64,000 nucleotides of DNA from positions 148,134 to 212,133 of the forward strand of contig NZ_JAAVUW010000009.1 in the NCBI RefSeq assembly GCF_018449605.1. The letters run 5' to 3'. Under the pieces are notes generated by a model, which was not told the DNA's origin, did not search any database, and worked only from the letters and a program-made list of their open reading frames with translations. Positions 1-64,000 of the stretch are shown one piece after another. The translations under genes were made by a program, and so were the position numbers. Every line of letters begins with the position of its first letter. Position 1 is the first letter of the stretch. Source of the stretch: Luteibacter sp. dw_328. Lineage in GTDB: Bacteria; Pseudomonadota; Gammaproteobacteria; Xanthomonadales; Rhodanobacteraceae.

Positions 1-1799
1 GTGTCGACGTAACGCATGCCCAGGTTGCCGTGGAAACCGCCACCGGCGAAGTTCAGCTGTGCGTAGGCGGCGTTGGTCTTCTCGATGAGCTTGTACGTGC
101 CGTTGAGGAACGTACCCGGATCCTCGTTACCGCCGTTGGTCGCGCGAACCCAGGCGTACTGCGCATTGGGATCGGCACTGACGTGCTGCGAGGAGCCGTC
201 CCAGCCACCCACGCTGCCGAGAACGTTGGTCAGGCCGTCGGTGCCGAGGTCGGCGAGCGAGGTCGGACCATTGCCGCCGTAGACGTGCGCGTTCATGCCC
301 TCTTCGTGACGGTTCCAGCGGTAGCCGACCTGGAGCTCGTTGAAGAAGTTGTCGAAGTACTTGCTGAAGTCGAGCTGGGCGTAGGTGTCACGCGAATTCG
401 CGCTGTAATCACCGTAGTTGCCGGGCCAGCCACCGAGGCCGTCCGCGTCACCCATGTGCCAGTTGGCCGGGTTCTTCGCCGCTGCCGGGCTGTCGAAGTT
501 GAAGCCGTGGTTGATGTCCCAGGTGTAGCCGCCCGCGTACTGCGGCTCGATCACGGCCTGCGAGATATCGTCGTTGCGAGCCTTGCTGTAGCCGGCTGCG
601 CCACCGAGTTTCCAGCCGTCGCCGTCGTAGCTCGACTTCAGGTCGAACGCCGACGTGCGGACCACGGACTTACGGACGTTGCTGTCCATCAGGGTCGGGC
701 CGATGGCCGGGCAACCCGCATTGTCGTTACCGCAGACATGGCCGCCGGTGACGACGCCATTCGGGCCCTGGGTGAAGCTCGTCACGTTGCCTGGCGCGTT
801 ACCCGTGAACGGGTACATCGACTGGTTCCAGTTGTCGAAGTTCTCGCGGATGAACAGGCTATTGAAATCGACGTTCCAGTTATCCACCGGCTTCAGCTGG
901 AAACCGAGGGTCGCGGTGTCACGCTTGCGGTTCTGCTGGAACCAGGCGGAGTTGACCTCGTCGGGCACCTTCGCGTTCGGGTTGAGCGAACCATTGGCGA
1001 TGCCCGCGGCGACGGCCGGGCTCGCTGCCCACTTGGAAACCGGGCTGTAGCTGAAGATTTCCAGGCCCTGGCGGTCGATCTTTTCCTCGTAGTGCTGTGC
1101 CGAAGCGATCACGCCAAAGGTGTTGGACGTGTTCTTCCAGCTGTACAACGCCGACGCGGTGGGACGCGAGCCGCCACTGCCCTGGTCGTTGTAGTTCAGG
1201 CCGAACGAACCGCGCACCGTGTTGGCCGGCAGGTCGAGCGGTTCCAGCGTATGCAGCAGCACCGTACCGCCGAGGCTGCCTTCGGTCAGGCGCGCTTCGG
1301 GCGACTTGTAGATTTCCAGGCGACCGATGATTTCCGGCGCGAGCATGGTGAAGTCGAAACCACGGTTCGGCTGTGCACCGTACTGCCACGGCGTCTGCGA
1401 GATCGGCTGGCCGTTGAGGAAGGTAAGGTTGAGGCTGGGGTCGGTGCCGTCGATGGAGACGCGGTCGCCCTGGCCGAACTGACGGTCGATCGTGACGCCC
1501 GGGATCTGCGTCATCGCTTCGGCGACGTTGGTGTTCGGGAACTTGCCGATGTCTTCGGCGGTGACCGCTTCGACGATGGCGTCGGCATTGCGCTTGGTGT
1601 CGAGAGACTTCTCGAGACTGGCGCGGATGCCGGTAACGGTGATGCCCTCGAGCTGGGCTGCCTTGGCGGCGTCAGCTTTTTCCTGGGCAGTCTGCGGCTT
1701 TGCCGGCGGCGGCGTCGCGTCTTGCGCGGCGGCGTATCCGGTGAAACAACAGAGTCCGGCGATGATGCTCGCCGTCAGCAGGTTTCTACGATGCGACAT
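1..1799 (-). CDS. TonB-dependent receptor, Xanthomonas/Caulobacter type (3' end beyond window)
   Basis: Outer-membrane active-transport receptor; about 599 N-terminal codons are present and the gene runs off the left edge still open. The ATG at 1799 gives a signal peptide (about residues 1-27, ending GYAAA before QD), a TonB-box-like EGITVTG, then a plug domain with IRASLEKSLDTKRNADA and NVAEAMTQIPGV, wording typical of the TonB-Xanth-Caul family. The last visible residues read GNLGMRYVD, a barrel-strand pattern common in these receptors. Family members often import plant or microbial oligosaccharides across the outer membrane. It lies 119 bp downstream of glucokinase on the same strand, so a sugar substrate is inferred; the substrate itself cannot be read from the sequence. 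Confidence 0.9.
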   Translation of the reverse strand, partial: MSHRRNLLTASIIAGLCCFTGYAAAQDATPPPAKPQTAQEKADAAKAAQLEGITVTGIRASLEKSLDTKRNADAIVEAVTAEDIGKFPNTNVAEAMTQIPGVTIDRQFGQGDRVSIDGTDPSLNLTFLNGQPISQTPWQYGAQPNRGFDFTMLAPEIIGRLEIYKSPEARLTEGSLGGTVLLHTLEPLDLPANTVRGSFGLNYNDQGSGGSRPTASALYSWKNTSNTFGVIASAQHYEEKIDRQGLEIFSYSPVSKWAASPAVAAGIANGSLNPNAKVPDEVNSAWFQQNRKRDTATLGFQLKPVDNWNVDFNSLFIRENFDNWNQSMYPFTGNAPGNVTSFTQGPNGVVTGGHVCGNDNAGCPAIGPTLMDSNVRKSVVRTSAFDLKSSYDGDGWKLGGAAGYSKARNDDISQAVIEPQYAGGYTWDINHGFNFDSPAAAKNPANWHMGDADGLGGWPGNYGDYSANSRDTYAQLDFSKYFDNFFNELQVGYRWNRHEEGMNAHVYGGNGPTSLADLGTDGLTNVLGSVGGWDGSSQHVSADPNAQYAWVRATNGGNEDPGTFLNGTYKLIEKTNAAYAQLNFAGGGFHGNLGMRYVD

Positions 1800-1918
1800 G
1801 GTGTCCTCCCCTCAGAGGATGTAGCAGTGACGGGTTTCGCGGCCGCGTCATGCTTCGTTGCTATCGAAGGGTCTTTCGACCCGGTTGTTGTACTGAGCCT
1901 GCGTTCCTTTCCCGCTCT

Positions 1919-2944
1919 TCAATGAGCGTTCGAACCGTGCAGGTAGAGACCGGCGGCACCGATCACACCCAACTGTCCGTGGTCCATCAGACGTACCGGT
2001 ACTTGCTGGAGAAAGGCGCGCATAACGCCCTTGTTGAAGAACCTGGTGGCGAAGCTGCTGGCGAGGAGGCGGTCGCGAACCTGGGGCAGGATGCCGCCCG
2101 CAAGGAACACGCCACCGCGGGCGCCGTAGAGAAGGGCGAGATCGCCGACGAAACTGCCGAGCAGGCCGCAGAAAACATCCAGTGCTTCCACGGCGGCGGG
2201 ATCGTTCCCGTCGAGCGCGGCGCGTGTGACGGCGGCAGGTTCGGTCAGCGTCGCGGGGGTGCCGCGCAGCGTCGAAATGGCTTCATAAAGATGGACAAGA
2301 CCCGGACCCGACAGGGCCGTCTCGTAGGAAACGTAGTCGCGGCCGCGGGCAAGTTCGCCGAGGATCGCGACCTCGCGCTCGTTACCCGGCGCGAGGGAAA
2401 TCTGGCCGGCTTCGGTCGGCAGCACGGTGGCGTGCGGCGAACCCGGCAGGAGGACGGCGGAACCCAGGCCCGTGCCCGGCCCCATGACGAGGATCGGACC
2501 CACGGCCGGTGTGGCGGCGGTTTCGATGATCGGCGTGGTCTGGTGGTTCTCGAGGAACTGGCAGGCGTAGGCGACGGCTTCGAAGTCGTTGACCACGGCC
2601 AGGCCGAGCAGCCCGAGGCTGTCGCGGATATCGCCGATCGAGACCGGCCAGGGCAGGTTCTCGTTGACGATGGCGTCGCCGAGCACATAGCCCGCACTGG
2701 CGACGGCGCAATGTTCGATGTGGTGCTGGCCATCCAGCCGGCCGACGAAGTCCTGCAGGACGGCGGTCAGGCTCGGCCAGTCGGCGCAGGCGTAACGCTC
2801 GTAACGAAGCACGTCGATGGCGGTGGAACCGGCGGCGCGACGCACCAGACCGATACGGGCATGCGTCCCGCCCACGTCGGCGGCGATGAACGCCCCGGAA
2901 CGCGAAGCACGCACGATTTCCCGTTGTTTGGCCGATTCGCCCAC
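1919..2944 (-). CDS. glk: Glucokinase (ATP-dependent, Glk/ROK-like fold)
   Basis: Phosphorylates cytoplasmic glucose to glucose-6-phosphate, feeding the Entner-Doudoroff genes further right. The product is 341 aa. The phosphate-binding loop DVGGTHARIG lies at residues 23-32, the catalytic-base motif VVND at 117-120, GPGTGLG at 155-161 and the glucose-contact TEAG at 177-180, in the order expected for bacterial Glk. The start is GTG, preceded by AAGGGGCGGGGC, a usable ribosome site. The gene is divergent from the GluP-type importer across a 396-bp region holding AACGTT-centred palindromes, one of which overlaps a TTGACA box facing glk. Confidence 0.93.
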   Translation of the reverse strand: MGESAKQREIVRASRSGAFIAADVGGTHARIGLVRRAAGSTAIDVLRYERYACADWPSLTAVLQDFVGRLDGQHHIEHCAVASAGYVLGDAIVNENLPWPVSIGDIRDSLGLLGLAVVNDFEAVAYACQFLENHQTTPIIETAATPAVGPILVMGPGTGLGSAVLLPGSPHATVLPTEAGQISLAPGNEREVAILGELARGRDYVSYETALSGPGLVHLYEAISTLRGTPATLTEPAAVTRAALDGNDPAAVEALDVFCGLLGSFVGDLALLYGARGGVFLAGGILPQVRDRLLASSFATRFFNKGVMRAFLQQVPVRLMDHGQLGVIGAAGLYLHGSNAH

Positions 2945-3026
2945 GCCCCGCCCCTTATGACTTTTCGTTCGTCGTCACATGAACTTTCTGTGACGCCCCT
3001 GATTTGAGCGGAGTCTGTGAGTCAAA

Positions 3027-3040
3027 TGACAACGTTGTCA
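3027..3040. promoter_or_regulatory. LacI-type operator candidate, glk side
   Basis: TGACAACGTTGTCA is a perfect 14-bp palindrome with a central CG, the usual architecture of LacI-family operators. On the minus strand it supplies TTGACA, which could be the glk -35 box. Its centre is about 89 bp upstream of the glk start. The LacI gene at 4695 is the likely binder by proximity. Confidence 0.6.
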
Positions 3041-3088
3041 ACAGGACAAATGGCTAGGACATCCACCATTCCATCCTGCGCCGCAGCA

Positions 3089-3100
3089 GGAAACGTTTGC
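3089..3100. promoter_or_regulatory. LacI-type operator candidate, central
   Basis: GGAAACGTTTGC matches 11 of 12 positions of the perfect palindrome GGAAACGTTTCC upstream of zwf (11687-11698). The shared sequence suggests one regulator acts at both loci, which is an inference. Confidence 0.5.
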
Positions 3101-3241
3101 GGCGACCCGTCTTCGTCGGCGATTCGCCGCCTGGTGCGGCCTGCGGCACGGGGAATGCATGGGCGATCAGGGGTTTGACGCGCCGCGACATCGAAAGTCA
3201 CAAACGGGGGTGCGCTGGGTGGGGTGGCGTAAAAAGCCAAT

Positions 3242-3255
3242 TGACAACGTTACGC
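3242..3255. promoter_or_regulatory. LacI-type operator candidate, importer side
   Basis: TGACAACGTTACGC shares its first ten bases with the site at 3027 but is imperfect in the right arm. The preceding T makes TTGACA at 3241-3246, a consensus -35 box facing the importer start at 3341. Confidence 0.5.
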
Positions 3256-3340
3256 ACACGAGTCAATAAAGGCGACAAATCGGGGCGTATCCGGCGGTGC
3301 CGCCGCACGGATACCGAAAACAACACGAGGGGAAGCACCC

Positions 3341-4630
3341 ATGTCATCCACCGCGGTCGGCGTCGAAGAGACACGGCAATCCAGTCTGGTACCGATGATC
3401 ATCATCGGCGTCCTGTTCTTCATATTCGGCTTCGTCACCTGGCTCAATGGCCCGCTGATCACCTTCGTGAAGCTCGCTTTCAACCTGGACGATGTCGGGG
3501 CCTTCCTGGTTCCGATGGCGTTCTATCTGTCGTATTTCTTCCTTGCCCTGCCCTCGTCTTTCATCCTGAAGAGGACCGGCATGAAGAAAGGCATGGGCCT
3601 GGGTCTGTTCGTCATGGCGATCGGTGCCGTGTTGTTCGGCCAGTTCGTCACGATGCGCGTCTATCCGGGTGCGCTGACCGGCCTGTTCGTCATCGGTGCC
3701 GGCCTTTCGCTCCTGCAGACGGCCTCCAATCCGTACATCTCCATCCTCGGCCCGATCGATAGCGCGGCGCAGCGCATTGCGTTCATGGGCATCTGCAACA
3801 AGGTGGCCGGTGCACTCGCGCCCTTCGTCTTCGGCGCAGTGGTGATGAGCAATATCGGCAGCTTCGACAAGCAGATCGCCGCCGCCGGTTCGCCGGGCGA
3901 AAAGGATGCCCTGCTCGCCGCATTCGCCGCCAAGGTGCACATGCCGTACATGGTGATGGCTGGCCTGCTGGTCGTACTCGCCATCTGGGTGGTTCGCTCT
4001 TCGCTCCCTGAAATCAAGCCTTCCGGCGCGAATTCCGAGCGCGCCATCGGCCATGCCAAGGGCAGCATCTTCAGCTTCCCGCACCTGTGGCTCGGCGTGC
4101 TCTGCCTGTTCGTCTACGTCGGCGTAGAGGTGATGGCCGGCGACGCCATCGGCACGTACGGCCAGGGCTTCGGCATGACCCCGGAAGACACCAAGCACTT
4201 CACCTCGTACACCCTGTTCGCGATGTTGCTGGGTTACATCGCCGGCCTCCTGCTGATCCCGAAGTTCGTCTCGCAGCAGAAGTACCTGGCGCTCTCGGCC
4301 ATCCTCGGCGTGATCTTCTCGATCGGCACCTACATGACCACCGGGTACACCGCGGTGGGCTTCGTCGCCGCGCTGGGCTTCGCTAACGCCATGATGTGGC
4401 CGGCGATCTTCCCGCTGGCGATCAAGGGCCTGGGCGCGCTGACGGAGTTCGGCTCGGCCTTCCTGATCATGGGCATCGCCGGCGGCGCGATCATTCCGGT
4501 CGCCTTCGCCCACCTGAAGCAGAGCTACAACTTCCAGGCGGTGTTCCTCTGCCTGATGGTCCCCTGCTACCTGTACATCCTGTACTACGGCGCCGCCGGC
4601 CATCGGGTCGGCCAGCACATCAAGGACTAA
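3341..4630 (+). CDS. gluP: Sugar/H+ symporter, FucP/GluP family MFS
   Basis: Inner-membrane major facilitator importer of 429 aa, predicted to bring glucose or a related hexose into the cell. Residues 18-45 (IGVLFFIFGFVTWLNGPLI) and the following GAFLVPMAFYLSYF segment are characteristic of the glucose/galactose (GluP) and fucose (FucP) branch; about 12 hydrophobic segments are present, with the usual long central loop. It is divergent from glucokinase and followed by a LacI regulator, so uptake, phosphorylation and control are adjacent. The exact sugar is inferred from context. An AAGGGGAAGCACCC-like ribosome site is not perfect, but AGGGGAAG lies about 8 bases before ATG. Confidence 0.85.
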   Translation: MSSTAVGVEETRQSSLVPMIIIGVLFFIFGFVTWLNGPLITFVKLAFNLDDVGAFLVPMAFYLSYFFLALPSSFILKRTGMKKGMGLGLFVMAIGAVLFGQFVTMRVYPGALTGLFVIGAGLSLLQTASNPYISILGPIDSAAQRIAFMGICNKVAGALAPFVFGAVVMSNIGSFDKQIAAAGSPGEKDALLAAFAAKVHMPYMVMAGLLVVLAIWVVRSSLPEIKPSGANSERAIGHAKGSIFSFPHLWLGVLCLFVYVGVEVMAGDAIGTYGQGFGMTPEDTKHFTSYTLFAMLLGYIAGLLLIPKFVSQQKYLALSAILGVIFSIGTYMTTGYTAVGFVAALGFANAMMWPAIFPLAIKGLGALTEFGSAFLIMGIAGGAIIPVAFAHLKQSYNFQAVFLCLMVPCYLYILYYGAAGHRVGQHIKD

Positions 4631-4649
4631 AGTCCGCCTTCGCTACGTA

Positions 4650-4680
4650 ACGGCCATCCGCTAGGATGGCCGTCTTGCTA
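4650..4680 (+). terminator. Hairpin with weak T tract after gluP
   Basis: ACGGCCATCC and GGATGGCCGT form a perfect 10-bp stem with a GCTA loop (4650-4673). The following TCTTGCTATT is a poor T tract. It probably reduces readthrough from the importer into the LacI gene but may not fully stop it. Confidence 0.5.
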
Positions 4681-4694
4681 TTGAGGGTCCGAGA

Positions 4695-5723
4695 TTGCGT
4701 AGCCCTACCATCAAGGACGTGGCCGAGCGGGCCGGCGTGTCACTCAAGACCGTCTCCCGTGTCATCAACCACGAGCCATCCGTTCATGCGCGCACCCGTG
4801 ACAAGGTGCAGCGCGCCATCGATGCACTCGACTACCAGCCCGACCAGGCGGCGCGCAGCCTGCGCAGCGCCCGGACGTACGCGCTGGGCCTGGTGTATGA
4901 CAACCCCAACGCCCACTACGTCATTGCCATGCAGAATGGCGTGCTGTCGGTGTGCCGGGAGCGTGGCTTCGGCCTGCAGATCCATCCCTGCGACTCGTCG
5001 GCGCCCAAGCTGGCCGAGCAACTGAGCGACCTGGTGCGGCGTAACCGCCTGGCCGGCCTCGTGCTCGCCCCGCCCATGTCCGAGCAGCCGCAGTTGCTGG
5101 CGACGCTGACCGAACACAAGATTCCCTTCGTGCGGATCATCTCCGCGCGCCAGGATCCCAAGGACGGCTGGCCCTGTGTCTTCGTCGACGACCGCGATGC
5201 CGCCTACGCGATTACCGAGCACCTGATCCAGCTGGGTCACCATCGGATCGGCTTCCTCTGGGGCGGCAAGGAGCATCGTTCCAGCCCCGAGCGGTATCAG
5301 GGCTACGAGGACGCGCTGCGCGAATACGGGCTGCCGGTCGACAAGAAGCTGGTGGTCGAGGGCGATTACTCCTTCGACGACGGCTTCCGCGGGGCGCGCA
5401 AGTTGCTTGCCCTGAAGGAGCCGCCCACCGCCATCTTCGGTTCGAACGACGAGATCGCCGCCGGTGTTCTTGCGGCGGCACGCTCCGGTGGTGTCGACGT
5501 GCCGTGGGAGCTTTCCATCGCCGGTTTCGAGGACAGTCCGTTCTCCAAGCAGTCGTGGCCGGCGTTGACTACCGCGCGGCAGAACACCGAAGAGATTGGT
5601 CGCCACGCGGCGCAGCGTCTCATTGCGGAACTCGAGCGGGATGGCGACGAGCACATCATCGAGAACGAGGGCTTCAGCCCCGATCTTGTGGTGCGTGGGT
5701 CGACGGCGCCGAGGCGGCTGTGA
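4695..5723 (+). CDS. LacI/PurR-family transcriptional regulator
   Basis: DNA-binding sugar-responsive regulator of 342 aa. The helix-turn-helix is at residues 5-26 (IKDVAERAGVSLKTVSRVIN), followed by a hinge helix with AARSLRS, then a periplasmic-binding-protein-like effector domain to about residue 335 (IFGSNDEIAAG, ELSIAGFEDS). The TTG at 4695 is chosen because the LacI N terminus MRSPTIKDV begins there and GAGGG lies a suitable distance upstream. Position next to glk and gluP, and the nearby AACGTT palindromes, suggest it controls glucose uptake and perhaps zwf-eda. The effector is unknown. Confidence 0.9.
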   Translation: MRSPTIKDVAERAGVSLKTVSRVINHEPSVHARTRDKVQRAIDALDYQPDQAARSLRSARTYALGLVYDNPNAHYVIAMQNGVLSVCRERGFGLQIHPCDSSAPKLAEQLSDLVRRNRLAGLVLAPPMSEQPQLLATLTEHKIPFVRIISARQDPKDGWPCVFVDDRDAAYAITEHLIQLGHHRIGFLWGGKEHRSSPERYQGYEDALREYGLPVDKKLVVEGDYSFDDGFRGARKLLALKEPPTAIFGSNDEIAAGVLAAARSGGVDVPWELSIAGFEDSPFSKQSWPALTTARQNTEEIGRHAAQRLIAELERDGDEHIIENEGFSPDLVVRGSTAPRRL

Positions 5724-5756
5724 ACCTTACCCATCCTGTCGGCGAGGACAGCTCCT

Positions 5757-5780
5757 TGTAGGAGCCGATTCATCGGCGAA
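5757..5780. repeat. Dispersed palindromic repeat, single unit (GATTCATC type)
   Basis: TAGGAGCCGATTCATCGGCG unit between the convergent LacI and DMT transporter genes. It is one copy of a family seen ten more times or so in this window, always outside or at the very end of genes. Confidence 0.8.
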
Positions 5781-5825
5781 AGCGCTGGACTCAGTCTTTG
5801 TCCTGATCGGACTCCTGCACCCCGA

Positions 5826-6668
5826 TCAGGCGATCGTCATAACACCGATCGCCGCAACGGCGATCGCGAGACCTAGCCAATTCAACCACGACAACTTCTC
5901 GCGGAATGCCAGCGCACCGACAAGTGCGCCGAGCAACACGACACCCAGATTCATCGACGCGAACACCAGCGACGGATCATTCGGTAGCGCCTGATGGCCA
6001 CGGATGTAGAACAGGATGTTGGCGAAGTTGGCCGCACCGAGGACCACGCCGAAACCGATGCTACGCAAGGACAACGGCGTCTGGCGGGTCAGAGCGCGCG
6101 CGAACACGGCTATCCAGCAGAGCACCAGCGCGATCAGGAACGAGGCGAGCAGGGCGCTCGGGAAGGGCGCGTGTGCCTGGGCAACCAGCTTGAAACAAAT
6201 GTCGATGGCGCCGAAGCCGGCGAACACGGCGAGCGGCGCTAGCCAGCCTGCGCGTTCTACGCGCTCCTTGCGCCAGAGGATGCATGCCACGGCGACGAGT
6301 GCGAGGCCGATCCCGAGGACCTTCAACGGGACGAGCGCTTCGCCGAACAGGAGGAAGGCGGCGGCCAGCGAGAGGAACAGCGACAGGCGCTGGGCCACGT
6401 CGGTGCGCACGATGCCCGCACTTCTCACCGAGCGCGCCAGCATGACGAAGATGGCGGGGAGTAGCACGCCGAGCAGGATCAGCGGCGTGCGGGCATCGGA
6501 CTGGAGGGCCGCCTGGGGCGTCGCTCCGAACAGCCATGCGGCGAGCCCGGCGGCAACGACGTAGTTGGTGGCGACGGCCTGGACGATGTCGACGTTCGCG
6601 CGGCGCGAGAGTTTTAGCAGGACCGAGACGGCGACGCTGAAGGCGACGGCGAGGAGGATGTAGAGCAT
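5826..6668 (-). CDS. EamA/DMT-superfamily membrane transporter
   Basis: Integral membrane protein of 280 aa with about ten hydrophobic helices in two halves, as in drug/metabolite transporters. The N terminus MLYILLAVAFSVAVSVLLKL and the glycine-rich ends of helices (GVVLGAANFANILFY, NLGVVLLGALVGALAF) fit the EamA domain. No substrate can be assigned. It is convergent with the LacI gene and separated from eda by a paired repeat, so it is probably its own unit. Confidence 0.8.
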   Translation of the reverse strand: MLYILLAVAFSVAVSVLLKLSRRANVDIVQAVATNYVVAAGLAAWLFGATPQAALQSDARTPLILLGVLLPAIFVMLARSVRSAGIVRTDVAQRLSLFLSLAAAFLLFGEALVPLKVLGIGLALVAVACILWRKERVERAGWLAPLAVFAGFGAIDICFKLVAQAHAPFPSALLASFLIALVLCWIAVFARALTRQTPLSLRSIGFGVVLGAANFANILFYIRGHQALPNDPSLVFASMNLGVVLLGALVGALAFREKLSWLNWLGLAIAVAAIGVMTIA

Positions 6669-6714
6669 GGGGGTGGGTTACGCGGTGGGGCGAGACTGAG
6701 AAGTTTCGCACAGA

Positions 6715-6782
6715 GCATCGCCGCTGAAGCGGCTCCCACAAGAGCGGCTCGCTTTGTGTGGGAGCCGCTTCAGCGGCGATGC
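6715..6782. repeat. Paired palindromic repeat (GCTGAAGC variant)
   Basis: Two head-to-head units, CATCGCCGCTGAAGCGGCTC at 6716 on and its inverse ending 6782, separated by about 15 bp. The arms read GCTGAAGC rather than the GATGAATC seen elsewhere; several arm bases change together on both sides, so the hairpin is preserved. Located between eda and the DMT transporter, where it could fold as a long hairpin at the 3' end of the eda message. Confidence 0.85.
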
Positions 6783-6802
6783 CTTTCACCCACGCGACAG
6801 GC

Positions 6803-7447
6803 TCAACGACCCAGCTGCGACGCCTCGCGCGCCAGCTTCTCGATCGCCGCAAAATCACCCGCAGCCAGCAGATGCGCTGGCGTCAGCCACGAACCACCCA
6901 CGCAGACCACGTTCGGCAACGCGAGAAATTCGCCCGCGTTAGCGAGGCTGATACCACCGGTCGGGCAGAAGGTGATCTGCGGCAGTGGGCTGGCCCAGGC
7001 GCCGATCAGCTTGCTGCCGCCGGCCGGTACAGCCGGAAAGAACTTCTGGAAACGGTAACCGCGCTCGAGCAGGTTCATCGCCTCGCTGGAGGTCGCGGCG
7101 CCGGGCAGCAGGGGCAGGTCGTGGTCGGCGGCGGCGTCGAGCAGCCGCGGCGAGCTGCCCGGCGAGACGGCGAACTTCGCACCGGCTTTATAGGCGGCTT
7201 CGAGATCGCGCGCCGTCAGCACGGTGCCGACGCCGACAAAGGCACCTTCGACTTCCGCGGCGATCGCACGCACGGCATCCAGCGCAGCCGCTGTGCGCAA
7301 CGTGACTTCGATCGAGGGAATGCCACCGGCGACCAGCGCACGCGCCATGCCGACAGCCTTCGAGGCGTCTTCGATGATCACCACGGGAACCACCGGCGCG
7401 AGACGCAGGGTGGATTCGACGAGTTGCTGCTTGGCTTCGTTGCTCAT
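6803..7447 (-). CDS. eda: KDPG/KHG aldolase (2-keto-3-deoxy-6-phosphogluconate aldolase)
   Basis: Last enzyme of the Entner-Doudoroff pathway: cleaves KDPG to pyruvate and glyceraldehyde-3-phosphate. The ATG at 7447 (MSNEAKQQLVE) gives a 214-aa product, the normal family length; upstream codons in the same frame are inside edd and are not homologous. CCGGAG precedes this start. Visible family motifs are VGVGTVLTARDLEAA, the Schiff-base lysine in YRFQKFFPA, and CPTGGIS near the phosphate site. It is separated from edd by 19 bp and is the last gene of the zwf-pgl-edd-eda unit. Confidence 0.95.
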   Translation of the reverse strand: MSNEAKQQLVESTLRLAPVVPVVIIEDASKAVGMARALVAGGIPSIEVTLRTAAALDAVRAIAAEVEGAFVGVGTVLTARDLEAAYKAGAKFAVSPGSSPRLLDAAADHDLPLLPGAATSSEAMNLLERGYRFQKFFPAVPAGGSKLIGAWASPLPQITFCPTGGISLANAGEFLALPNVVCVGGSWLTPAHLLAAGDFAAIEKLAREASQLGR

Positions 7448-7466
7448 CAGGTACTGCTCCGGAAAA

Positions 7467-9278
7467 TCAAAAGACGCCCGCACCGAGATCGGCCGTGACG
7501 GCGGACTGGCGGAACATGGCGAAAAGCTCACGACCCATGCCCGTGTGGTGCATGGCAAGATCGACGTTATCGGGAATGCGCGCATTCCATTCATCGGCAT
7601 CGACCAGTACTTCGATCGTGCCGGATACGGCATCCAGACGCACGAGGTCGCCCGTGCGAATGCGCGCGATGGGGCCGCCGGCTTCGGCTTCCGGGGTCAC
7701 GTGGATAGCCGCCGGCACGCGACCCGAGGCGCCGGACATGCGGCCATCGGTGAGCAGGGCGACGCGGTGACCACGGTCCTGCAGCAGGCTCAACGTCGGC
7801 GTGAGCTTATGCAGCTCCGGCATGCCGCGTGCACGCGGCCCCTGAAAACGCACGACGGCGATGAAGTCGCGATTGAGTTCGCCGCGGTCGAAAGCCGCTT
7901 TCACATCGTCCTGTTCGTCGAAGACGATCGCCGGGGCTTCGACGATCATGCGGTCGTCGGGCACGGATGACACCTTGATCACGGCACGACCGACGTTGCC
8001 CGACAGCATGCGCAGCCCACCGTCGAGGCGGAACGGTTCGCTGATCGATCGAAGCACGCCGCGGTTGCCGCTCTCCTTGGAGACGCGTTCCCAGGCGAGC
8101 GCATTGCCCTCGAGCCGCGGCACGTGACGATAGGCTTCCAGACCATGCCCCATGATGGTGTTGACGTCGCCGTGCAGCAGGCCACCATCGAGCAGCTGGT
8201 CCATCAGGAAAGCCATGCCGCCGGCTTCGTGGAAGTGATTCACGTCGGCGTAGCCGTTCGGATAGACGCGCGCCAGTAGGGGAACGACCGCCGAGAGGGC
8301 GTCGAAATCGTCCCAGCGCAGCTCGATGCCCGCGGCACGCGCGATGGCGACAAGATGGAGCAGGTGATTGGTCGAGCCGCCGGTCGCGTGCAGGCCGACC
8401 ACGCCGTTGACGATGGCACGCTCGTCGATAATGCGGCCGATCGGCATGTAATGGTCGCCGAGGCAGTCCGTGGCGAGCACGCGCTCGACAGCGGCTGCCG
8501 TGAGTGCCTCGCGCAGCGGTGTGTCTGGTGCCTCGAAGCTGGCACCCGGAATATGCAGACCCATGATCTCCATCAGCATCTGATTGGAGTTGGCCGTGCC
8601 GTAGAACGTGCAGGTGCCGGCGCCATGATACGAACGGGCTTCCGCATCGAGCAGTTCCGCGCGCGACGCCTTACCCATGGCGAACGCCTGGCGGACCTTC
8701 GACTTCTCTTCATTCGGAATGCCCGAAGGCATCGGACCCGAAGGCACGAAGGCGCTGGCGAGATGACCGAAGCTCAGTGCGCCGATCAGCATGCCCGGTA
8801 CGATCTTGTCGCAGATACCCAGGTAGAGCGCGCCCTCGTACATGTCGTGCGAGAGCGAGACGGCGGTGGCCATGGCGATGAGGTCGCGCGAGAACAGCGA
8901 CAGCTCCATGCCGGGCCGTCCCTGCGTCACGCCGTCGCACATGGCCGGCACGCCACCGGCGACCTGCGCCGTGGCGCCGAACATGCGCGCGGTGGCGCGA
9001 ATGCGCTCCGGATAGCTTTCGTACGGCTGGTGCGCGGAGAGCATGTCGTTATACGACGTCACGATGGCGATATTCGCGGCGTGGCCGTTGCGCAGTGCAT
9101 CCTTGTCGTTCTCGCCGCAGGCGGCGAAACCGTGGGCAAGGTTGCCGCACGAAAGGTGATGTCGCTTCGCACCTTTGCCGCGTGCGCCTTCGATTTTCGT
9201 GAGGAAGGCGGCGCGCGAGGCGTGGCTACGCTCGACGATTCGCTGAGTTACCTCGGCGAGGATAGGGTGGATGTTCAT
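7467..9278 (-). CDS. edd: 6-phosphogluconate dehydratase
   Basis: Dehydrates 6-phosphogluconate to KDPG in the cytoplasm; the signature enzyme of the Entner-Doudoroff route. The product is 603 aa, the standard length of the IlvD/Edd family member Edd. [33 protein letters not shown] and [13 protein letters not shown] contain conserved cysteines expected to ligate the iron-sulfur cluster. Residues DGRMSGASG near the C terminus are the IlvD/Edd signature. It is preceded by a 110-bp gap after pgl that contains two strong hairpins. Confidence 0.96.
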
Positions 9279-9303
9279 GGCAGTCCCGCGTGGCTACGTA
9301 GTG

Positions 9304-9354
9304 GGGTCGCCGGCCCCCGCCGGGGCGACCCGGGCCGCGCGTATCCCGCGCGGC
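9304..9354. repeat. Two adjacent GC hairpins between pgl and edd
   Basis: GGGTCGCC (9304-9311) pairs with GGCGACCC (9324-9331), and GCCGCGCG (9334-9341) pairs with CGCGCGGC (9347-9354). They occupy most of the pgl-edd gap of an otherwise tight operon. No T tract follows in the reading direction, so they look more like mRNA processing or stability structures than terminators. Confidence 0.6.
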
Positions 9355-9388
9355 ACGATGGCTTGCAAAGCTCAGGTAAAAAGCAGGC

Positions 9389-10089
9389 TCAGGGCGACCA
9401 GTACACGTCGACGGCGACACGGTCCTGCTTGAGCACCGCGGCGATCGGGAAATCTTCGCCGGCAAGCGCCTTGCCGAGGATCTCTTTCTTGTCGTTGCCT
9501 TCGATGTGCAGGTAGAGCGCGCGCGTATCGAGTACACGGGGAAGGCTGAGCGTGATGCGCGGCTCACCGGCACCGTCGGCGCGCATCGACAGGACGCTCT
9601 GCTTGCCGTCGAGGTCGAGCGCCTGGGCGAGATGGTCGCCGCCGGGGAAGAACGAAGCGGTATGACCATCCGGACCCATGCCGAGCACGACGACGTCGAA
9701 CGGCTTGCCGAGTGCGTCGACCTTTGCGCCGACGCCCGCGAGCGCGGCGTCGACATCGTCCGCATGCGCCTTGTCGAACAGCGGCTGGAAACCGGCGACG
9801 TGTGCTTCGTGCGCGATCAGCGTTTTCTTGACGAGGCGCGCGTTGGAGCGCTCGTTGTCTTCATCCACCCAGCGCTCGTCGACCAGGGTGATCGTGACCT
9901 TGGACCAGTCGATTTCCTGCTCGGCCAGCACGGCGAACATCAGCTTCGGCGTGCTGCCGCCGCTGACGGCGAGACTGGCTTTGCCGCGTGCCTTGACGGC
10001 GGCATCGAGCTTGCTCGCGATATCTTTGGCCAGCGTGTCGCCGAGGGTCAGGCGATCGGCGAATTCATGGCGGTTCACTTTTGCGTTCA

Positions 10090-10090
<1 letters not shown>
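9389..10090 (-). CDS. pgl: 6-phosphogluconolactonase (DevB/Pgl type)
   Basis: Hydrolyses 6-phosphogluconolactone, the product of glucose-6-phosphate dehydrogenase, to 6-phosphogluconate. The product is 233 aa. SLAVSGGSTPKLMF (about residues 38-51), TITLVDERWV and VLGMGPDGHTASFFPG are the three hallmark blocks of the family. The ATG overlaps the zwf stop as ATGA at 10087-10092, indicating translational coupling to zwf. Confidence 0.95.
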
Positions 10091-11562
<1,472 letters not shown>

Positions 11563-11605
11563 GACAGTGGCCTGTTCAACGTCGAGGGAAGATGCCACCG
11601 GATCG

Positions 11606-11642
11606 TACCAGTGACATACCAGGTCATACCAGCCCCGTACCA
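11606..11642. promoter_or_regulatory. Four phased TACCA half-sites (zwf side)
   Basis: TACCA occurs at 11606, 11617, 11627 and 11638, spacings of 11, 10 and 11 bp, i.e. one per helical turn on the same face. Reversed, it is TGGTA, the half-site type used by HutC-subfamily GntR regulators of amino-sugar genes (DasR and NagR sites carry TGGTC or TGGTA). The neighbouring GntR gene is the likely binder. Confidence 0.6.
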
Positions 11643-11686
11643 ATCGCCGCGGCGTTTCGCCGCCATTGGCGGCACGATTACCCAAC

Positions 11687-11698
11687 GGAAACGTTTCC
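11687..11698. promoter_or_regulatory. AACGTT palindrome upstream of zwf (LacI-type operator candidate)
   Basis: GGAAACGTTTCC is a perfect 12-bp palindrome lying 125 bp upstream of the zwf start. It differs in one base from the site at 3089-3100 in the glk-gluP region. LacI-family proteins typically recognise palindromes centred on CG of this form. Confidence 0.55.
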
Positions 11699-11741
11699 AG
11701 CGCCCATTTGGATCGTGCAAACGACTGTTTGAATCGTCCGG

Positions 11742-11790
11742 TGGTATGGACGAACTTGCACGCGCTTGCCCCAGTGGTCAGGTATTGGTA
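11742..11790. promoter_or_regulatory. TGGTA/TGGTC half-sites upstream of the GntR gene
   Basis: TGGTA at 11742 and 11786 and TGGTC at 11775 lie just upstream of the GntR start at 11801, in the inverse orientation to the TACCA group facing zwf. The last two are 11 bp apart. Autoregulation by the GntR protein is inferred. Confidence 0.45.
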
Positions 11791-11800
11791 TCTTCAGGAA

Positions 11801-12553
11801 ATGGAAATCGCCCTCGTCGCCGAATACCAGCGCCTGCAGCACGACCCGGCCGCCCGGCTGCCGCTGGCGTACATGCGCCTGCGTCGGGCTATTCGCAACG
11901 TGATCGAGAACGGCGAGGTGCAGGTCGGCCATGCGCTGCCCAGCGAACGTGATCTCGCCAGGGCCCTCACCCTGTCCCGGGTCACCGTACGCAAGGCCAT
12001 CGGTGGCCTGGTCGAGGACGGCCTGCTCACCCAGCGCCACGGCGCCGGCACCTTCGTCTCCGAACGTATCGTCAAGCCGCTCTCGCGGATGACCAGCTTC
12101 ACCGAGGACCTGCGTGCGCGCGGCCTCAACCCGCGCTCCGAGTTCTTCGAACGGGCGATCGGCGAAGTCACCCCCGAGGAATCCATGGCGATGAACCTGT
12201 CGCCGGGCACCCAGGTGGTCCGCCTGCATCGCTTGCGCTATGCCGGCGACGAACCGCTGGCCATCGAGCGCAGCGCCGTGCCGTTGTCGCTCCTGCCCGA
12301 CCCGAACCTGGTCGAGGATTCGCTCTACGAGGCCCTGGACAAATTGGGCAACCGCCCGCTTCGTGCCCTGCAACGCCTGCGTGCCGTCGTGCTCGGCCCC
12401 GCGCAGACGCGACTGCTGCGCCTGAGCGCCGGCAGCGCGGGACTCAGCATCGAACGCCGCAGCTTTCTCGACGACGGCCGGATCGTCGAATTCACCTGTT
12501 CCTGGTACCGCGGGGACATCTATGACTTCGTCGCCGAACTGCAAAGCGACTAA
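11801..12553 (+). CDS. GntR-family regulator, HutC/NagR-like subfamily
   Basis: Transcription factor of 250 aa, probably sensing an amino-sugar phosphate. The winged helix at about residues 24-88 shows LPSERDLARALTLSRVTVRKAIGGLVEDGLL and GAGTFV, and the C-terminal UTRA ligand domain runs to the end (RLRYAGDEPLAIERS, LSIERRSFLDDGRIVEFT, WYRGDIYDF). Start chosen at ATG 11801, which begins MEIALVAEYQRL; AGGAA is unusually close, so initiation may be weak or slightly different. The gene is 15 bp before the deaminase gene and in line with nagA, as for NagQ/NagR regulators of N-acetylglucosamine use. Confidence 0.88.
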   Translation: MEIALVAEYQRLQHDPAARLPLAYMRLRRAIRNVIENGEVQVGHALPSERDLARALTLSRVTVRKAIGGLVEDGLLTQRHGAGTFVSERIVKPLSRMTSFTEDLRARGLNPRSEFFERAIGEVTPEESMAMNLSPGTQVVRLHRLRYAGDEPLAIERSAVPLSLLPDPNLVEDSLYEALDKLGNRPLRALQRLRAVVLGPAQTRLLRLSAGSAGLSIERRSFLDDGRIVEFTCSWYRGDIYDFVAELQSD

Positions 12554-12568
12554 CGAGCCAACCAGACC

Positions 12569-13603
12569 ATGACGATCCAGCCGCAAGACACCCTGATGTT
12601 CCGCGAAGCGCACGAGACCGCCGAGGTCGTCGAGCGGCAACTCGCCAACAACGAAGCCGTGATCGGCGCGCTCGCCGAGCGCCTGCGCGCCACACCGCCG
12701 CGCATGGTCATCACCTGCGCACGTGGCAGCTCCGATCACGCGGCCATGTACGCCAAGTACGTGTTTGAAACCCAGCTCGGCGTCGTCACCGCGTCGGCCT
12801 CGCCGTCGGTCACCTCGATTTACCACGCGGCGCAGCGCCTCGACGGCGCGCTCTATGTGGCCGTCTCGCAGTCCGGCAAGAGCCCCGACCTGGTCCGCAA
12901 TGCCGAGGCCGCGAAAAAGGCGGGTGCCTACGTGGTCGCCCTGGTCAACGTGGTGGATTCGCCGCTTGCCGATGTCGCCGACGTCGTCGTGCCCCTGCAC
13001 GCCGGGCCGGAAACCAGCGTCGCCGCGACCAAGAGTTATCTCGGCGCGCTGTTCGCCATCCTGCACATCGCCGCCCGGTGGAGCGGCAAGCCCGAGATCG
13101 CCGATGCGATCACCGCGCTGCCCGCCCAGCTTCGTCACGGTTGGAACGCCGACTGGTCGGCACTCACCGACGGGCTGGTGGATGCGCACAACCTGTTCGT
13201 CGTCGGTCGCGGTTTCGGTTTCGCCGGTGCGCTCGAGGCCGCGCTCAAGTTCAAGGAAACCTGTGGGCTGCATGCCGAAGCCTTCAGCGCGGCCGAAGTG
13301 AAGCACGGCCCGATGGCCCTGGTTGGCCCCCATTTTCCGGTGCTGTTCTTCGCGCAGAACGACGACACCCTGCCCGGCGTGCTCGAGGTCGCCGCCGAGT
13401 TCCGCAAGCGCGGTGCCAAGGTGTGGGTGGCCGCGCCGGGTGCCACCGGTGACGACATCCTCCCGCTCGTCGCCACGGCACCCATCGCCGCGGTGCTGGT
13501 CACCGTGCAGAGCTTCTATCGCGCCACCGCCGCCCTCGCACTGCGCCGTGGCTTCAATCCCGACGTCCCGCCGCACCTGAACAAGGTGACGGAAACCGTC
13601 TGA
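12569..13603 (+). CDS. nagB-II: SIS-domain glucosamine-6-phosphate deaminase (NagB-II type)
   Basis: Predicted to convert glucosamine-6-phosphate to fructose-6-phosphate and ammonia. The product is 344 aa with two sugar-isomerase domains like the isomerase half of GlmS but no glutaminase domain: ITCARGSSDHAAMYAKYVFE and VSQSGKSPD (about 48-105) and VVGRGFGFAGALEAALKFKE with SAAEVKHGP (about 210-250). This is the NagB-II replacement of classical NagB described in several Gammaproteobacteria. It lies between the GntR gene and nagA with 17 bp to nagA, supporting amino-sugar catabolism rather than cell-wall synthesis. Confidence 0.88.
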   Translation: MTIQPQDTLMFREAHETAEVVERQLANNEAVIGALAERLRATPPRMVITCARGSSDHAAMYAKYVFETQLGVVTASASPSVTSIYHAAQRLDGALYVAVSQSGKSPDLVRNAEAAKKAGAYVVALVNVVDSPLADVADVVVPLHAGPETSVAATKSYLGALFAILHIAARWSGKPEIADAITALPAQLRHGWNADWSALTDGLVDAHNLFVVGRGFGFAGALEAALKFKETCGLHAEAFSAAEVKHGPMALVGPHFPVLFFAQNDDTLPGVLEVAAEFRKRGAKVWVAAPGATGDDILPLVATAPIAAVLVTVQSFYRATAALALRRGFNPDVPPHLNKVTETV

Positions 13604-13620
13604 TTCATGGAGTTCCTGGT

Positions 13621-14766
13621 ATGACCCTCGCCCTCGTCAACGGCCGCGTCCTTACCGATAACGGATTCCAGGGTGGCTTTGCCGTCCTCATCGACGACGG
13701 AAAAATCACCGGGCTCGCGCTGCCCTCCGATCCGCGCGTGCGCGCGGCCGAGCGCCACGATCTCGGTGGCCGCACCCTGCTGCCCGGCTTTATCGACTGC
13801 CAGGTCAACGGCGGCGGTGGCGTGCTGTTCAACGACGTACCCACCGTCGATGCGATCCGCAGGATCGGCGAGGCGCATGCGAAGTTCGGCACGACCGGCT
13901 TCCTGCCTACCCTCATCAGCGACGATGTCGACGTCATGGCGAAGGCTATCGACGCCGTGAACGAAGCCGTGGCCCAGGGCGTGCCCGGCGTGCTCGGCAT
14001 CCATCTCGAAGGCCCGTTCATCGCGCCCGAACGCAAGGGGGTGCACGATCCGGCCAAGTTCCGCATCGCCGATGCGAGTGACGTGGCGATGGTCGCGCGC
14101 CGCCATGGTGGCGTCACCTTGCTCACCCTCGCACCGGAACGCGCCAGCGCCGCCGTGCTGCAGGAGCTGGTCGCCAACGGCGTCATCGTCGCTGCCGGCC
14201 ACACCGCCGCCGACTACGACACCACGCGTAACGCGCTGGCCACTGGCATTCGCGGCTTCACGCACCTGTTCAACGCCATGACCCCGTTCACCAGCCGCGA
14301 ACCTGGTGTGGTCGGTGCCGCACTCGAGGATCCCGCCAGCTGGTGCGGTCTGATTGTCGACGGCCACCACGTGCATCCGGCTTCCTTGCGTGTCGCCATC
14401 GCGGCGAAGGCGCGCGAGAAGATGATGCTGGTGACCGATGCCATGCCGCCGGTCGGCTCCGACGACCCGACCTTCGTGCTGAAGGGCGAGACGATCACGG
14501 TGAAGGACGGTGTCTGCCAGACCGCCGACGGCACCCTGGCCGGCTCCGCGCTGGACATGGCCACGGCCGTACGCAACACGATCAACATGGTCGGCGTGCC
14601 TTATGACGAAGCCGCCCGCATGGCCTCGACCTACCCGGCCGCCTTCCTCGGCCTCGGCGCCACACACGGTCACATCGCCGCCGGCTACCGGGCCGACCTG
14701 GTCGTGATGGACCACAACCACGAGGTCGTCGAGACCTGGATCGGTGGCGTCCGCGTCGTCGGCTGA
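13621..14766 (+). CDS. nagA: N-acetylglucosamine-6-phosphate deacetylase
   Basis: Removes acetate from N-acetylglucosamine-6-phosphate, supplying the deaminase encoded upstream. The 381-aa amidohydrolase shows GFIDCQVNGGGG (about residues 58-69), GIHLEGPFIAPERKG, AGHTAADYD, THLFNAMTPFTSREPG and VTDAMPPVG, the metal- and substrate-binding blocks in family order. It is third in the gntR-nagB-nagA unit. No kinase or importer for N-acetylglucosamine is present in the window, so those steps must be encoded elsewhere. Confidence 0.95.
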   Translation: MTLALVNGRVLTDNGFQGGFAVLIDDGKITGLALPSDPRVRAAERHDLGGRTLLPGFIDCQVNGGGGVLFNDVPTVDAIRRIGEAHAKFGTTGFLPTLISDDVDVMAKAIDAVNEAVAQGVPGVLGIHLEGPFIAPERKGVHDPAKFRIADASDVAMVARRHGGVTLLTLAPERASAAVLQELVANGVIVAAGHTAADYDTTRNALATGIRGFTHLFNAMTPFTSREPGVVGAALEDPASWCGLIVDGHHVHPASLRVAIAAKAREKMMLVTDAMPPVGSDDPTFVLKGETITVKDGVCQTADGTLAGSALDMATAVRNTINMVGVPYDEAARMASTYPAAFLGLGATHGHIAAGYRADLVVMDHNHEVVETWIGGVRVVG

Positions 14767-14790
14767 CAGCGTAACATTTGTTAAATCCGC

Positions 14791-14819
14791 GTGACATGAA
14801 CCCGGCGGCCCGCTAGAGT
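14791..14819 (+). promoter_or_regulatory. Sigma-70-like promoter for the btuB leader
   Basis: GTGACA (14791-14796), a 17-bp spacer and TAGAGT (14814-14819) would start transcription near 14826, just at the beginning of the riboswitch fold. Both hexamers deviate from consensus, so this is tentative. Confidence 0.45.
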
Positions 14820-14820
14820 G

Positions 14821-15035
14821 GCGCCGTTCGGGTGTCCCGGCCGGCGGTCGCTGGTGGGATGAAACGGGAAGCCGGTGCGTCGCCTCGCGACTATTCCGGC
14901 ACTGCCCCCGCAACGGTAAGCGACAGGAAGGCCTGAAGGTCTTTACGGAAACCGGCCATACGCCACTGCGAAAGCGGGAAGGCGCCGGGTTCCGCCACGG
15001 CAGGTGGCTGACGCGAGTCCGGAGACCGGCCCGAT
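14821..15035 (+). ncRNA. Cobalamin (adenosylcobalamin) riboswitch
   Basis: Leader RNA that binds a B12 cofactor and lowers expression of the downstream receptor. Diagnostic blocks appear in order: GGGAAGCCGGTGCG (14867-14880), ACTGCCCCCGCAACGGTAA (14901-14919), the B12 box GCCACTG...GGGAAGGC (14962-14983) and GCGAGTCCGGAGACC (15013-15027). It is followed by a terminator hairpin and then btuB, the classical arrangement. Confidence 0.93.
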
Positions 15036-15040
15036 GCATT

Positions 15041-15067
15041 CGCCTCGCGACACTCGCGGGGCGTTTT
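15041..15067 (+). terminator. Riboswitch expression-platform terminator
   Basis: CGCCTCGCGA (15041-15050) and TCGCGGGGCG (15054-15063) form a 10-bp stem (one G-U pair) with a CAC loop, followed by TTTT (15064-15067). Sited between the B12 aptamer and btuB, it would end transcription when cofactor is bound. The start codon is 118 bp further on. Confidence 0.7.
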
Positions 15068-15185
15068 ATGTTGGGCGATTCGCGGAGGGCGGATCCGGAC
15101 AGCGTTCCGGGTCGATCCGTGCCCGCATGCCGTTCGCCGTTTGTCCTCCGTGTCGTCTTTAGCGACGCACTAAGGAAACGGCTCC

Positions 15186-17069
15186 ATGAAGAAGACCCTG
15201 CTCGCGATGGCCCTGCTGTCGTCCATCGCCGCCGCCCACGCGGCCGACGCTCCCGCCGAGAAGCTCGATCCGGTGGTGGTCACGGCCAACCGTGCGGCCA
15301 CGCCGCTCGACGAAGTGCTCGCCCCGGTCACGCTGATCACCCGCGAGGACATCGAGCGCCTGCAGCCGGTCAGCGTGCAGGACCTGCTCACCGGCCTGCC
15401 GGGCATCGTCATGGCGAACACCGGTGGCATCGGCCAGCAGACCTCGCTGTTCATGCGCGGCACCAACTCGTCGCACACCCTGGTCCTATTGGACGGTGTG
15501 CGCGTCGGCACGGTCGGTGCCGGCATCCCGGCCTACGAGCAGCTGCCGGTGGACCAGATCGACCACATCGAGATCGTTCGCGGCCCGCAGTCGAGCCTGT
15601 ATGGCTCGGACGCCATCGGTGGCGTCATCCAGATCTTCACCCGCCACGGCCAGGCCGGCGAAGCGCCCACGCCTTCGGTGTCGGTCACCGGTGGTAGCCA
15701 CGGCTACACCGACGGCCAGTTCGGCCTGTCCGGTGGCACGCAGCACAGCTGGTACAACGCCAGCCTCGGCGGCCAGTACACCTCGGGCATCAATGCCTGC
15801 CGCGTCGGCGCGGGCGAGGCCTTCAAAGGCTGCTTCACCGACGAGCCCGACCATGACGCCTACCGCACCTATAACGGCGCGCTCTCCGGCGGCTACCGCT
15901 GGGACGACGGCACGGAGCTCACCGGCAGCTGGCTGCGTAGCAAGGGCGACATCGAATACGACGGTGACTTCCAGAACCTGACCCGCCGCTCGCAGCAGGT
16001 CGCCGGCACCAAGCTCGCGTTCAACGCGCTGGAGAACTGGCGCATGTCGATCAGCCTGGGCCAGAACCAGGACCGCGCCGACAACTACCTCAACGGCGCC
16101 GACAAGACCCTGGACTTCGTGAACTACGGCGTCGACAAGGCGCGCGTGGGTTACCTGTACTCCAAGCGTAACCAGGCCTCCTGGCAGAACGATTTCACGC
16201 TCGCTCCGGGCCAGACGCTCAGCGTCGGCGTGGACTTCCAGCAGGAAAAGCTCAAGAGCGACACGGATTACCTGAAGGACACGCGCGAGAACACCGGCGT
16301 GTTCGCGCTGTACCAGGGCATCTTCGGCGCCAATGAGATCCAGCTGTCGGCACGTCACGACCACAACAACCAGTTCGGCAACCACACCACCGGCCAGGCC
16401 GCGTACGGCTTCCGCTTCGACAACGGCATGAAGGTCACCGCCTCCTACGGCACCGCGTTCCACGCGCCGACCTTCAACGACGAGTACTACCCGTACGGCG
16501 CGCCGGTGAACCTGAGCCCGGAGAAGTCGCGCACGGCCGAGATCGGCCTGTCGGCCCGCCCGGGCATCTGGAACTGGGCGGTCAACGCCTACCAGACCCG
16601 GGTGAACGACCTGATCGGCTTCGATGCGAATTTCCTGCCGATCAACGTCAGCAAGGCGCGCATCCGTGGCGTTGAAGGACAGCTGGGCGCGGACGTGGAC
16701 GGCTGGCACCTGCGCGGCTACGCCACCCTGCAGCAGCCGAAGGACCGTGACAGCGGTGACGAGTACAACAACCTCCTGGCCCGTCGTCCCAAGCGCACCG
16801 CCCGCGTGGACGTGGACCGCGATCTCGGCGCCTTCACCGTGGGTGGCTCGGTCTACTCCGCCGGTTACAGCTACGACGATGCCGCGAATACGACACGCCT
16901 GGGCGGCTACGCGACGGCGGATGTTCGTGCCACCTGGCACGTGGATAGCGACTGGAGCGTCCAGGGTCGCCTGGCCAATGTGTTCGATCGTCGCTATGAG
17001 ACCGCCGCGTATTACAACCAGCTGGGGCGGACGTATTACCTGACCGTGCGGTATTCGCCGGCGCGTTGA
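15186..17069 (+). CDS. btuB: TonB-dependent vitamin B12 receptor BtuB
   Basis: Outer-membrane receptor importing cobalamin with energy from TonB. The product is 627 aa: signal peptide 1-19 (ending AAAHA), TonB box DPVVVTA at 28-34, plug domain to about residue 150 with LLTGLPGIVM, MRGTNSSHTLVLLDGVRV and IVRGPQSSLYGSDAIGGVI, then a beta barrel ending YYLTVRYSP. Family length is about 610-630 aa. The upstream cobalamin riboswitch fixes the substrate assignment. The gene is followed by a paired repeat, not by other B12 genes. Confidence 0.94.
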   Translation: MKKTLLAMALLSSIAAAHAADAPAEKLDPVVVTANRAATPLDEVLAPVTLITREDIERLQPVSVQDLLTGLPGIVMANTGGIGQQTSLFMRGTNSSHTLVLLDGVRVGTVGAGIPAYEQLPVDQIDHIEIVRGPQSSLYGSDAIGGVIQIFTRHGQAGEAPTPSVSVTGGSHGYTDGQFGLSGGTQHSWYNASLGGQYTSGINACRVGAGEAFKGCFTDEPDHDAYRTYNGALSGGYRWDDGTELTGSWLRSKGDIEYDGDFQNLTRRSQQVAGTKLAFNALENWRMSISLGQNQDRADNYLNGADKTLDFVNYGVDKARVGYLYSKRNQASWQNDFTLAPGQTLSVGVDFQQEKLKSDTDYLKDTRENTGVFALYQGIFGANEIQLSARHDHNNQFGNHTTGQAAYGFRFDNGMKVTASYGTAFHAPTFNDEYYPYGAPVNLSPEKSRTAEIGLSARPGIWNWAVNAYQTRVNDLIGFDANFLPINVSKARIRGVEGQLGADVDGWHLRGYATLQQPKDRDSGDEYNNLLARRPKRTARVDVDRDLGAFTVGGSVYSAGYSYDDAANTTRLGGYATADVRATWHVDSDWSVQGRLANVFDRRYETAAYYNQLGRTYYLTVRYSPAR

Positions 17070-17077
17070 GGCACCCC

Positions 17078-17163
17078 CATCGCCGATGAATCGGCTCCCA
17101 CAGGAGAACTGCTGGCCCCTTCAAGGTGGCAAGTCTTTTGTGGGAGCCGCTTCAGCGGCGATT
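17078..17163. repeat. Paired palindromic repeat with mixed arms
   Basis: The left unit has the GATGAATC core, the right unit the GCTTCAGC core in inverse orientation, about 33 bp apart. Mixing of the two variants in one pair shows they belong to one mobile or mutable family. Located between btuB and the RND gene. Confidence 0.8.
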
Positions 17164-17305
17164 CCCTATGTTTTGCCTCGATATAAATGAACGCGACACC
17201 CCTGCCTTCCGGCAGGGCCCCCACTAAAGGCACACGCGACACCGTCGCGCTGCCGTCATAAAGTCCACGGGCGCGGGTATGCTTCCCGCGATCACAGGAA
17301 GTGTC

Positions 17306-20300
17306 GTGAACTTTTTTGCACCATTCATTCGCCGGCCGAGAGGTACGTCGCTGCTTGCGGCGGGCCTGACCCTTGCCGGTGCGATCGCATACATGCTGCT
17401 TGGCGTGGCCGCGCTGCCCTCGATCGAGGTGCCGGCGGTATTCATCCAGACCCAGATGCCGGGCGCCAACGCGCAGACCATGGCGTCGACCATCATCGCG
17501 CCCCTGGAACGCCACCTCGGCCAGATTCCGGGCGTCGACCAGATGTACTCGAACAGCTCCGAAGGGGCTGGCTTCGTTCGTGTCCGCTTCACCATGGACC
17601 GCAGTACTGACGCTGCCGCACGCGACGTGCAGGCGGCCATCAACGCGGCCGCGGCCGATCTGCCGGCCGGCATGCCCTCGCCGCCGCAGTACTTCAAGTT
17701 CGATACCGGGCAGATTCCCGTCCTCCTCGTCGCCTTCACTTCGAAGACGATGCCGCCGGACAAACTGTTCGACGTGGTCAATACGCTGATCATGCCCAGT
17801 GTGAAGCAGATCGACGGCGTCTCGCGCGTGCAGGTGTTCGGTGGCACGCCGCATGCCGTGCGCATCGAGCTGGATACCAATGCGCTGTCGTCCAAGCAGC
17901 TGACGGCCAACGACGTTTCCAATGCACTGAACGCGGCCAACGTGAATTCCCCGCAGGGTGTGCTGTCCGACGGCGTCACGCAGATGACCGTGACCGCCAA
18001 CGACGGACTGCGCGAGCCGGAAGATTTCGCCAACATCCTCATCGCCGTGCGCAACAACGTACCGGTACGCTTGTCCGACATCGCCAAGGTGACCAGCGGC
18101 GAGCAGGATCAGTACCAGGCGGCGTGGTTCCAGGGCGACCGCTCGGTCACCATGCAGATCAGCAAGCGGCCGGAGGCCAACTCCATTGCCACGGCCGAGG
18201 CGATCCGCGCCGCCTTGCCGCGCTTCCAGTCGTCGTTGCCCGCCGATGCCGTGGTGACGCCGATCTTCGACCTCACGCAGACCACCCAGTCGGCCCTGCA
18301 CGAGGTAAAGGTCGCGCTGCTCATCAGTATCGTGATGGTGGTGCTGGTGATGATGGTGTTCCTGCGTCGCCTGGGCCCCACCCTGATCGCCACGCTCAGC
18401 GTGCCGCTGTCGCTGGCTGGCGCGTTCGTGGTGATGTGGATCCTCGGTTACACGCTCAACACCATGTCGCTGATGGCGCTGGTGCTGTGCATCGGCTTCG
18501 TCGTGGACGATGCGATCGTGGTGATCGAGAACATCGTTCGCCATATGGAGAATGGAACGGGCCCGATGCCAGCCTCGCTGGAAGGCGTACGCGAGATCGG
18601 GTTCACCGTCGTCTCGATCACGCTGTCGCTGATCGCCGTGTTCGCGCCACTGCTGTTCGGCAACAACATGATCACCAAGCTGCTGCGCGAGTTCTCGGTG
18701 ACGCTTGCCGCCGCCGTGGTGATCTCGGCCGTCGTCTCGCTGACCCTGACGCCGGCGTTGTGCGCCAGGTATCTCAAGCACGACGATGCCGATCGCAAGG
18801 TAAGCCGCTGGGAGCGTGCGCTCGAGCGCTTCGATCGTGGCCTTCTCGGCACGTACGAACGCGCGCTCAACTGGGCTATGCGGCATCGGCGGGTGATGCG
18901 CTGGCAGCCGCTGATCCTGCTGTTCGCGACGTTTGCGCTTGGCTTCGCGGTGGTGAAAACCGCTGGCGGCAATTTCATGCCCGACGAAGATACCGGCATG
19001 CTGCAGGCCGAGGTGACCGCGGACGCGAACATCTCGCCAGACGAAATGTCACGCCGGCTCAAGCGCGTCGGCGACATCATGCAGAACGACCCCACGGTCG
19101 CCGATGTAAACACCATCCTCGGCAGCGGCAATGACGGCGCGGCCGTCGGCAACTCCGGCCTGATGTTCATCGACCTCAAGCCGAAGGGCAGCGGGCCGGA
19201 CCATCGCAAGGAATCGATCAAGGAGATCATGGAGCGCCTCGGTAAGCAGTACGAGAAGCTCTCCGATGTCCAGGTTTTCATGAGCCCCGTGCAGTTCCTC
19301 GGCGGCGGTGGGAATAACGGCAACCGCGGGCAGTACTCGTTCCAGCTGATCAGCACCGGCGGCGAGAACCTCCAGCCCTGGGTGATGAAGCTGGTGCGCA
19401 AGATGCGCACGATTCCCGAGTTCAAGGATGTCGGAAGTGACTTCGACGTGGTCGGCAAGCAGCAGATGCTTCAGGTGGACCGCGATTCGGCGGGGCGTCT
19501 GTCGGTTGGCATGGGCATGGTCGATTCCGCGCTTTATAACGCCTTCGGCCAGCGTCAGGTCTCGATCATCTACTCGGATATCAACCAGTACTGGGTGGTG
19601 CTCACGGCAGCCGCGGCGCAAACGTTGAGCCCCGACGCCCTGTTGAATACCTACGTGAAGAGCGGCACAGGCGTCATGGTGCCACTGTCCGCGCTGGCAA
19701 AGATCGCCCCGGTCGCGACGCCCACCACGATCACTCACCAGAACCAGCTCGAATCGGCCGACATCACCTACAACCTTCCGCCGAAGATCGCCCCGGACAA
19801 GGGCAACGCCATGGTCGAGGAGGCCGTGCGCCAGCTCAACCTGCCCGAGGGGATCCGCATGGACTTCACTGGCACGAACCAGCGGCTGAAAGATGCTCAA
19901 TCCAATGGCATGGTGTTGTTGATCGGGGCGATCCTCGCCGTCTATATCGTGCTGGGCATTCTCTACGAGAGCCTCGGGCATCCGTTGACGATCATCTCCA
20001 CACTGCCGGCCGCGGGCGCGGGTGCCTTCCTCGCCATGCTGATCACGCAGCAGCAGCTCACGCTGATGACGATCATCGCGGTGCTGTTGTTGATCGGCAT
20101 CGTGAAGAAGAACGCCATCCTGATGGTCGATTTCGCGCTCGTCGCGCAACGCGAGTACGGGATGTCGCCCGTGGAGGCGATCCGTCAGGCCGCGCTGGTG
20201 CGGTTCCGACCCATCACCATGACCACCCTGGTGGCGATGGGCGCAGCGCTTCCGCTGGCGATCGGCTTCGGCGTGGGTTCGGAGATGCGTCGCCCGCTCG

Positions 20301-20467
20301 GTATCGCGATCGTCGGCGGCCTGCTGGTATCGCAGCTCCTGACCTTGCTCAGCACGCCGGCGATCTACCTGTGGAACCACGATCGCAAGATTCGCGTGGC
20401 ACGGCGCAAGCACCGTCGCATGCTCAAGCGCCGCTACAAGAACTGGTTGAAAATCCGCAAAGCCTGA
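17306..20467 (+). CDS. RND efflux pump, inner-membrane subunit (HAE1, MdtB/MdtC/MuxB-like)
   Basis: Proton-driven trimeric exporter subunit of 1053 aa. The GTG at 17306 (MNFFAPFIRRPRGTSL) is preferred over an ATG nine codons upstream because AGGAA sits 5 bases before it and family members start this way. The fold shows TM1, a large periplasmic loop, the TM4 proton-relay GFVVDDAIVVIENIVRHME, a second periplasmic loop, and the C-terminal LLLIGIVKKNAILMVDFAL helix region. The family normally works with an adaptor protein and an outer-membrane channel; neither is next to this gene, so it may borrow partners. Flanked by btuB upstream and a convergent MATE gene 36 bp downstream. Confidence 0.9.
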   Translation: MNFFAPFIRRPRGTSLLAAGLTLAGAIAYMLLGVAALPSIEVPAVFIQTQMPGANAQTMASTIIAPLERHLGQIPGVDQMYSNSSEGAGFVRVRFTMDRSTDAAARDVQAAINAAAADLPAGMPSPPQYFKFDTGQIPVLLVAFTSKTMPPDKLFDVVNTLIMPSVKQIDGVSRVQVFGGTPHAVRIELDTNALSSKQLTANDVSNALNAANVNSPQGVLSDGVTQMTVTANDGLREPEDFANILIAVRNNVPVRLSDIAKVTSGEQDQYQAAWFQGDRSVTMQISKRPEANSIATAEAIRAALPRFQSSLPADAVVTPIFDLTQTTQSALHEVKVALLISIVMVVLVMMVFLRRLGPTLIATLSVPLSLAGAFVVMWILGYTLNTMSLMALVLCIGFVVDDAIVVIENIVRHMENGTGPMPASLEGVREIGFTVVSITLSLIAVFAPLLFGNNMITKLLREFSVTLAAAVVISAVVSLTLTPALCARYLKHDDADRKVSRWERALERFDRGLLGTYERALNWAMRHRRVMRWQPLILLFATFALGFAVVKTAGGNFMPDEDTGMLQAEVTADANISPDEMSRRLKRVGDIMQNDPTVADVNTILGSGNDGAAVGNSGLMFIDLKPKGSGPDHRKESIKEIMERLGKQYEKLSDVQVFMSPVQFLGGGGNNGNRGQYSFQLISTGGENLQPWVMKLVRKMRTIPEFKDVGSDFDVVGKQQMLQVDRDSAGRLSVGMGMVDSALYNAFGQRQVSIIYSDINQYWVVLTAAAAQTLSPDALLNTYVKSGTGVMVPLSALAKIAPVATPTTITHQNQLESADITYNLPPKIAPDKGNAMVEEAVRQLNLPEGIRMDFTGTNQRLKDAQSNGMVLLIGAILAVYIVLGILYESLGHPLTIISTLPAAGAGAFLAMLITQQQLTLMTIIAVLLLIGIVKKNAILMVDFALVAQREYGMSPVEAIRQAALVRFRPITMTTLVAMGAALPLAIGFGVGSEMRRPLGIAIVGGLLVSQLLTLLSTPAIYLWNHDRKIRVARRKHRRMLKRRYKNWLKIRKA

Positions 20468-20503
20468 CAATCCCGCTCCTACACGTTGCGGACAGCGTTG
20501 GGA

Positions 20504-21913
20504 TTACACCGCGGGTGTGGCGTCCACGACCGGTGCTGTGGCGGGCAACATGTGCGCCTTTTTCCAGCTGCCACGACGGTAGTACACCGTCGTGATCACC
20601 AGCGAGACGAGAGAGCCGACGGGGAAACTCCACCAGATCGCATCCGCACCGATGACCGGTTCGAGCAGCGCCGCGAAGGGATAACGCACGAGCCACATCG
20701 AGATGATAAGCACGACCAGCGGCAGCATCACCGCACCCGTGGCGCGCACCACACCGAACATCACGAAGGTCACGCCGAACAGCAGGAAGGACCAGACCAC
20801 GATGTGGTTGAGGTGCTGGGCGATACCGATGGCCGAGCTGTCACTGCCCAGGAACAGCACCAGCGCCGCGCGGTTGAACAGGTAGATGATGAGCACCAGC
20901 GTGCCGGTCAGTGCGAAGTTGGTCAGCACACCGGCGCGCCCGATGCCCGCGACGCGATCCCAACGCTTCGCGCCGACGTTCTGCGCCACCATCGAGGACA
21001 CCGCGCTGCCGATCGCCAGTGCGGGCATCTGGATGTACGTCCACAGCTGCGAAGCAGCGCCGAAGGCCGCCGTGGTCTGCGAGCCGTGCCGATTGACCAG
21101 CGACATCATGATGATGGCCGACGACGCGATCACGACCATCTGCGCGCCCATGGGCAACCCTTTCGCCAGCAGGCTTTTGAGGATGGCGACATCGGGTACG
21201 AGCAGACGCAGTTCGTGACGGTGGATGCACAGGAAATATTTCTTCCGGTAGAGCCAGACGAAAAGGGCGAGCAGGGTGGTGGTCTGCGCGATGAGCGTCG
21301 CCACCGCGGAGCCGGCAATGCCCATGTGCGGCACCGGGCCGAGACCGAAGATGAAGAGTGGGTTGAGCGCGATATCGAGGATCACCGAGATCAGCATGAA
21401 GATGAAGGGCGTGCGTGAATCGCCCGCGCCTCGCAGCGTCATTCCGAGGAAGGTATAGAGGTACATCGCAGGCAGCGCGACGAAGATGATGCGCAGGTAC
21501 TCGATCGCATAGGGCTGCGCGTCATGCGGCGTGCCCATGGCGCGAAGCATCGCGGGCGTGGCGATGAAGCCGCCGATGGCGACCAGCAGCGAGATCGCAA
21601 CGAAGAACCCGAGGCCCGTGCCGACCACGCGGCGCGCTTCCGGAATGTCGTGCGCTCCGACCGTCTGTCCGACCAGGATCGTCGTGGCCATGCCGATGCC
21701 GAAGACCACGCCCAGAAGGAAGAACAGGATCAGGTTGGCATTGGAGGTTGCGGCGAAGGCGGCCTCGCCAAGGAAGTGACCGACCCAGATGGCATTGATC
21801 GACGCGTTCAGCGACTGCAGCACGTTCGCGCCGAGGATCGGCAGCGAGAAGAGCAGCAGCGTGCGGGCGATCGGACCTTCGGTCAGCGCAGCGCGCCTGG
21901 CCGGGAGTGTCAT
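20504..21913 (-). CDS. MATE-family multidrug efflux protein
   Basis: Cation-coupled inner-membrane exporter of 469 aa with twelve hydrophobic segments in two similar halves. LFSLPILGANVLQSLNASINAIWVG at residues 17-41 and GAQMVVIASSAIIMMSLVNR near 255 are the matching first helices of each half (NorM-like). It starts inside the stop of the DUF2239 gene (ATGA at 21910-21913), so the two are translated together. The exported substrate is unknown. Confidence 0.9.
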   Translation of the reverse strand: MTLPARRAALTEGPIARTLLLFSLPILGANVLQSLNASINAIWVGHFLGEAAFAATSNANLILFFLLGVVFGIGMATTILVGQTVGAHDIPEARRVVGTGLGFFVAISLLVAIGGFIATPAMLRAMGTPHDAQPYAIEYLRIIFVALPAMYLYTFLGMTLRGAGDSRTPFIFMLISVILDIALNPLFIFGLGPVPHMGIAGSAVATLIAQTTTLLALFVWLYRKKYFLCIHRHELRLLVPDVAILKSLLAKGLPMGAQMVVIASSAIIMMSLVNRHGSQTTAAFGAASQLWTYIQMPALAIGSAVSSMVAQNVGAKRWDRVAGIGRAGVLTNFALTGTLVLIIYLFNRAALVLFLGSDSSAIGIAQHLNHIVVWSFLLFGVTFVMFGVVRATGAVMLPLVVLIISMWLVRYPFAALLEPVIGADAIWWSFPVGSLVSLVITTVYYRRGSWKKAHMLPATAPVVDATPAV

Positions 21914-22470
21914 GCTTCACCACCCGCACGCGCAGCGAGAACACGTACGTAATCGCGGATATCCGGCGGCCATGCTTCGGTCAGCGTATCGAAGCGGACC
22001 CGGTCACTGCGGTGGAACGCACGCGATGCTTCCTCGTAATCGGGCAGGTTGCCGGCCAGCGCCATCATCACGCGGTCCACCGCTTCGCTGGCCTGGCGCA
22101 GGCGATCCGCGGGAGCCTGCTGGCGACTCGCGGTTTCGACCAGACGGCGCAGGGCGACGGACGCGCCACCGGGCTGGGCCGAAAGCCAGCCCCAATGTCG
22201 CGGCAGAAGGGTTACTTCCCGCGCCACGACACCCAGCTTCGGCCGCCCGGGCCCACGTTTGGCCGGCGGCTCGTGGCCCGGCAGTCGCGCCAGTACGTCG
22301 TGGGTGGTGCCGCGGTAGTCGATGTCGACGGGGCGGCCTGTACTGTCGTCGTAGATGATCGGCGAAGCGTCAGGACGCGCGTCGAGCAGATGCTTGCAGC
22401 GCTCGACCACAGCCGCGAGCGATCCCGCAGCCAGGCGCGTCATGCCATCGAAGGCGATAAAGGTGGTCAT
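21910..22470 (-). CDS. DUF2239-family protein
   Basis: Soluble protein of 186 aa, function unknown. The ATG at 22470 begins MTTFIAFDGMTRLAAGS, as family members do; the reading frame extends upstream into the LysR gene but without similarity. Seen blocks include a basic KRGPGRPKLGVVAREVTLLP (about residues 71-90) followed by HWGWLSAQPGGASVALRRLV, then a helical C terminus. Its stop overlaps the MATE start, hinting at a shared role, perhaps regulatory. No signal peptide or membrane segment. Confidence 0.8.
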   Translation of the reverse strand: MTTFIAFDGMTRLAAGSLAAVVERCKHLLDARPDASPIIYDDSTGRPVDIDYRGTTHDVLARLPGHEPPAKRGPGRPKLGVVAREVTLLPRHWGWLSAQPGGASVALRRLVETASRQQAPADRLRQASEAVDRVMMALAGNLPDYEEASRAFHRSDRVRFDTLTEAWPPDIRDYVRVLAARAGGEA

Positions 22471-22525
22471 CGGTGTCTCGGGAAGCGGGTGCGATGCCGC
22501 CATATTACCCGGATTAAATAAACCG

Positions 22526-23428
22526 TCAATCTCCCCGGGTAAAACCCTCTTCGGTAATCCACTCGATGAAGGCGCGAAGACGCGCATTGTGCCGTCGGTC
22601 GGGGGGATAGACGAGATACACCGGGAGCGGCGCGGGCTGCCATGGCGCCAGCACCGGGACCAGCTCGCCCTTGGCAATGTGGTCCGCCACGGTGAAACCG
22701 AGCGCCTGCACGAGTCCGAGACCGGCAATCGCTGCCGCGGTATGCGCGTTGCTCTCGTTGACCTCCACGGCAGCCGTAAACTCGATCTCGAACGTCCGCC
22801 CGTCTTCACGGAATCGCAGCGGGTGCATGCGACCGCTGTGTGCGGAGAAATAGCCGACCACGTCATGACCGTCACGGACGATGTCTTCGGGTACCGCAGG
22901 CGTGCCGCGACGGGCGAGATAGGCCGGCGTGGCGCAGAGCGTCCACGACAGCTCGGCAATCTGGCGCGTGACCAGGGCGGGGTCGTCCCCCGTGCTGCGG
23001 ATCGCACAGTCGATGCCTTCGCTGATCAGGTCCACGGTGCGATCCGTCACGCCCAGCTGCACGCGTATTCCGGGGTAGCGTGCCCGGAACCCCGGCAGCG
23101 CCGGAATGATCAGGCCCGCCGCGACCGACCCGCCCGTGTCGATACGCAGGTTCCCTACAGGGTTATTGCGGCCGCCGGCCAGGGTGGTCTCGAACTCGTC
23201 GAGCTCGGCGAGCCATTGGCGGGTACGCTCGTAGTAGGCAGCTCCCTGGGCGGTCACCGTCACGCGCCGCGTGGTCCGCTCCAGCAGGCGTACACCCAGT
23301 TCGCCCTCGAGGCCCTGGATCAGCTTGGTCACCGTGGACTTCGGCATGCGCAGGGCGTCGGCCGCGCGACCGAAACCACCGGTCTCCACCAGTCGGCCGA
23401 AGACCCGGATGGCAAGAAGATGATCCAT
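22526..23428 (-). CDS. LysR-family transcriptional regulator
   Basis: Regulator of 300 aa with an N-terminal winged helix (LLAIRVFGRLVETGGFGRAA, then MPKSTVTKLIQGLEGELGVRLLERTTRRV, residues 3-60) and a substrate-binding domain (about 90-290). Start at ATG 23428 (MDHLLAIRVF) with GGGGAAAC upstream; an in-frame ATG 13 codons earlier lies within the palindromic operator and is less likely. It is divergent from the SDR gene, the usual arrangement when a LysR protein controls its neighbour. Effector unknown. Confidence 0.9.
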   Translation of the reverse strand: MDHLLAIRVFGRLVETGGFGRAADALRMPKSTVTKLIQGLEGELGVRLLERTTRRVTVTAQGAAYYERTRQWLAELDEFETTLAGGRNNPVGNLRIDTGGSVAAGLIIPALPGFRARYPGIRVQLGVTDRTVDLISEGIDCAIRSTGDDPALVTRQIAELSWTLCATPAYLARRGTPAVPEDIVRDGHDVVGYFSAHSGRMHPLRFREDGRTFEIEFTAAVEVNESNAHTAAAIAGLGLVQALGFTVADHIAKGELVPVLAPWQPAPLPVYLVYPPDRRHNARLRAFIEWITEEGFTRGD

Positions 23429-23445
23429 GGCTGTTTCCCCGCAGG

Positions 23446-23471
23446 AATAATGAAATCGCGATTCCATTATT
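23446..23471. promoter_or_regulatory. 26-bp near-perfect palindrome in the LysR/SDR divergent promoter
   Basis: AATAATG (23446-23452) and CATTATT (23465-23471) flank a perfect inner palindrome AATCGCGATT (23454-23463); only the pair 23453/23464 does not match. AT-rich arms inside GC-rich DNA, midway between the divergent starts, fit a LysR operator controlling both genes. Confidence 0.6.
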
Positions 23472-23538
23472 TATCCGCGAACGGGGAATAACCATCTTGG
23501 GTGAATCGACCGCGCCGCGGTTATCGGAGCCGAAGATC

Positions 23539-24315
23539 ATGCATACCCTCGCCACCAGCAACGTCCACACCACTCGCCATGCCGGCAAGATCGTCCTCGT
23601 CACCGGCGGCAGCTCGGGCCTCGGCCTCGCCACGGCCGAGCGCTTCGTCCGCGAAGGCGCCACCGTCTATATCACCGGCCGTCGTCAGGCCGAGCTCGAT
23701 ACGGCCGCCGCGTCCCTCGGCGTCACCGCCATCCAGGGCGACATCGCCAAGGCAGCCGACCTCGATCGCATCTTCGCCACCATTCGCGACAAGAGCGGAC
23801 GCCTCGACATCCTGTTCGCCAACGCAGGTGGCGGTGAATTCGCGCCTCTCGGCCAGATCAGCGAGGCGCAGTTCGACAAATACTTCGGCATCAACGTGAA
23901 GGGCACGCTGTTTACCGTGCAGAAAGCGCTGGAGCTGATGGGCCCGGGCTCGGCCATCGTCCTCAACGGTTCCATGGTGTCGATCAAGGGCGCCCCGGCG
24001 TTCGGCGTTTACGCGGCCACGAAGGCGGCGCTGCGCTCGTTCGCCCGCACCTGGGCCAGCGACCTGAAGGGTCGCGACATCCGCGTCAACGTCGTCGCGC
24101 CGGGCACCGTGGTCACCCCTGCGTACACGTCGGAACTCGGCATGAGCGAACAGCAGATCGCCGAGTACAGCGCCTACGTCGAGAGCATCACGCCGCTCGG
24201 CCGCACCGGCACCCCGGACGAAATCGCCAAGGCCGTCTCCTTCCTCGCGTCAGACGAAGCCAGCTACATCACCGGCATTGAGTTGTTCGTCGACGGGGGT
24301 CAGGCGCAGATCTGA
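23539..24315 (+). CDS. Short-chain dehydrogenase/reductase (classical SDR)
   Basis: NAD(P)-dependent oxidoreductase of 258 aa. TGGSSGLG (residues 22-29) is the dinucleotide loop, LFANAGGG the structural NAG block, NGSMVSIKGAPAFGVYAATK holds the catalytic Ser-Tyr-Lys set, and the C terminus ends YITGIELFVDGGQAQI as in classical SDRs. ATG at 23539 is preferred to a TTG 14 codons upstream, although a GGAGCCGAAGATC stretch gives a ribosome site at moderate distance. Likely controlled by the divergent LysR protein. Substrate unknown; such LysR-SDR pairs are common. Confidence 0.9.
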   Translation: MHTLATSNVHTTRHAGKIVLVTGGSSGLGLATAERFVREGATVYITGRRQAELDTAAASLGVTAIQGDIAKAADLDRIFATIRDKSGRLDILFANAGGGEFAPLGQISEAQFDKYFGINVKGTLFTVQKALELMGPGSAIVLNGSMVSIKGAPAFGVYAATKAALRSFARTWASDLKGRDIRVNVVAPGTVVTPAYTSELGMSEQQIAEYSAYVESITPLGRTGTPDEIAKAVSFLASDEASYITGIELFVDGGQAQI

Positions 24316-24357
24316 CGGGGGTCTTCATGGGGGCGGGCTCGCGATGACGACTAACCC

Positions 24358-25134
24358 TTAATTCAGGCCCCAGGCATATGAGTCCATGGAGAGGACGCCA
24401 TACGTGATGCCTCCATCGATCGCCGTCGGAACATCGCTCCCGGCGGCACCGGCGGCGACGAGGAGTGGCAGGTAGTGCTCCTCGGTCGGATGCGCGCGAA
24501 TGGCGCTGGGCGCAAGGCGGCGGTAGTCGCGCAGGGCGTCCGTGTTGCCCTCGAGAACGGCCTTGCGGCTCCAGGCGGCGAACTCGCTGGCGTACGCGGC
24601 GTTCTCCCCCGAGCGACGCACCTCGTACAGGTTGTGCGTAAGGCTGCCCGAGCCGACGATGACCACGCCCCGGTCACGCAAAGGCGCCAGCGCCTTGCCC
24701 AGGCGCAGTGCACCGGCCGCGTCCAGATTATGTGGCATCGACACCTGGATCACCGGCACGTCCGCATCCGGTCGCAAATAGCGCAGCGGCACCCATGCAC
24801 CGTGGTCGTAACCGCGCTCCGGGTCGACGATCGCGACGAAACCCGCGTCGATCAACAACGACGCGGTCTCGCATGCCAGCCCGGGCGAGCCCGGCGAGGG
24901 ATAGGTAAGCGTGTAGAGCGGCGGCGGAAAGCCTCCGAAGTCGTGGATCGTCCCCGGCATGGCCGCGCCGGTCACCCGTATACCGCCCGTCTGCCAGTGC
25001 GGTGAGACGACGACGATCGCCATCGCGTTAGCGAGACGCTCACCGATGTCGGTCAGGCGCGGACCGAGCAAACCCGGCTCGAGCGCGAAGGTCGGGGCAC
25101 CGTGGGAGATGAACAGGGCGGGGGCGCGGAGCAT
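24358..25134 (-). CDS. ygiD: DODA-type extradiol dioxygenase, LigB superfamily (YgiD-like)
   Basis: Predicted non-haem iron or zinc dioxygenase opening aromatic diols, related to 4,5-DOPA dioxygenase. The 258-aa product starts at ATG 25134 (MLRAPALFISHGAP). Metal-ligand candidates are the histidine in FISHGAPTFALEPG (H11), VVSPHWQTGG and YDHGAWVPLRY, with GSGSLTHNLYEVRR near the C terminus. Family size and order match YgiD. It is convergent with the SDR gene (42 bp), so not co-transcribed with it. Confidence 0.9.
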   Translation of the reverse strand: MLRAPALFISHGAPTFALEPGLLGPRLTDIGERLANAMAIVVVSPHWQTGGIRVTGAAMPGTIHDFGGFPPPLYTLTYPSPGSPGLACETASLLIDAGFVAIVDPERGYDHGAWVPLRYLRPDADVPVIQVSMPHNLDAAGALRLGKALAPLRDRGVVIVGSGSLTHNLYEVRRSGENAAYASEFAAWSRKAVLEGNTDALRDYRRLAPSAIRAHPTEEHYLPLLVAAGAAGSDVPTAIDGGITYGVLSMDSYAWGLN

Positions 25135-25268
25135 GGCGGACACCTGATGACATGGAGGCGGATGCCTCCCCCTAGCAATGTAGGGGGTGTCACGCGGGGG
25201 ATAAATCGCCGTGGGAAGAACACATTGGCGCACCCGGGGAACAACCTCCCCTTGCCGGCCGGCCAGCC

Positions 25269-27857
25269 TCAGGTCAAACGAACCTCGCGTGCGCCCTCGC
25301 CGAGCTCATCGATGGACACCGGGCGCGAGAAGAAAAAGCCCTGCATCGACGTGCACTCTTCGTCGAGCAGCCAGCGCCGCTGGCGGTCGGTCTCGACGCC
25401 TTCGGCGACGACCTCGAGGTTGAGGCTGCGCGCGAGGAAGACGATCGAACGACAGATCGATGCGTCGACGTCGTCCTGCAGCAGCGCGCTGGTGAAATGC
25501 CGGTCGATCTTGATCTTGTCCAGCGGAAGCCGCGACAGATAGGTCAGGTTCGAATAGCCCGTGCCGAAGTCGTCCAGCGCGATGCTGACGCCCATCGCAC
25601 GCAGCTCGTGCAGCGTGCGAATAGCGCGTGCCGGCTCGTTCATGAAGGCGCTTTCGGTCAGCTCCAGCTCCAGCGACGAAGCGCTCGCCCCCGTTTCGGC
25701 CAGTGCCTGGCGCACTTCGGCCACGAGGTCGACGTGTACCAGTTGCTGCGCCGAGATGTTCACGGCGATCCGGCAGCCGGGACCCAGCAAGGCGGCGATG
25801 CGTCGTTGCTGCCGGCACGCCTCGCGCAACACCCACTGGCCGATCTGCACGATGGCGCCGGTCTCTTCCAGCAAGGGCACCAGCTTGTCGGGCGTACCCA
25901 GGTCTCCCGGCGCGGACGGCCAGCGCAATAGCGCTTCCACACCGATGACGCGGCCGTCGTCGCCCGCGTGCTGCGTCTGCCAGGCGAGCGCAAGCTCGTT
26001 GTCGAGGTTAGCGCCGGACAACCGCGAGAGCACGGTCAGACGCGCCATGGCGGTAGCGTGCATGTCGGCGGAATACCGCTTCCACGTGTGACGCCCCGAA
26101 CGCTTTGCGTCGTACATCGCCGTATCGGCATTGCGAATGAGCGTGTCCGCGTCGGAACCGTCACGCGTGGCGAAGGCCACACCGATGCTGCACTTCAGTC
26201 GCTGCATCGTGCCGCCGACTTCCAATGGCTCTTCGATGGCGCACTGGATGCGCGGCAGCACGTCGAGCGCTCGCGCCGGTGAACACGTGAAAGGGATCAT
26301 CGCGACGAACTCGTCGCCACCGAAGCGGCCGATGTGACCGAGTCCGTCGAGGACATCGCCCAGTTTGAGCGTCACGTCGCGCAACACCTGGTCGCCCAGT
26401 GCATGCCCGAGTGCGTCGTTGATGAACTTGAAATGGTCGAGGTCGATGAAGAGCACCATGACGCCGGAGCCATCACGTTGCGATTGCCGGACCAGATGCT
26501 CCAGCTTTTCGCGCAAGGCACGGCGATTGGGCAGGCCGGTGAGCTCGTCGTGCGTCGCCTGGTGATTGAGTCGTTCTTCGTAACGGCGCTGCTGCGTCAC
26601 GTCGCGCACGATCGCCAGGGTGCCGCGCCCACGTGAGTCCCGGTAGTCCGAAAGCGCCAGTTCGGCCTCGAAGGGCATGCCATCCTCGGGGTTGAGCCAG
26701 GCATTGACGCTCGTTCCTTCCGGCGCGCCCCCGCGCATCGCCTCCAGTGCGTCGGCGTCCATGAATTCCGCGGCGTGACGGCCAACCAGTGTCGCGCCGT
26801 CCTGCCCGAGGCGTTCCTCCGCAAGCAGGTTGGCGTACTCGATACGATCGTTACGCACGATGATCACCGGCAGCGGCATACGCGTCATCAGCTGCCTGTA
26901 AGCCGCTTCGCTCGCCGCGAGATCGCGGTCGGTGTCGCGCTGGTGAAGGGTGCTGAGCGACAGGGCCTGGATGAGGTGACTCTGTCGGCGATAGGCGCGA
27001 TCGAAGGCTGCCGCGAAGGCGTTGAGCAAGAGGACGAGCGCGAACGTCGCCAGCATCGATGAGCGCGCCTGCCGGAGCCATTCGTCGAAGATACCGGCGC
27101 GGTCGAGGCTGACCTGGACCGCGAACGGGTAGCGAGCCGACGCGGCCCAGGCGTAGATCCTCAGGTCGTCGGCATGCTGTCCGCTCGCCCCGGGCGTGGG
27201 CACGGGACCGCTCCAGGACATGCCGCGGTCCGTGCGATTACTCGCGAAGCGACGTCCATCCAACGAAAAGACCGCCATATCCGCACTGCCGCCCATCATC
27301 GAGCGGCTCATGCCATCGCGTACGCGTTCTTCGTCGATCAGCGTGCCGAAGGCCGCCGGCTCCCCGACCCGCGAATCGACCAGGACACGAATGGCCGAAG
27401 GTGCGCCGTTGTGTGTATCGGTGACGATGACGCGCACGCTGGCACCCAGCGCCTCGCGCCGCGGAGCGGCCAGGCTGTCGCGCCAGTCCATCAAGGACGC
27501 ACCGCTACTGGCAAGCAGCATGCCCTGCGCATCCAGGGCCACTAACGTCGGCAACTCGGGATGGCGGGCCTGCACTTCGCCCAGGCTCATGTGCAGGGGA
27601 CCGGGCGCGATGCCGTTGACCGCGTTCCGCAACGCGAGCAACGGCCCGAGGCTGGCGTCGATGTCCTGGTCAACCATGCGCACCGTGCCACCGACGGAGC
27701 CGGCAAGCTGCCGGCGCCCATTGGCAAGCATGCCGCGGTAGGCGTCGATCTGCAGGATGGCGACCAGCGTGACGAGGCCCACGGTGAGGCCGAGCGAGAC
27801 GCCCCAGGTGGTCAGACGGATACGCCGGGCGCGCCGTTTCGCCGCGCCCTTGTCCAT
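25269..27857 (-). CDS. Membrane GGDEF-EAL sensor protein (cyclic-di-GMP synthesis/breakdown)
   Basis: Signal-transduction protein of about 862 aa predicted to make or degrade cyclic di-GMP. Order: TM helix near residues 16-36, extracytoplasmic sensing region to about 265, TM helix, PAS domain (about 320-425), GGDEF domain with an intact RFGGDEF motif near 511-517, and EAL domain with an EALLRW motif near 641. Both catalytic signatures are intact (also DFGTGYSNL in EAL), so either activity is possible. Three start codons compete: GTG 27875, GTG 27869 (AAGGGGG upstream) and ATG 27857 (GGAAGG upstream). It is divergent from the PagL-like gene. Confidence 0.9.
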   Translation of the reverse strand: MDKGAAKRRARRIRLTTWGVSLGLTVGLVTLVAILQIDAYRGMLANGRRQLAGSVGGTVRMVDQDIDASLGPLLALRNAVNGIAPGPLHMSLGEVQARHPELPTLVALDAQGMLLASSGASLMDWRDSLAAPRREALGASVRVIVTDTHNGAPSAIRVLVDSRVGEPAAFGTLIDEERVRDGMSRSMMGGSADMAVFSLDGRRFASNRTDRGMSWSGPVPTPGASGQHADDLRIYAWAASARYPFAVQVSLDRAGIFDEWLRQARSSMLATFALVLLLNAFAAAFDRAYRRQSHLIQALSLSTLHQRDTDRDLAASEAAYRQLMTRMPLPVIIVRNDRIEYANLLAEERLGQDGATLVGRHAAEFMDADALEAMRGGAPEGTSVNAWLNPEDGMPFEAELALSDYRDSRGRGTLAIVRDVTQQRRYEERLNHQATHDELTGLPNRRALREKLEHLVRQSQRDGSGVMVLFIDLDHFKFINDALGHALGDQVLRDVTLKLGDVLDGLGHIGRFGGDEFVAMIPFTCSPARALDVLPRIQCAIEEPLEVGGTMQRLKCSIGVAFATRDGSDADTLIRNADTAMYDAKRSGRHTWKRYSADMHATAMARLTVLSRLSGANLDNELALAWQTQHAGDDGRVIGVEALLRWPSAPGDLGTPDKLVPLLEETGAIVQIGQWVLREACRQQRRIAALLGPGCRIAVNISAQQLVHVDLVAEVRQALAETGASASSLELELTESAFMNEPARAIRTLHELRAMGVSIALDDFGTGYSNLTYLSRLPLDKIKIDRHFTSALLQDDVDASICRSIVFLARSLNLEVVAEGVETDRQRRWLLDEECTSMQGFFFSRPVSIDELGEGAREVRLT

Positions 27858-28122
27858 CGCGCCTTCCACCGTCACGCCCCCTTGCGCCCCAACGCCGTTC
27901 CTGTTCCCGCCGCTGGTCGGCGGCAGGGCCCTGTACGTCTGTAACGGCAGGGGTGCCGCCGCCTTGACCCCTGACAGGGCCTGATACCGCTACACACGAA
28001 AGGCGGGTGCAATATCGGCACGAATATTCTTAAGTAACCTCTTTTATTCACGTTCGATGGACACGATTTACCGAACGATCCAGTTCACTAACAAACGTCC
28101 CACCACAAGGACCAGTTCCCCC

Positions 28123-28656
28123 ATGCGCTCGTCCCGCCCCACACTTGGCGTCATCGCCGCCGTACTCCTGTCCGCTGTCGCCCTCCCCGCCGCTGCCGAT
28201 ACCCACCTGGAACTCCAGGGGGGCCGCAGCTACATGGACACGCACGGCACCAACGTCTTCTTCCTCGAGTCCGTCTTCAACGCCTACCAGATCGGCCAGA
28301 GCCGCTTCACGTGGTCACCCGATGTCTCGGTCGGCTACATCAACGGTCGCCATATCGCGCATTACGACGATTACAGCCCCGGTGTGACGAACAATGTCTG
28401 GCTCGGCGCCGCCGGCGCCCGCTTCCACTACGGCACCGATAGCGACTGGTACCAGCCACTCTTCTTCAGCTTCCAGGTCGCTGGCACGGCAGGCGGCCAC
28501 ACGCAGGCGCTGTCCAGCAGCTACGAGTTCGTCAGCACACTCGGCTGGCAGATGAAGAACGTGAGTTTCCAGATCCGCCACATCTCGAACGGCAGCTTCA
28601 AGGAGCCGAACCGCGGCGAGACGATGGCCCTGGTGGGTATCGGCTTCGACCTCTGA
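28123..28656 (+). CDS. pagL: Lipid A 3-O-deacylase, PagL family
   Basis: Outer-membrane beta-barrel enzyme expected to remove the 3-position acyl chain of lipid A, reducing immune recognition or altering the envelope. 177 aa: signal peptide 1-25 (ending LPAAA), then alternating barrel strands, and the diagnostic HISNGSF with H153, S155 and N156, plus E166 as the possible third catalytic residue (one residue closer than in the Pseudomonas enzyme). It ends in GIGFDL, a typical C-terminal outer-membrane signal. AAGGA lies 10 bases before the ATG. It is followed by a strong bidirectional terminator. Confidence 0.85.
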   Translation: MRSSRPTLGVIAAVLLSAVALPAAADTHLELQGGRSYMDTHGTNVFFLESVFNAYQIGQSRFTWSPDVSVGYINGRHIAHYDDYSPGVTNNVWLGAAGARFHYGTDSDWYQPLFFSFQVAGTAGGHTQALSSSYEFVSTLGWQMKNVSFQIRHISNGSFKEPNRGETMALVGIGFDL

Positions 28657-28677
28657 TTCCTGTCCCTCGGACAGAGA

Positions 28678-28709
28678 AAAGCCGGCGCTTCGCAGCGCCG
28701 GCTTTTTTT
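28678..28709. terminator. Bidirectional intrinsic terminator between pagL and emrB
   Basis: GCCGGCGCT (28681-28689) and AGCGCCGGC (28694-28702) form a 9-bp stem with loop TCGC, preceded by AAAA and followed by seven T residues. It serves pagL on the plus strand and the emr operon on the minus strand. Confidence 0.9.
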
Positions 28710-28733
28710 GTGCTTCGTGTTGCCCGCCTGGTC

Positions 28734-30260
28734 TTAGTGTCCCGCCGCGGCCGGGCCGGCCTTGGCCGCGAATGGTGGCTTCGCCAGCCAGACGATGAAC
28801 ACCAGGCCGATGAAGACGTAACCGAGCAACTGGAAGACCTCGTTGAACGAGATCTGGTAGCCCTGGTTGGTAATCATCGCGTTCAACGCCGATGTCGCAT
28901 ACTGCGGATCGCCGTGGCCGATCGTGGTCAGTGCCTGTTGTGCGGTCGGGTCGAACGGCGTGATCGTTTCGGTCAGCCGCTCGTGATGGACGATCGCCCG
29001 TCGATCCCACAGGAACGTGGTCAGCGACGCCGCGAAACTACCGCCCAGCGTACGCAGGAAGGTGGCGAGACCGGAGCCCGCCGCGATCTCGCGCGGCTGC
29101 AGATCGGACAGCAGGATGCTGAGGATCGGCATGAAGAACAAAGCCACGCCCAGGCCCTGGATGAGCTGCACCATCGCGACACTGTAGAAATCGATGTCGA
29201 GATAGAACTCCGAGCGCATGAAGCACGTCGCGCCCATCACCAGGAACGCACCCGAAGCCAGTACACGCAGGTCGAACTTGTGCGCGTATCGGCCGACGAA
29301 GGGCGTCAGGATCACCGGAATGATACCCAGCGGCGCCGCGGCGAGGCCCGCCCACGTCGAGGTGTATCCCACGTTGCGTTGCAACCACTGCGGCACCAGC
29401 AGGCCGATGGCGAAGAACGCTGCGTAAGCCAGCACGAGACATAGCGTGCCCATCGCGAAGTTTCGATGTCGGAACAGCTTCAGGTTCACGATCGGGTCCT
29501 TGTCCGTAAGCTCCCAGATCAGGAACACGGCCAGGCCGATCGCGGCGATGATCGCGGTGACGACGATAAACGGCGATGAGAACCAGTCTTCGTCGTTGCC
29601 CTTGTCGAGCACCACCTGCAGCGCACCCACGCCGATGATCAGCGTGATCAGGCCGACGTAATCCACCTTCGGCTTCTCGGTCACCTCCGGACGTCCCTTC
29701 ATCTGGTTCGCCACCACGAAGCTGGCGAAGATGCCGATCGGCACGTTGATGAAGAAGATCCACGGCCACGTGTAGTTGTCCGTGATCCAGCCACCGAGGA
29801 TCGGGCCCGCGATGGGCGCGACGACGGTGACCATCGCCAGCAGGGCGAGCGCCATGCCTCGTTTGGCGGGTGGATAAATCGAGATCAGCAGGCTCTGCGT
29901 GATCGGATACATCGGGCCGGCCACCGCACCCTGGATGGCGCGGAAGACGATGAGCATGGTCATGCTCTGCGCGATACCGCACAGGAACGAGGCCATCGAG
30001 AACAGCAGCGTGGCCATGACGAACAGCTTCGTTTCACCGAAGCGGCGCGTCAGGAAGCCGGTCAGCGGCAGCGCGATGGCGTTGCTGACCGCGAACGAGG
30101 TGATGACCCACGTGCTCTGGTTGGAGCTGACACCCAGGTTGCCCGCGATCGTCGGCAGCGACACGTTCGCGATCGTCGTGTCGAGCACCTGCATGAAGGT
30201 CGCAAGCGATAAGCCGATCGTGGACAGCGCCAGGTTGGGCGGTCGAAATTCGGTGCTCAT
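28734..30260 (-). CDS. emrB: DHA2-family MFS multidrug exporter EmrB
   Basis: Inner-membrane proton-driven exporter of 508 aa with 14 predicted helices. QVLDTTIANVSLPTIAGNLG near residues 24-43 and GPILGGWITDNYTWPWIFFINVPIG near 158-182 (motif C and the loop after it) are DHA2 hallmarks. It works with the EmrA adaptor, encoded 12 bp upstream, and the outer-membrane channel two genes upstream, to carry toxic compounds across both membranes. Last gene of the marR-controlled operon. Confidence 0.94.
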   Translation of the reverse strand: MSTEFRPPNLALSTIGLSLATFMQVLDTTIANVSLPTIAGNLGVSSNQSTWVITSFAVSNAIALPLTGFLTRRFGETKLFVMATLLFSMASFLCGIAQSMTMLIVFRAIQGAVAGPMYPITQSLLISIYPPAKRGMALALLAMVTVVAPIAGPILGGWITDNYTWPWIFFINVPIGIFASFVVANQMKGRPEVTEKPKVDYVGLITLIIGVGALQVVLDKGNDEDWFSSPFIVVTAIIAAIGLAVFLIWELTDKDPIVNLKLFRHRNFAMGTLCLVLAYAAFFAIGLLVPQWLQRNVGYTSTWAGLAAAPLGIIPVILTPFVGRYAHKFDLRVLASGAFLVMGATCFMRSEFYLDIDFYSVAMVQLIQGLGVALFFMPILSILLSDLQPREIAAGSGLATFLRTLGGSFAASLTTFLWDRRAIVHHERLTETITPFDPTAQQALTTIGHGDPQYATSALNAMITNQGYQISFNEVFQLLGYVFIGLVFIVWLAKPPFAAKAGPAAAGH

Positions 30261-30272
30261 TGGGCGGCCTCC

Positions 30273-31484
30273 TTACTTCGGAGCCTTCTGCTGTTCGCCT
30301 TCACCCGCCGATGCGTTCTCGTGGATCACGCGGGCGATGTCCTTGTCGGCGTCGGCAAGCTGCTTGTCGTAGATCGGCGTGGAGAACTCGGCCTTGGTCG
30401 GCGCCTGCGTGGAGAGCAGCGGGCCGCTCTGGTCGTGCAGCGACACCGAGACCTTGGTCGACAGGCCCAGGCGAAGCGGCTTCTCTTCGAGCTGCTTCGG
30501 GTCGGTGAAGACCACGCGTACCGGCACGCGCTGGACGATCTTGATCCAGTTGCCCGTGGCGTTCTGTGCCGGGAGGATCGAGAACGCGCTGCCGCTGCCG
30601 ATGCCCAGGCTGCGAATCTTTGCCTTGTACACAGTCTTGCCGCCGTACAGGTCCGCGGTCACGTCGACCGGCTGGCCGATGCGCATCTGGTTGAGCTGGG
30701 TTTCTTTGAAGTTCGCATCGATCCACACCTCGTGGAGCGGCACGACGGCCATCAGGGCGGCACCCGGCTGAACGCGCTGGCCGACCTGCACGGTGCGCTT
30801 GGCGATGTAACCGTCCACCGGCGCGACGAGCGTGGCGCGGACATCGTCAAGGTACGCAGAACGCAGCTTGGCGGCCGCGGCGCGGACATCCGGGTGCGAG
30901 GCGACGACCGTATCGTCGACGAGCACCTTGTTGCTGCTGTAAGCCTGCTTCGCGGAAGCCAGGCTGCTCTCGGCGGAGGTCAGCGTATCGGAAGCGTGCG
31001 ACAGTTCTTCGGCGGAGATCGCACCGGACTTGGCGAGATCGCGGCGACGGTTATAGTCCTGGCGAGCGCGATCCACGGCGGTCTGGCGCACGGCCACATC
31101 GGCCTGCGACGAGGTCACGTTGTTGTAGAGACCACGCACCTTGCGCACCGTGTTGGCGAGGTTGGCGCGGGCACTCTCCAGTGCGACTTCGGCGTCGCTC
31201 GGATCGAGCTTCACCAGCACGTCGCCCTGGTGTACCAGGTCGCCGTCATCGGCCCCGATCGAGGTGACCGTTCCGGCGATCTGCGGGGTGATCTGCACGA
31301 CGTTGCCGTTGACGTAAGCGTCGTCGGTGTCCTCGTACCAGCGACCCTCCACGAAATACCAGACGGTCCAGCCGATCGCGGCCAGCACGATGACGGCAAC
31401 CAGCAACTTGAGGAAGAAGCCGCGACGGCTCTTCGGGGGCGGCGCAACGACGGCGCCGGATGGGGCAATGGTTTCTTGTGACAT
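30273..31484 (-). CDS. emrA: EmrA-type membrane fusion protein (HlyD family)
   Basis: Periplasmic adaptor of 403 aa linking EmrB to the outer-membrane channel. One N-terminal TM helix (about residues 25-44, KLLVAVIVLAAIGWTVWYF), a first lipoyl half DDAYVNGNVVQITPQIAGTV (about 54-73), a long helical hairpin (about 95-200) with VTSSQADVAVRQ, the second lipoyl half LVAPVDGYIAKRTVQVGQRV, and a beta-barrel C-terminal part. Length and order match EmrA/VceA adaptors. Confidence 0.93.
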   Translation of the reverse strand: MSQETIAPSGAVVAPPPKSRRGFFLKLLVAVIVLAAIGWTVWYFVEGRWYEDTDDAYVNGNVVQITPQIAGTVTSIGADDGDLVHQGDVLVKLDPSDAEVALESARANLANTVRKVRGLYNNVTSSQADVAVRQTAVDRARQDYNRRRDLAKSGAISAEELSHASDTLTSAESSLASAKQAYSSNKVLVDDTVVASHPDVRAAAAKLRSAYLDDVRATLVAPVDGYIAKRTVQVGQRVQPGAALMAVVPLHEVWIDANFKETQLNQMRIGQPVDVTADLYGGKTVYKAKIRSLGIGSGSAFSILPAQNATGNWIKIVQRVPVRVVFTDPKQLEEKPLRLGLSTKVSVSLHDQSGPLLSTQAPTKAEFSTPIYDKQLADADKDIARVIHENASAGEGEQQKAPK

Positions 31485-31507
31485 CGGAAGCGGCCTCGGT
31501 ACGATTT

Positions 31508-32968
31508 TTAGTGGGTTGCGGGCGTGGCGGCGACGACCGGCTGGTCGTCGGCCTCGGGGCGGAAACCGCCGCCGAGCGCCTGAATGAGTTGGACGGACGT
31601 GTCGACCTGCTGCGCCTTCAGGGAGGCCATGCGCTGCTGGGCTTCAAGCAGTTGCTGGCGCACCACGAGCGATTCCAGGTAACTGCCGACGCCGGCCTTG
31701 TAGCGGAGCTGCGAGAGGTCGTACGCCTGCTGCGCGGCGTCCTGCGCACGCTGCTGCGCCTGGATCTGCGTGCCCAGCGAATCGAGGCCGGAGAGGTCAT
31801 CGGCCACTTCGTTGAGCGCGCCGACCAGCGTCTTGTTGTATTGCGCGACGGCAAGGTCGTACTCGGCATCCTTGCCCGACAGGTTCGCGCGGAGACGACC
31901 CCCGTCGAAGATCGGCAGGCTGACCGCCGGCAGCACCTGCCAGAAGCGCGCACGTGACGAGAACAGGTTGTCCGAACCACTCGCGGCCTGCGCGGCGAGA
32001 ATGCCGAGCGACACGTTGGGCAGGAACTCGGTCTTCGCCGAGACGATGTCCTTCGATGCCGCCTCGACACGCCAGCGGGCGGCGACCAGGTCGGCACGAT
32101 GGCCGAGCAGGTCCGCGGGCAGGTTGGCGGGAATCGCCACGGCCGACGGCGTCAGCGCGGCCGGGCGGGCGATGTCGATACCGCGATCCGGACCTTTGCC
32201 CAGCAACATGCTGAGCTGGATACGCGCGGTATCGATGGCGCGCTCCGACACGGCGATCTCGCGCTCGGCCGATGCCACTTCACTGTCGGCCTGCTTGACC
32301 TGCGTCTGGTTGTCGACGCCGGCGGCGACGCGCTGCACGGTCAGCTTCTGCGAGGCGTTGCTGCGGTCGAGTTCGGCCTTGGCCACGTCCAGCTGTGTGA
32401 ACGCATAGCCGAGCTGCACATAGGCGCGAGCGACGTTGGTGGAAATCTCGATACGCGCCGCGCGGGCATCGATTTCGGTCGCGCGCTGGCTGCCGAGTGC
32501 GGCTTCCCACGCGGCACGTTTGCCACCCCACAGGTCGAGATCCCAGCTGAAGTTGCCGTAGCCGAACTTGGTCCACGAGAAGTGGTTGCCCGGGGGCGAC
32601 GGCAGCAACGAACCCGGCAGATGCGCGCCGGCGGCGCCCGCACCGACGTTGAACGTCGGATCGCGCGCGGCATCGGCGCCGGCGCTCTGGGCCTGCGCCT
32701 GACGCACGCGTGCGTCGGCCGTGGCCAGATCCGGGTTGTCCTTCAGTGCTTCCTCGATCAGCGAGGTGAGCTGGCTGTCGCCCAGCCCGGTCCACCAGTC
32801 GGCCGACGGCCAGCCGGCCGGCGAGACGGCGACCTTGGACAGGGTACGGTCGGCGTGAAGGGTGGTCGGGTCGGTGAGCTGACCCTGCGGATCCAGTCCA
32901 CGGCTGGTGACACAGCCGGAAAGAATCAACGCGGCCCCGACGGCCGCCACGAGAGTGTGCAGACGCAT
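31508..32968 (-). CDS. Outer-membrane efflux lipoprotein (NodT/OprM family)
   Basis: Trimeric outer-membrane channel component of 486 aa. The signal peptide ends in a lipobox LSGC at about residue 18, so the mature protein is lipid-anchored. Two repeated OEP domains follow (for example WWTGLGDSQLTSLIEEAL near 57 and DLLGHRADLVAARWRVEAAS near 290), the signature order of the NodT branch. It lies 24 bp from both marR and emrA, completing a tripartite pump. Confidence 0.92.
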   Translation of the reverse strand: MRLHTLVAAVGAALILSGCVTSRGLDPQGQLTDPTTLHADRTLSKVAVSPAGWPSADWWTGLGDSQLTSLIEEALKDNPDLATADARVRQAQAQSAGADAARDPTFNVGAGAAGAHLPGSLLPSPPGNHFSWTKFGYGNFSWDLDLWGGKRAAWEAALGSQRATEIDARAARIEISTNVARAYVQLGYAFTQLDVAKAELDRSNASQKLTVQRVAAGVDNQTQVKQADSEVASAEREIAVSERAIDTARIQLSMLLGKGPDRGIDIARPAALTPSAVAIPANLPADLLGHRADLVAARWRVEAASKDIVSAKTEFLPNVSLGILAAQAASGSDNLFSSRARFWQVLPAVSLPIFDGGRLRANLSGKDAEYDLAVAQYNKTLVGALNEVADDLSGLDSLGTQIQAQQRAQDAAQQAYDLSQLRYKAGVGSYLESLVVRQQLLEAQQRMASLKAQQVDTSVQLIQALGGGFRPEADDQPVVAATPATH

Positions 32969-32991
32969 GCGTTTTGCCTCGGACGTTTAGT

Positions 32992-33450
32992 TCAGTCTTT
33001 GTCGCGGAGCGCGTTGAGCACGCGCTCCAGGTAATCGTGCAACTGCTCGCGCTCGGTGTGGGAGAGGTCCTTCTGGGCCCGATCCAGCGTCGCGATGTTG
33101 CTTTCGTATAGATGCTTCCAGAGCGCCTCACCGGCCTCGGTCAGCTCGATGCGCAAGGCCCGGCGGTCCTGCTCGTGCTGTTTGCGCCGCAGGTAACCCT
33201 TGGACTCGAGCTGGTCGAGCTGCCGCGTCATGGCGCCGCCGTCCAGGTCCACCGCCCGTGCCAGTTCCGTCGCCGTCATCGGGCCGTGGGTGGCCAGACG
33301 TTTCAATACATGAAACTGGGTGAACTTCAGGTCCGCACCCAACGCGGCGAGATCCGCTTCGATCGCGCGGACGATTTCGCTACGCACCATGCCGATGAGG
33401 GCACCCAGGGTGTCGCGACCGTCGTAGGAGAGGCACAGGTGGCTGTTCAT
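32992..33450 (-). CDS. MarR-family transcriptional regulator of the emr operon
   Basis: Small winged-helix repressor of 152 aa. The DNA-binding part spans about residues 40-105 (FTQFHVLKRLATHGPMTATE, DGGAMTRQLDQLESKGYL, then the wing with DRRALRIELTEAG). It is the first gene of the efflux operon, so autoregulation is expected: effector binding would release both regulator and pump. The ATG at 33450 (MNSHLCLS) lies only a few bases after the predicted transcription start, giving an almost leaderless message. Confidence 0.92.
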   Translation of the reverse strand: MNSHLCLSYDGRDTLGALIGMVRSEIVRAIEADLAALGADLKFTQFHVLKRLATHGPMTATELARAVDLDGGAMTRQLDQLESKGYLRRKQHEQDRRALRIELTEAGEALWKHLYESNIATLDRAQKDLSHTEREQLHDYLERVLNALRDKD

Positions 33451-33458
33451 GGACACGC

Positions 33459-33491
33459 ATTCTATTGCCCAAAATATAGTTGTCAAGGCAA
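33459..33491 (-). promoter_or_regulatory. marR-emr promoter and overlapping operator
   Basis: On the minus strand TTGACA (33481-33486), a 16-bp spacer and TAGAAT (33459-33464) form a near-consensus promoter. TTGCC (33465-33469) and GGCAA (33487-33491) are inverted arms enclosing the spacer and the -35 box, a fitting MarR site. The start point would be about 33451-33453, next to the ATG at 33450. Confidence 0.65.
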
Positions 33492-33528
33492 ATATGTGCT
33501 GTCCTGATATTTCAGGTTTCTCGGATAT

Positions 33529-33771
33529 TCATCCTTCTTCGGCCAGCAGCGCCGCCAGGGCGGGGTCGCGTACTTGGAAAAGGTCGAAGACACCGAGCGC
33601 CCTCAGGGTCGGTAACTGAGCCAGCAGACGGGGTTCCAGGCGGCGGACCTGGTCTTCGGACGTGGTCGGATCGAGCATGGCGTGGGCACAGGCGACGAAG
33701 GTCACCAAGGCGTCGCCCGCCTCCTGGCCTTCGCTCAATTCGCTTAAATCGGTAGTGACGAGACGGATCAT
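33529..33771 (-). CDS. Small protein of unknown function
   Basis: Predicted soluble, acidic 80-aa product starting MIRLVTTDLSELSEGQEAG; not recognised. The ATG at 33771 is preferred because GGAG lies seven bases upstream; a longer version from 33858 has no ribosome site. It is divergent from the AraC gene and could be its target. No signal peptide or membrane helix. A true gene is likely but not proven. Confidence 0.5.
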   Translation of the reverse strand: MIRLVTTDLSELSEGQEAGDALVTFVACAHAMLDPTTSEDQVRRLEPRLLAQLPTLRALGVFDLFQVRDPALAALLAEEG

Positions 33772-33913
33772 AGGGATCTCCGCTTCAGGGTCACGGGCGC
33801 AGGTGTCGGCGGATGCCTCGCGCAGGGACAGTTGCTTGGGGTTGCAAATGTTAGCCATGGAAGGTATCGGCCTGATATCGTTAGTGGGCCAACTTATGTC
33901 GAGATTCGGCCAA

Positions 33914-34714
33914 ATGCACGACGAAGTCTTACATCGACTCCTCGAGAGCGCCGACGGCCCGCCGCTCATCGCCTACGAGGCGCGCGGCGAAATACCGCTT
34001 CGTGAAACGGACTGGCACAGCCACGTGCGCGGGCAGTTTTTCTATGTGGAACAAGGGCTTTTCATCACGCGAACGGAGCACGGCTCCTACCTGCTGCCGC
34101 CGCACCGTGCCGGCTGGATGCCGCCGGGGATGATGCACACGGTGAGCATTGCGGGTCCCAGCCACGCCTGGGGCGTCTTCATCGCGCCGTGTGCCGCGTC
34201 CGTGCTTCCCGATCGGCCGTGCGTGGTCGGGGTAAACGATCTCTTCCGCGCCATCGTCAAGCGCGCCGCGACCTGGCCTGTCGACGTCGCTACCGCGGAG
34301 CCGGAGCCGGAGCGCGAGCGCCTGTTCGCCGTCCTGCTCGATGAACTCCGGCGCGCGCCCGTGGAGGCACTGCATCTGCCGATGCCGCTGGATCGCCGCC
34401 TCCGCCGTGTCGCGATGGCCATGTACGAGAACCCCCATGACACGCGCGGCATCGACGACTGGGCCAACTGGGCCGGCATGTCCTCGCGCACGCTCACGCG
34501 CCTGTTCCGCCAGGAAACCCAGTGCAGCGTGGCGCAATGGCGGCAGCAGGCGCGGCTGACGCGCGGGCTCGAACGCCTGGCGCACGGCGAGCCCGTCTCG
34601 GTGGTTTCCGATGCCCTCGGCTACGCCACGCCGAGCGCTTTCGTGGCCATGTTTCGCCGCGCCTTCGGCGATTCGCCGGGTCGCTATCTTGCGCGACAGG
34701 CCACCGGCACGTAA
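33914..34714 (+). CDS. AraC-family transcriptional regulator with cupin sensor
   Basis: Regulator of 266 aa. The N-terminal half is cupin-like (DWHSHVRGQFFYVEQGLFIT, then PPHRAGWMPPGMMHTVSI, about residues 32-85), and the C-terminal half has two helix-turn-helix motifs (MSSRTLTRLFRQETQCSVAQ and VVSDALGYATPSAFVAMFRR, about 190-255). This resembles the YPO/NimR-like branch that often controls an adjacent exporter, but no exporter is beside it; the divergent 80-aa gene is the nearest candidate target. The start ATG 33914 (MHDEVLHRL) is the most conserved-looking. Confidence 0.88.
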   Translation: MHDEVLHRLLESADGPPLIAYEARGEIPLRETDWHSHVRGQFFYVEQGLFITRTEHGSYLLPPHRAGWMPPGMMHTVSIAGPSHAWGVFIAPCAASVLPDRPCVVGVNDLFRAIVKRAATWPVDVATAEPEPERERLFAVLLDELRRAPVEALHLPMPLDRRLRRVAMAMYENPHDTRGIDDWANWAGMSSRTLTRLFRQETQCSVAQWRQQARLTRGLERLAHGEPVSVVSDALGYATPSAFVAMFRRAFGDSPGRYLARQATGT

Positions 34715-34755
34715 TCGCCATTGCCCACATCATCGCCGTTGCTCATGCGCTCCTC

Positions 34756-34780
34756 CGTGGGAGCCGATTCATCGGCGATG
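34756..34780. repeat. Dispersed palindromic repeat, single unit
   Basis: GGGAGCCGATTCATCGGCGA unit. It overlaps the 3' end of the secreted-protein gene on the minus strand and supplies that gene's stop codon (TGA at 34769-34771). Confidence 0.8.
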
Positions 34781-35161
34781 GCTGCTCGCGGCAGCCTCAG
34801 CAACAGGCTTGCACATCCACATCCCCTCGAATGTGTAGCGATCCCCACTGCTGCGCTCAACCACGTCCACGCCAATGCGGCCATGCAACCACGGCCCATG
34901 GTTTCCCTTCGAGCCAATCTCGTGACATGAGCGCAACGGTGTGAAAGCGCCTGATTCCGGGTTCGTCATGGCGGTTTCCTGTGCAATGCATTCGGCCATG
35001 GCTTCGTCGTAGCTCGGCATCGTTCGCTTGCCGGTGGTGAAGCGTTCGCTCGAACACGCGAGTGACCGGGCGAACGCCGGCGTCGCGATGGCGAAAGCGG
35101 TAAGCAGGGCGGCGACAGCCGCGACGTGCTGGAGGCAAGCGCGGGTTGGGGAGGAATGCAT
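34769..35161 (-). CDS. Secreted cysteine-containing protein of unknown function
   Basis: 130-aa exported protein. The signal peptide is residues 1-31 (AVAALLTAFAIATPAFA), and the mature part has four cysteines (in SLACSSE, AECIAQE, RSCHEIG and MWMCKP) that could make two disulfides in the periplasm. AAGGAGCACGTC before the ATG is a strong ribosome site, so this is very likely a real gene. The last codons and the stop lie within a dispersed repeat (34756-34780), so the C terminus SSHRR may have been remodelled by repeat insertion. Not recognised as a known family. Confidence 0.75.
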   Translation of the reverse strand: MHSSPTRACLQHVAAVAALLTAFAIATPAFARSLACSSERFTTGKRTMPSYDEAMAECIAQETAMTNPESGAFTPLRSCHEIGSKGNHGPWLHGRIGVDVVERSSGDRYTFEGMWMCKPVAEAAASSHRR

Positions 35162-35339
35162 GACGTGCTCCTTGGTGAGAGGAGGCGGAAGGTCATGGGT
35201 TCATTCGTCGATGGAAATCAGAATAGTCTGAAAAATGTACCGGGTGGTCGGGGGTGTGGAATGGGTCACAGTTGAAGCGACGCGGGACCGACGTCGATGC
35301 TGTTGCTGCGTATGCTGCTGCCGTTTTTGCGAGCACCCG

Positions 35340-35363
35340 TTCGCCGATGAATCGGCTCCTACA
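35340..35363. repeat. Dispersed palindromic repeat, single unit
   Basis: CGCCGATGAATCGGCTCCTA unit downstream of kdpE. A weak GGTGC/GCACC hairpin followed by GTTTT (35371-35396) lies between it and the kdpE stop. Confidence 0.75.
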
Positions 35364-35405
35364 TGCTTTAGGTGCCGATTTTGGGAGCACCGTTTTGCCA
35401 CCGGC

Positions 35406-36104
35406 TCAGGTGGCGGGGAAGCGGTAGCCGACGCCGGGTTCGGTTTTGAGCCAGCGCGGTGTGGATGGATCGTCACCCAGTTTGAGGCGGAGCTTGCCCA
35501 TGACGATGCGCAGGTAATGCGTGTCCTGCGTGTGCGTTGCACCCCAGACTTCGCGGAGGATCTGCTGCTGGCTGACGACGCGGCCCGGATGACGGACCAG
35601 GAGCGAGAGGACGGCGAATTCCTTGCGTGTAAGCGCGACCGGCGCGCCATCGAGCAGCACCTCGCGGCGCGCGAGGTCGATCACCAGGCTGCCGTCGTCA
35701 TAGCGCACGGGCGCATCGGCCTGACCACCCTTGGCGCCCTGACGGAGCAACACGCGCAGGCGCGCCATCAGTTCCTGGATGCCGAAGGGCTTGGTCACGT
35801 AATCGTTGGCACCCTGGTCGAGCGCACGCACCTTCTCGCTTTCCGAGTCACGCACGGAGAGCATCAGCACGGGGACTTCGCTCCACGTTCGGATTTCACG
35901 CAACACATCATGGCCTTCCATGTCCGGCAGGCCGATGTCGAGCACGACGACATCCGGCGATTGCGTCACGGCCAGGCCCAGGCCTTCCTGCCCGGTGGCG
36001 GCGAGCAGCACCTGGTAGCCCTCGGCACGCAGGCCGATATCGAGGAAGCGGCGGATCTGCGCTTCGTCGTCGATCACCAGTACTCGTGGAGCGGTGGGGT
36101 TCAT
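35406..36104 (-). CDS. kdpE: KdpE response regulator (OmpR family)
   Basis: DNA-binding response regulator of 232 aa activating the kdp operon under potassium limitation. Receiver domain (residues 1-120) with acidic pair IDDE at 11-14 and phospho-acceptor D56 in VVVLDIGLPD; C-terminal winged helix from about 135 with VALTRKEFAVLSLLVRHPGR and EVWGATHTQDTHYLRIVMGKLR. Its ATG overlaps the kdpD stop (ATGA), so the pair is translationally coupled. Here the regulators are the last genes of the long kdp cluster. Confidence 0.95.
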   Translation of the reverse strand: MNPTAPRVLVIDDEAQIRRFLDIGLRAEGYQVLLAATGQEGLGLAVTQSPDVVVLDIGLPDMEGHDVLREIRTWSEVPVLMLSVRDSESEKVRALDQGANDYVTKPFGIQELMARLRVLLRQGAKGGQADAPVRYDDGSLVIDLARREVLLDGAPVALTRKEFAVLSLLVRHPGRVVSQQQILREVWGATHTQDTHYLRIVMGKLRLKLGDDPSTPRWLKTEPGVGYRFPAT

Positions 36105-38761
36105 GCGTTCTCGGTGGGGGGCGGCGGCAGCGGCAGTGAGACCCGGATGGTCGTGCCTCCGCCCACGTGGGGCAAGGCCTCCACGCTGCCGCCATGCGCG
36201 CCGATCATGCCACGGCAGATCGCCAGGCCCAGCCCGGTCCCCTTGCCGCCGCGGTCGCCGCGCGTCACCGAATAGAACATGTCGAAGATCCGCGCCCGCT
36301 CGTCCTCCGGAATACCCGGACCGCGATCGGCCACGTCCACCAGCAGGCGACCCGCCTCCGAGCGGACCGTGACGCGAATCGGCTCCTCGGGCGGTGTGAA
36401 GCGGCCCGCATTCTCGAGGATATTGAACAACGCCTGCTCGATCAGCGCGGGGTGCACATGCAGGAGCACGGTGTCGGTCGGCAGGTGCATGTCGATCCGC
36501 ACCTCGGGGAATAGCTTGTGCATGCGCGACACGGCGGCGGCGACGATCTCGCCAGCGTCCACCCAGTCACGATGGAGCTGCAGCGTGCCATGGCCAAGAC
36601 GGGTCATGTCGAGCAGGTTCTGGATGTAACGATCGAGACGCTGGCCCTCGCCGAGAATGGCCTGGAGCAGTTCGTGCCGTTCGTTGGCGGGCAGCTGGGC
36701 GTCGTAGCTGAGCAGGGTGCCGGCGGAGCCGATCATCGAGGCCAGCGGGGAGCGCAGGTCGTGTGAGACCGACGAGAGCAGGGCACTGCGCAGGCGTTCG
36801 GTTTCGCCCTGCACGCGCGCGCTTTCCAGTTCGTGCGCGAGGCGCGCCCGATCGAGTGCCTGGCCGATGTCCTGCACCATGGCCAGGGCGAGGCTGCGCC
36901 GGTCGGCATCGGGCTCGCGTGCGCTCAGCGGAAAGCGCAACGCGACGACCCCGGCCCGCTGGTGTTCGGCGCCGAGCGGCAGCATCCAGCAGGAGGCGGC
37001 ATGCAACGTATCGGTGTAGCGGCCTGCCGGCTCGGCATGGCCCTCGCACCAGTCGGCGGCCGCGAGGTCCTGCGTGGATAACGCGAAGGCATCGGGAACC
37101 GAGTTCACGACCTTGAAGTGGCCGCTCTCGTCGCGTGCAAGCATCGCGATCTCGATCGAAAGCGCGCGGGCCAATGCCCCCGCGCCGGCCTTGCGGATGC
37201 TGTCGGCGTCGGCGCTGGTCGCCAGTTGCTGGCCCAGTGCGACCAACGCGCGGGCACGCACCTGTGCAGCGCGCAGCGACGTCACCTGTCCGGCCAGCCG
37301 TGTCGCCAGCCGGCTGCAGACCAGCGCGACGACGAGGAACAGGACGACGGCGAGCACATCATCGGCGTTGGCGATGGCCAGCGTGTAGCGCGGCGGGGCG
37401 AAGAAGAAGTTGTAACCCAGGAAGCAGAGCAGCGCCGTGTACACAGCCACAGCCATGCGCGTACGCACCGCGACGACGAGCACGGCGGTGAGGAAGATCA
37501 ATGAGAGGTTGGCCACCGACAGGAAGCGATCGGCAACGAACGACAACGCCATGGCGATGGCGGTCGCTCCCGTGGCGAACGCGTACTCGCGGCGGGACCC
37601 GCCGCCATCCTTGAAGCGCAGGCGTCGACGTGCGCGAGCGCGTTCGGCCGGCGTGGCGACGATGGTCAGCTCGAGGTGCGCGCCGCGGCGTAGCAGCTGC
37701 TGGGTGAGCGAGAACCCGAGGCGCCGGGCGATCGGCCGCTCGCGGGTACGACCGACGATGATCTGGCCGACGCCTTCGCGATCGGCCCAGGTGAGCAGTT
37801 CATCGGCCACGGCATGGCCGCGCAGGATCACGCCTTCACCACCGAGTCGGCGAGCAAGACGCATCGCGGAATCCACGCGCTCGCGCCGCTCGGCATCGAG
37901 GCCGCCGCGATCGACGAAGACCACGCTCCAGGGTGCGCCACGACGCTCGGCGATGCGTCGAGTAATACGCACGAGATATTCGCTCTGCCCGTGGCCGTCG
38001 ATGGCGGCCATGCAACGGCGGCGCACCGGCATGGCATCGCCACGGGCGAGCATGTGTTCGCGCAGGTCGCTGTCGACATGTGCTGCCACGGTTTCAACAG
38101 CGAGCTCGCGCAGGGCGGCGAGGTTGGTCGGCGAGAAATAGGCATCCAGCGCGACGGCTGCCGTTTCCGGCACATAGACCTTGCCCTGCTTGAGCCGGCC
38201 GATCAGTTCGCGCGGCGGCAGGTCGACCAGCACGATATCGCGTGCCCGGTCGAGGAAGGCGTCGGGCACGGTCTCGCGCACGGCCACGCCGGTGATCCGG
38301 CGGATCTGGTCGTTGAGGCTCTCAAGATGCTGGACATTGAGTGCTGTGTAGACCTCGATGCCGGCATCCAGCAGTTCGGCGATATCCTGCCAGCGGCGCG
38401 TGTGGCGGCCACCGGGAAGATTGGTGTGAGCCAGTTCGTCGACCAGCAACACGGCGGGCCGACGCGCGAGCGCGGCCTCGAGATCGAACTCGCGAAAGTC
38501 GCGTCCGGCATAGCGCACGGGACGGGTCGGCAGCACTTCCAGGCCTTCGACCAGCGCCGCGGTGTCCGAACGCCCGTGGGTTTCGACGAGTCCGACGACC
38601 ACGTCGATGCCCTGGCGTTTCAGATCGCGGGCCGCGGAAAGCATGGCGTAGGTCTTGCCGACACCGGGTGCCGCGCCGAGGAAGACCTTGAGGCGCTGGC
38701 CGTCCTCTTCCTTCGCGGCACTGAGCAGCGCGTTGGCGCGGGCGTCGCGGTCGTCAGTCAT
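36101..38761 (-). CDS. kdpD: KdpD sensor histidine kinase
   Basis: Membrane sensor kinase of 886 aa. The N-terminal KdpD domain has Walker A GAAPGVGKT (29-37) and a USP-like region; then four clustered TM helices (about 400-480, DUF4118), a GAF-like region, the phosphorylation motif SHDLRSP with H667, and an ATPase domain with NILENAGRFTP and GTGLGLAICRG. It phosphorylates KdpE. It is separated from kdpC by a paired repeat of the dispersed family, which may uncouple kdpDE expression from the transporter genes. Confidence 0.95.
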   Translation of the reverse strand: MTDDRDARANALLSAAKEEDGQRLKVFLGAAPGVGKTYAMLSAARDLKRQGIDVVVGLVETHGRSDTAALVEGLEVLPTRPVRYAGRDFREFDLEAALARRPAVLLVDELAHTNLPGGRHTRRWQDIAELLDAGIEVYTALNVQHLESLNDQIRRITGVAVRETVPDAFLDRARDIVLVDLPPRELIGRLKQGKVYVPETAAVALDAYFSPTNLAALRELAVETVAAHVDSDLREHMLARGDAMPVRRRCMAAIDGHGQSEYLVRITRRIAERRGAPWSVVFVDRGGLDAERRERVDSAMRLARRLGGEGVILRGHAVADELLTWADREGVGQIIVGRTRERPIARRLGFSLTQQLLRRGAHLELTIVATPAERARARRRLRFKDGGGSRREYAFATGATAIAMALSFVADRFLSVANLSLIFLTAVLVVAVRTRMAVAVYTALLCFLGYNFFFAPPRYTLAIANADDVLAVVLFLVVALVCSRLATRLAGQVTSLRAAQVRARALVALGQQLATSADADSIRKAGAGALARALSIEIAMLARDESGHFKVVNSVPDAFALSTQDLAAADWCEGHAEPAGRYTDTLHAASCWMLPLGAEHQRAGVVALRFPLSAREPDADRRSLALAMVQDIGQALDRARLAHELESARVQGETERLRSALLSSVSHDLRSPLASMIGSAGTLLSYDAQLPANERHELLQAILGEGQRLDRYIQNLLDMTRLGHGTLQLHRDWVDAGEIVAAAVSRMHKLFPEVRIDMHLPTDTVLLHVHPALIEQALFNILENAGRFTPPEEPIRVTVRSEAGRLLVDVADRGPGIPEDERARIFDMFYSVTRGDRGGKGTGLGLAICRGMIGAHGGSVEALPHVGGGTTIRVSLPLPPPPTENA

Positions 38762-38825
38762 GAGGCGTGGCCGGGGGCGAAGGGTGCATGGGGGAAGGGT
38801 AGCCGATGGGCTGAGGCAAACTGGT

Positions 38826-38892
38826 ATCGCCGATGAATCGGCTCCTACAAGAGCGCGGGCCCGTTCGTTGTAGGAGCCGATTCATCGGCGAT
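38826..38892. repeat. Paired palindromic repeat inside the kdp operon
   Basis: Two inverse units (CGCCGATGAATCGGCTCCTA and its reverse complement) about 20 bp apart lie between kdpC and kdpD. The pair could fold into a long stem in the kdp mRNA and alter the ratio of transporter to regulator transcripts. Confidence 0.85.
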
Positions 38893-38897
38893 GGGTG

Positions 38898-39473
38898 TTA
38901 CCGAGACGCTTGATCAACAGCCAGGTTGAGCTTCAACACATTAACCCGAGGCTCGCCCAGCACACCCAACTGACGCCCTTCGGTATTGGCCGCCACCAAC
39001 TCGCGCAACTTCGCGGGATCCAGGTGCCTTGCCCTGGCCACGCGAGCCAGCTGGTACTCGGCCGCGGCCGGGCTGATCTCCGGATCCAGGCCACTGCCCG
39101 ACGCCGTCACCAGGTCCACCGGCACGGCGGCCTTGTTGAGGGGATCGGCGTCGCGCAGCGCGGCGATGCGATCGCTCGCCGCTTTGGCCAGGGCCGGGTT
39201 GGTCGGGCCCAGGTTCGACGGAGTGGACGCCGCGGCATTGTTCGGGCCCGGCGTGGTCGCCGACGGGCGACCCCAGAAGTAGCCGGGCGCCGTGAACGAC
39301 TGACCGATCAGCGCGGAGCCGACCGGCTTGCCATCACGTTCGACCAGGCTGCCCGCCGCCTGGTGCGGGAACAGCAGGGCCGATAGCCCACCGACCACCG
39401 CCGGATAGGCCACGCCGGTGACCGCGGTCATGAGCAGGAGCAGGACGATGGCGTTACGCAGCAAGGTGGTCAT
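38898..39473 (-). CDS. kdpC: KdpC subunit of the K+-transporting ATPase
   Basis: Membrane-anchored subunit of 191 aa that stabilises nucleotide binding by KdpB. One N-terminal TM helix ([20 protein letters not shown], about residues 9-28), then periplasmic part with [27 protein letters not shown] and the family signature [13 protein letters not shown] followed by [11 protein letters not shown]. It is 9 bp after the porin gene and not next to kdpB, an unusual position. Confidence 0.95.
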
Positions 39474-39482
39474 GGGAGTTCC

Positions 39483-40901
39483 TTAGTAGTGCAGGATCGC
39501 GTCGACGACGGCGGTGGCCTGGTAGTCCTTGCGGCCACCGTTGTATGCATCGACGTCGTAAGACCGGTCGTAACGGATTTCGGGACGGATCTCGAGATCC
39601 GGAGTCACCCAATGGGTCATGCCGAGCGTGTGGCTGGTGTACTTGGTCGGGTACCCGGTGCGCTGACCCTTCTGGTCGTTATAGAACTCGTTGCGGAACG
39701 AGATCATGTTCTTCGGATCCAGTTCGACGTTGAAGTAGTTCACGATCCCGTACTCGCCGGCCTTGCCCGGGAACGGTGACGAGCCAGCGACTTTCGGATC
39801 GAAGTCCTCGCCATAGCCCGGAATGTTGCGGCCGTACATGTAGTACGCCTCGGTGAGCATGTGTACGTTGTCACTGAAGCGATGGCCCCAGGTGGTCACG
39901 TACATCTGCACGTTGTTGTAGTTGTAGTCGGAGTTGTTGAAGCTGTTCACGCAGGGATAGAGCATGTCGTTGTTGTCGGACGACACGTAGCGTACGCAGG
40001 CCTGCAACGTCGGGCGTGCCGAATGGTTCCACACCGCGGTGTCGTTGCCACCGTTGATGCCCACCTGCAATGTCCACTGCTGGTTGAGGCGCGTCGTGGT
40101 CATCACACCCATCTGGGTGTACGGATCCACGGTGTAGAGGATCGAGTGGGTGACCAGATAGTTGTTGGGCGAGAACTGCGCCTCGATGTCCGGCAACGAC
40201 AACCAGCGACCGATGCGGATATCCATGCCTTCGGCAATGTGCGGCAGGTAGATGTCGCCGTAGAACAGCATCGGGTCATAGCCGTAAATCTTGCCGTTGA
40301 GCGGCTCGTTCGGCTTGGGATTGTTGAGAAGCTGGTTGCTGAAGACGCCCTTCGCCGTGGTGAAGTGGTAGTCGTAACCATAGAGGTTATCCAGGTGGAA
40401 GCCCCAGTCCACGTGATCGGTCTGCACGGTGTCGGCCAGGCGCTCGATGCGGAACAGGGCCTGGTTGAACTCGATGCGATTAGGACGCACCGCGTACGAC
40501 ACCGGATAGTTCGTGTGCGAGGACGTGCTCAGGTTGGCCGAGGCATTGAGCCAGCCATACACCTCGATGCGGTTGTCCTTCATCCACTTGCCGACGCTGT
40601 TGCAGGCAAGTGCCTTCTCGAGCGGGTACTGCGAGTTCTCGTTCGGCGCACCGATCGGATAGGGGACGCCACCTAGCTGCCATTCCGCCGAGGGGAACGG
40701 CGGTGACGAGAACGGCGCGGCCATGCCGCGGCGTGCCGGCGCCTCAGCGTTGGGATCGGCCGGCTGGGCATCTTCGCGGTAGGCGGCGGCAAGGCGGCTA
40801 CCGAATCCCTGGGAGCAGTCGTCACTGCCCGAGGCCATGGCCTTGGTGACAGGTGCGAGTGCGAACATGGCGGCGAGGAAAGCATAACGAGTGGTACGCA
40901 T
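39483..40901 (-). CDS. Outer-membrane beta-barrel porin (OmpL/BBP2-like) within the kdp operon
   Basis: 472-aa predicted outer-membrane channel. Signal peptide 1-23 (FLAAMFALAPVTKAMA), an N-terminal Pro/Ala-rich spacer to about residue 100, then a long series of amphipathic strands with IEVYGWLNASANLSTS, DWGFHLDNLYGYDYHF, RIGRWLSLPDIEAQFSP and QMGVMTTTRLNQQW, and a C terminus VVDAILHY ending in an aromatic residue. This resembles the putative porin family PF07642. It lies between the 62-aa gene and kdpC, with 9 bp to kdpC, so it is expressed with the potassium pump and is inferred to let K+ through the outer membrane. The substrate is not proven. Confidence 0.85.
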   Translation of the reverse strand: MRTTRYAFLAAMFALAPVTKAMASGSDDCSQGFGSRLAAAYREDAQPADPNAEAPARRGMAAPFSSPPFPSAEWQLGGVPYPIGAPNENSQYPLEKALACNSVGKWMKDNRIEVYGWLNASANLSTSSHTNYPVSYAVRPNRIEFNQALFRIERLADTVQTDHVDWGFHLDNLYGYDYHFTTAKGVFSNQLLNNPKPNEPLNGKIYGYDPMLFYGDIYLPHIAEGMDIRIGRWLSLPDIEAQFSPNNYLVTHSILYTVDPYTQMGVMTTTRLNQQWTLQVGINGGNDTAVWNHSARPTLQACVRYVSSDNNDMLYPCVNSFNNSDYNYNNVQMYVTTWGHRFSDNVHMLTEAYYMYGRNIPGYGEDFDPKVAGSSPFPGKAGEYGIVNYFNVELDPKNMISFRNEFYNDQKGQRTGYPTKYTSHTLGMTHWVTPDLEIRPEIRYDRSYDVDAYNGGRKDYQATAVVDAILHY

Positions 40902-40975
40902 GGCGTTTTGACCGATCCCTTTCGGGACCCCTTTATCGGTGGAGTGGGTGGGTTGGGCTTTACAGAAGACGGCGT

Positions 40976-41164
40976 TCAGATGCCGGCGTAGCCGCCGAGC
41001 GTGTATTCGTCGTCGTTGGGCGGTGTGACCGGAACCATGCGCGGCTTGATCACCGCGATCGGCGCGCCCGCAACGGCAGCGACGTGTTCCGGGGCGACGA
41101 CGCGGACTTCCATGTCCAGATCGGCGTGGTCTTCGATGAAAACGGTGAGCTTCACGGAATGCAT
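40976..41164 (-). CDS. 62-aa protein of unknown function within the kdp operon
   Basis: Small gene between kdpB and the porin. The product starts MHSVKLTVFIEDHADLDMEV and ends NDDEYTLGGYAGI; it is acidic at both ends, rich in Val/Ala/Pro, and has no signal peptide or membrane helix, so it is predicted cytoplasmic. The start ATG 41164 has GAGG nine bases upstream; it is 13 bp from the kdpB stop and 74 bp from the porin start. Not recognised. Its place in the operon suggests a role in Kdp function, assembly or regulation, which is inference. Confidence 0.7.
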   Translation of the reverse strand: MHSVKLTVFIEDHADLDMEVRVVAPEHVAAVAGAPIAVIKPRMVPVTPPNDDEYTLGGYAGI

Positions 41165-41177
41165 GGGGCGACCTCGG

Positions 41178-43256
41178 TCAGGCGAGTCCAAGAAGGACCA
41201 GCAGCATGTCGATCAACTTGATGCCAATGAAGGGCACGACGATGCCGCCAAGCCCGTAGACGAGCAGATTTCGACGCAGGAGCGCGCCAGCGCCGAGCGC
41301 GCGGTAGGCCACGCCCTTCAGTGCGAGCGGGATGAGACAGATGATGATCAGCGCATTGAAGATCACCGCGGACAGGATCGCGCTGCGTGGCGTGGCCAGG
41401 TTCATGACGTTGAGCGCATTGAGTGCGGGATACGTCGTGGCGAACGCCGCCGGAATGATCGCGAAGTACTTGGCGATATCGTTGGCGATGGAGAACGTGG
41501 TCAGCGAGCCGCGAGTGATCAGCATCTGCTTGCCGATGGCGACGATCTCGATCAGCTTGGTCGGATTGGAATCCAGGTCGACCATGTTGCCGGCTTCTTT
41601 CGCCGCCTGCGTGCCGCTGTTCATCGCCACCGCCACGTCGGCCTGGGCCAGCGCCGGTGCGTCGTTGGTGCCGTCGCCGCACATCGCCACCAGGCGGTTC
41701 TCGGCCTGCATGTCGCGGATGAGCTTGAGCTTGGCTTCCGGCGTCGCCTCGGCGAGGAAGTCGTCGACGCCGGCTTCGGCTGCGATCGCCGCCGCCGTGA
41801 GCGGGTTGTCGCCGGTGATCATGATGGTGCGGATGCCCATCTTGCGCATCTCGGCGAAGCGCTCCTTGATGCCGTCCTTGACGATGTCCTTGAGCTCGAC
41901 CACACCCAGGGTCAGCGCGCCGTCGACCACGATCAGCGGCGTCGCGCCGCGACGGGCAACGTCTTCGGCCATGCGACGAACGAGCGGTGGCAGATGGCTG
42001 TCCTGAGTGTCGAGATAGCGCATGACGGCGTCCATCGCACCCTTGCGGATGTGGCGGGTGCCCACGTCCACACCGCTCATGCGGGTCTGCGCGGTGAACG
42101 GCACGAACTCGGCGCGGCGGTCGTCGTGGCGGCGCTCGCTGACGCTGACGCTGATGTACTTCGCGGCCAGGGTGACGATACTGCGGCCTTCCGGCGTCTC
42201 GTCGGCGCGCGAGGCCAGTTCGGCGGCCTCCGCGAGCTCGCGTTCTTCGATACCCGGGGCGGGGTAGAAGGCCACGGCCTGGCGATTGCCGAGCGTGATC
42301 GTGCCGGTCTTGTCGAGCAGCAGCACGTCCACGTCACCGGCGGCCTCGACCGCGCGGCCCGACGTGGCGATGACGTTGGCGCGGATCATGCGATCCATGC
42401 CGGCGATACCGATGGCCGAGAGCAGGGCGCCGATCGTCGTCGGAATCAGGCAGACCAGTAGCGCGATGAGTACGGTCAGGCTGATCGGCTCGCCCGCGCC
42501 AGCGGCCTGCACGCTGTAGATCGAGTACGGCAGCAGCGTCGCGCAGGCCAGCAGGAAGATCAGGGTGAACTTCGCCAGCAGGATCGTCAGCGCGATCTCG
42601 TTCGGGGTCTTGCGGCGAGAAGCGCCTTCGACCATCGAGATCATGCGGTCTAGGAAGCTCTCGCCAGGGTTGCTGGAGATGCGCACCACGATCCAGTCGG
42701 AGAGCACGCGGGTGCCACCGGTGACCGCGCTGCGGTCGCCGCCGGACTCACGGATCACCGGCGCGGATTCACCAGTGATCGCACTCTCGTCGACGCTGGC
42801 GGCGCCGACCACGATCTCGCCGTCGCCGGGGATGATCTCGCCGGCTTCGACAAGGACGTGATGGCCGAGGCGCAGCTCGCTGGACGGGGTGAAGACAATG
42901 GGCGCCTCGCGGTCCGCGGAAGCGAGCTTCTTCGCCATCACGTCACGACGGGAACCGCGTAGCGCGTCGGCCTGGGCCTTGCCGCGACCTTCCGCCAGCG
43001 CTTCGGCGAAGTTGGCGAACAGCAAGGTGAACCACAACCAGAGGCTGACCCAGAAGATGAACGCGGTCGGCGCTTCGGCGTGACCCGTAAGGGCCTGCAC
43101 CCAGAGCAGCGTGGTGGCCACGCTGCACACGAAGACCACGAACATCACCGGGTTGCGGAACTGCATGCGCGGCGAGAGCTTGCGGAACGCGTCGACGAGG
43201 GCGCGAGTCACCAGCGCGCGATCGAAACCACGCGGGGTATGGGCTTGGGAAGTCAT
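41178..43256 (-). CDS. kdpB: KdpB, catalytic ATPase subunit of the K+ pump
   Basis: P-type ATPase subunit of 692 aa that hydrolyses ATP to drive potassium import through KdpA. TGES at 161-164 (the serine corresponds to the inhibitory phosphorylation site known in E. coli), phosphorylated aspartate D315 in DKTGT (315-319), [14 protein letters not shown], and [20 protein letters not shown]. About seven TM helices, the family number. It starts three bases after the kdpA stop, indicating tight coupling. Confidence 0.97.
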
Positions 43257-43259
43257 GGA

Positions 43260-44981
43260 TCAGTGGCCCGTGGCGGACATCAGTTGTTCGGCGATCGGCC
43301 CAAGGGCGAGTGCCGGGAGGAAGGTCAGTGCGCCGACGACGATGACGACGCAGGCAAGCAGCGTGACGAAGAGCGGTGTATGCGTCGGCAGCGTGCCAGC
43401 GGTTTCCGGCACGTGGCGCTTGGCAGCCAGCGAGCCGGCCATGGCGAGCATCGCGATCGCCAGCGGGAAGCGGGCGAGGAACATGCAGATGGCCAGCAAC
43501 ACGTTCCAGAAGGGCGTATTGGCGGACAAACCACCGAACGCGCTGCCGTTGTTGTTCGCCGCCGAGCTCACCGCATAGAGGATCTCGCTGAAGCCGTGGG
43601 CACCCGGGTTAGCCACCGCCGCTGTGCCGGCCGGCGTCATCACCGCGATGGCCGTGCAGATCACCACCAGGGCACAGGGAATCAGTACGGCGAGGCTCGC
43701 CATCTTCATCTCGTGCGCTTCGATCTTCTTGCCGAGGTATTCCGGTGTACGACCCACCATCAGCCCGGCAATGAACACCGCGACCACAGCGAAGGCGAGC
43801 ATGCCGTACAGACCCGAGCCGACACCGCCGAAGATCACTTCACCCAGCTGCATCAGCCACATGGGCACGAGGCCACCGAGCGGCGTGAGCGAGTCGTGGG
43901 CGGCGTTCACCGCGCCGCAGGACGCTGCCGTCGTGATGGCGGCGAACAACCCGGACGCGGCGATGCCGAAGCGCGTCTCCTTGCCTTCCATGTTGCCGCC
44001 GGCCTGCGTGGCCGAGGCCTGCGCGTCGATGGCCAACCCGTGCAGCGCCGGGTTACCGGCCTGTTCGGCGGCTACGAGTCCCAGCGTCAGCGGGACGAAA
44101 ATAAGCAGCATGGTGGCGAGCAGCGCCCAGCCCTGGCGGCGATCGCCGACCATGCTGCCGAAGGTGTAGCAAAGTGACGCCGGAACAAGAAAGATCGCCA
44201 GCATCTCGACGAAGTTGGAGAACGGCGTCGGATTCTCGAACGGATGCGCGGAGTTGGCGTTGAAAAAGCCACCGCCATTGGTGCCGAGCATCTTGATCGC
44301 GATCTGCGACGCCGCCGGACCCATCGGCAAGGTCTGCTGGCCGTGCTGCAGGGTCGCGACGTCGACATAGGCCGACACGTTCTGCACCACACCCTGCGAA
44401 ACCAGCAACAGGGCGATCACCAGGGAAAACGGAATGAGCACGTAGAGCGTGGCCCGGGTCATGTCGACCCAGAAGTTGCCCACCGCTGCGACGCCGCGAC
44501 GGCTGAAGCCACGGATGACCGCGATCAGCACGGCGATGCCAGTCGCCGCCGACAGGAAGTTCTGCACCGCCAGGCCGATCGCCTGGGTGAAGTAGCTCAT
44601 CGTCGACTCGCCGGCGTAACCCTGCCAGTTCGTGTTCGTCGCGAAACTCACCGCGGTGTTCATCGCCGAATCCGGCGTGATCGCACCGAAGTGCTGCGGG
44701 TTCAGCGGCAACCACTGCTGCGTGCGCTGGAGGATGTAGACGACGGCGAGGCCGGCTACGTTGAAGACCAGCATGGCGATGGCGTAGCGCTTCCAGCTCA
44801 TGTCCTCGTCGGCGCGGATGCCCGACAGACGATAGAGCAGGTTTTCGGCGCGGGCGCCGAAGCGGTTCACGCGGTTGGGCGTCTCGGCGAACACCTGGGC
44901 CATGTAGTGGCCCATGGGTTTCACCAGCACGAGGAGGACGGCCAGGTACAGGCCGACCTGGAAGAAGTCGTTCGCGGTCAT
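43260..44981 (-). CDS. kdpA: KdpA, potassium channel-like subunit
   Basis: Integral membrane subunit of 573 aa that selects and conducts K+. Four pore loops are visible: [13 protein letters not shown] near 115, [19 protein letters not shown] near 230, [18 protein letters not shown] near 340 and [13 protein letters not shown] near 465, the four selectivity-filter blocks of KdpA. ATG at 44981 is chosen ([13 protein letters not shown]) with GGAG eight bases upstream; a GTG three codons earlier is in frame but lies inside kdpF. The start overlaps the kdpF stop (ATGA). Confidence 0.97.
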
Positions 44982-45070
44982 TCGAACCACTCCGGCTTCA
45001 ACAGGGCGACGCAGAGGTAACCGGTCAGGGCCACCGCAACCACGGTGGCGATAAGCAGGACAAGGGACAT
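44978..45070 (-). CDS. kdpF: KdpF, small stabilising subunit of the K+ pump
   Basis: 30-aa single-helix membrane peptide beginning [19 protein letters not shown] and ending ALLKPEWFE, the highly typical KdpF C terminus. It stabilises the KdpABC complex in other bacteria. GGAG lies six bases before the ATG, and its TGA overlaps the kdpA ATG. Confidence 0.93.
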
Positions 45071-45080
45071 GGCGGGCTCC

Positions 45081-45200
45081 TCAGCGACGACCGAGACGGT
45101 CGCAAATCATGAGGAAGCCGATCGTCAGCGCCGTAAGGGCGACAACGAGAAGGACGTACAGGAGTTCCACGGGTGCATTCCGTCGAAGAAGACGGCGCAT
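45081..45200 (-). CDS. 39-aa single-pass membrane protein at the head of the kdp operon
   Basis: Short protein starting MRRLLRRNAPVELLYVLLVV with one TM helix (about residues 12-32) and a C terminus ending MICDRLGRR. GGGAG lies five bases before ATG 45200. Positively charged N terminus predicts an N-in helix. It ends 10 bp before kdpF. Comparable tiny helix proteins precede kdpF in many proteobacterial kdp operons (recalled knowledge, not tested); their role is not known. Confidence 0.75.
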   Translation of the reverse strand: MRRLLRRNAPVELLYVLLVVALTALTIGFLMICDRLGRR

Positions 45201-45230
45201 TGTTCTCCCGGGGCGATATTTCCTGCGTAT

Positions 45231-45248
45231 CGCGCCCCGCGGGGCGCG
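45231..45248. promoter_or_regulatory. 18-bp perfect palindrome in the kdp leader
   Basis: CGCGCCCCGCGGGGCGCG is self-complementary end to end. It lies 31-48 bp upstream of the first kdp-operon start and adjoins the tandem repeats. It could be an RNA hairpin in the leader or a protein site. Confidence 0.6.
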
Positions 45249-45268
45249 TAAATTTCCCGTAAATTTCC
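45247..45268 (-). promoter_or_regulatory. Two exact 11-bp tandem repeats, KdpE-box candidate
   Basis: Read on the minus strand, GGAAATTTACG occurs twice head to tail without a gap. OmpR/PhoB-family regulators such as KdpE bind direct repeats spaced 11 bp, and E. coli KdpE sites contain TTTACA-like sequence. The AT-rich repeat stands out in GC-rich DNA immediately upstream of the kdp operon. Confidence 0.6.
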
Positions 45269-45282
45269 TACGCGGCGGGTTT

Positions 45283-45362
45283 TGTAGGAGCCGATTCATC
45301 GGCGAAAAGCCAACGAAGCGGCCTAGCCGGAACGCCAATCGCCGATAAATCGGCTCCTACAA
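45283..45362. repeat. Paired palindromic repeat, outward orientation
   Basis: The left unit reads TAGGAGCCGATTCATCGGCG and the right unit CGCCGATAAATCGGCTCCTA, i.e. the opposite order to the other pairs in the window. The right unit has one changed core base (GATAAATC). Located between the S9 peptidase 3' end and the kdp promoter. Confidence 0.8.
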
Positions 45363-45367
45363 CAGCA

Positions 45368-47770
45368 TCATTTTCCGAGGTTTTGCTGGAACAGCTCGTC
45401 GATGCGGCGGTATTCGTCGTACCAGGAATCGGCGTGGACGAAACCATGCCGCTCCAGCGGGTACAACGACATCCAGAAGTTCTTCTTGTGCAGCTCGATG
45501 AAACGCTGGTACAGGCGGACGGTGTCGCTGGCCAGCACGTTGTCGTCGATCAGGCCATGTTCCATCAGCAGCGGGTCGGACAGCTTGTCCGCATACATGA
45601 TGGGCGAGCTGGTCGCGTAGGCCTCGGGATCGAGCTGGGGATCGTTGAGGATGTTGGCCGAGTATTCGTGGTTGTAGCTGGTCCAGTCGGTGACCGGGCG
45701 CAGGGCCGCGCCGGCCGCGAACTCACCCGGGGCGCGCAGCAGCGCCATCAGGGTCATGAAGCCGCCGTAGCTGCCGCCATAGATACCCACTCGCTTGGGA
45801 TCCACGTGCTGGTTCTTCACCAGCCAGGCCTTGCCGTCGAGCAGGTCCTCGAGTTCGGGATGACCCATGTTGCGGTAGATCGCCGTGCGCCAGTCGCGGC
45901 CGTAACCCTTCGAGGCGCGGTAATCCATGTCGATCACGACATAACCGCGCTGCACCAGCAGGTTGTGGAACATCTGCTCGCGGAAGTACGCCGGGTAGGA
46001 CAGGTGCACGTTCTGCAGGTAGCCGGCACCGTGGACGAAGATCACCGCCGGGCGCAATGCCGCGGCCGAGCTGTCGGCCGGACCGTAGAACTTCGCCCAG
46101 ATGGTGCCCGCGCCATGGCTGGACGGCACCTGCACGATCTTCGGTGCCACCCACTCGCGCGCCTTGTAGGCGGCCTTGCGTGTGTCGGTCAACTCGCGAG
46201 CCGCCGAGCCGTCCACGCCGATCGTCGCCAGCTGGGACGGCACGTACGACGACGAGTGCAGCACGGCGAGCGAGCGGCCATCCGGCGACAGTGCGAAGTC
46301 GTCCAGGCCTTCGAACCTGGTGATGCGGGTCAGCGCGCCGCCGGTCGCCGGCACGCTGTAGATGTCATAGCTATACGGTGCGACCTGGTTGGTGCGCACG
46401 AAAAAGGTCGAACCATCCGGGCTGAGCACGGGGTGGTCGGTTTCAAAGCGGCCGCTGGTGATCGCCGTGGCCTTGCCGCCGAGCGGGCGCGTGTAGAGCT
46501 GGGCGAACCCGGATTCCTCGCTGAGGTACCAGAGGGTGCGGCCATCGCGCAGCCAGCCGAAGTCGTTGCCGTCCCAGTTGATCCAGGCCTTGTCGGTCAG
46601 GCGGTGCTGGCTGACCAGTGCATGCCTGTCGAAGTCGACGCTGGCGATCCAGCGGTCCTTGTTGTCGATCGCGCGCAACTGCACGGCCACGTTGTGACCG
46701 TCGTCGCTCCAGACGATGCCCGGGCTGTACTCGCCGTTGACGATGACGGGCCGGACCTTCGGTGCAGCCAGTGCGTCGGCACGGTCACCCTTGCCGTCCT
46801 TGCGCAGCGCGGCCACGGTCTTCGCACGGAGCTCGGCGAGCGGATCCTCGCCGATACCCGGGAGTTTCGCGGTGTCGAGCTCGAAGCTGGTGTGCGCACG
46901 GAGGTCGAGCAGCCGCAGGGACTGGGGTGCCGGATCGTTGCGGCCGACGTAGGCGCGCGTGGCCTCGGCTTCGGCATAGCCGGAGTCGGTGACGTAATGC
47001 GTGAGGTCGGCGATCTTGCCGCCATCGGCGTCCTTGGCCTGGGTAACCACCAGCATCCAGCGGCCGTCCGGCGACAACGAGGTATCGGTCACCGTGACGT
47101 TCTTGCCCAACCAGAACGGCTGCGGCGCCTGGCCCGGATCGGCGGCGGCCAGCGCCTCTGCGTCGGCCTTCATCGCATCGTCGTCCGCGCGCAGGCTGCG
47201 CAACGTCTTGAAGATGGCCTGCTGGTCGTCTTTCAGGTCATCGGACTTCGTCGCTTTCGGATCGTCCTTCTCTTCGAGCAGCGCGGCTGGCGTCACCGGG
47301 CCGCCGGCGACCGCGTAGGTGAACCAGGCGTTGCCACTTCGAAAGGAAAGCAGGCGGCCATCCAGGGAGAAGTGCGGGTCTCGCTCCTTCGCCGCCGACC
47401 GGGTCACCTGCACCGTGGCGCCCGTGCCGAGGTCACGCAGGAAGATGTCGCCGTGCCGGATAAAGGCCGCATGGCGGTGCTCGCGGTCGAACACCAGCTT
47501 GGTGCCATCGGCGCCCGCGGCGGCTTTCGGATCCAGTTGCACCGGCGTGCCACCGGTGGCTGCGACGCGGTAGAGATCGCGAACCGGCGTGCCGTCGTGC
47601 TTCAGCGAGTAGTACAGCTGTGTGCCGTCGACGCTCCAGTAAGCGTCTTCAACCGGTGCGCCGATCCAGTCCGGGTCGGCCATGATGGTTTCCATGTCCA
47701 GCGGCGGCGGCGCGGCGAAGGCCGGTGCGGTGGCTAGGATGGTAAGCAGGGCGGCGGCGAGTACGCGCAT
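45368..47770 (-). CDS. S9 family peptidase (prolyl oligopeptidase / DPP-IV-like), secreted
   Basis: Serine exopeptidase or oligopeptidase of 800 aa. Signal peptide 1-19 (LAAALLTILATAPAFA), a beta-propeller region (about 30-540, repeated VSPDG/SLDGR-type blades), then an alpha/beta-hydrolase domain with GGSYGGFMTLMALL (nucleophile S667), LIDDNV for the aspartate and LERHGFVHADSW for the histidine. Predicted periplasmic. ATG 47770 is chosen because the signal peptide begins there. It is divergent from a second S9 peptidase 83 bp away. Confidence 0.92.
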   Translation of the reverse strand: MRVLAAALLTILATAPAFAAPPPLDMETIMADPDWIGAPVEDAYWSVDGTQLYYSLKHDGTPVRDLYRVAATGGTPVQLDPKAAAGADGTKLVFDREHRHAAFIRHGDIFLRDLGTGATVQVTRSAAKERDPHFSLDGRLLSFRSGNAWFTYAVAGGPVTPAALLEEKDDPKATKSDDLKDDQQAIFKTLRSLRADDDAMKADAEALAAADPGQAPQPFWLGKNVTVTDTSLSPDGRWMLVVTQAKDADGGKIADLTHYVTDSGYAEAEATRAYVGRNDPAPQSLRLLDLRAHTSFELDTAKLPGIGEDPLAELRAKTVAALRKDGKGDRADALAAPKVRPVIVNGEYSPGIVWSDDGHNVAVQLRAIDNKDRWIASVDFDRHALVSQHRLTDKAWINWDGNDFGWLRDGRTLWYLSEESGFAQLYTRPLGGKATAITSGRFETDHPVLSPDGSTFFVRTNQVAPYSYDIYSVPATGGALTRITRFEGLDDFALSPDGRSLAVLHSSSYVPSQLATIGVDGSAARELTDTRKAAYKAREWVAPKIVQVPSSHGAGTIWAKFYGPADSSAAALRPAVIFVHGAGYLQNVHLSYPAYFREQMFHNLLVQRGYVVIDMDYRASKGYGRDWRTAIYRNMGHPELEDLLDGKAWLVKNQHVDPKRVGIYGGSYGGFMTLMALLRAPGEFAAGAALRPVTDWTSYNHEYSANILNDPQLDPEAYATSSPIMYADKLSDPLLMEHGLIDDNVLASDTVRLYQRFIELHKKNFWMSLYPLERHGFVHADSWYDEYRRIDELFQQNLGK

Positions 47771-47853
47771 CGAACGTTTCCCGGGTCTGGCAAATCGGTC
47801 GAGGATAGCGCGCCTTTGATACGCTCGGGTCCCCTCCACCGGAGTCGTCCCCC

Positions 47854-49956
47854 ATGCGCGTACTCGTTCCCCGCCTGCTCGCCGCGAGCCTGCTCGTTGC
47901 CTGCGGCGCCCACGCCGCTCCCACCAGCCCGCCGCCGACGCCGAAGCATGTGGTCGCCGAAACACTCGCCGGGCAGCCGGTGAACGATCCCTACCGCTGG
48001 CTGGAGAACCCGGACGCGGCGGACGTGACGGCGTGGATCGACGCGCAGAACGCCTATACCGAAGCGACCGTCGGCGCGATGCCGCTGGGCAAGGCGCTGA
48101 GCGCCCGCATCCGCGAACTGGCGATCACCTCGACCACCCGCTCGTCGCCCACGCTGGCCGGCGGCACCTTGTTCTATTTCGAGAACACGCCGCCGCAGCC
48201 GCAGCCCGTGCTGGTCGCCAAGGCCTGGCCGGATGGCCCCACCCGCACCCTTGTCGATCTCAACCAGGGTGATGGCAACACCGCCATCACTGAATACTGG
48301 CCGTCGCCGAGCGGCCGTTATCTTGCCTACGGCACGGCCGAAGGCGGCAGCGAGCTGACCACCATCCATATCCTCGACACCACCAGCGGCAAGCCGTTGG
48401 GCGATGTCCTGCCCCTGGCCGGCGGTGGCACGACACCCCAGGCGCTGGCCTGGGATGCCGACGAGAAGGGCGTGACCTACGCGCGCTTCGAAACGCCGAA
48501 GGCCGGTCAGGCCCTGCGCGAGTTCGATGCCGTGCTCGCGCACCACACGATCGGGGAGCCGGCCAGCAAGGACCGCACGGTGTTCGGCAAGGGTTACTCG
48601 CACGTCGCCGAGTACATCCTGCTCGAAGGCAGCGCGGGCAAGTCCGTCGCACTGCTCGCCAACGAAGGCGATGGCGGCCCGGCCGAGGTGTACCTGCGCG
48701 AAGGCAAGGGCTCCTTTGCCCGCGTACTCGGCCACGACGCGGACGCGCGCTCGGCCGCGTGGGTGGGTGACCGCCTTTTCGTGGTCAGCTTCGCCGGTGC
48801 GCCGCGGGGCAAGATCGTCGCGGTAGGGGCGGGCGGCAAGACCACGCCCGTGCTCGAACAAGGCGAGGGCGCGATCCAGCGCGTGACCCCGCTCGGTGAC
48901 GGCTTCCTGGTCGTGCGCAGCGCGGGTCCCGACTGGTGGGCCGACCAGTACGACGCAAAGGCAGGCTTCGTTCGTCGCGTACCGCTACCCGCCACGGGTG
49001 TCACTATCAGCGGCATCGCCTCCGAGTCCGGCCAGAACAAGGCGCTGATTTCCTACGTCGGCTGGACCACGCCGACCCATTGGGCGGAGTACGACGGCGC
49101 CAGCGGTTCGCTGAAGACCATCTTCGAAGTGAAGCCCGCCGCCGACTATTCGAAGGTCCGCGTGACCCGCGTGGACGGCGTCTCGAAGGACGGCAGCAAG
49201 GTCCCGGTCACCGTGATCTCGATGGACGGCATCACGCCGAACGGCAAGCGCCCGACCATCCTCTATAGCTACGGTGGCTTCGGCATTCCGGTGACGCCGG
49301 GCTTTGTCGGCGCCAACCTCGCGTGGCTCGAGCGTGGCGGCGTCCTGGCTTACGCCAACATCCGCGGCGGCAACGAGTTCGGCGAAGCCTGGCACGAACA
49401 GGGCCAGAAGCTGCACAAGCAGAACGTGTTCGACGACTTCTACGCCGCGGCGCAGGCCATGGTTTCCTCGAAGTGGACCGACACGAAGCACCTCGGCATC
49501 CTCGGCGGCAGCAACGGCGGCCTGTTGATGGGCGCAGCACTCACCCAGCATCCGGAGCAGTATCGCGCCGTGGTCGGAGCCGTCGGTATTTACGACGTGC
49601 CGCGCCACGAAACCGCATTCGCGAATGGTCCGTACAACGTGAGCGAGTACGGCACCGTGAAGGACGATGCGCAAGCAAAAGCCACCCTGGCGTGGTCGCC
49701 ATTGCACAACGTGAAGAAGGGGACGGCGTACCCGGCCGTGCTGCTGACCACCGGTGCCAACGACCCGCGTGTCGCTCCGTGGCAGTCACGCAAGTTCGCC
49801 GCGGCGTTGCAGGACGCAAGCACGTCCGGGCAGCCCGTGTTGCTGCTGACGCGCATGAATGCCGGGCATGGTATTGGTGCGCCTTTCAGCCAGCGTGTGG
49901 GTAATGCGGCGTTGTCGATGACGTTCTTCGCCACCGAGCTTGGGCTCGGCGAGTAA
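47854..49956 (+). CDS. Prolyl oligopeptidase, S9A family, exported
   Basis: Serine oligopeptidase of 700 aa cutting short peptides after proline. Signal peptide 1-21 (LLAASLLVACGAHA; the C could also be a lipobox cysteine, LVAC), N-terminal POP segment VNDPYRWLENPDAADV, seven-bladed propeller, then catalytic domain with LGGSNGGLLMG (S553), GANDPRVAPWQSRKF (D637) and NAGHG (H672). All three catalytic residues are intact. It is divergent from the other S9 peptidase; a repeat pair follows it. Confidence 0.92.
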   Translation: MRVLVPRLLAASLLVACGAHAAPTSPPPTPKHVVAETLAGQPVNDPYRWLENPDAADVTAWIDAQNAYTEATVGAMPLGKALSARIRELAITSTTRSSPTLAGGTLFYFENTPPQPQPVLVAKAWPDGPTRTLVDLNQGDGNTAITEYWPSPSGRYLAYGTAEGGSELTTIHILDTTSGKPLGDVLPLAGGGTTPQALAWDADEKGVTYARFETPKAGQALREFDAVLAHHTIGEPASKDRTVFGKGYSHVAEYILLEGSAGKSVALLANEGDGGPAEVYLREGKGSFARVLGHDADARSAAWVGDRLFVVSFAGAPRGKIVAVGAGGKTTPVLEQGEGAIQRVTPLGDGFLVVRSAGPDWWADQYDAKAGFVRRVPLPATGVTISGIASESGQNKALISYVGWTTPTHWAEYDGASGSLKTIFEVKPAADYSKVRVTRVDGVSKDGSKVPVTVISMDGITPNGKRPTILYSYGGFGIPVTPGFVGANLAWLERGGVLAYANIRGGNEFGEAWHEQGQKLHKQNVFDDFYAAAQAMVSSKWTDTKHLGILGGSNGGLLMGAALTQHPEQYRAVVGAVGIYDVPRHETAFANGPYNVSEYGTVKDDAQAKATLAWSPLHNVKKGTAYPAVLLTTGANDPRVAPWQSRKFAAALQDASTSGQPVLLLTRMNAGHGIGAPFSQRVGNAALSMTFFATELGLGE

Positions 49957-49958
49957 AA

Positions 49959-50028
49959 GCATCGCCGATGAATCGGCTCCTACCAAGCAAGGCGGACCCC
50001 GCACGGTAGGAGCCGATTCATCGGCGAA
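49959..50028. repeat. Paired palindromic repeat after the S9A peptidase gene
   Basis: Two inverse GATGAATC-type units about 20 bp apart, starting only three bases after the stop codon. Likely 3'-end structure for the peptidase mRNA. Confidence 0.85.
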
Positions 50029-50065
50029 AGGGTGCTCGCGATAACACTCAAACAAGGAAGCCTTC

Positions 50066-50470
50066 GTGATCGTCTCGGACCTGTTCACCCTGCCCGCCTT
50101 CGTGGCGTATCTCGCTCTGGGCATCTTCTACTTCGTCGCCTTCGTGGTGACCTACATCTGGATCACGCCGCAACGCGAGATGGCGTTGATCCGTGATGGC
50201 AACCTCTCGGCGGCGATCAGCCTCGGCGGCGCGGCGCTGGGCTTCGTGCAGCCGCTGGCCAGTGCCATCGCGCACAGCGTGAATCTCACCGACCTTGCCC
50301 TGTGGGGGCTGGTCGCATGGGTCGTGCAGTTGCTGACCCACTTTGTCCTGCGACTGCTCGTCCGCAACCTGCGCCAGAAAATCGAAGAGGACGTGAGGTC
50401 GGTCGCTCTTTTCGTCGCGATCGTCGCGATATGCGTCGGCGCGCTGAATGCCGCCGCGATGTCCTACTGA
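50066..50470 (+). CDS. DUF350-family membrane protein (YjfL-like)
   Basis: 134-aa inner-membrane protein with four hydrophobic segments (for example AYLALGIFYFVAFVVTYIWI, residues 13-32). ALIRDGNLSAAISLGGAALGF is the DUF350 signature. The start is GTG with AAGGA eight bases upstream. It is followed by a DUF1190 gene and an ATP-grasp gene, the same trio as E. coli yjfL-yjfM-yjfC. Function unknown; it may anchor or assist the ligase system. Confidence 0.88.
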   Translation: MIVSDLFTLPAFVAYLALGIFYFVAFVVTYIWITPQREMALIRDGNLSAAISLGGAALGFVQPLASAIAHSVNLTDLALWGLVAWVVQLLTHFVLRLLVRNLRQKIEEDVRSVALFVAIVAICVGALNAAAMSY

Positions 50471-50480
50471 GGCAACCGCC

Positions 50481-50963
50481 ATGGAAAAGGACACGAAGTC
50501 GACGTCTATCGCCCCGCAGAAGGATGCGGCATTCAAACCCGCGACAGGGTACCGACATCCTTCCTTCTACCCACAGAAGGAACCACTGACGCGCAAGCGA
50601 ACCGTCGCGATCACCCTGGGCGTGCTGGGCGCCGCCGCGGTGGGCTTCGCCACGCTCGGCGGCAAGGACGTGCAGCGCAACAGTTACAACTCGCAGGAAG
50701 ACTGCGAGCACGACTACGCCACCGGTCAGTGCACGCGCGACCAGGCGGTCGGCGGCACAGGCTATGCGGGCGGTGGTGGGTACCACTATTACGGCCCGTG
50801 GTATCGCAGTGACTGGCGCAATGGTCCGATCAAGGGCGATCCTGGCCCGGGCCGGAGCTACGCCTCCGGGTCCGGCTTCACCGGCCATGGTCCGTCCGGA
50901 TTCGACTTCGGCAGCCGTGGTGGCTTCGGCTCGAGCGGCCGTGTCTCCGCGCGGGGCGGCTGA
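50481..50963 (+). CDS. DUF1190-family protein (YgiB/YjfM-like)
   Basis: 160-aa protein with one TM helix (VAITLGVLGAAAVGFATLGG, about 41-60) and a C-terminal half rich in Gly, Ser and Tyr (GTGYAGGGGYHYYGPWY, then GFDFGSRGGFGSSGRV). The NSQEDCEHDY-like segment with paired cysteines (NSYNSQEDCEHDYATGQC) is the conserved block of the family. GAGG is nine bases before ATG 50481. Its TGA overlaps the ATG of the ligase gene (TGATG), so translation is coupled. The glycine-rich tail could be a substrate of the ligase; this is speculation. Confidence 0.85.
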   Translation: MEKDTKSTSIAPQKDAAFKPATGYRHPSFYPQKEPLTRKRTVAITLGVLGAAAVGFATLGGKDVQRNSYNSQEDCEHDYATGQCTRDQAVGGTGYAGGGGYHYYGPWYRSDWRNGPIKGDPGPGRSYASGSGFTGHGPSGFDFGSRGGFGSSGRVSARGG

Positions 50964-52063
50964 TGCGTCGCGACATCATTGCGCCACGCGAAGGTTGGCA
51001 GGACAAAGTCGAGGCGCTTGGTTTCGGCTTCCATACGATCGACGGCCAGGCCTACTGGCGTGAGGATGCGTGCTACGTATTCGACGAAGCCGCCGTGGAT
51101 ACGCTCGAAGCGGCGACAGCCGAGTTGCACGGCCTCTGCCTCGATGCCGTCGACCGCATCGTCCGCGCCGGTCGTTACGCCGACCTCGGCCTCGATGATC
51201 GCGCCGCGCAACTGATCGAGCGTAGCTGGTTCGATCGCGATCCGGCCTTGTATGGCCGTATGGACCTGTCTTTCGACGGACGCTCGCCGCCGAAGCTTCT
51301 CGAGTACAACGCCGACACCCCGACCTCGCTGTTCGAAGCCTCGGTGGTGCAGTGGTACTGGCTGGAAGAGGTCGCCCCTGACGCGGACCAGTTCAACTCG
51401 ATCCACGAGAAGTTGATCGAACGATGGCGTGTTGTCGGGGGTGGCCCGCGCGTGCACTTCGCCGCGTGCTACGACAACCCCGAAGACGCGACGACGTGCG
51501 ACTACCTGCTGGACACCTGCACGCAGGCAGGGCACGCGGTAGATGCCCTCGACATCGAATCGATCGGCTGGTCCGGCAAGGCGTTCATCGACCTGGCCGA
51601 CCGTCCGATCGACCGCCTGTTCAAGCTGTATCCGTGGGAGTGGCTCATGAGCGAGGCCTTCGCCCAGCATATTCCCGCGAGCGGCACGCGGTGGATCGAG
51701 CCGCCGTGGAAAATGTTGCTCTCCAATAAGGCCATCCTGCCCATCCTCTGGGAATACTTTCCGCGGCATCCGAACCTGCTGCCTGCGAGCCGGCGTCGCG
51801 AGGATGTCGAGGGCGCGGTGGTCGGGAAGCCGTATTGGGGACGGGAGGGCGAGGGCATCGTGGTGCTTGCCGCTGGCGAGCGCGCTGACGCCAAACCCTT
51901 CCAGGTTTATCAGTCTCTCGCGCCGCTACCGGTATTCGATGGCCGTCATGCCCTGGTCGGCTCGTGGGTGATCGGCGACGAACCGGCAGGTATCGGGATA
52001 CGCGAGGACGACGATCGTATTACCCGTAACACGAGCTGTTTCGTGCCTCATTTGTTTCGCTGA
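50963..52063 (+). CDS. Glutathionylspermidine synthase-like ATP-grasp ligase (YgiC/YjfC family)
   Basis: Putative acid-amine ligase of 366 aa, matching the synthetase half of glutathionylspermidine synthase without the amidase half. LLEYNADTPTSLFEAS (about residues 112-127), FKLYPWEWLMSEAF, WIEPPWKMLLSNKAILPILW, VVGKPYWGREGEGI (ATP-grasp loop) and GSWVIGDEPAGIGIREDD are family blocks, including the expected metal and phosphate contacts. It probably joins a carboxylate and an amine using ATP; the substrates are unknown. Coupled to the DUF1190 gene. Confidence 0.9.
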   Translation: MRRDIIAPREGWQDKVEALGFGFHTIDGQAYWREDACYVFDEAAVDTLEAATAELHGLCLDAVDRIVRAGRYADLGLDDRAAQLIERSWFDRDPALYGRMDLSFDGRSPPKLLEYNADTPTSLFEASVVQWYWLEEVAPDADQFNSIHEKLIERWRVVGGGPRVHFAACYDNPEDATTCDYLLDTCTQAGHAVDALDIESIGWSGKAFIDLADRPIDRLFKLYPWEWLMSEAFAQHIPASGTRWIEPPWKMLLSNKAILPILWEYFPRHPNLLPASRRREDVEGAVVGKPYWGREGEGIVVLAAGERADAKPFQVYQSLAPLPVFDGRHALVGSWVIGDEPAGIGIREDDDRITRNTSCFVPHLFR

Positions 52064-52069
52064 CTTCGC

Positions 52070-52270
52070 TTAACGATGTGGCGGGTCGTACATTAAGGTG
52101 ACGTAGTAAGTGACGCGGCCGGCCGGATTCTCGCGGCGAAAACTCGCGAAAACGAACGCGTCGGATGGCTGTTTGAACGGCGCCATCTGTGACTTGCCCG
52201 TCACCTGTACATTCCCTCCGGCGACACTGCCGACCAGATCGGGTGTGGTTCGGTTGATCGTCAAGAGCAT
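52070..52270 (-). CDS. Possible small protein or gene remnant
   Basis: Open frame of 66 codons starting MLLTINRTTPDLVGSVAGG with codon use similar to neighbouring genes and a plausible strand-rich product (VTYYVTLMYDPPHR at the end). Its 5' end abuts a dispersed repeat (52267-52292), and no ribosome site is evident, so it may be the 3' remnant of a gene cut by repeat insertion. Not recognised; convergent with the ligase gene. Confidence 0.3.
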   Translation of the reverse strand: MLLTINRTTPDLVGSVAGGNVQVTGKSQMAPFKQPSDAFVFASFRRENPAGRVTYYVTLMYDPPHR

Positions 52271-52292
52271 CGCCGATGAATCGGCTCCCACA
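52267..52292. repeat. Dispersed palindromic repeat, single unit
   Basis: CGCCGATGAATCGGCTCCCA unit in the interval between the ligase gene and the esterase gene, at the edge of the possible gene remnant. Confidence 0.8.
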
Positions 52293-52349
52293 TGGAGCTA
52301 CCGCGAGTGCCGTGTAACATAATCGATTCTCGCACCCCGGAGTTCTCAC

Positions 52350-53018
52350 ATGCCCTTGCCCACCGTCGAAACCGAAACGAAGCCGTCGCCGACCTGGTCG
52401 GTCATCTGGCTGCATGGCCTCGGCGCCGACGGCAACGACTTCGCACCCATCGTGCCGGAGCTGGTCGACGCAAGCTGGCCCGGCGTGCGCTTCGTCTTCC
52501 CGCACGCGCCGGTGCGTGCGGTGACGGTCAACAACGGTGCACCCATGCGCGCGTGGTACGACATCAAGGGGCTTGCCATCGCGGACAAACAGGATGCCGA
52601 AGGCATCCGTGCCTCCATCGATGAAGTCGAAGCCTTGATTGCGCGCGAGGAAGAACGCGGTGTGCCTGCCTCGCGCATCATCCTCGCCGGTTTCTCGCAG
52701 GGCGGGGCCATGGCGCTCTCGGCGGGGCTTCGTCACCGCGAGACACTCGCTGGCCTTTTGATCCTCTCAGCCTATCTGCCCTTGCACGAGACCATCGAAG
52801 CCGAGCGCAGCGGGTCGAACCACGCCACGCCGATCTTCTGGGGCCATGGCAGCGCCGATCCCATCGTGCCGATGGCGTTGGGCGAGATGTCGCGGCAGGC
52901 GCTCGAGTCGCTCGGCCATCGCATCGACTGGCACAGCTACCCGATGGCGCACCAGGTCAGCCTGCCCGAGATCGCCGATGTGCGCGCCTGGCTGACGGAG
53001 CGCTTCGCCGCCGCGTGA
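52350..53018 (+). CDS. Carboxylesterase / lysophospholipase-like alpha/beta hydrolase
   Basis: Cytoplasmic esterase of 222 aa of the acyl-protein-thioesterase and carboxylesterase family. IWLHGLGADGNDF (residues 19-31) forms the oxyanion region, GFSQG at 114-118 contains nucleophile S116, HGSADPIVP has D170 and YPMAHQVS has H201, completing the triad. Length matches the roughly 220-aa family. Natural ester substrate unknown. It precedes algZ by 44 bp on the same strand. Confidence 0.93.
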   Translation: MPLPTVETETKPSPTWSVIWLHGLGADGNDFAPIVPELVDASWPGVRFVFPHAPVRAVTVNNGAPMRAWYDIKGLAIADKQDAEGIRASIDEVEALIAREEERGVPASRIILAGFSQGGAMALSAGLRHRETLAGLLILSAYLPLHETIEAERSGSNHATPIFWGHGSADPIVPMALGEMSRQALESLGHRIDWHSYPMAHQVSLPEIADVRAWLTERFAAA

Positions 53019-53062
53019 TCGCGTGTGCGGCGGGGTGAGCAGGCATCCGGCATACTCGCCGC

Positions 53063-54130
53063 ATGCCCGCCACCCCCTCCGAAACGACCCGCGTTCCGCG
53101 CCCACCGTCGGCGCCGTTACCTGATTTCTGCAGCCTGCCGGTGTTGTTCGCCTTGCTCGTGGTGGGCGCGCTGACCGTGACCGTCATGTGGCTGGCCCCC
53201 GGCGGGACGGGCACGCTTCGCGATTACTGCATTGCCGTGCTCTTCACCAGCTGGCTCTCAGTGCTGCTGACCGTGGCGCTGTGCAAGCTGCGCGGCGGCA
53301 TGCAACGACTGCCCGGCCTGCTGCCTTATGCGGCGGTCTGGCTCCTGCTGGTCGCTACCGTCGGGATCAGCGCGGCGGTGTTGGGGTGGATGGACCACGG
53401 TCTTGCGATCGGCATCACTCCCCGGCCAACGATCCACTTCGTCCGCGACAGCGTGGTCGCCACCGGGCTGCTCGGCGCGGGGCTGCTGCGCTACTTCTTC
53501 GTTGTCGCGCAGTGGCAGGTTCGCCTGGCCGCCGAGGCACAGGCACAGGTGGCCGCCCTGCAGGCGCGTATCCGTCCGCATTTCCTGTTCAACAGCATGA
53601 ACGCCGTGGCCGCCCTGATCCGGGTCGATCCCGACGCGGCGGAGCGCACCGTCGAAAACCTTGCCGAGCTGTTTCGTGCGGCCCTGGGTAGCGACACGGA
53701 GTCCATCGGCACGCTCGGCGACGAGTGGATGCTCGTCGACCGTTACCTTGAGATCGAAGCGTTACGCCTCGGCCATCGACTGCGGGTGGAACGCGACATC
53801 GACGTACCGCCCGAGCTGCCCATGCCACGCATGCTCCTGCAGCCACTGGTGGAGAATGCCATCCGCCACGGCGTGCAACCGAGCCGCAGCGGTGGCACGA
53901 TCCGCCTTGGCGGGAGCAGGGTACCCGGCGGCGTCGAGATCGTCGTCGACAATCCGATCGCCGATGGTGCACCCACACCCGGCACCGGGCACGGCTTGCG
54001 CAACGTACGCGAGCGCGTCCGCTTTCACTACGGCGAGCGCGCCAGCGTGAGGGTGGACACCGTGGCCGACCGTTTCATCGTGACCGTTTTCCTGCCGGAG
54101 TCCGCGAATGCGCGTGCTGATCGCCGATGA
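53063..54130 (+). CDS. algZ: LytS/AlgZ-type sensor histidine kinase
   Basis: Membrane sensor kinase of 355 aa. Four TM helices (about 27-45, 55-75, 84-107, 127-148) precede the unusual His_kinase domain with RPHFLFNSMNAVAALI (H173) and an ATPase domain with MLLQPLVENAIRHGVQPS and GTGHGLRNVRERV. This domain plan and the neighbours algR and hemC match algZ (fimS)-algR of Pseudomonas and Xanthomonadales. It overlaps algR by 23 bp. Signals and targets here are not known. Confidence 0.9.
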   Translation: MPATPSETTRVPRPPSAPLPDFCSLPVLFALLVVGALTVTVMWLAPGGTGTLRDYCIAVLFTSWLSVLLTVALCKLRGGMQRLPGLLPYAAVWLLLVATVGISAAVLGWMDHGLAIGITPRPTIHFVRDSVVATGLLGAGLLRYFFVVAQWQVRLAAEAQAQVAALQARIRPHFLFNSMNAVAALIRVDPDAAERTVENLAELFRAALGSDTESIGTLGDEWMLVDRYLEIEALRLGHRLRVERDIDVPPELPMPRMLLQPLVENAIRHGVQPSRSGGTIRLGGSRVPGGVEIVVDNPIADGAPTPGTGHGLRNVRERVRFHYGERASVRVDTVADRFIVTVFLPESANARADRR

Positions 54131-54821
54131 CGAACCGCTCGCGCGGGCAAGGCTGGATTCGCTGCTCGCGCGGCGCGGCGACGTGCAGGTGGTCGGCAGC
54201 GTAGCCGACGGTGAGGCCGCACTCGAGGCCTGCGCGGCGCTGCAACCCGACCTGATCCTGCTCGATATCGAGATGCCCGGTCTCGGTGGCACGGCGGTGG
54301 CGCGTCGCCTTGCCGAGGCGGCGATACGGCCACAGGTGGTGTTCTGTACGGCCTACGAGCAGCATGCGTTGAGCGCGTTCGATCTTGGCGTCACGGACTA
54401 CCTGCTGAAGCCCGTACGCGCCGAGCGCCTCGACGAGGCCCTCGATCGCGTGGCAACACGCTTGCGACCGACCCCCTCCACGCAGGCCACCTGGCTGCGC
54501 GCGCGCAACGGCGCCGACGAGGTCCGCGTGCGTCTGGACGATGTCCTCTATCTGCTGGCCGACGAGAAATACGTGGCCGTCCACCATGGCGGCGGCATGT
54601 GGCTGATCGACGACTCCCTGCGCCAGCTCGAAACGGCGCACGGCGACCGGCTGGTTCGCCTGCATCGCAATTGCCTGGTGCCGCGGGCCCGTCTCCTCGG
54701 CCTGCGAACGCTGAGCGATGGCCGCGTGCTCGCCCGGCTCTCCGGCACCGAGGTCACGCCCGAGGTGAGCCGGCGGAACCTGCCCGCGGTACGCCAGTTG
54801 CTACGTACCGACGCCGGCTGA
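54108..54821 (+). CDS. algR: LytTR-family response regulator (AlgR-like)
   Basis: 237-aa response regulator. The receiver domain (1-115) has [10 protein letters not shown] and phospho-acceptor D53 in [10 protein letters not shown]; the C-terminal LytTR DNA-binding domain (about 135-235) has [17 protein letters not shown] and [17 protein letters not shown]. AlgR regulates alginate and motility genes in Pseudomonas; only the family role can be carried over. It follows algZ with overlapping frames and precedes hemC by 64 bp. Confidence 0.92.
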
Positions 54822-54885
54822 GCGTGCAAGACCGGGGCGAAACGCGGGACAATCCCGCCTCGACCGATCGACCGCCTGGATAGAA

Positions 54886-55806
54886 ATGACCGCACCACTT
54901 CGCATCGCCACCCGCAAGAGCGCCCTGGCCCTCTGGCAGGCCGAGCACGTTGCCTCCCTCCTGCGTCAGGCGCACCCGGGGTTGCAGGTGGAGCTGGTTC
55001 CCCTCTCGACTCGAGGCGACGAGATCCTCGATCGCTCGCTGGCAACTATCGGCGGCAAGGGCCTGTTCCTCAAGGAACTCGAAGTCGCCATCCTCGACGA
55101 TCGCGCGGATATCGCCGTGCATTCCCTGAAAGACGTGCCGGCGGAGCTGGAGCCGGGCTTCGTGCTCTCGGCCATCCTCCCGCGCGCGGACGCCGCCGAC
55201 GCCTTCATCAGCAACCAGTACGCGAATCTCGCCGACCTGCCGCACGCCGCGCGCGTGGGTACCTCGTCGCTGCGACGCCAGGCACAGCTACGCGCGGTGC
55301 GGCCCGACCTGCAACTGCTCGATCTGCGCGGCAACGTGAATACCCGGCTGGCCAAGCTGGATGAAGGCCACTACGACGCCATCATCCTGGCCTGTGCCGG
55401 CGTGGAGCGTCTGGGCCTCGGAAAACGCATCACCGCACGCCTCGCCAGCCCGGACTGGCTTCCGGCCCCGGGCCAGGGCGCGATCGCCGTGGAATCGCGC
55501 GCCAGCGACACCCGCGTTGCCGAATTGATGGCGGCCCTGGGCGACCCCGAGACACAGATTGCCGTGGACGCGGAGCGCGCCATGAACGAACGACTGGGCG
55601 GTAGCTGCGCCGTGGCGATCGGCGCGTGGTGCGTGGTGGCCGAATACGGCCTCACGCTGCACGGTATGGTCGGTAACGCCCATACCGGTGAGCTTTTGCG
55701 TGCGCAGGCCGACTCGAAGGCCGACACACCCGTGGAGCTGGGGCACGAAGTGGCGGCGATGTTGATCGGGCTCGGCGCCGAGGCGTTTTTAGCGCCTCAG
55801 CGTTGA
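54886..55806 (+). CDS. hemC: Porphobilinogen deaminase (hydroxymethylbilane synthase)
   Basis: Assembles four porphobilinogens into hydroxymethylbilane in haem and sirohaem synthesis. 306 aa. [16 protein letters not shown] (7-22), AVHSLKDVP (77-85), [11 protein letters not shown] (125-135), LRGNVNTRL (147-155) and the dipyrromethane-cofactor cysteine C241 in [11 protein letters not shown] are conserved. Located after algR, as in Pseudomonas and Xanthomonas. hemD, usually next, is not downstream here; a convergent gene follows instead. Confidence 0.96.
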
Positions 55807-55825
55807 GTGAATCCGGCGCGCGAAC

Positions 55826-56875
55826 TCAGAAGTTATAGACGAGATTCGTCGTCATCAGCTTGTCGGTGCTCACCGTACCCGGCTGGATGTCGCTGTTGTA
55901 GCGGATCTGGTAACCCAGCTTCAGCGCCATCTTCTTGGTCATGCTGACCGACAGACCGATATCGTTCTGGTAGTACTGGTTCTTCGAGCCTGCTTCGATC
56001 AGCAGCGTGTCTTCCAGCGCGGTGTTCTCGGTAAGACGGTACTTGCCGTTGATCAGGCTACGTCCCACCACCTCACCTTCGTCCTTCGGGGTATATGGCT
56101 CCGACACAGCGGCGCCGGTGGCCGGATCCACCACCGGCGTGCCGTCGGCATTGAGCTCCGGGCGGGTGGACTTGGCCGGCTGGTAGCGCTTGTAACCGGG
56201 ACCGACTTCGAAGGACAGCTCGGCGCGCTCGTTCTTCAGGGCGATGTAGCCGTAGCCGACCGAAACGATGCCCTGCCACAGGTTGGCGCCGAAGTCGTCG
56301 TGCTCGTAACGGGCGGCGGTCACGATGTAGCTGCGCGGATCGAACTTGTAGCCCACCGACGCGCCGGTGTCATACCGGTTGGCCGTGGTGCTGAATTTAT
56401 CGATCGTGTTGCCGTCGGCATCGGTGACCGTCGTCTCGCCCTTCGAACGCAGGCCATTGAGATAGAGGTTGTTCTTCCACAGCTCGTTTTCCTGGCTCAG
56501 GCCGAGCTTGGCGTTGGCGTTTTCGGTGCGTGAGTTACCGCGCGACGAGGCGAAGCCGAATTCGCCCGAGCCGGTCCAGCCGCCGTTCTGGGCCGCATTG
56601 GGCGCGGCGTTGGGGGCCGGCGCGTTGGCGTCGAACGGAGCGGAGGCCGGAGTCGGAGCGGGCGTCGGTGCGGGCGCCGCGGCGACAACGGGTGTCGTCG
56701 TCGTGGTGGTCGTTGTGGCTGGCGTTGTGGTTGTCGTCGGCGTAGTCGTTGTCGTGGTAGTCGCCGTTGTGACAGGCGTAGCGGAGGTGGCGTTCTTGGT
56801 GGCGTTGGCGTCCTGCGCCGACGCGGTGAACGGCAGCGCGGCAAGGACGAGCGTGGCGATCAGGGATTGTTTCAT
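55826..56875 (-). CDS. DUF481 outer-membrane protein with Thr/Pro-rich linker (YdiY-like)
   Basis: 349-aa exported protein. Signal peptide 1-20 (LIATLVLAALPFTASA), then a low-complexity linker of Thr, Pro and Ala (about residues 28-98) encoded by repetitive ACG/ACC/ACA codons, then the DUF481 barrel (about 100-349) with SGEFGFASSRGNSRTENANA, YDTGASVGYKFD, FEVGPGYKRYQP and a C terminus NLVYNF, a classical outer-membrane signal. DUF481 proteins such as YdiY are induced by acid or salt stress in some bacteria; the role here is unknown. The linker is prone to length variation. Confidence 0.88.
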   Translation of the reverse strand: MKQSLIATLVLAALPFTASAQDANATKNATSATPVTTATTTTTTTPTTTTTPATTTTTTTTPVVAAAPAPTPAPTPASAPFDANAPAPNAAPNAAQNGGWTGSGEFGFASSRGNSRTENANAKLGLSQENELWKNNLYLNGLRSKGETTVTDADGNTIDKFSTTANRYDTGASVGYKFDPRSYIVTAARYEHDDFGANLWQGIVSVGYGYIALKNERAELSFEVGPGYKRYQPAKSTRPELNADGTPVVDPATGAAVSEPYTPKDEGEVVGRSLINGKYRLTENTALEDTLLIEAGSKNQYYQNDIGLSVSMTKKMALKLGYQIRYNSDIQPGTVSTDKLMTTNLVYNF

Positions 56876-56908
56876 CGTCTACCCGTATGTGAATGGAAGT
56901 GTAAATGG

Positions 56909-57838
56909 CTAGACTGCCATGAGCTGCGCATAGGCGCGCCCATAGAGCCTTTGCTCGAGACATTGACCGATAACGCAGCTTAACGCGGCCAAACCAGCGG
57001 CCGGCGCCAGCATCCGTCCGGCGGGGTGCGACACCAGTAAAAGACACGGCAGCCCGACTGAAAGCACCGCGACGCCGACACGCCCGACCAGCAGGCGCGC
57101 GGCCGCGCCACCGGTGGTGAAGCGCTCCGGCACGCCGCGCTCATCGGCCAGCTGGCGCAGCGCGCGCCAGCGCATGCCCTCGACGATACCCAACGCCAGC
57201 GCCACGGCAAGAAGCCCGAGTCGCCAGGGGGTGGGTGGATCGATCGCCGTCTCATTCTGCAGTGCGACGCAGACCCAGAGCCACAGACCGCCGGCGAACA
57301 CGGCAGACACCGTGCGGCCCAACGGCTGCGTGTTGGCGAGCGCGGCCACGCCAGGAGGCAGCCGCCGCGACGCGCTCCGCGCGGTATACACAAGGGTGGC
57401 AAGTGTACACAGGACGAGGATGGCGCCGGCCAGACGGGTCGCCCAGAACGCGTTTTCGCCCCGCGCCAGGCCGGCCAGGGCCAGCATGGGCAGGTAATTC
57501 ACCATGGCCACCAGTCCCTCGACCGTGGGCATCATGCGCTTTGCCGGGTTCCAGCCATGCCAGTCCGGCGCGAAACCCAGACGCAGGCAAGTGGCGATGA
57601 GACCCAGGCTGACGAACACGAGGCCGATGGCCAGGGGCGCGAGCACCTCGCCGCGGCCGTCGGGATAGACCCCGAGCGCCAGCGAGATGCCGAGCACCAT
57701 CCACAGCCCATAGCCGGCCGCCGTGGCCGTCTGGATGACCACGAGAGGGGCGGTGAACAGGATGTCGGCGCGAGGAGCGTCGTCCGGCGGTTCGTGTGGA
57801 CCCACCAGAGCCGGGCCTGCGTGCTTCGGTTCCGCCAT
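56909..57838 (-). CDS. Multi-pass membrane protein, possibly DmsC-like anchor subunit
   Basis: 309-aa inner-membrane protein with eight or so hydrophobic helices and short loops (for example LFTAPLVVIQTATAAGYGLW, LAGAILVLCTLATLVY). Helix number and GLIATCLRLG with CLEQRLYGRAYAQLM near the end recall the anchor subunit of DMSO-reductase-type enzymes, but no molybdopterin or iron-sulfur subunit gene lies nearby, so the assignment is weak. Minus strand, downstream of a 209-bp non-coding gap that separates it from the WYL regulator. Confidence 0.65.
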   Translation of the reverse strand: MAEPKHAGPALVGPHEPPDDAPRADILFTAPLVVIQTATAAGYGLWMVLGISLALGVYPDGRGEVLAPLAIGLVFVSLGLIATCLRLGFAPDWHGWNPAKRMMPTVEGLVAMVNYLPMLALAGLARGENAFWATRLAGAILVLCTLATLVYTARSASRRLPPGVAALANTQPLGRTVSAVFAGGLWLWVCVALQNETAIDPPTPWRLGLLAVALALGIVEGMRWRALRQLADERGVPERFTTGGAAARLLVGRVGVAVLSVGLPCLLLVSHPAGRMLAPAAGLAALSCVIGQCLEQRLYGRAYAQLMAV

Positions 57839-58047
57839 GGTCGGGGGAGGCCTTCGGCGAATCGCAAAGCAGCATTTTTGCGCCTTATGGCCCCCGGCGC
57901 AAACTTGCGATCGGGCGACCCCCCGAATGGCCGAGTCTCATGTCCCTTGCGGACGGCCATCGCCACCGCCATGCTTGAGTCGCGTAGATACGGGCGTCAC
58001 GCCCGCCCGGACACACTTCCCGAAGCACCATCCAGCCGGCGACACCC

Positions 58048-59040
58048 ATGGACCGCTACGAGCGCATTCTCACCCTGCACCGCCTGCTGAAGTCAGCGCA
58101 CTATCCCGTGCCGCTGTCCCGGCTGATGGACGAGCTCGAATGCTCGCGTGCCACGCTCTACCGCGATGTCGCCTTCCTGCGCGATGCGCTGGGCGCACCC
58201 GTGCAGAGCGTCGCCGGCGAGCAAGCATCGTTCCGCTACGACGCCTCCGAGGCCGACAGCTTCGAGTTGCCTGGCCTGTGGCTGACCAGTGACGAGCTGG
58301 CCGCGCTGATGGCGCTCAATGAGCTTATCGGTCGATCCGATCCCGGTGTGCTCGCAGGCGCGCTGGCGCCGTTCAAGGCGCGCATCGAACGCCTGCTTTC
58401 CGACCACGGCAGCGGCAAGGCCTTGCCCGTGGACCGCATCCGGGTGATTTCCTGGGGCGCGCGCAAGATGGACCAGCAGGTGTTTCGCTTCGTCGCAGGC
58501 GCGACGCTCGAGCGTCGCCAGCTGAGCTTCCGTTACCGCGCGCGCACCACCAATGCCGATTCCAAGCGCACGGTGTCACCGCAGCGGCTCACCCACTATC
58601 GCGACAACTGGTACCTCGACGTCTGGGACCACGACCGTGAAGCCCTGCGCAGCTTCGCGGTGGATCGCATCGCGGACCCGCAGTCGCTGGAGACGAAGGC
58701 CAGGGACGTGGACGACGCCGAGCTTAACGACCTGCTCGCCTCCAGCTATGGCATCTTCGCGGGCAAGCCCAAGGCCTGGGCAACTATCCGTTTTTCTTCG
58801 CATGCCGCGCGTTGGGTGGCAGACGAACACTGGCACTCGCAGCAGAAGGGCGAGTCCCTGCCGGATGGACGTTACGAACTGAAGGTGCCGTATTCGAACT
58901 CGCGCGAACTGTTGATGGACGTGCTCAAGTACGGGCCGGATGCCGAGATCGTCTCGCCACTGCCGCTTCGCGAAGAAATGAAGATCCTGCTCCAGTTGGC
59001 CCTGACCGGCTACCAGAACAGTTCGAACAACCACCACTGA
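58048..59040 (+). CDS. YafY/DeoR-like transcriptional regulator with WYL domain
   Basis: 330-aa regulator. N-terminal helix-turn-helix (residues 1-55: RYERILTLHRLLKSAHYPVP, SRATLYRDVAFLRDALGAPV), a middle helical region, WYL ligand-binding domain at about 150-225 with LERRQLSFRYRARTT and THYRDNWYLDVWDHDREALR, and a C-terminal extension (WCX) near 245-315. WYL proteins sense nucleotides or DNA-damage-linked ligands in several systems. It is followed by the patatin gene 13 bp away, possibly co-transcribed. Confidence 0.9.
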   Translation: MDRYERILTLHRLLKSAHYPVPLSRLMDELECSRATLYRDVAFLRDALGAPVQSVAGEQASFRYDASEADSFELPGLWLTSDELAALMALNELIGRSDPGVLAGALAPFKARIERLLSDHGSGKALPVDRIRVISWGARKMDQQVFRFVAGATLERRQLSFRYRARTTNADSKRTVSPQRLTHYRDNWYLDVWDHDREALRSFAVDRIADPQSLETKARDVDDAELNDLLASSYGIFAGKPKAWATIRFSSHAARWVADEHWHSQQKGESLPDGRYELKVPYSNSRELLMDVLKYGPDAEIVSPLPLREEMKILLQLALTGYQNSSNNHH

Positions 59041-59053
59041 GCGCCGCCGCTGC

Positions 59054-60001
59054 ATGAGTGAGATCGATATCGCGGATCCGGGCGCCCTGCCCGCCGCCAG
59101 CGGTACGCCGCGTAAGCCGCGTGTGGCCCTTGCGCTCGGTGCAGGGGCGGCAAAAGGACTCGCCCATATCGGCGCGATCGAAGTCCTCGAGGAACGCGGT
59201 TTTGAAATCGTCGCCATTGCCGGCACGTCGATGGGTGCGCTCGTCGGCGGCATCTACGGCATGGGCAAGCTCGATGTGTATCGCGACTGGGTTTCCGCCC
59301 TGGCGCGGTTCGACGTGTTGCGCCTGGTCGACTGGAGCTTCTCGGGCGGTGGTTTCATCAAGGGCGACCGGATCATGGCGGCGCTGCGCGAGCTCATCGG
59401 TGAGGTCAACATCGAGGAGCTCAATGTTTCCTATACGGCCGTGGCGACCGACCTGGATCGCGAGCGCGAAGTGTGGCTCACCAAGGGCCCGCTGTTCGAT
59501 GCGATCCGCGCCTCCATCGCCATCCCGACGCTCTTCCGTCCGTACGTTCACGACGGTCGCCGCCTGGTCGACGGCGCGCTGCTGAATCCGCTGCCCGTGC
59601 TGCCGCTGATGCGCGAAGACGCCGACTACGTGATCGCCGTGAGCGTGGATGGCGCGGCCGAACTGCAGAAGCCACCGGAAAAGGACGTGACCGTGCGCAC
59701 CGACGAAGGGTATACCGCCAAGCTCGGGCGTCTGATCGGACGCGTACTGCCTTCGTCGGATGGCAAGCCGAAGCTCAGGGATCCCGGTGCGTTCGACCTG
59801 ATGACCCAGGCGATGGACCTGATGCAGGCCAATCTCTCACGGCTGCGCCTGGCGGCCTACCAGCCGGACGTGCTGATCGAGATTCCGCGCAATGTGTCGA
59901 CGGTTTACGAGTTCTACCGCGCGCGCGAGTTGATCGAGCTGGGAAGGGAGCGCACGGCGAAGGCGTTGGATGCGTGGCAGCCGCGGATGCTGGTGCGCTG
60001 A
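59054..60001 (+). CDS. Patatin-like phospholipase (RssA/YlbK family)
   Basis: Predicted lipid acyl hydrolase of 315 aa with a Ser-Asp dyad. GAGAAKGLAHIGAIEVLEE (30-48) is the oxyanion segment, GTSMG (57-61) has nucleophile S59, and DGALLNPLPV (D173) supplies the aspartate. No signal peptide, so cytoplasmic or peripheral membrane. It follows the WYL gene closely and is ended by a paired repeat. Confidence 0.93.
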   Translation: MSEIDIADPGALPAASGTPRKPRVALALGAGAAKGLAHIGAIEVLEERGFEIVAIAGTSMGALVGGIYGMGKLDVYRDWVSALARFDVLRLVDWSFSGGGFIKGDRIMAALRELIGEVNIEELNVSYTAVATDLDREREVWLTKGPLFDAIRASIAIPTLFRPYVHDGRRLVDGALLNPLPVLPLMREDADYVIAVSVDGAAELQKPPEKDVTVRTDEGYTAKLGRLIGRVLPSSDGKPKLRDPGAFDLMTQAMDLMQANLSRLRLAAYQPDVLIEIPRNVSTVYEFYRARELIELGRERTAKALDAWQPRMLVR

Positions 60002-60003
60002 AA

Positions 60004-60075
60004 GCATCGCCGATGAATCGGCTCCTACAAGAGCGCCGCAGCCTGCTCTCGTAGGAGCCGATTCATCGGCGATGC
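60004..60075. repeat. Paired palindromic repeat between convergent patatin and GT2 genes
   Basis: Two inverse GATGAATC-type units with AGCATCGCCGATGAATCGGC at the left and its reverse complement at the right, giving arms of about 25 bp. Can fold as one long hairpin; it lies nine bases before the GT2 stop, so could serve both genes as a 3'-end structure. Confidence 0.88.
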
Positions 60076-60083
60076 TCTTGGCC

Positions 60084-60797
60084 TCAGACTTCTTCGGTAC
60101 GCGTCACCTTAGCCCGCCGCATCAACCAGGCCACGCCGCGCAAATCGGCCAGCCCGACCCAAAGCCGGTCCAGCATCCCGTACTTCGACGTCCCCGCTGT
60201 GCGCGGACGATGGCCTACCGGCACGCTCTGGCTGGCAAAACCCGCACGCTTCACCAGCGCCGGCAGGTAGCGATGCATGTGGTCGAAGTAGGGCAGGCGC
60301 ATGAACGTCTCGCGTTCGAACAGCTTCAGGCCGCAACCGGTATCCGGGGTACTGTCCTGGAGCATGCGCGAGCGCACCGCATTAGCGACCTTCGACGAGA
60401 TGCGCTTGTTGAAACTGTCGCGCCGCGTGACACGCCAGCCAGCGAACAGCTTCAGCGCCGGCGAGGCGTCACGCGCGGCGAGCAGCTTGGGAATATCGGC
60501 GGGGTCGTTCTGGCCGTCGCCATCCAGCGTGGCGATCCACGGCGCACGCGCGTTGCGCACGCCATTCCAGACGGCCGTGCTCTGGCCGCTGCGGGTGAGG
60601 TGCCGGATGACCCGCAGCTCCGGATACTGCGCCTTGGCGGCGGTGAGCACGGCGACGCTGTCGTCGGTGCTGTCGTCGTCCACGTAGATGATCTCGAAGT
60701 CGATCCGGCCGCGCAGCGCCGAGGCGATCTCGGCGAGGAGGGGCGGGATGTTGTCGCGCTCGTTGAAGACGGGCACGACTACGGCGAGGTCGGTCAT
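60084..60797 (-). CDS. Family 2 glycosyltransferase (dolichol-phosphate mannosyltransferase-like)
   Basis: 237-aa GT-A-fold transferase adding sugar to a polyprenyl phosphate or lipid carrier. VVVPVFNERDNIPPLL (about 7-22), IIYVDDDSTDDS (DDD/DXD donor-binding region), and TLDGDGQNDPADI (about 91-103, the DXD block of DPM1-like enzymes). RWRVTRRDSFNKRISSKVAN resembles the conserved RXXXXXXX-R membrane-associated segment. No TM helix. Neighbours do not reveal the glycan. Confidence 0.85.
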   Translation of the reverse strand: MTDLAVVVPVFNERDNIPPLLAEIASALRGRIDFEIIYVDDDSTDDSVAVLTAAKAQYPELRVIRHLTRSGQSTAVWNGVRNARAPWIATLDGDGQNDPADIPKLLAARDASPALKLFAGWRVTRRDSFNKRISSKVANAVRSRMLQDSTPDTGCGLKLFERETFMRLPYFDHMHRYLPALVKRAGFASQSVPVGHRPRTAGTSKYGMLDRLWVGLADLRGVAWLMRRAKVTRTEEV

Positions 60798-60876
60798 CGC
60801 GATTCCGGGGTGGCTCGATTCGGGGCGGCATTATCGCCCAACCGGCCCGGGATGGGGCCGCGCTCGCCGCGTTCGT

Positions 60877-61614
60877 TCAGATCCGGCCGATGACTTGCGG
60901 CGCCGGGCCTTCGATCGCGGCACGCCAGCCCCGCTCCACGGCGTCCATCGCGCTGCGGCTGGCGCCCTGCTGGGCCAGGACCACCAGGGTACCGCCGTGC
61001 AGCGGCATCTGGCGGCCTTCCCAGCCATCACGCACGAAGGTGCCGGGCGTGGTGTCCATCTTGCCCGGCATGTACAGGGCCACCACCGGCTCGTCGTTCA
61101 TGCGGGTCACCAGGTGCACGGCCGGGTACGGGCCCACCGTGCAGTCGCGCACGTAGGTGACGCCGGCCGGCATCGGCCCCTTGAGCCGCGTCGCGCGGCC
61201 GACGAAACCGGCCTCGACCTGGGCGTCGGTCATGGGCTCGGTCAGGCTCAGCGCATCCATCTCGCCGGGCATGTGCGCCACGGCGAGGGCGGGTAGCGAG
61301 TTGAGATCATTCTGACGCCACATCAGGCCCACCCCGGCGAAGGCGATGACGACCGAGGCCGCCATGGCCAGCCAGGCACGACGCATGCCCACCTGGCGGC
61401 GACGCTCGCCCGTGGCCTGGGCGAGCAGGATCCGGTCGACGAGACTTTCGGGGAGGGGAATGGCCAGCGCGGCTTCGAGATCGTCGTCGAAACGCTGTGC
61501 GCGCTGCCAGAACGCGGCACAGCCGTCCTTGCAGCTGTCGCGATGGGCGATCAGTTCGGGAGCGCGCGAGCGCGGCTCGGCGCCGATGCGGCGGCGGAAT
61601 TCGAGGCAGTTCAT
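60877..61614 (-). CDS. Putative anti-sigma factor, DUF3379-like membrane protein
   Basis: 245-aa protein with a cytoplasmic N-terminal region, one TM helix (AWLAMAASVVIAFAGVGLMW, about 84-103) and an extracytoplasmic C-terminal domain. HRDSCKDGC near residues 24-32 resembles the zinc-binding H-x3-C-x2-C motif of ZAS anti-sigma factors. Its ATG overlaps the ECF sigma stop (ATGA at 61611-61614), so it probably holds that sigma factor inactive at the membrane until an envelope signal. The DUF3379 assignment is from memory. Confidence 0.75.
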   Translation of the reverse strand: MNCLEFRRRIGAEPRSRAPELIAHRDSCKDGCAAFWQRAQRFDDDLEAALAIPLPESLVDRILLAQATGERRRQVGMRRAWLAMAASVVIAFAGVGLMWRQNDLNSLPALAVAHMPGEMDALSLTEPMTDAQVEAGFVGRATRLKGPMPAGVTYVRDCTVGPYPAVHLVTRMNDEPVVALYMPGKMDTTPGTFVRDGWEGRQMPLHGGTLVVLAQQGASRSAMDAVERGWRAAIEGPAPQVIGRI

Positions 61615-62144
61615 TTCCGGCCTCCTTCAGCCGCGGCGCGTCCGCCGAGCAGGTCCTTGAGACGCTGACGTGCGCGGAACAACTGGGTCATCACCGCGCC
61701 AGGCTGTTGATCGGTGGCGGCGGCGATCTCGTCGCAACTCATGCCACCGAGCACCTGCATGGCCAGGGGCTCGCGGTATTTGTCGGGCAACTTGAGCATG
61801 GCGTCGCGCACCTGGGCGGCATCGCCACTGCGCTCCGGGCTGGCAAAGGCGGCCTCTTCGGGCACGGTGTCGTCCAGTTCCACGGTGTCGAAGCGCTTTC
61901 GTTCGTAAAGGCGCGCGTGTTCGCGGCGCAAAATGGTGATCAGCCAGGGCTTCGCGGATTCGGCGTCGCGCAGCGAGTCGAGGTTTTTCCACGCGCGCAG
62001 GAAAGTCTCCTGGACCAGGTCCTGGGCCACGGACTCGTTGCGCGACAGCCAGAAGGCGAACCGGTAAAGGTCGGCCGACAGGGCGCGCACCATCGCTTCG
62101 TATTGGCGCTGCTTCGGGTTCACGTCCTTATGGACCGGAGGCAT
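61611..62144 (-). CDS. ECF-type RNA polymerase sigma factor
   Basis: Alternative sigma factor of about 177 aa directing transcription of an envelope or stress regulon. Region 2 with LYRFAFWLSRNESVAQDLVQETFLRAWK (about 26-53) and region 4 with LPDKYREPLAMQVLGGMSCDEIAAAT (about 130-155) are intact. The ATG at 62144 (MPPVHKD) has AAGGA seven bases upstream; an ATG two codons earlier is too close to it. Overlap with the anti-sigma candidate supports a regulatory pair. Target promoters are not identified. Confidence 0.92.
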   Translation of the reverse strand: MPPVHKDVNPKQRQYEAMVRALSADLYRFAFWLSRNESVAQDLVQETFLRAWKNLDSLRDAESAKPWLITILRREHARLYERKRFDTVELDDTVPEEAAFASPERSGDAAQVRDAMLKLPDKYREPLAMQVLGGMSCDEIAAATDQQPGAVMTQLFRARQRLKDLLGGRAAAEGGRK

Positions 62145-62168
62145 GGCCATTTCCTTTCAGATCCGCGC

Positions 62169-63041
62169 TCAGCGGACCTTGGTCAGGATGCCGTCGAGCT
62201 CGTCGAGGCTGTGGTAATGGATGACGAGCTTGCCCTTGCCGCCGCGACCGTGCGCCAGTTCGACGCGCGTGGCGAAACGCTCCGCCAACTCCCGCTCCAG
62301 ATTGGCGATGTTCGGGTCGGCCGGGTTGGCCTTGGCCTTGCCCTTCGGCGCCAGCTGCGCCTTGCGTGCGGCCTCTTCCAGTTCGCGCACGGTCCAGCCG
62401 TGGCGCGCAGCTTCCAGCGCCAGCGGTTCGGCGATGCTGTGCGGAAGGGTGAGAAGCGCGCGCGCGTGGCCCATTTCCAGCTTGCTCTCGTCCAGCAGCG
62501 TCTTGATCGACGCCGGCAGGTCGATCAGGCGCAGTAGGTTCGACACGGCGGCGCGCGAACGGCCGACGGCATCGGCTGCCTGCTGGTGCGTGAGGTCGAA
62601 TTCATCGATCAGGCGCTGCAGGGCCTGGGCTTCCTCGAGCGGCGTGAGCTCCTGGCGCTGGATGTTTTCGATCAGCGCCATGGCGAGCACGGACTGCTCG
62701 GGCACGTCCTTCACCAGCGCCGGGATCTCGCTCATGGAGGCGCGCTGCGCCGCGCGCCAGCGACGCTCGCCGGCAATCAGCTCGTAACTGTTCTTGCCGA
62801 TGGCGCGAACCACCACCGGCTGGATGAGGCCCTGGGCCTTGATCGAGGCGGCGAGCTCGTCGAGCGCCTCGTCGTTCCAGTGGCGGCGCGGCTGGTACTT
62901 GCCGGCCTGGATCTGGTGGATAGGCAGCAGTCGCAGCTCGCCTTCCTGCTCGACGATCGACGGACCGGCATCAGGGCCGGCACCACCACCGAGCAGGGCA
63001 TCCAGGCCACGGCCGAGTCCACGTTTCTTCGCTGCTGCCAT
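62169..63041 (-). CDS. parB: Chromosome-partitioning protein ParB
   Basis: Centromere-binding CTPase-type protein of 290 aa. IHQIQAGKYQPRRHWNDEAL, IQPVVVRA and GERRWRAAQRA (91-101) are the ParB N-terminal boxes, followed by a helix-turn-helix (about 150-172, LTHQQAADAVGRSRAAVSNL) and a dimerisation C terminus. It is 12 bp after parA. No canonical parS was found by eye within the window. Confidence 0.97.
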   Translation of the reverse strand: MAAAKKRGLGRGLDALLGGGAGPDAGPSIVEQEGELRLLPIHQIQAGKYQPRRHWNDEALDELAASIKAQGLIQPVVVRAIGKNSYELIAGERRWRAAQRASMSEIPALVKDVPEQSVLAMALIENIQRQELTPLEEAQALQRLIDEFDLTHQQAADAVGRSRAAVSNLLRLIDLPASIKTLLDESKLEMGHARALLTLPHSIAEPLALEAARHGWTVRELEEAARKAQLAPKGKAKANPADPNIANLERELAERFATRVELAHGRGGKGKLVIHYHSLDELDGILTKVR

Positions 63042-63053
63042 TGAAGGAATTCC

Positions 63054-63905
63054 TTAAGGTGCCGTCGGAACCGTGTCGGTGGCGTCGGGCGCCGCGTCGT
63101 CGGTCTCGGGGGTGTCGCTTGCCGCGCCTTGTGCCGCCAGCATGGCGCGTTCGCGGCGAATGATTTCGCCGGCGAGGCCGATGTAGGCGATGGCGCCGCG
63201 CGACCCGCGATCGTAGAGATGAATGGGCTGGCCGTGGCTGGGCGCCTCGGCAAGACGCACGTTACGCGGAATGATCGAGCGCAGCACCTTGTCGCCAAAG
63301 TGCAGGGTGAGCTGGGCCGAGACCTCGTTGCCGAGGTTGTTGCGCACGTCGTACATGGTGCGCAGCAGGCCTTCGACCTCGAGTTCGGGGTTCAGGCGCA
63401 TGCGCACGGCCTTGATCGTGTCGAGCAGGCTCGACAGGCCTTCCAGCGCGAAGTACTCGCACTGCACGGGAATCAGCACGCCGTCGGCCGCGGTGAGCGC
63501 GTTGAGCGTCAGCAGGTGCAGCGAGGGCGGGCAGTCGATCAGGATGGTGTGGTAGTTGTCCGCGACCTTGGCGAGCTGCTCTTTCAGGCGATGCTCGCGC
63601 GCCATGCCGTCCATCAGTTTCAGCTCGGCGGCGGTGAGGTCGCCGTTACCCGGGAGCAGGTCGTAACCGGCCTCGGTGCGCACCAGCACGCTGCCGATCT
63701 CCACTTCGCCCAGCAGCACTTCGCAGCCATTCGGCTTGGCCTCGTGCTTGTCCACGCCCGACGCCATGGTGGCGTTGCCCTGCGGATCGAGGTCGACGAG
63801 CAGCACCTTGCGCCGCGCGGCGGCCAGGGCCGCGGCGAGGTTGACGGAGGTGGTGGTCTTGCCGACGCCGCCTTTCTGGTTGGCGACTGCGAGGATGCGG
63901 GCCAT
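63054..63905 (-). CDS. parA: Chromosome-partitioning ATPase ParA
   Basis: Walker-type ATPase of 283 aa that moves ParB-bound origins. Deviant Walker A KGGVGKTTTS at 11-20, VDLDPQGNAT, and LIDCPPSLHLLT. The C-terminal tail after about residue 260 is Asp/Ala/Thr rich and probably disordered. Chromosomal parAB usually lies near oriC, downstream of rsmG, so the right edge of the window is likely origin-proximal. Confidence 0.97.
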   Translation of the reverse strand: MARILAVANQKGGVGKTTTSVNLAAALAAARRKVLLVDLDPQGNATMASGVDKHEAKPNGCEVLLGEVEIGSVLVRTEAGYDLLPGNGDLTAAELKLMDGMAREHRLKEQLAKVADNYHTILIDCPPSLHLLTLNALTAADGVLIPVQCEYFALEGLSSLLDTIKAVRMRLNPELEVEGLLRTMYDVRNNLGNEVSAQLTLHFGDKVLRSIIPRNVRLAEAPSHGQPIHLYDRGSRGAIAYIGLAGEIIRRERAMLAAQGAASDTPETDDAAPDATDTVPTAP

Positions 63906-64000
63906 GGAGGGTCGTTATCTACCGAGCGCGGAAGGGGCGCTAGCGTAGCATTGCCGGGAGGTCCAGCCCTAGACAGGGTGTAAGGGCTGAAGCAGCTCCT
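63906..64000. other. Upstream flank of parA
   Basis: 95 bp to the window end. A minus-strand frame enters from the right edge and stops at 63969-63971 with the residues ELLQPLHPV. It could be the tail of the preceding gene (rsmG is expected here), but nine residues are too few to identify it. Confidence 0.3.

Follow-up and report, generated by a model that had tools for sequence, protein, structure and literature searches.

A Luteibacter kdp cluster that includes genes for a predicted outer-membrane pore and a conserved 62-residue protein

The kdp cluster of Luteibacter sp. dw_328 includes a gene for a predicted outer-membrane pore, and we consider it moderately probable that the K+ pump and an entry route through the outer membrane are made together from this cluster. 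The cluster was located on the minus strand at 35406-45200 of the window, that is, the whole stretch of 64,000 nucleotides analysed, and is of a type in which a BBP2 porin gene and a gene for a 62-aa protein (s62) lie between kdpB and kdpC. According to this reading, a cell short of K+ would make the inner-membrane pump KdpFABC and the outer-membrane route at the same time, KdpDE would turn on the whole cluster from one transcript, the pore would pass K+ and raise the periplasmic supply at micromolar external K+, and a hairpin before the porin gene may set or protect the portion of the mRNA that encodes the porin. That K+ gets through the outer membrane is rarely questioned; if kdp operons do include a conserved pore of exchangeable type, this would show that the crossing can be growth-limiting when K+ is micromolar and that selection treats it as belonging to the system.

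Every gene was found on the minus strand in the order given by the initial annotation. kdpF (44978-45070) matched TIGR02115 with 34.9 bits, over the cut-off, and kdpA (43260-44990 from a GTG, or 44981 from an ATG) matched PF03814 with 823 bits. kdpB (41178-43256) was recognized by generic P-type ATPase domains, its place and the KdpB tree, and kdpC (38898-39473) by PF02669 (248 bits), so that the subunits KdpA, KdpB and KdpC are all in the cluster. The sensor and the regulator are both present as well: kdpD (36101-38761) matched PF02702 (303 bits), and kdpE (35406-36104), which overlaps the kdpD stop by 4 nt, was assigned by generic response-regulator domains (PF00072 and PF00486) and by place. 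The split of kdpB from kdpC was borne out by coordinates and family matches, with the s62 gene at 40976-41164 and the porin gene at 39483-40901 (PF07642, 122.1 bits versus a cut-off of 26.2). Compared with the E. coli-type kdpFABC-kdpDE, the families of KdpF, A, B, C, D and E and their single strand are the same, whereas the two inserted genes and an extra micro-ORF before kdpF set the present arrangement apart. The short gaps that had been claimed throughout were confirmed except between kdpC and kdpD, where a gap of 136 bp holds a REP-like inverted pair (38827-38891, minus strand), which suggests that kdpDE may be partly uncoupled from the genes upstream. A scan for sigma-70 promoters found none. 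The cluster is probably one operon.

The link between kdp and outer-membrane proteins was counted in 97 sampled Rhodanobacteraceae genomes. An outer-membrane-protein (OMP) gene was observed within 7 kb of 69 of the 76 kdpA copies, the barrel being BBP2 at 34, the unrelated TorF/Gcw_chp at 37 and both at 2. Three of the seven copies with no OMP gene lie at contig ends, and three of the other four are extra kdp copies in genomes that also have an OMP-bearing one. Strong BBP2 matches fell within 7 kb of kdpA in 34 of 44 cases, against about 0.16 expected; one kdpA fragment (G025 C72) of 77 matches and six weak ones of 50 BBP2 matches were left out of the count. The porin gene and the s62 gene are kept in much of the family, so the absence from relatives that the initial annotation had named as a refutation was not observed. 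The outer-membrane arm of Kdp proposed in the initial annotation is supported by this conservation and by the usual replacement with TorF/Gcw_chp where BBP2 is absent; the passage of K+ itself is inferred.

The TorF family of putative porins (TIGR02001/PF09694, about 268 aa) is different from BBP2 and takes the corresponding place in the operon of relatives, as in L089 (130 bits); no TorF/Gcw_chp match was found in the genome of the window. When barrel type was placed on a FastTree tree of KdpB (108 loci, 90 of them different), the fewest possible number of changes between BBP2 and Gcw was 13, and at least 12 are required by the well-supported branches, whichever label is set against all the remaining rows. 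One locus, L107, was labelled as having neither despite a BBP2 match, and lies outside the 82 non-divergent loci. An OMP gene is present in 81 of the latter, and the remaining one ends at a contig cut; the tree loci were partly picked for a porin or s62, and the 97-genome count is the fair sample. A divergent lineage with the order kdpA-kdpC-kdpB (L105, L126, L164) also bears s62 and BBP2. That two unrelated barrels alternate at one place is an argument for an outer-membrane pore as a functional component of these Kdp systems. Both barrels occur in tandem in Dyella tabacisoli (L096/L146) and in L125, and these loci allow an ancestor with both barrels followed by repeated loss, instead of repeated replacement.

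Outside Rhodanobacteraceae, Gcw_chp was found within 7 kb of kdpA in 9 of 66 sampled kdpA genomes, and the association of a barrel with kdp extends to five other families. The order could be resolved at five of the nine loci, namely kdpC-gcw-kdpD at four and kdpB-gcw-kdpD at one. Neither barrel family was within 7 kb of kdpA in the other 57 genomes, contig ends being disregarded. For this count short kdpA fragments were dropped, which also removed one genome (G492) of 69, and places of Gcw were entered only for kdpA genomes. In the phylum sample, no genome outside the family showed a BBP2 gene near kdpA; among 18 class-level kdpA genomes outside the family there was one (G136/L240, order kdpC-BBP2-kdpD). 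In these 18 genomes Gcw was searched for by phmmer with the Luteibacter protein against a greedy ORF list that misses some genes, and could be overlooked. The Kdp system of E. coli works with general porins. This and the 57 genomes with no nearby barrel suggest that Kdp does not, as a rule, require a pore of its own.

The PF07642 match of the porin spans 337 of 339 model positions, but about 110 residues precede the barrel domain and the gene is bound to kdp, in which it departs from the family model. An AlphaFold2 model with modest confidence (pLDDT 64.8, pTM 0.69) predicted a 16-strand barrel with an N-terminal part of about 110 residues, and Foldseek matched it to Omp32, BpsOmp38 and DcaP, with E-values of about 1e-12 for general porins. 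The signal peptide of the porin was judged by eye. The porins linked to kdp are acidic, with a mean net charge of -13.5 (23 of the 34 linked ones, which together with 7 of 10 unlinked strong BBP2 proteins were available as loci). Net charge was rejected as a K+ signature, since three unlinked BBP2 proteins of similar length and C-terminus are just as acidic (-13 to -16). Relatives of the porin on plasmids were limited to four records with identities of 24-26%, and a plasmid search for the upstream micro-ORF found none.

The pore could carry something other than K+, for instance an anion that goes with K+, an osmolyte or some further nutrient required at K+ scarcity, or could replace general porins in an envelope response. 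We know of no substrates for either BBP2 or TorF. Among the best fold matches are structures of the anion-selective Omp32 type (1e54, 2fgq), albeit at about 8% identity. A BBP2 porin of Kuenenia is reported to go up under ammonium limitation (PMC7438415), which suggests that family members may serve different ions. This alternative is nevertheless rather improbable: the link of strong BBP2 matches is specific to kdp, two unrelated barrels alternate there, and the negative net charge suits cations better than anions. K+ entry is the reading that we prefer for the pore.

Next to the porin gene, s62 encodes a conserved N-terminal segment, a free linker and an almost invariant tail, [DN][DE]xYxLGGYAGI. 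Strong purifying selection acts on residues 2-24 (dN/dS 0.075), and on such evidence s62 is a real protein. It was found in 44 of the 97 family genomes, every one with kdpA, and nowhere else in the samples; that is, in 44 of 70 kdpA genomes versus 0 of 27 others (Fisher P 1.4e-9, kinship ignored). Copies of the family lie within 7 kb of kdpA in 42 of 45 cases. A search with the tail motif recovered 51 loci, every one of them at kdp; in 50 the neighbouring gene encodes an OMP, and one is cut. s62 is kept when the pore type is swapped. Its absence from 26 of the 70 kdpA genomes indicates that s62 is not essential to Kdp, and joint changes of s62 and BBP2 on the tree gave too few independent pairs for significance (median p 0.125). 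No family was matched in Pfam (to E 10) or NCBIfam (to E 1), structure prediction was poor and unusable (pLDDT 62), and no signal peptide was seen by eye. Hence s62 is an apparently undescribed small protein, and its family, with a near-invariant seven-residue end, should be tractable. That it is an accessory or regulatory factor, as was first proposed, is plausible; more specifically, s62 is likely a small cytoplasmic adaptor that acts in trans, with a variable linker between its two conserved ends, and our view is that the invariant tail would bind some component of the Kdp system. A double-glycine peptide and an SsrA-like degron were also considered as readings of the tail. An orphan copy with no OMP gene downstream (L197) and a copy between kdpC and kdpD (L198) speak for a role in trans. 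G062 has a short s62-like ORF, with nothing but the tail, ahead of a BBP2 gene that is not near kdp; this connects the tail with the porin no less than with Kdp. A fuller scheme for Rhodanobacteraceae is conceivable, in which pump and pore form one regulon for trans-envelope K+ uptake, either barrel serves, and s62 would be a new type of regulator whose LGGYAGI tail couples pore production to the pump or to K+ status; we regard it as unlikely in this complete form.

Regulatory leader peptides before porin genes, for example arrest peptides, are a known class, and s62 likewise is a short ORF with a fixed tail before an OMP gene. The possibility was therefore considered that s62 translation, or stalling at its tail, controls the translation or stability of the downstream pore gene, with hairpins in the switch. 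A hairpin (GGUCCC-GAAA-GGGAUC, 40914-40929, minus strand) ends 12 nt before the porin ATG, and a hairpin at a similar place but with a changing stem sequence was found in most of the s62-BBP2 gaps examined, the set having been cleared of gaps at Gcw loci, of misplaced starts and of BBP2 loci in which the hairpin or the start was unclear (e.g. L097, L099, L106). An OMP start was obtained for 67 of 70 s62 loci; 14 were dropped and 53 kept, 40 were left after removal of near-copies, and 24 of these entered the pair count. Another possible hairpin, with a 5-bp stem read by eye (CGGCG-GCTA-CGCCG, 40984-40997, minus strand), lies in the last codons of s62. Third bases in the tail fit this stem, with Ala as GCC in 69 of 70, the first Gly as GGC in 66 of 70 and the loop Gly as GGC in 36 of 70. 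Of the 61 kdpB columns with invariant Ala, none reaches the fixation of the tail Ala codon, and on average the tail codons vary less than kdpB codons matched to them (P 0.012). A search of Rfam found no match at the gathering level in 30000-55000, and the one match in 40800-41300 was at chance level. The position directly 5' of an OMP gene in 50 of the 51 motif-found loci, the free linker beside the fixed tail, and the tail-only ORF of G062 would also suit a leader. However, selection on s62 reaches the N-terminal part and acts at protein level, L197 and L198 are not upstream of an OMP gene, and in most of the single minimum-energy folds, as judged by eye, the porin SD region appears unpaired and not part of the hairpin. 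Furthermore, the gaps of the Luteibacter Gcw loci L089, L094, L134 and L138 are 15-28 nt with no hairpin, although those of L141, L158 and L160 are 59-68 nt with a stem. A leader peptide is accordingly a doubtful explanation, and an adaptor acting in trans is preferred.

That an OMP gene merely entered the operon once and was inherited with no function in K+ uptake is very unlikely; operon membership alone does not prove function and most non-family kdpA genomes have no nearby barrel, but the barrel was retained through at least 13 changes of type, the divergent kdpA-kdpC-kdpB lineage has it together with s62, and the same association recurs in the five other families.

A predicted BBP2 porin beside kdp has already appeared in print for Leptospirillum, with a proposed link to K+ regulation (PMC7231039). 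In the parts of that paper available, the porin is downstream of kdpABC and adjoins a gadC permease and a kinase/regulator pair, and s62 is not described (PMC7231039). No report of a barrel swap at kdp, or of s62, was found in the open-licence full-text literature searched.

The 39-aa protein of the initial annotation corresponds to an ORF upstream of kdpF (45081-45200, minus strand, 39 aa as called) with a single predicted transmembrane segment; the ORF is present, but the product is probably shorter. Relatives, with the pattern MDVIYLLF..CDRLGRR, begin M-D-x-x-YLL where the window reads GTG GAA CTC CTG TAC. This alignment suggests that translation probably starts at the internal GTG, giving a product of about 29 aa (VELLYVLLVVALTALTIGFLMICDRLGRR). 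Among the 22 micro-ORF matches listed, L102 appears unrelated. A tblastn match to the micro-ORF was observed less than 600 nt from kdpA in 68 of 90 loci.

Every gene that the initial annotation had placed in the kdp cluster was found on the minus strand at its expected position. Family models recognised KdpF (44978-45070), KdpA (43260-44990), the P-type ATPase domains of KdpB (41178-43256), the BBP2 (PF07642) outer-membrane porin (39483-40901), KdpC (38898-39473), KdpD (36101-38761), and KdpE (35406-36104), the last as a response regulator. The gene for s62, a 62-aa protein with the tail [DN][DE]xYxLGGYAGI (40976-41164), starts 13 nt past the kdpB stop codon and precedes the porin gene. We commit to the view that the cluster is a K+-scarcity operon serving both membranes: under K+ scarcity it would supply KdpFABC for the inner membrane and a predicted pore for the outer membrane, with K+ passage through the pore, its induction and its benefit as predictions.

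A single set of 97 Rhodanobacteraceae genomes was searched for BBP2, KdpA, s62 and Gcw_chp, a TorF barrel family (TIGR02001/PF09694) unrelated to BBP2, and the places were combined, genes at most 7 kb from kdpA being counted as linked. With one fragment excluded, 76 kdpA copies were obtained from 70 genomes. BBP2 was linked to 29 copies together with s62 and to 3 without it, Gcw_chp to 11 with s62 and 24 without it, and both barrels with s62 to 2, leaving 7 copies with neither barrel. Three of these 7 were truncated by contig ends (genomes G040, G025 and contig C74 of G028), and in G040 kdpB, s62 and BBP2 lie together on another contig than kdpA; of the other four, three are additional kdp copies (G028 C156, G021, G002) and the last belongs to a Luteibacter (G062) whose kdp is divergent. 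Strong BBP2 matches lay near kdpA in 34 of 44 cases, against 0.16 expected under random placement, as did 37 of the 109 Gcw_chp matches. Conservation in relatives, the lack of which would have told against the reading in the initial annotation, was found within the family, where the porin is kept beside kdp, as is its substitute.

The two barrels alternate at this place. In two Luteibacter loci lacking BBP2 (L089 and L094), the slot between s62 and kdpC holds a TorF-family protein of 268 or 269 aa, and the matching reading frame is present in L091. A KdpB tree of 90 different loci, built with FastTree, requires at least 13 changes of the BBP2/Gcw_chp label; when either label is set against all other rows, well-supported branches force no fewer than 12 changes. 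At least one barrel was present in 81 of the 82 non-divergent tree loci, L174 being cut by its contig; these loci are non-random, one part having been chosen mostly for a linked porin and another for s62, and the unbiased linkage count is that of the 76 kdpA copies. Since Dyella tabacisoli (L096/L146) and L125 carry both barrels, an ancestor with both followed by repeated loss is an alternative to repeated gain; under either history, a barrel is kept. The alternation of unrelated barrels is our strongest argument for an operon serving both membranes, because it points to selection for an outer-membrane pore activity rather than for a single protein.

AlphaFold2 predicted the window's porin as a barrel of 16 strands, with short helices in the roughly 110 residues ahead of it (pLDDT 64.8, pTM 0.69), and Foldseek ranked Omp32, BpsOmp38 and DcaP at the top. 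The mean net charge was -13.5 for kdp-linked BBP2 (n=23) and -8.3 for unlinked BBP2 (n=7). We rejected charge as evidence of K+ selectivity, since the three unlinked porins nearest in length and C-terminus are equally acidic (-13 to -16).

Using s62 as a single query, we obtained 59 relatives, of which the named ones were mostly Luteibacter, making this the most likely genus of the window; a 24-sequence profile gave 746 matches (E up to 1) among 3938 candidates, and the named members among the best 120 were Dyella and Rhodanobacter. Two single-sequence matches bore non-family names, Xanthomonas sp. NCPPB 2632 and Bacillus sp. NP157, of which at least the latter is misleading, its contig apparently being that of a genome placed in the window's own genus. 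A scan for YxLGGYAGI in one genome per species gave 103 stretches, 51 of them relatives by tblastn, titled Luteibacter, Dyella, Rhodanobacter, Frateuria and two family-level names (one being 'Lysobacteraceae bacterium REEB105'). All 51 lay in a kdp locus, next to BBP2 (40), Gcw_chp (9), both (1) or a cut (1). We found s62 in 16 of the 151 genomes of the order sample, all Rhodanobacteraceae, and in 44 of the 97 family genomes, all among the 70 with kdpA. G052 carries an orphan paralogue with no OMP gene nearby (L197), and in G026 one copy, which has the ending LGGYADI, sits between kdpC and kdpD (L198).

Selection on s62 was analysed with 70 distinct genes (796 pairs, 60-97% identical). The dN/dS ratio came to 0.075 in residues 2-24, 0.40 in the linker and 0.17 in the tail; the dS of the tail is itself low (0.46). 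The tail Ala codon was GCC in 69 of 70 genes, and none of 61 invariant kdpB Ala columns was as fixed. Mean codon fixation over eight tail positions exceeded that of matched kdpB codons (P 0.012); fixation of the Leu, second Gly and Ile codons was no greater than usual, and the Tyr codon had only 3 kdpB columns for comparison. The third-base conservation fits a possible 5-bp RNA hairpin read by eye at 40984-40997. The structure prediction of s62 was poor (pLDDT 62). With low confidence, we prefer s62 as a putative trans-acting adaptor over a leader peptide, because its N-terminal part is constrained and two copies lie away from the start of an OMP gene.

In 40 non-redundant s62-BBP2 gaps, the best stem had 5-9 pairs, mostly G-C, and ended 7-32 nt 5' of the porin ATG, with varying sequence; the observed median stem score was reached by 6% of shuffled stretches. 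Among 24 aligned gaps, pairing was found in 84% of cells against a shuffled mean of 81% (attained in 10/500 shuffles) and fell to 19-54% when the alignment was slid by 1-3 columns. Double-change cells numbered 8 against 3.5 in shuffles (attained in 1/500); pairs with double changes (2) and further pair types (4) were not above shuffles in these gaps. The window's own stem is one column out of register in this alignment. By eye, the SD region looks open in most minimum-energy folds, and we infer a processing or stability element. In G062, a short ORF with the s62 tail only (L093:6695-6865) is followed by a GC hairpin and an orphan BBP2, away from the divergent kdp of this Luteibacter; it may be what is left of a kdp operon that was lost.

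Divergent kdp operons L164, L105 and L126 have the order kdpA-kdpC-kdpB-s62-BBP2, and in Rhodanobacter sp. DHG33 L164 stands beside a canonical operon with s62 and BBP2 (L149). Others in the family instead have Gcw_chp 5' of kdpA (L198, L210, L213, L214), and L211 and L212 have no Gcw_chp in place.

To look beyond the family we used a phylum sample of 200 genomes; 68 had a substantial match to kdpA, and 66 of the 68 were non-Rhodanobacteraceae. Gcw_chp lay within 7 kb of kdpA in 9 of the 66, from five families, and BBP2 in none. The gene order, resolved in 5 of the 9 loci, was kdpC-gcw-kdpD in L261, L263, L264 and L268 and kdpB-gcw-kdpD in L267; s62 had no match among their ORFs of at least 50 aa. 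In L262 and L264, an ORF of 84-85 aa with a single likely TM segment lies immediately 5' of kdpA. In a class sample, BBP2 was near kdpA in 1 of 18 non-family kdpA genomes (L240, kdpC-BBP2-kdpD). A BBP2 porin 3' of kdpABC has already been noted in Leptospirillum (PMC7231039). Full-text searches of open-licence papers brought up neither the TorF/BBP2 alternation nor s62.

The micro-ORF before kdpF (45081-45200) encodes a single-TM peptide with the C-terminus CDRLGRR. Its presence agreed with the initial annotation; it probably starts at a GTG, which gives about 29 aa rather than the 39 aa assigned. A match lay close to kdpA in 68 of 90 loci, and the product may serve alongside KdpF as a further small subunit of Kdp. 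The short gaps described throughout the cluster do not extend to kdpC-kdpD, where the 136-bp spacing contains a REP-like inverted pair (38827-38891). This element, TAGGAGCCGATTCATCGGCGA, had 16 matches in the window at up to 3 mismatches, often as inverted pairs, against 0 in 100 shuffles, and also occurs upstream of the cluster (45285-45359).
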